A stretch of 22,614 nucleotides of DNA from a virus. Below the pieces are notes generated by a model. It worked only from the letters and a program-made list of their open reading frames with translations, did no database searches and was not told the DNA's origin. The stretch lies in the IMG/VR virus record IMGVR_UViG_3300024265_000214, positions 1 to 22,614 of that record. The stretch is one strand, 5' to 3'. The position numbers were made by a program, and so were the translations under genes. How positions within the stretch are numbered: position 1 is the first letter of the stretch; each line of letters starts with the position of its first letter. Below are positions 1 to 22,614 of this stretch, piece by piece.

Positions 1-364
1 TCAAGTTGGTAATGGCTTGGGCCTCAACGAGAACCGAACCAGCACCAACTTGAGATGCTGTAAAGAGGGCAACCGCGTCGGCATCACCATCAAGGGCAGC
101 TTCAAGTAGAGTAGCAGTAGTTGTAACTGCACCAGTTGCATATGCAAGTGTGACAGTAACATCAACACCAACTACAACTACGGCAATCGAGCCGTCGCTG
201 CCTGGGTCAACGAGAGTAATCGAGGGAGTTGCACTCCCATGATGCTTACTAAGAGCAGTAAGCAAAAGCTTTCCATCATCACCACCTGTATTAGTTGTGG
301 TAAGAGTCGGAATCGTACCATCCCAAAGTCTCAGGATAGCGTTCTTCAGGTCAATCTTTGCCAA
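1..364 (-). CDS. Second tail-tube-like protein, N-terminal part, cut by window edge
   Basis: Partial gene whose first 121 codons are visible. It begins with TTG at 364-362, preceded by AAAGGAG 10 bases upstream, and I see no ATG that would serve. The residues after the start (AKIDLKNAILRLWDGTIP) are identical to the start of the upstream neighbour at 381-1196. A second block, ALSKHHGSATPSIT, and the AQAIT segment also match, while the stretches between have diverged. It is therefore a tandem paralog. The visible part corresponds to the variable N-terminal domain of the neighbour; the tail-tube part would lie beyond the window. The gap to the neighbour's stop is only 16 bases. The call rests on paralogy to a protein that is itself assigned by sequence feel and context, so the role is inferred. 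Confidence 0.8.
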   Translation of the reverse strand, partial: MAKIDLKNAILRLWDGTIPTLTTTNTGGDDGKLLLTALSKHHGSATPSITLVDPGSDGSIAVVVVGVDVTVTLAYATGAVTTTATLLEAALDGDADAVALFTASQVGAGSVLVEAQAITNL

Positions 365-380
365 GGTATGGCTCCTTTAC

Positions 381-1196
381 TTAGAGAGGCAGAATTGCCG
401 AATCAAATCTGACATGAGAAGCTGTCAGTCGATTACATCGCCCGGAGCAAGCCACACTGGCTTCCTTCGTGTCGTGGTCGAGTCCTTCGTAATAGAATTC
501 CTCGAAAAGGGATTGCTCGTCATCAATCGCCGAGCACGCTGGAGCATTGACGATTTCAAGGTCAATACAAAATGGTTGACAGGTATCGTCAGCAGTAGTT
601 ACCCAAGCATCGGCCGGGGCCAGATTCTTTAGGACTTCTTCGATCGTCGGTACAGATGCACCGTTAGCAGAAGTAAGAAACTCCCACATGAAGTCAAACG
701 AGACATCCATCGGTTCCTCGTCAGCATCACGTACCGTGTCAAGAGAACCACGGTCCAAACTGAACTCTCTGGTCTTCTTCTCGGAGTGGGTAAGATTACC
801 ATCACCGACCTTAATCTCAAGCGAGTTATGACCTGTGAGTCGGGTGATAGCCTGGGCATCAGGAACAAGCGAACCGTCGCCATCTAGCGTCATTGTAGCA
901 AGTGCAACGGCGGCAGGAACACTGTCGTATTCTGTCTTCATTGCCGATGCAATTGTATCAACTGAACCAGAATAGTTGAGTGTGATAACAATGTCAACAC
1001 CCGTAACCACAACGCTAAGCGATGTAGTGCTAGTCGGATGAATAATTGTAATCGACGGAGTTGCACTGCCATGATGCTTACTGAGAGCAGTCAGTGTTAC
1101 CTGACCGTTCACACCAGCACCATTAACTGTAGTCAGCTCCGGAATTGTACCATCCCAAAGTCGCAGGATAGCGTTCTTTAGATCAATCTTTGCCAT
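381..1196 (-). CDS. Tail tube (major tail) protein candidate
   Basis: Protein of 271 residues, starting at an ATG with AAAGGAG 8 bases upstream. The N-terminal 115 residues form a beta-rich, Thr/Ser/Val-heavy domain. The rest (from about residue 125, KVGDGNLTHSEKKTREFSLDRGSLDTV) resembles siphovirus tail-tube proteins, with a GxGNLT-like strand, a charged 'RGSLDTVRDADEEPMDVSF' stretch and a terminal part rich in acidic residues. Such proteins polymerise into the tail tube. The gene lies after capsid and neck genes, the usual place for a tail tube gene. A tandem paralog with a TTG start follows at 364. The N-terminal domain may be an added surface domain, but that is inference. It could also be another virion protein with the same fold. 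Confidence 0.65.
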   Translation of the reverse strand: MAKIDLKNAILRLWDGTIPELTTVNGAGVNGQVTLTALSKHHGSATPSITIIHPTSTTSLSVVVTGVDIVITLNYSGSVDTIASAMKTEYDSVPAAVALATMTLDGDGSLVPDAQAITRLTGHNSLEIKVGDGNLTHSEKKTREFSLDRGSLDTVRDADEEPMDVSFDFMWEFLTSANGASVPTIEEVLKNLAPADAWVTTADDTCQPFCIDLEIVNAPACSAIDDEQSLFEEFYYEGLDHDTKEASVACSGRCNRLTASHVRFDSAILPL

Positions 1197-1207
1197 AAAT
1201 GGCTCCT

Positions 1208-1681
1208 TTACTCTTGGAGTTCTAAGCGGTAATGTCCTTCAATTGTGTACTGAGTTAACTTAGTATCTTGGTGAATAATACCAAAGTTACCAATGTCAAC
1301 TGTATCTTCATATCGTTTTGTTCGGGTCTTCAGACAACCCAACAAAGAGTCATCGTCGTTGCCACCATTCCCATACTTGTATACTTTGATTACTTGTGTA
1401 AAGCCTTGGGCAAATTGACCAACAGCTCTTACGCCAGCATACAAGTCCTCTGGGTCCATGGCAGACTGAATCAAGAGGTTAATTTCCATGTCAAGGTATT
1501 TTACACCATGGCACGGTTGTGAAATAAAGGGACCATCTGTTCGGAGTTCTGCGAAGTCGGCAAGGTTATCTGTATCTCGCTCATCGCCTTCAATGTAAAG
1601 GAAGTAGCTCCCTTTGTATAAATCGAAATGCTTTGAGATTGATATAGTGATCCACCGATACCAGTCAGGATTGATATTCAT
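1208..1681 (-). CDS. Neck or tail-completion protein candidate
   Basis: Protein of 157 residues with no motif I can name. The start is ATG at 1681, overlapping the stop of the gene before it as ATGA, with GGAGG about 8 bases upstream, which indicates translational coupling. The sequence is soluble, with a probable alpha/beta mix, aromatic N-terminus (NPDWYRWITISISKHF) and a beta-type C-terminus (TQYTIEGHYRLELQE). Its position between a probable head-closure protein and the tail tube gene is where siphoviruses place the tail terminator or tail completion protein. That role is inferred from order and size alone. Confidence 0.7.
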   Translation of the reverse strand: MNINPDWYRWITISISKHFDLYKGSYFLYIEGDERDTDNLADFAELRTDGPFISQPCHGVKYLDMEINLLIQSAMDPEDLYAGVRAVGQFAQGFTQVIKVYKYGNGGNDDDSLLGCLKTRTKRYEDTVDIGNFGIIHQDTKLTQYTIEGHYRLELQE

Positions 1682-2166
1682 CGGCTTACCTCCGCAACTT
1701 GCTCAAAGCATAGTACAGACTTAGCATCAAGTAGATGTACTTTCCTCGCTGCTTTTGTCTCTCGCACAACAAGAATGTATCCCATCCCCTCTTCAAACTC
1801 ATAGAAGCTTTTCACTTCGTAACGTCGCTGATTGTACACAACGAACTGGTTATTATCTATCTCCCAATCGGCCGGTATATCGGCAGCGTCGATGATAACA
1901 CGACGGTCGCTTGAGTCAAAGAAACCACCCGATGTAAAATCTTTATTGGCTGAGATATACGCAAGGTCATACACGAATGAGCGTGACACTTTCGCAGGCT
2001 GAACAATAGCCCGTGGCACATGGATCTTCATATACGAAATTGATTTCTGTCCCGTCTCCAAGTCAGTCGTACCAAGGATTTGCTGACAAATGTCAATTGG
2101 CAAACCGTATGTACGTTTCATGCGGTAGAGGGTAGCTCGAATGTATTGTAGTCGGGTGCGAGACAT
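1678..2166 (-). CDS. Head closure or neck protein candidate
   Basis: Protein of 162 residues. I prefer the ATG at 2166 (MSRTRLQYIR) over a TTG thirty bases upstream, because AAGG lies about 9 bases before the ATG while the TTG has no ribosome site. The protein is basic at the N-terminus, then beta-rich, with a segment DIPADWEIDNNQFVVYNQRRYEVKS and an ending GMGYILVVRETK that resemble small barrel proteins of phage necks. It is the first gene after the capsid gene and its hairpin, and its stop overlaps the next start by ATGA. A stopper or head-tail joining role is inferred from position and size; no signature confirms it. Confidence 0.7.
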   Translation of the reverse strand: MSRTRLQYIRATLYRMKRTYGLPIDICQQILGTTDLETGQKSISYMKIHVPRAIVQPAKVSRSFVYDLAYISANKDFTSGGFFDSSDRRVIIDAADIPADWEIDNNQFVVYNQRRYEVKSFYEFEEGMGYILVVRETKAARKVHLLDAKSVLCFEQVAEVSR

Positions 2167-2199
2167 ATTTGGAACCTTGTTAAGCTTAACCAACAAAAG

Positions 2200-2231
2200 C
2201 CAACCACCCCGCCCGAAGACGGGGCAGTTGG
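2200..2231 (-). terminator. UUCG-capped hairpin after the capsid gene
   Basis: On the minus strand a 14-base-pair stem, with only three G-U pairs and no mismatch, closes a TTCG tetraloop (C-TTCG-G, the very stable type). It starts a few bases after the capsid stop codon and is followed by CTTTTGTTGG, a weak T tract. I read it as a partial intrinsic terminator or an RNA-stabilising hairpin that limits tail gene expression relative to capsid. Confidence 0.75.
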
Positions 2232-2239
2232 GAAGGGAT

Positions 2240-3664
2240 CTAGCAAAGCATCAGTGCCGCGAGATAGGGATCAAGTGTAGCAACACCACACAACAGGTCA
2301 ACCGTCACCAGGAGACCCTGCTTACGACCTTCGTAACTCGCGTTGACACGAATCGCGACATCACCGTAAGACGCAACGCCGGACATGACGCCCATACCAC
2401 TCGGGATCTGAATCAGAGGACGCAGAACCAAGGAGAGGCAATTCCGCTGGAAAGCAAAGTTGACTTCACCGGCGGGGCCAAGGTCGACGTGGTCGTCTTC
2501 CACAACCGCATTCACAAGCGGACGATCCAGCCAAATCGAAGTAGTATCGCCGGCGGTTTCGATCGTCTTGACAACAGAGTAGTAGCCAGCGATAGCTACG
2601 TCAGGAGTCGCATCAGTCGAGAACGCGATAAGCGTACCAGGCTCGATGACTCCAGTGTAACCATCAATGACAATTGCCTTCGAGTAACCCGCAGCGTAGG
2701 CACTCGTAGTGGCCGCACGATTGTAAATCGTGACAACAGCATCGTCAAGGACTGCATTACGCAGACCTGGAGTAATGGTAACGTCAAGATCCTCAGTCGA
2801 CGGACTGGCAGTCAGCGTAACACGGTGAATCGTGTCATCACCAGCAATCTTGATGAACTTGCCTTCCGTCTGGCTAAGGTCCGTCACGGCCGCCGTATCC
2901 ATGTGGATAAGGGTAGTACCAGCAACATAGCCGCCGCTATTGTCGACCTTCGACGCTATCGACTGAATTGTAGTAATCGGACTGGGCGTGTTCTGACACT
3001 GGTAGATATCGAACCCGTACTTACGTCCGATGCTCGCTTCTCGCAGTGCCGAACCGTCATCACCAACCTTGTCGGCCTCGGTGAACGTATCGAGGTTCAA
3101 CATGATTGCTTCGGTTTCGGGACCGATAATCAAAGTACGACCGGGGAGAGGGGCCTTGTTGATACTCATACGCTTTCGCGTATCGACCATATAACCCTTG
3201 ATCGTATCGACAGTACCCAAGCCAAGACCACCCTGCTGGTTGTCCATGAACTGATAAGCTTGCCCAAGGGTAATCTTATCAAGACCTTGAACCAGCGAGA
3301 GAATCGCCGGGACCAAGTAAAGCGCCTTCAGCTCTTGGAAGGACTTAGACAGGTCTTCGTCCTGGAGCGTAAAGGTGGTTTCGAGGTGCTGATTCAGCAC
3401 AACCGGAATGTCGGTAGCTTCCGCATTTTGGACGGTGACTTCATCAGTCTTTGTCTTACGGTTGAATTCAAACTCGGCAGGCTTCCGAGTATGAACGGTT
3501 TCACCGAACTTGGCGATCTTCGAGGAGAAGTCACGATGGACCATACCCGAAATAACCATGTTCTCAATAAGAACGGCAACGCCTTCGTTCGCCCAGATTT
3601 CTGGGATGAACGCCGCAAGGTCATTGTCATACACGAGTCGAAACGGAGTTGAGAAAAGTCTCAT
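2240..3664 (-). CDS. Major capsid protein (P22 coat-like candidate)
   Basis: Protein of 474 residues that forms the capsid shell. It follows the scaffold gene directly, with 2 bases between the scaffold stop and its ATG, and an AAAGG some 13 bases upstream. The N-terminal part (FIPEIWANEGVAVLIENMVISGMVHRDF) is the helical arm typical of large coat proteins. The middle (residues about 210-390) is beta-rich and holds an inserted-domain-like stretch. The C-terminal part (LSLVLRPLIQIPSGMGVMSGVASYGDVAIRVNASYEGRKQG) resembles the end of P22-type coat proteins. Family knowledge plus gene order (terminase, portal, scaffold, coat) support the call. Residues 7-13, PFRLVYD, also occur at the start of the scaffold. 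A strong hairpin follows the gene. Confidence 0.85.
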   Translation of the reverse strand: MRLFSTPFRLVYDNDLAAFIPEIWANEGVAVLIENMVISGMVHRDFSSKIAKFGETVHTRKPAEFEFNRKTKTDEVTVQNAEATDIPVVLNQHLETTFTLQDEDLSKSFQELKALYLVPAILSLVQGLDKITLGQAYQFMDNQQGGLGLGTVDTIKGYMVDTRKRMSINKAPLPGRTLIIGPETEAIMLNLDTFTEADKVGDDGSALREASIGRKYGFDIYQCQNTPSPITTIQSIASKVDNSGGYVAGTTLIHMDTAAVTDLSQTEGKFIKIAGDDTIHRVTLTASPSTEDLDVTITPGLRNAVLDDAVVTIYNRAATTSAYAAGYSKAIVIDGYTGVIEPGTLIAFSTDATPDVAIAGYYSVVKTIETAGDTTSIWLDRPLVNAVVEDDHVDLGPAGEVNFAFQRNCLSLVLRPLIQIPSGMGVMSGVASYGDVAIRVNASYEGRKQGLLVTVDLLCGVATLDPYLAALMLC

Positions 3665-3666
3665 AA

Positions 3667-4524
3667 TTAGTTTTTACCTTTCACTAGGGTAGTCGGATCA
3701 ACACCGGGATTTTCCTTACGCCACTTCATATAGGCGGCAGGGTCCTTCAGTGAATCAACCGTCACATTGCGACCGCTGCCACTACCCGCACCATTGGTGG
3801 AACCAAATCCACCAGTGCCCGGATTCGTGAAGAGATTACCAAATCGCTCTGGTAGTTCCTTCATACGTTTGAGGGCATCCTCAGGTTTGAGTGTCAGCAT
3901 GGTCGGATTGCCGTCGTCGTCTACATCGACGAACTTAACCAACGGCTCGTATTCCCCAGTAGGTTGTCCTGCTTCATTAAGGACCTCCCCCAGGTAGGTT
4001 TTTGGGCCGAGAATGTCCATGATCTGCTCATTGACTTCGACCTTGGCCGCTGTGGCCGCATCCAGTATCGAACGATTGATACGTTCGGCACTGTAGTTAC
4101 TTTGCCAAGTGTCTCGCTCTTTGGTAAGCTTATCAAGCTCTTTCGCATGGGCGACTTGAGCCTTCTTCGAGTTCCTCTTGACAATTTCTTCTTGCGTCAT
4201 AGATTGCTCTTGGAGCTTCTCCAGACGCTCTTCCAGGTCTCCCCGCTCAGTAGCGGTCATCGTTGCCTGCTCTTTGAGTGTGTTAAGCTCACCCAGCAGT
4301 GTTTCGTTTTGCTTCGACACAGTCCGGCGGTTCTCAGCCATCATGGAATTCAGCTTCTCTTGGGTAAGAGTGATCTCACCCTTCTTCGCCGTAGCTTCGG
4401 CTTCAGCTTTCGCCGCCGCAGTTGCAGTAGCCTCAGCGGTTGCAGCAGCCTCAGCGGCAGCCGCATCACTGGCGTCATCATAGACGAGGCGGAACGGCGA
4501 ACTTCTCAACATGGAAAACAACAT
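3667..4524 (-). CDS. Capsid scaffold protein
   Basis: Protein of 285 residues. The ATG at 4524 has AAGGAG 7 bases upstream. Residues 18-46 are almost only Ala, Glu, Thr and Lys. Residues about 50-145 are a long charged coiled coil with Gln and Glu heptads, followed by a region with KEVNEQIMDILGPKTYLGEVL-type helices, then a Gly/Ser-rich linker near 240-255 and a C-terminal AYMKWRKENPG helix. This build is typical of phage scaffold proteins, which guide coat assembly and then leave or are cut. I see no protease motif in it. Its position just before the capsid gene agrees. The N-terminal peptide SSPFRLVYDD is shared with the capsid protein, which is unusual. Confidence 0.85.
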   Translation of the reverse strand: MLFSMLRSSPFRLVYDDASDAAAAEAAATAEATATAAAKAEAEATAKKGEITLTQEKLNSMMAENRRTVSKQNETLLGELNTLKEQATMTATERGDLEERLEKLQEQSMTQEEIVKRNSKKAQVAHAKELDKLTKERDTWQSNYSAERINRSILDAATAAKVEVNEQIMDILGPKTYLGEVLNEAGQPTGEYEPLVKFVDVDDDGNPTMLTLKPEDALKRMKELPERFGNLFTNPGTGGFGSTNGAGSGSGRNVTVDSLKDPAAYMKWRKENPGVDPTTLVKGKN

Positions 4525-4535
4525 ACTCAGTCTCC

Positions 4536-4985
4536 TTAGGGAACCCTACGTAAATCGATTTCGCGTGGATCACGCAAATACGGGCGGATATATCCCCATG
4601 CTTCAGCACTAGGAATACCTGCTCGAATGTGTTCCTCGACAAAGTGCAAGTCGTAGGTGGCTCTTGCACCTGAAAAGGCATCGGACGTCATGCCTATGTT
4701 CTTACGTTCAAGTTCCATGTCTACTCCGTCCAAGTAGGCAAGAGCACACTCATAGCAAGCACGCTCGATATCGGGCGGTACTACAGTATCCCCGAAACGG
4801 GGGAATTGTAGTTCCTGGTCATCGTCAGCTTTTGTACCGGCGATGTTAAGCTTATCAATAGCCCGAGTGGCCATCTTCAAAGCTTTGATTCTATCATTCA
4901 GTACAGTCAGCTCCCAGACACGAACATCCAATCGTTCGTTAAAGTAAGCATTTGCACCGGTGTTGGTTCCGTAATAACTAGCCAC
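4536..4985 (-). CDS. Head-tail adaptor-like protein
   Basis: Protein of 149 residues starting with GTG at 4985, overlapping the stop of the gene before it by 8 bases, with GGAG 9 bases upstream inside that gene. It is mostly helical. The segment VWELTVLNDRIKALKMATRAIDKLN, then FPRFGDTVVPPDIERACYECALAYLDG, is the pattern of small phage adaptor proteins often labelled DnaT-like or gp6-like: a first helix with paired Ala/Arg, a Pro-rich turn and a helix with Ala-Cys. Such proteins attach below the portal. The place before scaffold and capsid is somewhat early for an adaptor, so the call is probable and not certain. Confidence 0.65.
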   Translation of the reverse strand: MASYYGTNTGANAYFNERLDVRVWELTVLNDRIKALKMATRAIDKLNIAGTKADDDQELQFPRFGDTVVPPDIERACYECALAYLDGVDMELERKNIGMTSDAFSGARATYDLHFVEEHIRAGIPSAEAWGYIRPYLRDPREIDLRRVP

Positions 4986-6090
4986 TTAATTTCACTCCTT
5001 CAAATTCGAGGTTGATCGCCACATTGGCACCATCTGGACTGTGCCGACGATTCTGAACAAAGTCAAGTGGGTTAGTTAAAAGTTGGACGTCCCAGATTTC
5101 GCCCTTCCAATTTTGCATCCTAATGTGTTCGGCATTGTATGTGGTGAGGAACTCTTCTAGTTCCAGGCCCTTCTGTCTTGTCATGTCGAAAGTGTACGCT
5201 AACCGCCGTGATGTCGATCGTTTGACATACACTCGACGTGTTCCGTCCATTGCCCGCTTAACGAGCATATCGGAAACATTGTTCTCTTTGTCATCTAACT
5301 CAGGTGCCGGGAGTACGATCGATGCTTCAATTCTTGGCCACGGTGCTTGCATCAATACGTAAGTCTCGGTAGGCTTAACAACAACGCCCACGACGTGTTG
5401 TGTTAAGTGGAGGGTCTGTGTTATATTTGTCGAACCCTCACGAATTATATTACATACTGCTAACTGTGTGAACCCTAATGTGTTCGCCGCCGACTGGTTG
5501 CTTATTAGCTGTGCTACAGCATCTTGTGTAAAAGCTAAAGTAGAGGATGCTGATAGTTGCTGGCCACCCCAGGCCCAGGACACTGATTGTGTGAATGTAA
5601 GGTGATTAGATACAGGGCGGCTGCATTGTACAGCTTGGGTAAATGTGAGGGTGTTACTTGCGACCTGTATCGGAAGCACACGCTTAACTACAACTGTCTG
5701 TTGGAACTCTAAATGGTTACTAGCGTAAAATGTCTGTTCAGTATCGTTATCTGCCGCTTGGGTAAATTCTAAAGTGTTACCTACGGCAATGTTCAGGACT
5801 TTTGTGACCTGGACGCTGTGGCTGAATGCAAGCGTATTACCAATTCGCTGATTGTTATATGTGACCGCATCATGGGAGAAAGTAAGTGTGCTCGCTACTG
5901 AGCGATTATATACTACCTGTACTAATACTTCTTGGGTAAGGGTAAGATTGCTAGTTACTTCCTGTGGCGGTAGACCAACTGGCTCCGAGTATAGTATGTC
6001 TATATACTGAGTCGTCAGTCGTGCAGTTGGTACGACTGAACTCGTATACAAAACATCAACATATTGTTGTGTTGACCTTGCAACCGTCAT
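4978..6090 (-). CDS. Repeat-bearing virion protein, ten L-x-F-T-Q repeats
   Basis: Protein of 370 residues with three parts. Residues 1-35 hold two copies of a QY[VI]D[VI]LY motif (STQQYVDVLYTSS and TTQYIDILYSE). Residues about 40-245 hold ten short repeats of the form [SGA]N[TH]L[TAE]F[TS][QH], spaced 17-28 residues. The C-terminal 120 residues (from LMQAPWPRIEASIVLPAP) form a compact domain with RRVYVKRSTSRRLAYTFDMTRQKGLELEEFL and WKGEIWDVQLLTNP. Start ATG overlaps the stop of the preceding gene as TAATG. The repeats suggest a fibrous or beta-solenoid stalk on an anchoring C-terminal domain, for example a head fibre or decoration, because the gene sits between portal and capsid. That is inference; I know no exact family. 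Confidence 0.85.
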   Translation of the reverse strand: MTVARSTQQYVDVLYTSSVVPTARLTTQYIDILYSEPVGLPPQEVTSNLTLTQEVLVQVVYNRSVASTLTFSHDAVTYNNQRIGNTLAFSHSVQVTKVLNIAVGNTLEFTQAADNDTEQTFYASNHLEFQQTVVVKRVLPIQVASNTLTFTQAVQCSRPVSNHLTFTQSVSWAWGGQQLSASSTLAFTQDAVAQLISNQSAANTLGFTQLAVCNIIREGSTNITQTLHLTQHVVGVVVKPTETYVLMQAPWPRIEASIVLPAPELDDKENNVSDMLVKRAMDGTRRVYVKRSTSRRLAYTFDMTRQKGLELEEFLTTYNAEHIRMQNWKGEIWDVQLLTNPLDFVQNRRHSPDGANVAINLEFEGVKLSG

Positions 6091-7109
6091 TATGACTCAA
6101 CCTCAATACCGAATTCAGCCCCATTAACATCAGCTTCTTCCCATGCTGCTGAATCCGCCGGATTAGTCTCCCAAATATCTGTGTATTTTGCATAACTTGT
6201 GGCCAATGTATGTTCGTTGCCACTGTAATCTGTTGAAATTGGTCGTGCTAACTGTTCGAGAATTCGTGGGTTTGCATCATCTTTCTTCGCAATACTAGTT
6301 AAAGCAATACCATGTATTATATCTACCTCCCCAGATAAGTCTTCAAAAGTAAAAGCGTCTTTATCTGATACTGTTGATGATTCAATATATGTTGAGTCCT
6401 CATCTGGAGTTGTTGGATCATCAACATGTAAATAATTATCTATGCTGTCTGCGTCACTACCAACAAAATCACTGACATAACCATTCCCATTAGGCATAAG
6501 TGTTTCAACGACACAGTCACCAAGAAAATCATTATTCACGGAACCTGACATGTCACAAAAATATATATCATCAAGATAAAATGACCCTGACGCTAACCCA
6601 CCCATTTCAAATTGCACTCCATTGATAGGTCCAGCACCACTAAGAGTATCCGAACTAGTGGGAATTGTAATTTCTACCGTACCGTTAATGACTAAGATTG
6701 TCTCAATTGATGTTGAATTTGCTATTTCCCCTTTGAATTCAATATAGTTCCAAGTATCAAGTGCCAAAGCTGATGTGGCCGTCCCTAGTGTTGCTGCTCC
6801 TGCTTTAACTACTAGATGCCCAGAAGTATCTAAATACAGTGAGAGGGCATCGGCAGTACCCCTAAAATTGAGAAAAGGAGCAGAGCTTGAATAATAGCCC
6901 TCTATTTTTAAGGCAAAACCAATTACAAACTTTGCATCTGTAAATACCTGACTAAATGTTATCCCGTCGGTATAACCGTTAAATTCTAGACACCCACTAC
7001 CATTTCGCTGCTCTGAATTACTTATCAATGGTGTAGCATAGGTTATACCTAGATATGTTAAATCAGCAGTTGTAACTGCATTGAAACCTTCTATCTTCAG
7101 TAATGCCAT
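6090..7109 (-). CDS. LamG-like (concanavalin-fold) virion protein
   Basis: Protein of 339 residues. Residues about 20-190 follow the pattern of a LamG or concanavalin-like jelly roll: a small residue-rich N-terminus, FSQVFTDAKFVIGFALKIEGY, LSLYLDTSGHLVVKAG, DTWNYIEFKGEI, and SGSFYLDDIYFCD at the end. This is followed by NDFLGDCVVETLMPNGNGYVSDFVGSD and an acidic C-terminal part. Proteins with this domain bind sugars or decorate virions. The start and the portal stop overlap as TAATG, and its own stop overlaps the next start in the same way, so it is coupled within the head gene block. The exact role is unknown; a capsid decoration or fibre-base protein is plausible. Confidence 0.8.
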   Translation of the reverse strand: MALLKIEGFNAVTTADLTYLGITYATPLISNSEQRNGSGCLEFNGYTDGITFSQVFTDAKFVIGFALKIEGYYSSSAPFLNFRGTADALSLYLDTSGHLVVKAGAATLGTATSALALDTWNYIEFKGEIANSTSIETILVINGTVEITIPTSSDTLSGAGPINGVQFEMGGLASGSFYLDDIYFCDMSGSVNNDFLGDCVVETLMPNGNGYVSDFVGSDADSIDNYLHVDDPTTPDEDSTYIESSTVSDKDAFTFEDLSGEVDIIHGIALTSIAKKDDANPRILEQLARPISTDYSGNEHTLATSYAKYTDIWETNPADSAAWEEADVNGAEFGIEVES

Positions 7110-8926
7110 TATTTACCTTCCCCTCGTGTTTCGTCCTTAGGGACTGTGTCTAGTGTTTTCTCTTGCTTCTCATCCTTACTAGCATTATCAACGCCACCAA
7201 GTTCATCGACACCACGAGCTTTCGTTTGGGCCTCCAAAATACGCGTTGCCCGCTCAGCGTGAGCAATCTTAGCTTTCTCAACTACGCCCTTCGGGTAGTT
7301 CTTAGCTCCACTGGCCGACTCAGGATCAATCAATCCCATTTCCACATCATCCTTCAATACATCTGGATCAGAGAAAATTACCTTGGCACTATCAATCTCA
7401 CCCTCAATTTTCTTGAGTGTCTGCAACGAGACCTTATGGGCAATGTCAATGTTAACAATCTGCTTGAGTGCTTCACGCTGGTATGTAATAGACGGACTAT
7501 TCTTCATTGACTTACGGAGTTCTTCGGCCTCTTCCCGTCGATCGTTATCTGTACGTAAGGAATACTTCGTCGGGTATCTGATTGTTGGGATCGTGCCCTT
7601 CAAGTTCTCATACATAGTCCAGAACCGAGCGACATTTCGTTCACCCTGCTCAAGTTCAAGACCAATAGCACTTAGCCCGGCTTCAAGACTACGTTCATCA
7701 TAGCCCTTACTCTCTGCTGAAGCCATCGTTGGTCGCATTGACGATACAGCAAGACGAGCAAGAGCCTTAATATCTCGCTTTAACTCATCTTGTTTCGCCA
7801 TTGAGGCTTGGACTGGCTCAGAAGAGGGATGAATAAAGGCCGGCATATCCAACCCCTTTGGGATACGTCGCCCTGACGATGGACCTGCTGCAATCTCTTG
7901 GTTCTTCGACGTCTCTGCATCTTCTGCTGTCCCTTGGTATACGATTGTAGACCCATCTTCATCGGTTTCACTAGCAATTGCAGCCCGACGTTGATAAAAG
8001 TTCTCTGATTTAGGGTCAAATTGCTCAACGTAGAATGGAAAATTCGCTCGTAGTAAGTATGAGATATCTGCACTTGCCAGATTCATCAGTGTGATCTGAT
8101 AATTGGCAATATCTGTCATCAAACTTTCAAAGATCGTGAAGAGCGTGAACGGAATCGATGGTAATTGTGCAATTTGTACATCAATACCAGGCTGACCGAG
8201 TCGATTGATTGGTTTGGAATCCTTATCAAAGAAATGACAGTATATACAACCATCACCACGCCATAGATAACGAAAACGCTCCTCAATCTTGGTTGGGAGT
8301 CCCGTTGCCTCATCACGCCCCATTGCATAGTCGCGGAGAAGTAGGACTTGGAACTCTACACTATCACTATCACTCTCAACTACCCAATTAAGGATATCTT
8401 CTGTTTTGTAGTGGTAAATGTAAGGGTGACTATCCCCCTTTTGACTCATTGTTGGACCTTGAAGCTCTGGCATATCAACAAATACACCGACTCGACCCAA
8501 TGCAAGTAGCTCAGGTAGGATATTTCGCCCCACAAAGCTATTCATAGAGCTTCCTTTACGGTCGATACCGTAGTTAAGCCCAAGACTTGCGTCCAAAAAG
8601 GATTGCTCACCTCCTTCACGAGTCACATCCGAAATTCGTTGGAAAATCGAATCTTTGACTTCATTAACAGCATCTTTAGCAAATGCTGCATTGTAAGATA
8701 AGGCTTTTCGCTCATCGAAATCTGTGGTCGACTCCCGCTTGCTGAACTTCTTGATATATGCTTCAATAAATTCATCGCCAGCTTCGTATGTCAGCCGCCA
8801 CTTAGACCAAGACTCACACTTTTTAGCATAATCTGGGTGTCTCGAAGACGCAATCTTTACGTCTGATGCCATGATCTCATGGATATGAGATTCACCCAGT
8901 GCTTTACTTAACTCAAAATCGATCAT
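7109..8926 (-). CDS. Portal protein
   Basis: Protein of 605 residues, a usual length for a portal. It forms the ring at one capsid vertex through which DNA passes. The start ATG overlaps the stop of the large terminase gene as ATGA. Visible portal traits are an early helical part (KRESTTDFDERKALSYNAAFAKDAVNEVKDSIF), a central region with GRVGVFVDMPEL and WVVESDSDSVEFQVLLLRDY, a long helical stem with ESLMTDIANYQITLMNLASADISYLLRANFPFYVEQFD, and an acidic, low-complexity tail (residues about 565-605) rich in Lys, Glu and Asp. The style resembles portals annotated as DUF4055. No clip, stem or wing border can be fixed by eye. The call is strong from order plus sequence style. Confidence 0.88.
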   Translation of the reverse strand: MIDFELSKALGESHIHEIMASDVKIASSRHPDYAKKCESWSKWRLTYEAGDEFIEAYIKKFSKRESTTDFDERKALSYNAAFAKDAVNEVKDSIFQRISDVTREGGEQSFLDASLGLNYGIDRKGSSMNSFVGRNILPELLALGRVGVFVDMPELQGPTMSQKGDSHPYIYHYKTEDILNWVVESDSDSVEFQVLLLRDYAMGRDEATGLPTKIEERFRYLWRGDGCIYCHFFDKDSKPINRLGQPGIDVQIAQLPSIPFTLFTIFESLMTDIANYQITLMNLASADISYLLRANFPFYVEQFDPKSENFYQRRAAIASETDEDGSTIVYQGTAEDAETSKNQEIAAGPSSGRRIPKGLDMPAFIHPSSEPVQASMAKQDELKRDIKALARLAVSSMRPTMASAESKGYDERSLEAGLSAIGLELEQGERNVARFWTMYENLKGTIPTIRYPTKYSLRTDNDRREEAEELRKSMKNSPSITYQREALKQIVNIDIAHKVSLQTLKKIEGEIDSAKVIFSDPDVLKDDVEMGLIDPESASGAKNYPKGVVEKAKIAHAERATRILEAQTKARGVDELGGVDNASKDEKQEKTLDTVPKDETRGEGK

Positions 8927-10575
8927 GCTGGAGACTCCATGTTTTGTGAAACACCCGTTGACACTGCCAAAGGTAATGCTATCTCCGCGTAGTTACGGGA
9001 ATGAGCAAAGTGGTCATGATGGTTATCACCTTTGATGTATTTTCCGATTAAATTGCCGTCGGAATCTTTTTCATAAATCCTCACAAGAGATTTAAGGTGT
9101 TCCTTGTACTCGTTTGACAGATCCTTTGGTAAGAGTATCATCTTTGAGCGGAATCGGCTCAAAGATAAGTCTAACCACGAAGTACGATCAACGGAGACGG
9201 TGAGTTCGTCCTCGTTGACATGAATTTGTTTCCCGGCAATACCACGACTATACTGACACAGGCTGACTTTACCAAACCACCGCTCAGCAAACTCGCGTGC
9301 TTTTCTCTTTTCAGGTTGTGAATCGATGACTGCATGTTTTACTTTGAACGCATCCATGAGAGCATCTAGCTCCTCGAAGTGACGGCACTTCCCTTCCAAA
9401 ATGACAGATGGTTTTGCGTGCGTGTTAACATTAACAGAGTCAGGTGCCAATTTCCACAGATCGACTTCATAGTGAAGCCAGTTTCCGACATCAATACCCA
9501 TTGTGATAAGACGGTCGCTACGCTCTTCGTAGAATCTCTTAAGAAAACCACCCATGCAATCGCGAAGATCGGCATCACAAAGCTTGGCACCATCAACAAT
9601 GTGTGGTACACCAAGCTTCGAGTTGTGGAATTCTTGTTCATCTGCTGGATTTGTCTGGGCTAAAAAGTAAGCTTTGATGAAGTTCGATGGTGTTGCACCC
9701 TTAGCACTTGAATACATCTGGCTTATGCCAAATCCCCGCATAGTCTTTTCTTTGACCTTAGGGACCCATATTCCATTCGCTAAGAATTCCCACTTCTGTT
9801 CATGTACAAGCTCTTTACCGCAAAGGTGACATTTCAGGAATGATTTCGCTACATCTGGATCGTCGGAGTGTTCGCCGCAAATCTCATAGTTTCTAGGGAA
9901 CTCAAGATTGATATGCTTACCACACCCAGGACAATGAAAGAAGAACTCTTCCTGTGTTGAAGTCTTGAATGTAGTGTTGATTCCCTTGTCATCGACTGTT
10001 GGTGTGGAAATTTCCCATGTTAGGGCCATACTATAACCAGAAAGACGTTCACGGGCGAGAGGTATATTCTCTTGCCGCATTTCATCTTTCTCGTCTAGTA
10101 CTAATACTCCTACGGGAACTGATTTAAGTCCCGCCCTTGACTTACTTCCTCGGATGTAGAGATTAGCTTGGCCCGCTCTTTTATGACCGACGTTCTTAAC
10201 ATCTGTAAATATTTTGCCCAGATGTGCTGAAGATTCAATAGCTGGATCAAAACGAGCAGCACTGAAATCACTAGCGTCTGGGGTTTTAGCGGGAAGCACA
10301 TAAAGACAATCCACCCCGTGAATATCAATGTAGTAAAACACGATATTAAGGACAGTCTCGGTAAATCCCATTTGGGCTGCTTTTTGTCCAACATTGAATT
10401 CCGCCTCACTATCATGCATCCCCCTAAGCCAAGGGTGTCTCTTAAATGACCATCGCCCTGGGTAGGGTGGTCCCATTTCACGGTAAGCTTCAGCCCATTG
10501 TGAAGGTAACACAATTGACTTACGCCTCAGGCCGGATGAAATCCTCTCCGTCATCAAAGTAGCTAAGGCGTGCAT
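8923..10575 (-). CDS. terL: Terminase large subunit, GpA-like packaging motor
   Basis: Protein of 550 residues that drives DNA into the procapsid and cuts it. The ATPase half shows a GpA-type Walker A-like stretch (GQKAAQMGFTE, residues 63-73), a Walker B (GVLVLDE, 156-162) and a coupling motif near WEISTPT (187-193). A zinc ribbon follows (Cys215, Cys218, Cys249, Cys252). The nuclease half offers acidic candidates Asp362 (GIDVGNW), Asp418 (AVIDSQ) and Asp521 (NHHDHFAHSRNY), consistent with an RNase H-like fold. The ATG at 10575 has GGAG 6 bases upstream, better than the ATG at 10554, which lacks a ribosome site. A small frame at 10520-10690 overlaps its first 56 bases. The stop overlaps the portal start as ATGA. 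Confidence 0.95.
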   Translation of the reverse strand: MHALATLMTERISSGLRRKSIVLPSQWAEAYREMGPPYPGRWSFKRHPWLRGMHDSEAEFNVGQKAAQMGFTETVLNIVFYYIDIHGVDCLYVLPAKTPDASDFSAARFDPAIESSAHLGKIFTDVKNVGHKRAGQANLYIRGSKSRAGLKSVPVGVLVLDEKDEMRQENIPLARERLSGYSMALTWEISTPTVDDKGINTTFKTSTQEEFFFHCPGCGKHINLEFPRNYEICGEHSDDPDVAKSFLKCHLCGKELVHEQKWEFLANGIWVPKVKEKTMRGFGISQMYSSAKGATPSNFIKAYFLAQTNPADEQEFHNSKLGVPHIVDGAKLCDADLRDCMGGFLKRFYEERSDRLITMGIDVGNWLHYEVDLWKLAPDSVNVNTHAKPSVILEGKCRHFEELDALMDAFKVKHAVIDSQPEKRKAREFAERWFGKVSLCQYSRGIAGKQIHVNEDELTVSVDRTSWLDLSLSRFRSKMILLPKDLSNEYKEHLKSLVRIYEKDSDGNLIGKYIKGDNHHDHFAHSRNYAEIALPLAVSTGVSQNMESPA

Positions 10576-10690
10576 TCAGAACTCCATCTCTCTCGGGATC
10601 ACAAATCGAATCTAAGTAAAAGTCCTGTTCGCTATTCGTCAAAGACGGATAGGTCCACTGGTATTTCGGATTCTGATCTAATCGGGGCAT
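10520..10690 (-). CDS. Small 56-residue frame overlapping both terminase genes
   Basis: An ATG at 10690 opens 56 codons to a TAA at 10520, in a frame that overlaps the last 59 bases of the upstream candidate small terminase and the first 56 bases of the large terminase. The peptide (start MPRLDQNPKYQWTYPSLTN, end DGEDFIRPEA) has balanced, acidic, natural-looking composition with Trp, Tyr, Phe and Cys. It would otherwise leave a 56-base gap in a tightly packed operon. No Shine-Dalgarno is obvious before its ATG, so it would depend on coupling, or be joined to the upstream protein by a frameshift. I cannot name a family. The alternative is that it is a chance open frame. Confidence 0.5.
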   Translation of the reverse strand: MPRLDQNPKYQWTYPSLTNSEQDFYLDSICDPERDGVLNARLSYFDDGEDFIRPEA

Positions 10691-11231
10691 CTAAGTTCAT
10701 TGTTACGGCTATCATTTTTGTGCTAATCTTATCAACGATATCAGTATCGGTAATGTGGTCAGTGATGATTTCAACATACTGAGCAGCAAGCCTAAGGACT
10801 GAATCCTTACCAAGCAACTGTCCCATCTTACCTTCCATCTTATCACAACTTGTAACAAGTCTTTCGATTTTCATGATAAGATCAGATGCTCGCGTTGAGT
10901 ACATTAACAACATATCGTTGTCTTGGGCAGTATTAAGCATATTCTCCAATATCATCCGGAGGATTCCGACTTCTTCGCGTAGGGATTTGATTCCACTGTT
11001 ATCTGCGAGTTGATTAACACGCCCTTGCCACTTTGTTAAGTGGTAATTACGTACCGCCGCTTTCTCCTGCTTGACGTCTGATAGTGCCCCACCATGGCGA
11101 GCACAATAATCAGTGTCGTTAACCTTAACAAAAGGGCATTGCCCCATACTCTTACTGTGTCCTTGACATCTCTCTGTATTCGCATGAATGACAGGATTCC
11201 ACCGCTCAAACTTGTTTTCGACTATAGACAT
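10632..11231 (-). CDS. Terminase small subunit candidate
   Basis: Protein of 199 residues. It carries an N-terminal metal-binding pattern, Cys22, Cys32, Cys43, His46, in CQGHSKSMGQC...YCARHGG. The HGG ending is common in zinc-bearing proteins encoded just before phage large terminases. The rest is mostly helical (SLREEVGILRMILENMLNTAQ, DLIMKIERLVTSCDKMEGKMGQLLG), fitting an oligomerising small subunit that binds the packaging site. AAGG lies about 7 bases before the ATG. It is encoded directly upstream of the large subunit. The function is inferred from position and from this zinc pattern; no helix-turn-helix could be fixed by eye. Confidence 0.7.
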   Translation of the reverse strand: MSIVENKFERWNPVIHANTERCQGHSKSMGQCPFVKVNDTDYCARHGGALSDVKQEKAAVRNYHLTKWQGRVNQLADNSGIKSLREEVGILRMILENMLNTAQDNDMLLMYSTRASDLIMKIERLVTSCDKMEGKMGQLLGKDSVLRLAAQYVEIITDHITDTDIVDKISTKMIAVTMNLDAPIRSESEIPVDLSVFDE

Positions 11232-11255
11232 GATTTACCTTGGGTGAAGGTGAGC

Positions 11256-12947
11256 TTACCAGATTCCACGGACATCGAAGTCCGGCTCAAAATTGGACGC
11301 GACAAAAGGTTGTTTGACGGTCCAGTATGAATTAACTATGTAGACTTGAACCTCTCCTGGTGTCCCGCCGGTGACATGGCACTTGGCACTTTCTGAATTC
11401 TTTAACCAGAACTCAGGGGACCTGTCTTGGAGACTATTATCAAAATTTACGCCATTCTCAAGATAACATTGATCAAAGATATATCGACCACCACTATCCG
11501 ATGTTTCTATATTGACAGTACCACCAAAATAACAACCGGTACAAGCAAGTCTTACATTATACCAGGGACTAATAGTCTCAACGTCAATACAACGAGTATG
11601 GGCATCTACAACGACATCGGTCAACGTGAGATAGTAAGTTGTCCACTCTTCGCCTTGAACGATCTTTACTGCCGGTCCATGTACCCCGCCACTGGTCGTC
11701 TTACCAAAAGAAATACCCTGAAATACCGCATACACATTATCATCGTATCTCTGGTCGGTGTGAATCAGAAAAACTTCACCATCGAAGGTATGATTGAATT
11801 GTGTTACCTTACTCCCGCCCACCCCGATCATCACAAAGTTATCTATATCGGGGAGTGTAATTAGACTGCTTGTGGTATACACACCTGGCAGTACCATTAG
11901 TATATGTTTTGTTTGGGTCATCGCCGCTATAGCAGTCGCAATTGACCCATAAGGATCATTTTGACTACCATCGCCAGTCCCCTGTGGGCCTACCCAAATT
12001 GTGTCATCAATATAGTTGGACGCCCCACCACCTCCCCCACTCCCGAGAATCGTCACCGTATGTGCCCCAGTGAAGTCGCTCTCTGCCACCGCTTCGTTTG
12101 CATCTGTGAAACAGTTAAGTGCCCTGATTGTCTGGTTTGCATGTCCACCCGAAACACCCGCTGTCTTGAGTGTACTATCTTTGAACACGTATTCAATAGT
12201 GTGGCTATCTGCCGACGTTATGACCCCACCAAGCAAATTACAATGAACAAAGCTATTATTACAGAGGTTTGTCGTATACAGGAAGTCGATTGGTCCGGTC
12301 GCTTCACAGTGTTCCATCACAAGATGGCATTTTGTCCCATATGTTGTGTTTTGGGAGAAAGAAGCACCTGATGTATCCATGATAAGCTTAACATCTTTCA
12401 ATGTAAGCTTTGTGTCGCTTGCACCATTTGTGTCAACGACTTTAATGCCGATCTTACCGGCATACTGGTTCAGGGTGATTCCTTCTATTGTAATGTTGTG
12501 TAGTTCGGCTGTCCCGTGTATTGGAAGTACCTGAATCGCTTCATCTGTGTTTCCGGCATTGATAATTGTAGCTGCTGATCCACCTACACCGACGACTCGC
12601 ACATTAGAGTCAGCAAACGGGAGGTCTGGTATAACGGCTATTTCATCTAAGTCGTAAATTCCCGGCAGTATCGCAATGATGCTCTTGGTCGTCGAAAGTC
12701 GTTTTACTGCCTCATTGATTGACGCTACGGGATTGGTAATGCTACCAGTCCCCGTTGCCCTCGCATGTTGCTCTACCCAAATGATTGCATCCTCTGATGC
12801 AGAGTAAAGTGTCCGTTCAATGGATTGAACCTCTGCTAGCATCTCATCCCAGTCTTCAGGATCAGGACCCGCGTAGGTCTTTAGATTTCGTCGCCAGTTA
12901 GTAATACCATCCCATAGGGACGCAGGGAAAACACACTTATATGTCAT
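11256..12947 (-). CDS. Right-handed beta-helix (pectate-lyase-like) protein with duplicated unit
   Basis: Protein of 563 residues from the ATG at 12947, which has AGAGG four bases upstream. A longer frame to 13004 runs through a hairpin and is rejected. Two similar units follow: residues about 56-135 (WVEQHARATGTGSITNPVAS, later ILPGIYDL and VVGVGGSAATI) and about 317-395 (WVGPQGTGDGSQNDPYGSI, later VLPGVYTT and IGVGGSKVTQF). They are separated by a Gly-rich linker at 304-308. Each unit leads into a beta-helix with rungs such as LTLKDVKL and FVHCNLLGGVI. This is the build of phage receptor-binding or polysaccharide-binding proteins, and of DUF1565 proteins. I see no clear catalytic set, so binding is more secure than enzyme action. 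Between the lysis-like cluster and the terminase is an unusual place for it. Confidence 0.85.
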   Translation of the reverse strand: MTYKCVFPASLWDGITNWRRNLKTYAGPDPEDWDEMLAEVQSIERTLYSASEDAIIWVEQHARATGTGSITNPVASINEAVKRLSTTKSIIAILPGIYDLDEIAVIPDLPFADSNVRVVGVGGSAATIINAGNTDEAIQVLPIHGTAELHNITIEGITLNQYAGKIGIKVVDTNGASDTKLTLKDVKLIMDTSGASFSQNTTYGTKCHLVMEHCEATGPIDFLYTTNLCNNSFVHCNLLGGVITSADSHTIEYVFKDSTLKTAGVSGGHANQTIRALNCFTDANEAVAESDFTGAHTVTILGSGGGGGASNYIDDTIWVGPQGTGDGSQNDPYGSIATAIAAMTQTKHILMVLPGVYTTSSLITLPDIDNFVMIGVGGSKVTQFNHTFDGEVFLIHTDQRYDDNVYAVFQGISFGKTTSGGVHGPAVKIVQGEEWTTYYLTLTDVVVDAHTRCIDVETISPWYNVRLACTGCYFGGTVNIETSDSGGRYIFDQCYLENGVNFDNSLQDRSPEFWLKNSESAKCHVTGGTPGEVQVYIVNSYWTVKQPFVASNFEPDFDVRGIW

Positions 12948-12971
12948 AGGCCCTCTGTATAAAATACCCCA

Positions 12972-12995
12972 GCGACGGGTTTTGACACCCGCCGC
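12972..12995 (-). terminator. Hairpin between the membrane-anchored protein and beta-helix genes
   Basis: On the minus strand a 9-base-pair stem (one G-U pair) closes a 6-base loop and is followed by TGGGGTATTTTAT. The stem is GC-rich and lies in the short gap between two genes. The T tract is weak and offset, so this may be a partial terminator or an mRNA stability hairpin. Confidence 0.5.
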
Positions 12996-13013
12996 CAGGG
13001 ACACCCAAGGAGA

Positions 13014-13397
13014 TTACACGTCACGTACAAACTTAGCGAGAGTTGACAGAATCAACTCATGCTCTTCTCGTTGCAGCTTTTGCTGGCCGAGAAGTTCTTT
13101 TAGGATAGAGGTCTGCTCTGTACTATTTTCCGACAAAGCTATGATTGCCCGTTCAAGTGAGGGGCGGGTATACCACTTCCTAATTCCGTCTTCGTCCGTG
13201 ACGTTATGCCAGTCGTGGAGTTCTTTGACATTTCTGTGACATTTTTCGCACCCTGCAACCGCGTCTCGAATCTCACTTATATCACTAAGATCGATCCCAC
13301 GGGTCTTGAGGAAACCGATGGCTTTATCACCAACGATTACCACAAGCAGTGTTGCGATTGTTATCACCGCCAAAATATCCTGAACACTCCACTCCAT
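13014..13397 (-). CDS. Single-pass membrane protein with CxxC and WY motif, holin-like candidate
   Basis: Protein of 127 residues starting at an ATG with GAGGAG some 6-8 bases upstream. Residues 8-27 (ILAVITIATLLVVIVGDKAI) are one clear membrane segment, N-terminus outside or inside not decided. The rest is soluble: a Cys-x2-Cys (CEKC) and NVKELHDWHNVTDEDGIRKWY, then a charged helix with SLERAIIALSENSTEQTSILKELLGQQKLQREEHE. The CxxC...LHDWHN..DEDG..WY pattern looks like a small conserved phage family that I recall without a firm function. The place near other late accessory genes hints at a holin- or spanin-like role, which is inference. The hairpin at 12972 follows. Confidence 0.75.
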   Translation of the reverse strand: MEWSVQDILAVITIATLLVVIVGDKAIGFLKTRGIDLSDISEIRDAVAGCEKCHRNVKELHDWHNVTDEDGIRKWYTRPSLERAIIALSENSTEQTSILKELLGQQKLQREEHELILSTLAKFVRDV

Positions 13398-13400
13398 TAG

Positions 13401-13679
13401 CTACTCCTCTTCAACTTCGGTCACAAGGTCAAACTCTTCCATGTATTTGACAATCTTACCAAGTTGTCTTACAGTCTGGAGTTGAAGAATAATCAACTGT
13501 CCAAATGGAGAGCCAGCAACATCGTTGAAGCTCTTCTTCAGGTCCTCGTCGAGACCGACGTTCTTAACCTCGGGGGTGTCGAGTTGACTATTCTGTATCC
13601 CCTCCGCTAATTCCTGTCCGTGTTTCCGTATGAATTCCATGTTCTGTACGAGAAACGCTTCTACTTTCGGATTGTCCAT
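13401..13679 (-). CDS. Small hypothetical protein, acidic C-terminus
   Basis: Protein of 92 residues, ATG at 13679 with GGGAG about 10 bases upstream. No known family. It is helical (MDNPKVEAFLVQNMEFIRKHGQELAEGIQ), with FNDVAGSPFGQLIILQLQTVRQLGKIVKYM and an acidic end EEFDLVTEVEEE. The gene overlaps the preceding one by 92 bases in another frame and ends 3 bases before the next start. The long overlap is odd, but both proteins have natural composition. Position among late genes suggests a virion-internal or lysis-linked protein, not more. Confidence 0.65.
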   Translation of the reverse strand: MDNPKVEAFLVQNMEFIRKHGQELAEGIQNSQLDTPEVKNVGLDEDLKKSFNDVAGSPFGQLIILQLQTVRQLGKIVKYMEEFDLVTEVEEE

Positions 13680-14040
13680 CGGGTGTAATCTCCCATTCGA
13701 GGACCGCGTTCACCGGGGGAGGTGCAAGCGGTTCGGGTGTCGTATTCAATTGTGACAGGCCGAAACCTGCTGCTCCAGCGGCCAACGCGAGCACCGCCCC
13801 CTTGGTAAAGTTACCAACGGAAGACGGTGCTTTGACTGTAGCTTCAGCAGCTTGACTGACGATGGTCTGATTCCCAAAGGGAATCTCGGCAAGGAAACCC
13901 TGCAACTGGGCAGGGTCCATACCATTGTCCTTCGCAATCACGGCCCGCTCAACGTCGCTATTTCGCTTCATGACGTTCATGAAGTTCCATAGGTTTGCTG
14001 TCCGGAACTGTGCTTCAGCTTGTTCGCGTTGACTCGGCAT
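13588..14040 (-). CDS. Small protein with one hydrophobic segment
   Basis: Protein of 150 residues, ATG at 14040 with AGGG about 7 bases upstream and 3 bases after the preceding stop. The N-terminal 70 residues are helical and mixed in charge. Residues 81-97 (GAVLALAAGAAGFGLSQ) are an Ala/Gly-rich hydrophobic segment that may cross the membrane. It is followed by a Pro-rich stretch (TPEPLAPPPV) and a Ser/Thr/Arg-rich tail. No family is recognised. The build, an Ala-rich helix followed by a Pro-rich part, could fit a virion-internal or membrane-active protein. Its last 92 bases overlap the next gene in another frame. Confidence 0.7.
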   Translation of the reverse strand: MPSQREQAEAQFRTANLWNFMNVMKRNSDVERAVIAKDNGMDPAQLQGFLAEIPFGNQTIVSQAAEATVKAPSSVGNFTKGAVLALAAGAAGFGLSQLNTTPEPLAPPPVNAVLEWEITPDGQSESRSVSRTEHGIHTETRTGISGGDTE

Positions 14041-14043
14041 TGG

Positions 14044-14244
14044 TTACCCTGCCTTCACGACGGGGGTACGGTCAGCCGTGGCAAGAGCCGCCATCAGGGC
14101 GGGGGACTCACCTTGGCCACCTTGGAACAAGTCCTTCTGGTACGCCAAAAGGGTGTTTTGAGAAAGTTGCTGGTTGTTCGCAACTCCCTGGGCCGCAATG
14201 ACGGTCAACTGACCGGTCAATTGCTCATGAAGCTCAACAGACAT
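14044..14244 (-). CDS. Small hypothetical protein of 66 residues
   Basis: The ATG at 14244 has AAGGAG 6 bases upstream, so translation is well supported. The product is Gln- and Ala-rich (SVELHEQLTGQLTVIAAQGVANNQQLSQNTLLAY), with no Cys, no membrane segment and no known motif. It stands 20 bases after the protease stop and 3 bases before the next gene, within the late operon. A small virion-internal or chaperone role would be guesswork. Confidence 0.7.
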   Translation of the reverse strand: MSVELHEQLTGQLTVIAAQGVANNQQLSQNTLLAYQKDLFQGGQGESPALMAALATADRTPVVKAG

Positions 14245-14264
14245 AATATCTCCTTCGAGATGGG

Positions 14265-15428
14265 TTATTGATGATCGACACCGGTCACACGACCAGACTG
14301 ATCGATCTTCAAACGAAACTGCATCTTACCCTTCATCGTTTTAGACAAAGCGGTTGTAGATTGTTCAAGTCTTTGTATACGGATCAAAGCATCGCGATTT
14401 TTTGCTGTTACCGATCCTAAGTTCTTATTATGGGTAATCACCTCCCTTTGTATAGTTTCAACCGCTCCCATAACTTGCTGAAGCTTACTACGAGCTTCGC
14501 GTAAGTCCATTTCTAAGGACTCAATCTTTTTAGTGTGAATTGTAATGGCAGTTTTGTTATGACTGATACCATCACACTTCGGGAGTTCTCTCATACGCTG
14601 TTCAAGTGAAGATATACGGGCAAGAAGAGACGTATCAACTACCGCTTTGGGCATCTTCGGTGGGTCCACCGGAACTAGCGGTCTTTTTTCAACGGAAGAG
14701 GACCCAAGGAGGCTTTTAAGAAGTTCTGTGATAAGTGTGACATTCGGGCCGATCGTACACCCACCGAGATCAGTAGGCGAGTATTCGGCAACGATGCCCA
14801 CAATACCATTTGCAGAATAGATAGGGCCTCCGGAGTCCCCTTCCTGAGCAAAACACCTGACCTGGATATTACCACCCTCATAGCCAAGCACTGTACCGGC
14901 ACGCCCAGCCTGGGTTACTCGTGTTCCGGGTGCAGCAAATGTGGGTGCTAGAGTCAGAGGAATTGGGTGATTGGCGGGTGCCCGTAAGACCACGATGTCG
15001 GCAATTGCCGCACCTTTTAGAATTGTGGTCTTAACCCACTGGTTGTTAAGGTTAACCTCAGCCGTCCAGCCGGGTTCAAAGATATGGGCACACGTTACGA
15101 TATATTGCTTACCCTCAAAGAGTACAAAACAGCCAGTGCCGTACTGCATAGCACGCGGACAGACGGTTCGGATTTGTATCTCGGAAGGATGTCTTTTGCC
15201 CGCCGGCTGACGTGTCGGGGCCGTCGGCCGGGCGGGTTGAACCGGTCGCGGAGGACCGGGGTTATAACGAGGAGGTTGGCGTGGGGTACATCCTTGTGGA
15301 CCACATCGGTTACCAATCTTAATGCCGAAGCAACCAGCATTTTCATCGTAAGTGGTCTGGGACATACAAGTATGACCCCATAGGGCAAATGTTAAGGCTA
15401 ACAACACTTTGCACGATTTCTGTAACAT
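14265..15428 (-). CDS. Secreted trypsin-like serine protease with coiled-coil tail
   Basis: Protein of 387 residues from the ATG at 15428, with GAGG 5 bases upstream; a longer frame to 15500 covers the promoter and is rejected. Residues 1-24 are a signal peptide (charged start, KVLLALTFALWG core). Residues 28-90 are a Cys- and Pro-rich linker. The protease domain, about 90-240, shows His115 (TCAHIF), Asp144 (AIADIVVL) and Ser199 in EGDSGGP, the full catalytic triad of chymotrypsin-like (S1) enzymes. Residues 265-365 are a coiled coil. It cuts proteins outside the cytoplasm. It is the first gene of the late operon, behind a strong promoter. An extracellular protease in a virion operon is uncommon; it may act in lysis, host-surface breakdown or virion processing. 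Its substrate is unknown. Confidence 0.9.
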   Translation of the reverse strand: MLQKSCKVLLALTFALWGHTCMSQTTYDENAGCFGIKIGNRCGPQGCTPRQPPRYNPGPPRPVQPARPTAPTRQPAGKRHPSEIQIRTVCPRAMQYGTGCFVLFEGKQYIVTCAHIFEPGWTAEVNLNNQWVKTTILKGAAIADIVVLRAPANHPIPLTLAPTFAAPGTRVTQAGRAGTVLGYEGGNIQVRCFAQEGDSGGPIYSANGIVGIVAEYSPTDLGGCTIGPNVTLITELLKSLLGSSSVEKRPLVPVDPPKMPKAVVDTSLLARISSLEQRMRELPKCDGISHNKTAITIHTKKIESLEMDLREARSKLQQVMGAVETIQREVITHNKNLGSVTAKNRDALIRIQRLEQSTTALSKTMKGKMQFRLKIDQSGRVTGVDHQ

Positions 15429-15471
15429 CTTTGCCTCAGTCTTGGGTGTCAGAGGTTTCGTTCTACATCCT

Positions 15472-15500
15472 ATTATAGCACAAATTACGCTTAAAATCAA
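15472..15500 (-). promoter_or_regulatory. Promoter of the leftward late operon
   Basis: On the minus strand TTGATT (15500-15495) and a perfect TATAAT (15477-15472) are separated by exactly 17 bases. This is a near-consensus housekeeping sigma promoter. The expected start lies near 15465, giving a leader of about 37 bases to the protease ATG. It probably drives the genes leftward from the protease gene. Confidence 0.85.
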
Positions 15501-15568
15501 CTAAAAAATAATTGGAACTTTTTTCGTGCAAAATATAGCCCAGCGTACCGCGTTCTAGGACTGCTAGC

Positions 15569-16062
15569 GGGCCCAGGGTCCAGGGTCCATATATCAAGTG
15601 TCAGGTTTCTAATGCAAATTCAACTTTCGTACATGAGTCCCCGCAAATGGGCCCTGGGCCCTGGACTAAAAACCGCGAAAATAAGGTATTCAAAAAGTTA
15701 AAATATTCGCATAGTATAGGGGGTGGGGGGATATGTACCGGGGGTACCACCTGTGACGATTGATTTGACCCTCCCCCTTCCACTGATCGTAACGATTGTA
15801 CTGGATACAGGGCCCAGGGCCCAGTAACACCACTCACCGTTACAACCATCACTACCACTGCATTCAGTACTACCAGTAGTACTGGTACTACCATCCCATT
15901 AGATACAGTCAGGATAACTGGGCCCTGGGCCTACCGTTACAACCGTTACGATTAGTGTTAACACTACCATTAGATAGTAGTGATTGTGACAGTGATGAGG
16001 AATGTGTGTATAAGGGTGGTTGTATCAATAAAGAGGGAATGGCCTAAAATGGGCCCTGGGCC
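15569..16062. repeat. GGGCCC heptad clusters, five copies
   Basis: Clusters lie at 15569-15588, 15649-15665, 15810-15824, 15918-15932 and 16051-16062. Each is built on GGGCCC, mostly as two tandem units GGGCCCT or its complement GGGCCCA. Spacing between clusters is 80-160 bases. Two more clusters occur in the other non-coding stretch. The clusters are in an otherwise AT-balanced region and absent from genes. Confidence 0.9.
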
Positions 16063-16487
16063 AATGGTAACATCTGTATCATATAAACGCAGACTGCCTG
16101 TTAGCAGTTTTGTAATAGGGCTAACAATTCGAGAAATCGTACCAGATGTACCTATTGTACGAATAGGTGCCTATGGCCCTTTACGTCTGCCCACTTCCAT
16201 TGTGGAGAATGTGGGTCAACAGGGCAGAGGACTAGAGCACAATGGCCCCATCGGCATGCACAGAACGAGGTGGGCTACCCTCTGCCCTGCCTGCCCCTTC
16301 CCTGCCTGCCCTGCTACCATACACACCACCCCATGCCATAAGTGTATACAGGCTAACGACTTACGACATGTGCCCCATATATACAGTGGTACCCAAAATA
16401 AATCCTTGCCACCTAACCCCTTGCCCCGTAACGACTTAGGACGTGACTTGTTGCTTACCCCCCAGTGGACTACGTATAGTTAAGTGC

Positions 16488-16580
16488 AGGACGGAGAACG
16501 ACACACGGACGTGAGAACAGAGGACGGAGAACGACACACGGACGTGAGAACAGAGGACGGAGAACGACACACGGACGTGA
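16488..16580 (+). repeat. 33-bp tandem repeat, 2.8 copies
   Basis: Two perfect 33-base units (16488-16520 and 16521-16553) and a third of 27 bases (16554-16580), each starting AGGACGGAGAACGACACACG. A perfect 9-base tandem repeat, GATTGAGAC, follows at 16583-16600. Such iterated units are typical of replication or partition sites, and also of recently slipped DNA. Confidence 0.9.
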
Positions 16581-16879
16581 TTGATTGAGACGATTGAGAC
16601 ACTTGATTGACTGAGTCGGTATGGAACGATAGCACCTATTGTGCAGGTTATCCGAGGGAGTTGGGATGCGAGGGCGTGGTCGCCCCACCCAACAGGGCTA
16701 GTACGATGTGACTAGGTCGGATAATACAGAATATGACGGCGGACGGGGTTGTGGTCCCTGAATATATTACAGCCCCCTGCGGTTAACACCGGTCGATCAT
16801 GTTCTGTCTGTTACAACGATTACGCCCCCTACAGTGGGCAGTCAGTCGCCCCACCCCCTCAGAATAGGTAGGGTGGACT

Positions 16880-17254
16880 ATGACGACTAGACTAATTGAC
16901 GTGGATGCCGGGACTGCATGGACTGGATCAGTTGTGCGGGATGAACCGGTTATTCCAACTCTTGACGAACTGACGAAGAAACCACGTAAGACGAAGAAAC
17001 CGAATATCGGACGATTCCATGTATGGGATATGCCGGATATGGCGGGTACGCTACGCGGTTTTGAGCGGTTCGACAACGCATGGGAGCATTGCCAGACATT
17101 GGAATTCGGGTATATGCGAGACACCCAACGGGGTGGGTTTGGCCAAGTCTGGCCTACCCCCGGCGAGTGTGGCAAAGACGCCCATCGGACTACCACTCGA
17201 AAGAAAGTCGGTACGGAATTACACACGAAAATACAGCACGGTTTTAAGGGTTAA
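16880..17254 (+). CDS. Hypothetical protein, first gene of the rightward block
   Basis: Protein of 124 residues. The ATG at 16880 has GGTAGGGTGG starting 14 bases upstream. It has a Lys/Thr/Pro-rich segment (residues 29-42, DELTKKPRKTKKPN) followed by GRFHVWDMPDMAGTLRGFERFDNAWEHC, and a basic C-terminus with RTTTRKKVGTELHTKIQHG. It lacks a membrane segment and has no metal motif or fold I can name. The basic tail and Lys-rich linker could suit a nucleic-acid contact, but this is weak. It is the first plus-strand gene after the control region and lies about 90 bases before a possible microprotein. Confidence 0.65.
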   Translation: MTTRLIDVDAGTAWTGSVVRDEPVIPTLDELTKKPRKTKKPNIGRFHVWDMPDMAGTLRGFERFDNAWEHCQTLEFGYMRDTQRGGFGQVWPTPGECGKDAHRTTTRKKVGTELHTKIQHGFKG

Positions 17255-17343
17255 CACAACAGAGAGGATGGGGTTACTGACCCCCCACTGTAGGCATGTA
17301 CGGGATTGGCCTGGACACCTTACCTTTTACAGGGAGTTATGTC

Positions 17344-17433
17344 ATGGGTTATCACGAATGGGTTATCGCGGTTATGACGATTCCGGCCATCATTGGCATC
17401 TACAGTCTTTACCGCATCCCTAAGTTTCGGTAG
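17344..17433 (+). CDS. Candidate 29-residue membrane microprotein
   Basis: A short frame of 29 codons with ATG at 17344, preceded by AGGGAG with a 7-base gap, the best ribosome site of this stretch. The product begins MGYHEWVIAVMTIPAIIGIY and ends with SLYRIPKFR: a hydrophobic segment at residues 6-23 followed by a basic end, the usual shape of single-pass membrane microproteins. A competing frame at 17268-17423 lacks a spaced ribosome site and gives a His-rich peptide with unnatural look. It lies between a hypothetical gene and the palindromes before the ParB-like gene. Function unknown. Confidence 0.55.
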   Translation: MGYHEWVIAVMTIPAIIGIYSLYRIPKFR

Positions 17434-17458
17434 TCGCGGGGCCTACGGCTCGGCACAA

Positions 17459-17490
17459 CGGCCATGGCCGCCCTGGTATTCTTACCAGGG
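17459..17490. promoter_or_regulatory. Two abutting perfect palindromes upstream of the ParB-like gene
   Basis: A 12-base palindrome CGGCCATGGCCG (17459-17470) is followed without gap by an 8-base-pair inverted repeat CCCTGGTA-ttct-TACCAGGG (17471-17490). No T run follows, so it is not an intrinsic terminator. It is 81 bases before the ParB-like start, as expected for an autoregulatory operator or a partition site. This is inference. Confidence 0.55.
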
Positions 17491-17570
17491 TGTCCAGGCC
17501 AGTTTCGTACATGGTAGCGTAGGTTCTGTTGGTGGCCCGTTGGTGTTCTCCATCGAAAGTGAGCATTACA

Positions 17571-18944
17571 ATGGCTACTAACAAAGTGATTGACAAAGTT
17601 GTGGGTGTCCCGCTAGCCGAATTGGCCATGGGTTGGAGTTGGAATTACCGTTTCGACAACAATATGGACATTCCGGCAATGGTCGACGAGATTGCTCGTC
17701 ATGGTGGGATTCCTCACCCTTGTCTCGTTTTCATCCCAACCAAGTTTGATGCCGAAGGAAATTCCCTCGGTGTCGACGAGGCGTTCTACACGAAGAACGG
17801 TATCGACTTGGGATTGCTGATTCGGTGTCAAGGGCATCGAAGAACCGAGGCTGCGTTGTATATTATCAACCACCCCAGCGAGTTTTCGCACGAATTGGTG
17901 GAGGCATGCAAGATTATTCCTTGTTATGTCCGCCACATCGACGAAACCGAGGCCGAGGAGTTGGTGTTCGATCAAGGGGCAGCCATGTCGGTTAGTAAGG
18001 CGGAGGTGGTAAATGCCATCTATCGCCTGTACGATCGAGGCTACTCCGAGATCGAAATCACTGCCAAGTTGTACCAACAGCTAGGCACGATTCTTTACGA
18101 CGACGCGGACAAAGTTCGTGAGTATGCGTCCCTGCCTGTCGGGTCGGTTGCAAGGGCTGATTGCATTCGTGAGTGGTTACACACCAAGGTGGGTAGCTAC
18201 CACATCAAGGCGAAGAAGCTGGGGCCGTGGATTGCGGACCAAGTTCTTCTCTTGTTCAAGGAAGGCGACACGTTGCTTGACGAAGGCGAAGTGCTCGACG
18301 TCATGATTACGACTGGCCTGATGAACAAGTTGTCCAAGGCATGGCAGCGTGACCTGAAGACAATCGACCCGGAAACGAAAGAGCCGCGAGCCGTGACATG
18401 GAATGGCCCGGTTGCGGATGTCAAGATTACGACGAGCGAGGACGGGTCTGTCAAGGTTGACATCGAGGGTGGTGGGCAATACTTCAATGAAATATTGGAG
18501 CAATATATCATCGCCCACAAAGATCCGTCGGCGGCCAAGGAGGCAAAGGCCAGAGCATCGGAAGCCGAAGGGCCGAAGATGATGACGAAGAAAGCACTCG
18601 AAAGTCGGAAAGATTCCTACGTCTCGGACGCTGTCAAGTCTACCATCGCGGTGGTCTTGGGTGAGCGGGATGTTAACCTTAACGCCGTCGACTTGGAATC
18701 GTACCGAGTCGAGAAGGTGTTCGGGGCATTGGAAGCACTGGAATCGGCTGCCGATGACGTGTCGCTTGCTAAGTTCCTTCGGGCAATCCGATTGGGCAAG
18801 GCCAACGACGTGTTGGAAGCCGCCGCAACCATCGGCATCTATACGAAGCCTGACGGTCCGGCTGCGTCGGATCTATCGGGTGTTCAGTGTGCGGCCGAAG
18901 CGGCATGCGATGTCGTCATCGAGTCGGAAGGCGTCAAAGCGTAA
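17571..18944 (+). CDS. ParB-like protein without an adjacent ParA
   Basis: Protein of 457 residues; the ATG at 17571 with AAGTGAG upstream is chosen over a GTG at 17529, because AAGTGAG or AAGCGAG recurs before later genes of this block. Residues 25-125 look like the ParB N-terminal nucleotide-binding domain: PAMVDEIARHGGIPHPCLVFIP, then LLIRCQGHRRTEAAL with the GHRR stretch (88-91) that stands for the family's G[ED]RR box. A probable helix-turn-helix follows (VSKAEVVNAIYRLYDRGYSEIEITAKL, 141-167). The C-terminal 200 residues are helical and charged. ParB proteins load DNA at a centromere or regulate transcription. No ParA is visible in the window, so a phage regulator role is as likely as partition. 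Confidence 0.8.
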   Translation: MATNKVIDKVVGVPLAELAMGWSWNYRFDNNMDIPAMVDEIARHGGIPHPCLVFIPTKFDAEGNSLGVDEAFYTKNGIDLGLLIRCQGHRRTEAALYIINHPSEFSHELVEACKIIPCYVRHIDETEAEELVFDQGAAMSVSKAEVVNAIYRLYDRGYSEIEITAKLYQQLGTILYDDADKVREYASLPVGSVARADCIREWLHTKVGSYHIKAKKLGPWIADQVLLLFKEGDTLLDEGEVLDVMITTGLMNKLSKAWQRDLKTIDPETKEPRAVTWNGPVADVKITTSEDGSVKVDIEGGGQYFNEILEQYIIAHKDPSAAKEAKARASEAEGPKMMTKKALESRKDSYVSDAVKSTIAVVLGERDVNLNAVDLESYRVEKVFGALEALESAADDVSLAKFLRAIRLGKANDVLEAAATIGIYTKPDGPAASDLSGVQCAAEAACDVVIESEGVKA

Positions 18945-19027
18945 GTGTATCTGCGTGAGTGTCTACGTAAGTTTGTAGTTTCCCAATCTTCACCAAGCGG
19001 GTCACCTACAGAATCTACCCTACAGGC

Positions 19028-19099
19028 GTAAGGTTTCCGGTAGTACCAAGTAGCCCGATAATCCGTATGTGCGGATTGAAGACTACTTGATAACCTTAC
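19028..19099 (+). promoter_or_regulatory. Nested three-stem leader hairpin
   Basis: Three perfectly nested stems lie in the leader of the gene at 19115: GTAAGGT/ACCTTAC (19028-19034 with 19093-19099), AAGTAG/CTACTT (19048-19053 with 19083-19088) and AATCCG/CGGATT (19060-19065 with 19072-19077). In total 19 pairs without mismatch. The outer stem ends one base before the AAGTGAG ribosome site (19101-19107). It could control translation as a leader element. It matches no riboswitch class I know. Confidence 0.65.
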
Positions 19100-19114
19100 C
19101 AAGTGAGGGTTGCA

Positions 19115-19291
19115 ATGGGAATGAAGGAAACTGTCAAGGTTGACAAGCAATGTGCATATCACCATAAGTTGGACAACTCACGTTGTCAAGCTGACGGTGT
19201 GCATAAAATTGCACCGGGCAAGGGAGTGCATACCTTTTACTTTTGTGACGAACACTTCCCGACAGCAAGGGAAGCTGCAACGATGTCATAG
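19115..19291 (+). CDS. Small Cys/His zinc-binding-like protein
   Basis: Protein of 58 residues from ATG at 19115, with AAGTGAG 7 bases upstream; a GTG at 19103 is in frame but lies inside that ribosome site. The pattern QCAYHHKLDNSRCQ followed by FYFCDEHF gives candidate metal ligands Cys-x2-His, Cys, and Cys-x2-His. It resembles small zinc-binding proteins of phages that modulate host enzymes or nucleic-acid contacts, but I know no exact family. A strong intrinsic terminator follows 12 bases after the stop, so this gene is a short transcription unit or the end of the ParB-like transcript. Confidence 0.75.
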   Translation: MGMKETVKVDKQCAYHHKLDNSRCQADGVHKIAPGKGVHTFYFCDEHFPTAREAATMS

Positions 19292-19302
19292 TGGCATCAT
19301 GT

Positions 19303-19340
19303 ATCCCGGTCATCTCAATGTGAGATGGCTGGGATTTTTT
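19303..19340 (+). terminator. Intrinsic terminator, 15-pair stem
   Basis: A 15-base-pair stem (two G-U pairs, no mismatch) with a 3-base loop (19303-19317 with 19321-19335) is followed at once by TTTTTT. This is a complete intrinsic terminator after the gene at 19115. Confidence 0.9.
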
Positions 19341-19367
19341 GTTACCCTTAACAAGCGAGGTTAGCCA

Positions 19368-19577
19368 ATGCCAGAAGCTAAAACAAAAGTTGAATTCCAT
19401 ACCGATTTCGGGATCATCAAGCCGGATGAATACTACGGGACAACATACCCAATGCGGTGTCTATCCTGTCGTGTGAAGTTCGGACTACCACGGAATGGTT
19501 TGCAAACAAGGATCGTTTGTGGTTGTGGTCACAAACAGGATGTAAGGGCACCCCACCCATTTGCACCGCGTAGATGA
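19368..19577 (+). CDS. Small zinc-ribbon-like protein
   Basis: Protein of 69 residues, ATG at 19368 with AAGCGAGG seven bases upstream. Cys residues are placed as in a zinc ribbon: MRCLSCRVKFG (Cys-x2-Cys) and RIVCGCGHKQD (Cys-x-Cys with His). The N-terminal part is EFHTDFGIIKPDEYYGTTYP. Such small ribbons bind RNA, DNA or polymerase in phages, but the partner cannot be said. The stop overlaps the next start as ATGA, so the two are coupled. It lies just after the 19303 terminator, so a promoter must be nearby or readthrough occurs; none of good match was seen. Confidence 0.75.
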   Translation: MPEAKTKVEFHTDFGIIKPDEYYGTTYPMRCLSCRVKFGLPRNGLQTRIVCGCGHKQDVRAPHPFAPRR

Positions 19578-19870
19578 GGGGTCCACACGCTGAGGATTTC
19601 CAATGTCCTTTTTGTGGTGTTAGTATTAACAAGGCCACAACAGGACTGGTTGCCCTACACTTTTATAATGTGCATGGGATAATCACTAAGGATCGTGACG
19701 GCGTGCGAAGCCTGTTAATCAAGCTTCATGTGGTCGACATTCCAATTGGTAAGATTCTCGGGGAATGGACAATCGCTGCTTTCGTATTGGGAGTAGCGAG
19801 AGTTGTTAGAAGGTCTGACAAATTCATACTGTTTCAGCAAGGTAAGAAATGCAAGGTCAACGGAAGCTAA
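19574..19870 (+). CDS. Small zinc-finger-like protein
   Basis: Protein of 98 residues whose ATG overlaps the preceding stop as ATGA. Residues 11-30 form a C2H2-like finger: Cys-x2-Cys in CPFCGVS and His-x4-His in LHFYNVHG. The C-terminal part is hydrophobic then basic (DIPIGKILGEWTIAAFVLGVARVVRRSDKFILFQQGKKCK). A regulator binding nucleic acid is plausible, not shown. The last 22 bases overlap the next gene in another frame. Confidence 0.7.
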   Translation: MRGPHAEDFQCPFCGVSINKATTGLVALHFYNVHGIITKDRDGVRSLLIKLHVVDIPIGKILGEWTIAAFVLGVARVVRRSDKFILFQQGKKCKVNGS

Positions 19871-20082
19871 GCCCGACCGAACAAGACGAACTGGTCGAGA
19901 TGTACGAAGCCCTACTTCTCGATATAGATGGGATGACAAGGTGTGCTCTTGACTCAGTTCGGTATACCGTATTGGATATGCGGTATCACGCAAGGTCGCA
20001 TGAGATCGAGCACTATGTGCAAGGCAAGCAAGGCCCCGCCGCATGTAGGATTGCTCGACAAAGGATCGAAGACCGTCGTTAA
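19849..20082 (+). CDS. Small helical hypothetical protein
   Basis: Protein of 77 residues. ATG at 19849 with AAGG 5 bases before it. It is mostly helical and charged: KLSPTEQDELVEMYEALLLDIDGMTRCALDSVRY and a basic end RQRIEDRR. It has no Cys pairs and no membrane segment. It is the last gene of the rightward block, 3 bases before an intrinsic terminator. The function is not recognised. Confidence 0.75.
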   Translation: MQGQRKLSPTEQDELVEMYEALLLDIDGMTRCALDSVRYTVLDMRYHARSHEIEHYVQGKQGPAACRIARQRIEDRR

Positions 20083-20085
20083 CAC

Positions 20086-20130
20086 AAGCCCCTTGTGTCC
20101 ACTTTGGATGCAAGGGGCTTTTTTATTTTC
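20086..20130 (+). terminator. Intrinsic terminator closing the rightward block
   Basis: Stem AAGCCCCTTG/CAAGGGGCTT (20086-20095 with 20111-20120), ten perfect pairs, 15-base loop, then TTTTATTTTC. It lies right after the last rightward gene. Confidence 0.95.
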
Positions 20131-20251
20131 TAATTATAATTGGTAACTTTAACAACAGGACTGCCTGTCTTTAATACGTGTGTTTTTTGCACGATTTGTG
20201 TTACATAGATTTTCTATTTGAAATCAGGTTCGTTACAACTTCCGGTGTAAA

Positions 20252-20384
20252 GGGGTCACTACGGGCTTTCAACGTGAAGGTATGTGACGACAAGGGTGAC
20301 CCCCTCGAAACGCGAGAGACGCGAAGTCGGGCGATCTGACAGGGGTGTCCCGTCCTCGGCCACGCTCTCGCTGAACGGCCACCC
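20252..20384 (+). ncRNA. Candidate structured RNA, GC-rich island
   Basis: Complementary pairs: GGGGTCAC (20252-20259) with GTGACCCC (20296-20303), enclosing CTTTCA-acg-TGAAGG; then GCGAGAG (20312-20318) with CTCTCGC (20365-20371), enclosing GAC-a-GGG-gtgt-CCC-GTC. This makes two branched domains. The island is more GC-rich than its surroundings. No known RNA class is recognised and no promoter was found, so this is a hypothesis. Confidence 0.4.
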
Positions 20385-20410
20385 TCAAACACCACCCCAA
20401 TGGGGCGATT

Positions 20411-20515
20411 CTGACTGATTACTTCCCATTTCTTTTTCTCTATAACCCTCTCTCTTTTTTCCCTCTTTTTCTTTCCCTATAGAGGAAGTAGAGAAATATT
20501 GTTGTGGTCAGTCAG
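20411..20515. repeat. Imperfect large dyad with pyrimidine tract
   Basis: CTGACTGA (20411-20418) is complementary to TCAGTCAG (20508-20515), ACTTCC near 20421 to GGAAGT near 20484, and CTCTATA (20438-20444) to TATAGAG (20478-20484). The centre at 20445-20477 is pure pyrimidine save a few bases. Such a dyad resembles protein-binding sites of an origin or a recombination site. Function is unknown. Confidence 0.6.
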
Positions 20516-20811
20516 TCAATAAAGACAGGTAAAACGGCATAATTCTAACTCATTACGTAGTAAGGACTTACGTCGACGGTTACCCTCGTCTGAATTACTA
20601 CCAATGGGGGTTAGTCAGTACCAATGGTGTGTCCCCCATAGGTGTACCCTACCGGCTAACCCATACAATTAGCACCAACCACAACCCCCCCTGGCTGATT
20701 CTTACTACCGATGCAATCAGTACCCCACCAATGGTTTGTGTCACATATACCATGCAAAAAAGGTAACATTAACAAGGGAAACAAGGCAATACCCCTGTAA
20801 ATACTACAATT

Positions 20812-20909
20812 AGGCCCAGGGCCCAGCTTACGCTACCCATGAATCATCATCCATATACGTATCCACGCTGCATATTTATAAGCTGAAGCATTACAAATGG
20901 GCCCTGGAC
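20812..20909. repeat. GGGCCC clusters, two further copies
   Basis: AGGCCCAGGGCCCAG at 20812-20826 and GGGCCCTGGAC at 20899-20909. The second is preceded by CAAAT and followed by CTA, a context shared with the cluster at 15645-15668. They thus belong to the same repeat family as in the 15.5-16.1 kb region. Confidence 0.85.
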
Positions 20910-20941
20910 TAGTGTATTCACACCATAAGCACCTATAAAAC

Positions 20942-20978
20942 AAGCCTCGCTGGAACCACTGCGGTTCCGGCGAGGCTT
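20942..20978 (-). terminator. Bidirectional intrinsic terminator
   Basis: A 16-base-pair stem (one G-U pair) with a 5-base loop. On the minus strand TTGTTTTAT follows, closing the leftward operon 6 bases after its last stop codon. On the plus strand TATTTTTAAC follows, so rightward transcripts would also stop here. Confidence 0.92.
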
Positions 20979-20983
20979 TATTT

Positions 20984-21187
20984 TTAACTGTTAAGCTTAT
21001 TATCGATGAACTGTAATGCTTTCTCTTTGGCCATCCAAATGTCACCGCTTCCAGCACGATACCGATACCGAAGCCACCGACCACTACAGCACGGCGACGA
21101 GTACCAAATGCCCCACGCTGTGCGGGTATGTGGTATCGGCTTTGCTTCGAGTACGTGGCCGAGGCAGAGTTCTTCGTGTTCAATCAT
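20984..21187 (-). CDS. Small hypothetical protein, last gene of the dUTPase operon
   Basis: Protein of 67 residues. ATG at 21187 has GAAGG with a 6-base gap, and the gene overlaps the preceding stop by 8 bases, so coupling is expected. It starts MIEHEELCLGHVLEAKPIPH, is rich in Trp, Arg and Tyr in the middle (RTAWGIWYSSPCCSGRWLRYRYRAGSGDIW), and ends with a helical MAKEKALQFIDNKLNS. Two adjacent Cys at about residue 33. No family recognised. A longer frame in another phase at 20833-21183 runs through the terminator and is rejected. Confidence 0.7.
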   Translation of the reverse strand: MIEHEELCLGHVLEAKPIPHTRTAWGIWYSSPCCSGRWLRYRYRAGSGDIWMAKEKALQFIDNKLNS

Positions 21188-21353
21188 TTGACACCTTCAC
21201 GTCACCAATGCGACCGCCCTTGATAATCTTAACCATAGCCCGCACCTTGGCTGCTGCGTCCTCCTTGCTTCTAGCTTCAACCTCAATAGCAAAGGGAATA
21301 CTTTCATAGAAGCCAAGACTATCTTCAATACTGAGGTTAATTTGATATGTCAA
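21180..21353 (-). CDS. Small paralogous protein B, TTG start
   Basis: Protein of 57 residues. I choose TTG at 21353 because AGAGGAG ends 8 bases before it; the GTG at 21362 overlaps that ribosome site. The start overlaps the preceding stop as TTGA. The sequence has a beta strand (MTYQINLSIEDS), then FYESIPFAIEVEARSKEDAAAKVRAMVKIIKGGRIGDVKV, a beta-alpha-beta shape. It is similar to the neighbour at 21350-21529, so the two form a tandem pair. Function is unknown; a small binding or inhibitor protein would be a guess. Confidence 0.75.
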   Translation of the reverse strand: MTYQINLSIEDSLGFYESIPFAIEVEARSKEDAAAKVRAMVKIIKGGRIGDVKVSND

Positions 21354-21529
21354 AATGACCACTCCTCTGTTGTAATTTCCATGACTTGACTATCGACATC
21401 ACCAATGCTCTTAACAAGAAGTCTTACCCGTTGAAGAACATCAGCGTAGTCTGCCCCTTCTATATAGAATGGAATGACTTCATAGCTTCCATGAGGATTC
21501 GTGATACCTAGATGTACTCGATGTATCAT
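21350..21529 (-). CDS. Small paralogous protein A, 59 residues
   Basis: ATG at 21529 overlaps the dUTPase stop as ATGA, and the frame runs 59 codons to 21350. The sequence begins MIHRVHLGITNPHGSYEVIP and continues with FYIEGADYADVLQRVRLLVKSIGDVDSQVMEI. Its Y-E-x-I-P-F-x-I-E core and the following V-R-x-x-V-K helix match paralog B just downstream. The gap-free ATGA/TTGA chain shows that it is a true gene of the operon in spite of its length. Function is not known. Confidence 0.85.
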   Translation of the reverse strand: MIHRVHLGITNPHGSYEVIPFYIEGADYADVLQRVRLLVKSIGDVDSQVMEITTEEWSF

Positions 21530-21966
21530 CGGCCCGACGAACCGAAGCCCGCCTCTCCACGAGCAGAAACAGGTAGCTCGTTAACCTTAACAATTGTCGG
21601 GTGATAGACCTGGATAAAGATTGCCTGAACAATTCTGTCTCCCTTCTTAATGGTGACGTCTTGGTTACCGGTGTTGAGAAGCACGATGCCCCACTCACCA
21701 CGGTATGAACTGTCGATCACGCCAGCAATGACAGTAATACCTTGTCTGAATGCGAGCCCTGACCTGTCACGTAGTAGGACACCATAGCGTGGACTAAAGC
21801 AAGTGAACATGTCAGTGGGGACACGACGGCGTTCACCCGGTGGGATTACAACCAGTCCTGCACTGTGGATATCGAGGCCGGCATCAGCACAGTAGCAATG
21901 CCCCTGAGGATCGGACCACTTTGGTAGTGTACCATCGGGGCCGAGTTTGATCATCAAATCAAGCAT
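21526..21966 (-). CDS. dut: dUTP diphosphatase (dUTPase)
   Basis: Protein of 146 residues, normal for a trimeric dUTPase, which splits dUTP to dUMP and pyrophosphate. It keeps uracil out of phage DNA and supplies dUMP for dTMP. The five motifs are in order: ADAGLDI (27-33), RSGL (68-71), GVIDSSYRGEWG (82-93), GDRIVQAIF (109-117) and RGEAGFGSSG (136-145). Asp32, Asp85 and Arg68 are the expected key residues; Tyr88 of motif 3 is present. ATG has AGGAG with a 5-base gap. The gene lies in a leftward operon of small unknown proteins, and its stop overlaps the next start as ATGA. Confidence 0.95.
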   Translation of the reverse strand: MLDLMIKLGPDGTLPKWSDPQGHCYCADAGLDIHSAGLVVIPPGERRRVPTDMFTCFSPRYGVLLRDRSGLAFRQGITVIAGVIDSSYRGEWGIVLLNTGNQDVTIKKGDRIVQAIFIQVYHPTIVKVNELPVSARGEAGFGSSGR

Positions 21967-21977
21967 GTTGTCTCCTA

Positions 21978-22223
21978 TTAAAGGGGAACTTTAGTTAGAT
22001 CAGACGCATCCCGCCGCTTGGCAAACTCTGCATACATGCCGGCGGGGGCAATATGTAGCATGTTACAATGGTCCATGTGAGTGAGTAGTCGGTCCATGTC
22101 ATGGGCTGGGCCTTGATACACACCCCTACCATAGACAAGATTACCATTGTTGCTGATGAACATGACTTCCCAGATGTCGTTGGCCTTACATCTCCAGACC
22201 TTGAGCTTATCAGGTAGACTCAT
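21978..22223 (-). CDS. Small hypothetical protein
   Basis: Protein of 81 residues. ATG at 22223 overlaps the preceding stop as ATGA, with AAGGAGG about 13 bases upstream. It has a beta start (LKVWRCKANDIWEVMFISNNGNLVYGRGVYQGP) followed by a helix-rich end (HDMDRLLTHMDHCNMLHIAPAGMYAEFAKRRDASD). It is rich in His and Met, with no clear metal motif. No family recognised. It lies 11 bases before dUTPase, so a link with nucleotide metabolism is possible only by neighbourhood. Confidence 0.75.
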   Translation of the reverse strand: MSLPDKLKVWRCKANDIWEVMFISNNGNLVYGRGVYQGPAHDMDRLLTHMDHCNMLHIAPAGMYAEFAKRRDASDLTKVPL

Positions 22224-22510
22224 AGCTTGGTGTATGCCTCCTTCGCCTGGTTGATCTTCTTGGTAACCAAATCAATCATGGTGTTGAGTAGACACTGAAT
22301 CTCTTCGGATCGGAACGTGTCACTCATCATTACACCAGCCGTGAGTGTTACCGGCCCACCAGTATTGGCATATATCTTAAAGGTGACATCCCTGTCATCA
22401 CGCATCCCTTTGAGCTTCTCTCTGTCGAGGGTGAGGTTGCTAATCTTACCAGTCAACTTGTCAGCAAACTCAAGACGTTGTTGTAGTGTGTTACGTAAAA
22501 TCGGATTCAT
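22220..22510 (-). CDS. Small hypothetical helical protein
   Basis: Protein of 96 residues from the second of two adjacent ATG codons (22510), which has GGGAG 7 bases upstream; the first ATG (22513) is equally possible. The N-terminal part is a charged helix (NPILRNTLQQRLEFADKLTGKISNLTLDREKLKGM), then a strand KIYANTGGPVTLTAGVMMSD, then a helix FRSEEIQCLLNTMIDLVTKKINQAKEAY. No family recognised. It overlaps the end of the upstream partial gene by 20 bases and the next start as ATGA. Confidence 0.75.
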   Translation of the reverse strand: MNPILRNTLQQRLEFADKLTGKISNLTLDREKLKGMRDDRDVTFKIYANTGGPVTLTAGVMMSDTFRSEEIQCLLNTMIDLVTKKINQAKEAYTKL

Positions 22511-22614
22511 CATCGGTCTCCCAACCAAGTTGTCTAGCGAATTCAACCTCACTTAAATGGATAAATTCCTGTTGCTTTGCTACTTCCTTGCTCGTGCGTA
22601 GTTCGTGGTACCTC
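22491..22614 (-). CDS. Partial gene, C-terminal 40 residues only
   Basis: From the window edge a frame of 40 codons ends at TAA 22491-22493. It reads RYHELRTSKEVAKQQEFIHL then SEVEFARQLGWETDDESDFT, a charged helical C-terminus with an acidic end. It overlaps the next gene's start by about 20 bases, as is normal in this operon. The main part of the protein is outside the window, so no function can be given. Confidence 0.75.
   Translation of the reverse strand, partial: RYHELRTSKEVAKQQEFIHLSEVEFARQLGWETDDESDFT

Follow-up and report, generated by a model that had tools for sequence, protein, structure and literature searches.

The stretch of DNA analysed here (the window, 22,614 nucleotides) is a fragment of a phage genome that includes genes for terminase, portal, coat and scaffold proteins, and it carries a family of short sites built from tandem GGGCCCA heptads, most of which face each other in pairs, in the noncoding DNA on both sides of a gene block that encodes a divergent protein of the ParB family (ParB-L). 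In a relative of this phage both noncoding stretches hold the array with the same seven sites, identical in number, order and orientation, although the noncoding DNA around them is barely alignable between the two genomes, short blocks excepted, and therefore the sites look selected. It is tentatively proposed that a DNA-binding protein of the phage, most likely ParB-L, recognises the heptads as part of a ParA-less silencing or anchoring array of the KorB type.

The window is contained in a near-identical contig of 41.6 kb (G001), and its region recurs in a second near-identical contig of 24 kb (G003). The relative mentioned above (G002, 55 kb) encodes a TerL that is 79% identical and a ParB-L that is about 61% identical, and it also carries the GGGCCC family. 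These contigs are fragments, and gene calling relied on a simple script based on codon usage. When 2.9 million IMG/VR contigs were searched, facing pairs with loops of 45-105 bp were found only in G001, G002 and G003. An exact 15-bp search of IMG/VR returned 16 contigs, of which those inspected besides G002 were discarded as coding matches (in an exonuclease gene of unrelated phages) or chance-like ones. As regards the host, no relative was found when 84,980 genomes of bacteria and archaea were searched with the coat protein and the terminase.

In the window GGGCCC starts at nine positions (15569, 15649, 15656, 15810, 15817, 15920, 16051, 20819 and 20899), and all nine fall into seven clusters within two noncoding stretches (15501-16879 and 20127-20945) that flank the rightward gene block, with none inside genes, as an earlier reading made without database searches (the sequence-only reading) had described. 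That reading had also considered such a density unlikely by chance, which holds for the doubled form, since GGGCCCWGGGCCC with at most one mismatch has 8 occurrences in G001 and 16 in G002, as against 0 in both for the reversed pattern used as the control, but applies only modestly to the plain hexamer (9 occurrences in the window versus 4.1 +/- 1.8, with 1 of 100 shuffles reaching 9). The flank that it had noticed in two of the clusters, CAAAT...CTGGACTA, is indeed common to 15644-15668 and 20894-20911.

From left to right, site A1, which has three heptads (GGGCCCAGGGTCCAGGGTCCA, 15569..15589, minus strand), and site T1 (TGGGCCCTGGGCCCTGGACTA, 15648..15668, plus strand) are the left and right members of facing pair 1. 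Between this pair and the second one lies a conserved box (AAAGTTAAAATATTC..GGGGGTGGGGGGATA ... GATTTGACCCTCCCCCTT, 15693..15780) that is also present in G002 by alignment and that served as the anchor when site order was compared between G001 and G002. Pair 2 is formed by A2 (GGGCCCAGGGCCCA, 15810..15823, minus strand) on the left and T2 (TGGGCCCTGGGCCT, 15919..15932, plus strand) on the right, and the following site, T3 (TGGGCCCTGGGCCA, 16050..16063, plus strand), is unpaired, its position and orientation being kept in G002. Sites A1 to T3 share their noncoding stretch with a 33-bp tandem repeat of about 2.8 copies (16488..16586, plus strand), after which come a small gene of 124 aa that is conserved in G002 (16880..17254, plus strand) and the ParB-L gene itself (17571..18944, plus strand; the open reading frame was listed as 17529-18944, and the ATG at 17571 matches homologs). 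The rightward block ends in a terminator-like hairpin read directly in the sequence (AAGCCCCTTG...CAAGGGGCTTTTTT, 20086..20126, plus strand) and the leftward early genes end in another, an inverted repeat at 20934..20986; pair 3, with A3 (AGGCCCAGGGCCCA, 20812..20825, minus strand) as left and T4 (TGGGCCCTGGACTA, 20898..20911, plus strand) as right member, sits between these converging terminators. In G001 and G002 alike, the divergent region thus reads A, T, conserved box, A, T, T and the convergent region A, T.

Each site consists of two, rarely three, contiguous 7-bp GGGCCCA repeats, and GGCCCAGGGCCCA is one heptad-site sequence of the GGGCCC family. When ten facing pairs were lined up, the kept core was a direct repeat of two tandem heptads, GGCCCA-G-GGCCCA. 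A longer odd palindrome, TGGGCCC-N-GGGCCCA, was rejected as the unit, since the inner final A was kept in 10/10 A arms and the matching outer base that such a palindrome requires was not; GGCCCAGGGCC is a palindrome, and the outer base that is kept follows the direct repeat. Among sites matching at least 11/14 positions there are 11 neighbouring pairs no more than 110 bp apart, three of them common by descent to G001 and G002, and the facing order (A then T) is found in ten, where chance would give a quarter. The spacing within facing pairs is variable (21-110 bp) and without helical phasing. A mobile mini-element was also considered and set aside, as, judged by eye, the pair interiors do not resemble one another and there is no sign of target duplication.

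Over the whole contigs, GGGCCC occurs 11 times in the 7.4 kb of noncoding DNA of G001 (2.6 expected) and twice in its 34.3 kb of coding DNA (5.1 expected), while the corresponding numbers for G002 are 19 in 11.0 kb (4.3 expected) and 13 in 44.3 kb (9.9 expected). Given this noncoding excess in both genomes, the equal frequency inside genes that would have spoken against an array was not observed; the supposed limitation of the family to two noncoding regions, on the other hand, is true of the window but not of the whole phage, in which there are other intergenic copies and a few within genes. GGGCCC is the most enriched hexamer palindrome of G001 and G002 taken together (45 versus 21.4 expected), yet it lies below expectation in most relatives examined; 13 hexamer palindromes, such as TTCGAA (40.6 expected), are absent from the two genomes. 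In the co-directional parts of G002, TGGGCCCTGGGCC is on the sense strand at 8 of 13 sites and antisense at 5, and several sense-strand sites of this genome lie 1-48 bp downstream of a stop codon. G005, a distant relative, has at its end an array of (GGGCCAA)n with about 19 units, and other repeats are abundant in the clade's noncoding DNA.

The protein encoded between the clusters of the window has 471 aa and, searched as a single sequence, matched nothing in Pfam or PDB. Iterating the search over the family brought up homologs in 16 phage contigs, the window's included, and linked them to the HTH_ParB proteins of the clade. The alignment of 15 members keeps a QGHRR box, and the profile of these members matches Spo0J (6e-8), Noc (5e-6) and, weakly, KorB (0.02). 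The nine best PDB matches of an AlphaFold model with a mean pLDDT of 83, which replaced an earlier, poor one made from two sequences (pLDDT 47), are all structures of ParB, KorB or Noc; the overall rmsd of these matches is large, presumably because the domains are placed differently. Family profile and predicted fold thus agree with the ParB-like nature that the sequence-only reading had attributed to this protein, and both indicate that ParB-L is a divergent member of the ParB family. A ParA (PF13614 over the cut-off) was found in 0 of 25 clade records, these records being fragments.

Within each genome the 3-kb neighbourhood of ParB-L was ranked by noncoding content against those of the other genes; it came first in 15 of 16 genomes, and in G001 it was second. 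Repeats private to each phage often lie beside the gene, as is the case for AAGCAACCATCC in G010, 50-bp repeats in G018 and hairpin repeats in G027, and this placing of ParB-L homologs in long noncoding flanks, usually with such repeats, fits a binding-site array. When counted per noncoding base, the enrichment of repeats near ParB-L is only modest (12 of 16 genomes, P=0.02), the repeat excess beside the gene being mostly an excess of noncoding DNA. GGGCCC is about twice as dense in the ParB-L flanks as in the remaining noncoding DNA (14 in 8.1 kb versus 8 in 10.3 kb), and these flanks hold only about half of the sites, about half being elsewhere. The link between ParB-L and the repeats is therefore suggestive and not proof.

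These phages carry a second array, based on the 16-bp palindrome TTGTTAAGCTTAACAA, which with up to 4 mismatches is present in 44 copies in G001 and 65 in G002 (2.0 and 1.4 in shuffles), genome-wide and both inside and between genes; related phages have palindrome arrays of their own, with up to 60 copies versus 0.02 expected. At least two HTH_ParB proteins are encoded in 20 of 30 clade records, positions 988-1995 of G001 coding for one such protein, and the TTGTTAAGCTTAACAA array would be the better candidate site set for these other proteins, by analogy with the Noc sites that are scattered round the chromosome (PMC8429893). This link is weakened by the existence of phages in which two HTH_ParB proteins are encoded but no palindrome array is seen. 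It is possible, if rather unlikely, that each of these uncultured phages has two ParB-type DNA-marking systems, namely a ParA-less ParB-L locus, set in extended noncoding DNA, with docking repeats that are exchanged for others in each lineage (the GGGCCC heptads being those of one genus), and further ParB proteins with a separate palindrome array.

Several other explanations of the heptads have to be weighed. The facing pairs may be imagined as RNA or single-strand hairpins with stems of 12-18 bp that mark transcript ends or processing sites, in the manner of REP/BIME elements or T7 RNase III sites. Most pairs do fold into long arm-paired stems on both strands (pair 1, as plus-strand RNA, gives an 18-bp stem), loop length varies freely, the position of several G002 sites just past stop codons would suit such a role, and one pair (G002 28424/28527, reverse complement) has a matched AAG/CTT change. 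However, GGGCCC is palindromic, so that any two sites can pair, and compensatory change between partner arms was not found, the complementarity of true partners not exceeding that of shuffled ones (P=0.67, ten pairs, low power), as would be expected of protein sites; for this reason a conserved hairpin is not supported. Moreover, several sites have no partner, converging terminators enclose pair 3, and Rfam and tRNA scans of the window gave no match. The hairpin seeds suggested by the sequence-only reading are weakly supported, in that facing pairs can fold but their arms do not covary, and the hairpin explanation is considered unlikely. A comparably improbable alternative is that the heptads are operators of another phage regulator, either an HTH_ParB protein or some other repressor, and block transcription from dispersed intergenic positions as stoperators do. 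The intergenic and genome-wide spread of the sites and the sense-strand predominance of TGGGCCCTGGGCC where G002 is co-directional agree with this, and the stoperators of cluster A mycobacteriophages are likewise short (13 bp), dispersed over the genome and phage-specific in their consensus (PMC6550527). Those sites, however, have mostly one orientation relative to transcription and a known repressor, whereas the facing pairs described here, together with the 8 sense and 5 antisense sites of G002, do not fit a single orientation; furthermore, no repressor was identified, and an HTH_ParB protein is better matched by the TTGTTAAGCTTAACAA array.

Even less probable is the view that the heptads are functionless intergenic repeats, spread by slippage or copying and tolerated only between genes. 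The unit of 7 nt in at least two direct copies, mainly intergenic, is also that of bacterial heptamer repeats such as TAACTGA and GGGNATC (PMC4679880, PMC4692102), of which there are many sets, and both the terminal array of G005 and the abundance of other repeats in clade noncoding DNA would be in line with a neutral origin. The bacterial repeats, however, form direct arrays in chromosomes, whereas those described here belong to a phage and form facing pairs that surround a ParB gene, and a neutral origin is at odds with the seven sites kept in two genomes despite diverged noncoding DNA, with the facing rule (10/11) and with the enrichment here of a hexamer that is rare in most relatives.

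None of the known systems compared (pSM19035, KorB, orphan ParB proteins, stoperators and heptamer repeats) is a full match. The OB operators of KorB in plasmid RK2 are 13-bp palindromes, which would set them apart from the tandem heptads found here, although GGCCCAGGGCC is itself palindromic. In other respects KorB, a clamp protein of the ParB family and a repressor that acts at a distance (PMC11790492), offers a parallel, since here too there are a ParB-family candidate and sites dispersed over the replicon, mainly between genes, from which repression at a distance would proceed without ParA. The centromere of plasmid pSM19035 resembles the heptads in its non-palindromic contiguous 7-bp repeats, arranged in several clusters per replicon, of which two contiguous heptads are the minimal high-affinity site (PMC9499535), and in being read by a partition-type protein, a likeness that would depend on the candidate ParB-L. 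Its clusters, however, consist of 7-10 contiguous copies of WATCACW, at least four being needed for full activity, whereas GGGCCCA is present in 2-3 copies and in facing pairs 21-110 bp apart, and its Omega (ParB) protein is of the ribbon-helix-helix type and works with ParA, whereas the candidate here has a ParB-CTPase fold and ParA was not found. With regard to ParABS partition loci, the ParB-family protein is present by profile and fold (Spo0J/Noc/KorB), whereas the clade records gave no ParA ATPase, and instead of a 16-bp palindromic parS near parB there are tandem heptads, the 16-bp palindrome being genome-wide. Orphan ParB-CTPase folds are common in phages and, like ParB-L, are encoded away from ParA in mobile DNA, although the part of the source drawn on here documents no private repeat array beside such a gene (PMC12704722).

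The preferred reading, in which ParB-L binds the heptads, thus proposes a KorB-like mode because ParA was not found. The GGGCCC family would provide double-strand DNA recognition sites, mostly two facing each other, at which ParB-L, as the candidate binder, would load; it would then spread or oligomerise and, in the manner of KorB, silence or anchor the noncoding region and other operon boundaries. Against this reading stand the location of about half of the sites away from ParB-L, the modest enrichment of repeats near the gene, the lack of constant helical spacing in the facing pairs, and the other ParB proteins and second site family that compete for the role. To our knowledge, the ParB-family sites known so far are mostly palindromes, and the known heptad centromere has a ribbon-helix-helix reader instead of one with the ParB-CTPase fold, both of which also count against ParB-L reading heptads. 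ParA-less ParB-family proteins are common in mobile DNA and, by our reading of PMC12704722, their DNA sites are known for few. If ParB-L does read the heptads, the clade would represent many protein-and-site pairs that have evolved apart, and the rules by which ParB proteins choose their sites, as well as ParA-free ParB function in phages, would become directly testable.

The GGGCCC heptads are not the only dispersed motif: with up to 4 mismatches allowed, a 16-bp palindrome, TTGTTAAGCTTAACAA, is found 44 times in the 41.6-kb contig that contains the window (G001) and 65 times in its 55-kb relative G002, versus about 2 expected. These copies, which occur at a density of approximately one per 0.9 kb, are both intergenic and intragenic, and within the window (G001 coordinates minus 17940) they are located near 2177, 4121, 4843, 11116, 15043, 15389, 19087, 19339, 20140 and 21578. 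Relatives carry private versions of the dispersed palindrome, for example TGATTTANTAAATCA, found 60 times in the related phage record G021. As regards heptads, an array of (GGGCCAA)n comprising about 19 units occupies a contig end (L009 1-140) in the more distant relative G005.

The 0.8-kb convergent noncoding region (window 20127-20930) has short blocks in common with G002, i.e. TTTGCACG..TTGTTACA, CTGACTGA..TTTCTCTATA and TATGTAGTAAGGACTTACGACGAC, and may represent an origin or a structured RNA. In G027, a related phage record that also encodes the divergent ParB-family protein ParB-L, hairpins adjoining ParB-L contain TAGYAAGGACTTA eight times. At least two HTH_ParB proteins, not counting ParB-L, are encoded in 20 of 30 related phage records (one such gene is at G001 988-1995, L028), while ParA was not found, with PF13614 over the cut-off in none of 25 clade records, all of them fragments. 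The first leftward gene (window 14265-15500), downstream of which the structural genes are located, encodes a trypsin-like peptidase domain preceded by a signal-like N terminus.

Across the whole G001 and G002 contigs 6-bp palindromes are strongly avoided, 13 of them being absent, including TTCGAA (40.6 expected), GGATCC (27.5) and CAGCTG (24.6), and this avoidance suggests that these phages experience heavy restriction pressure by their host.
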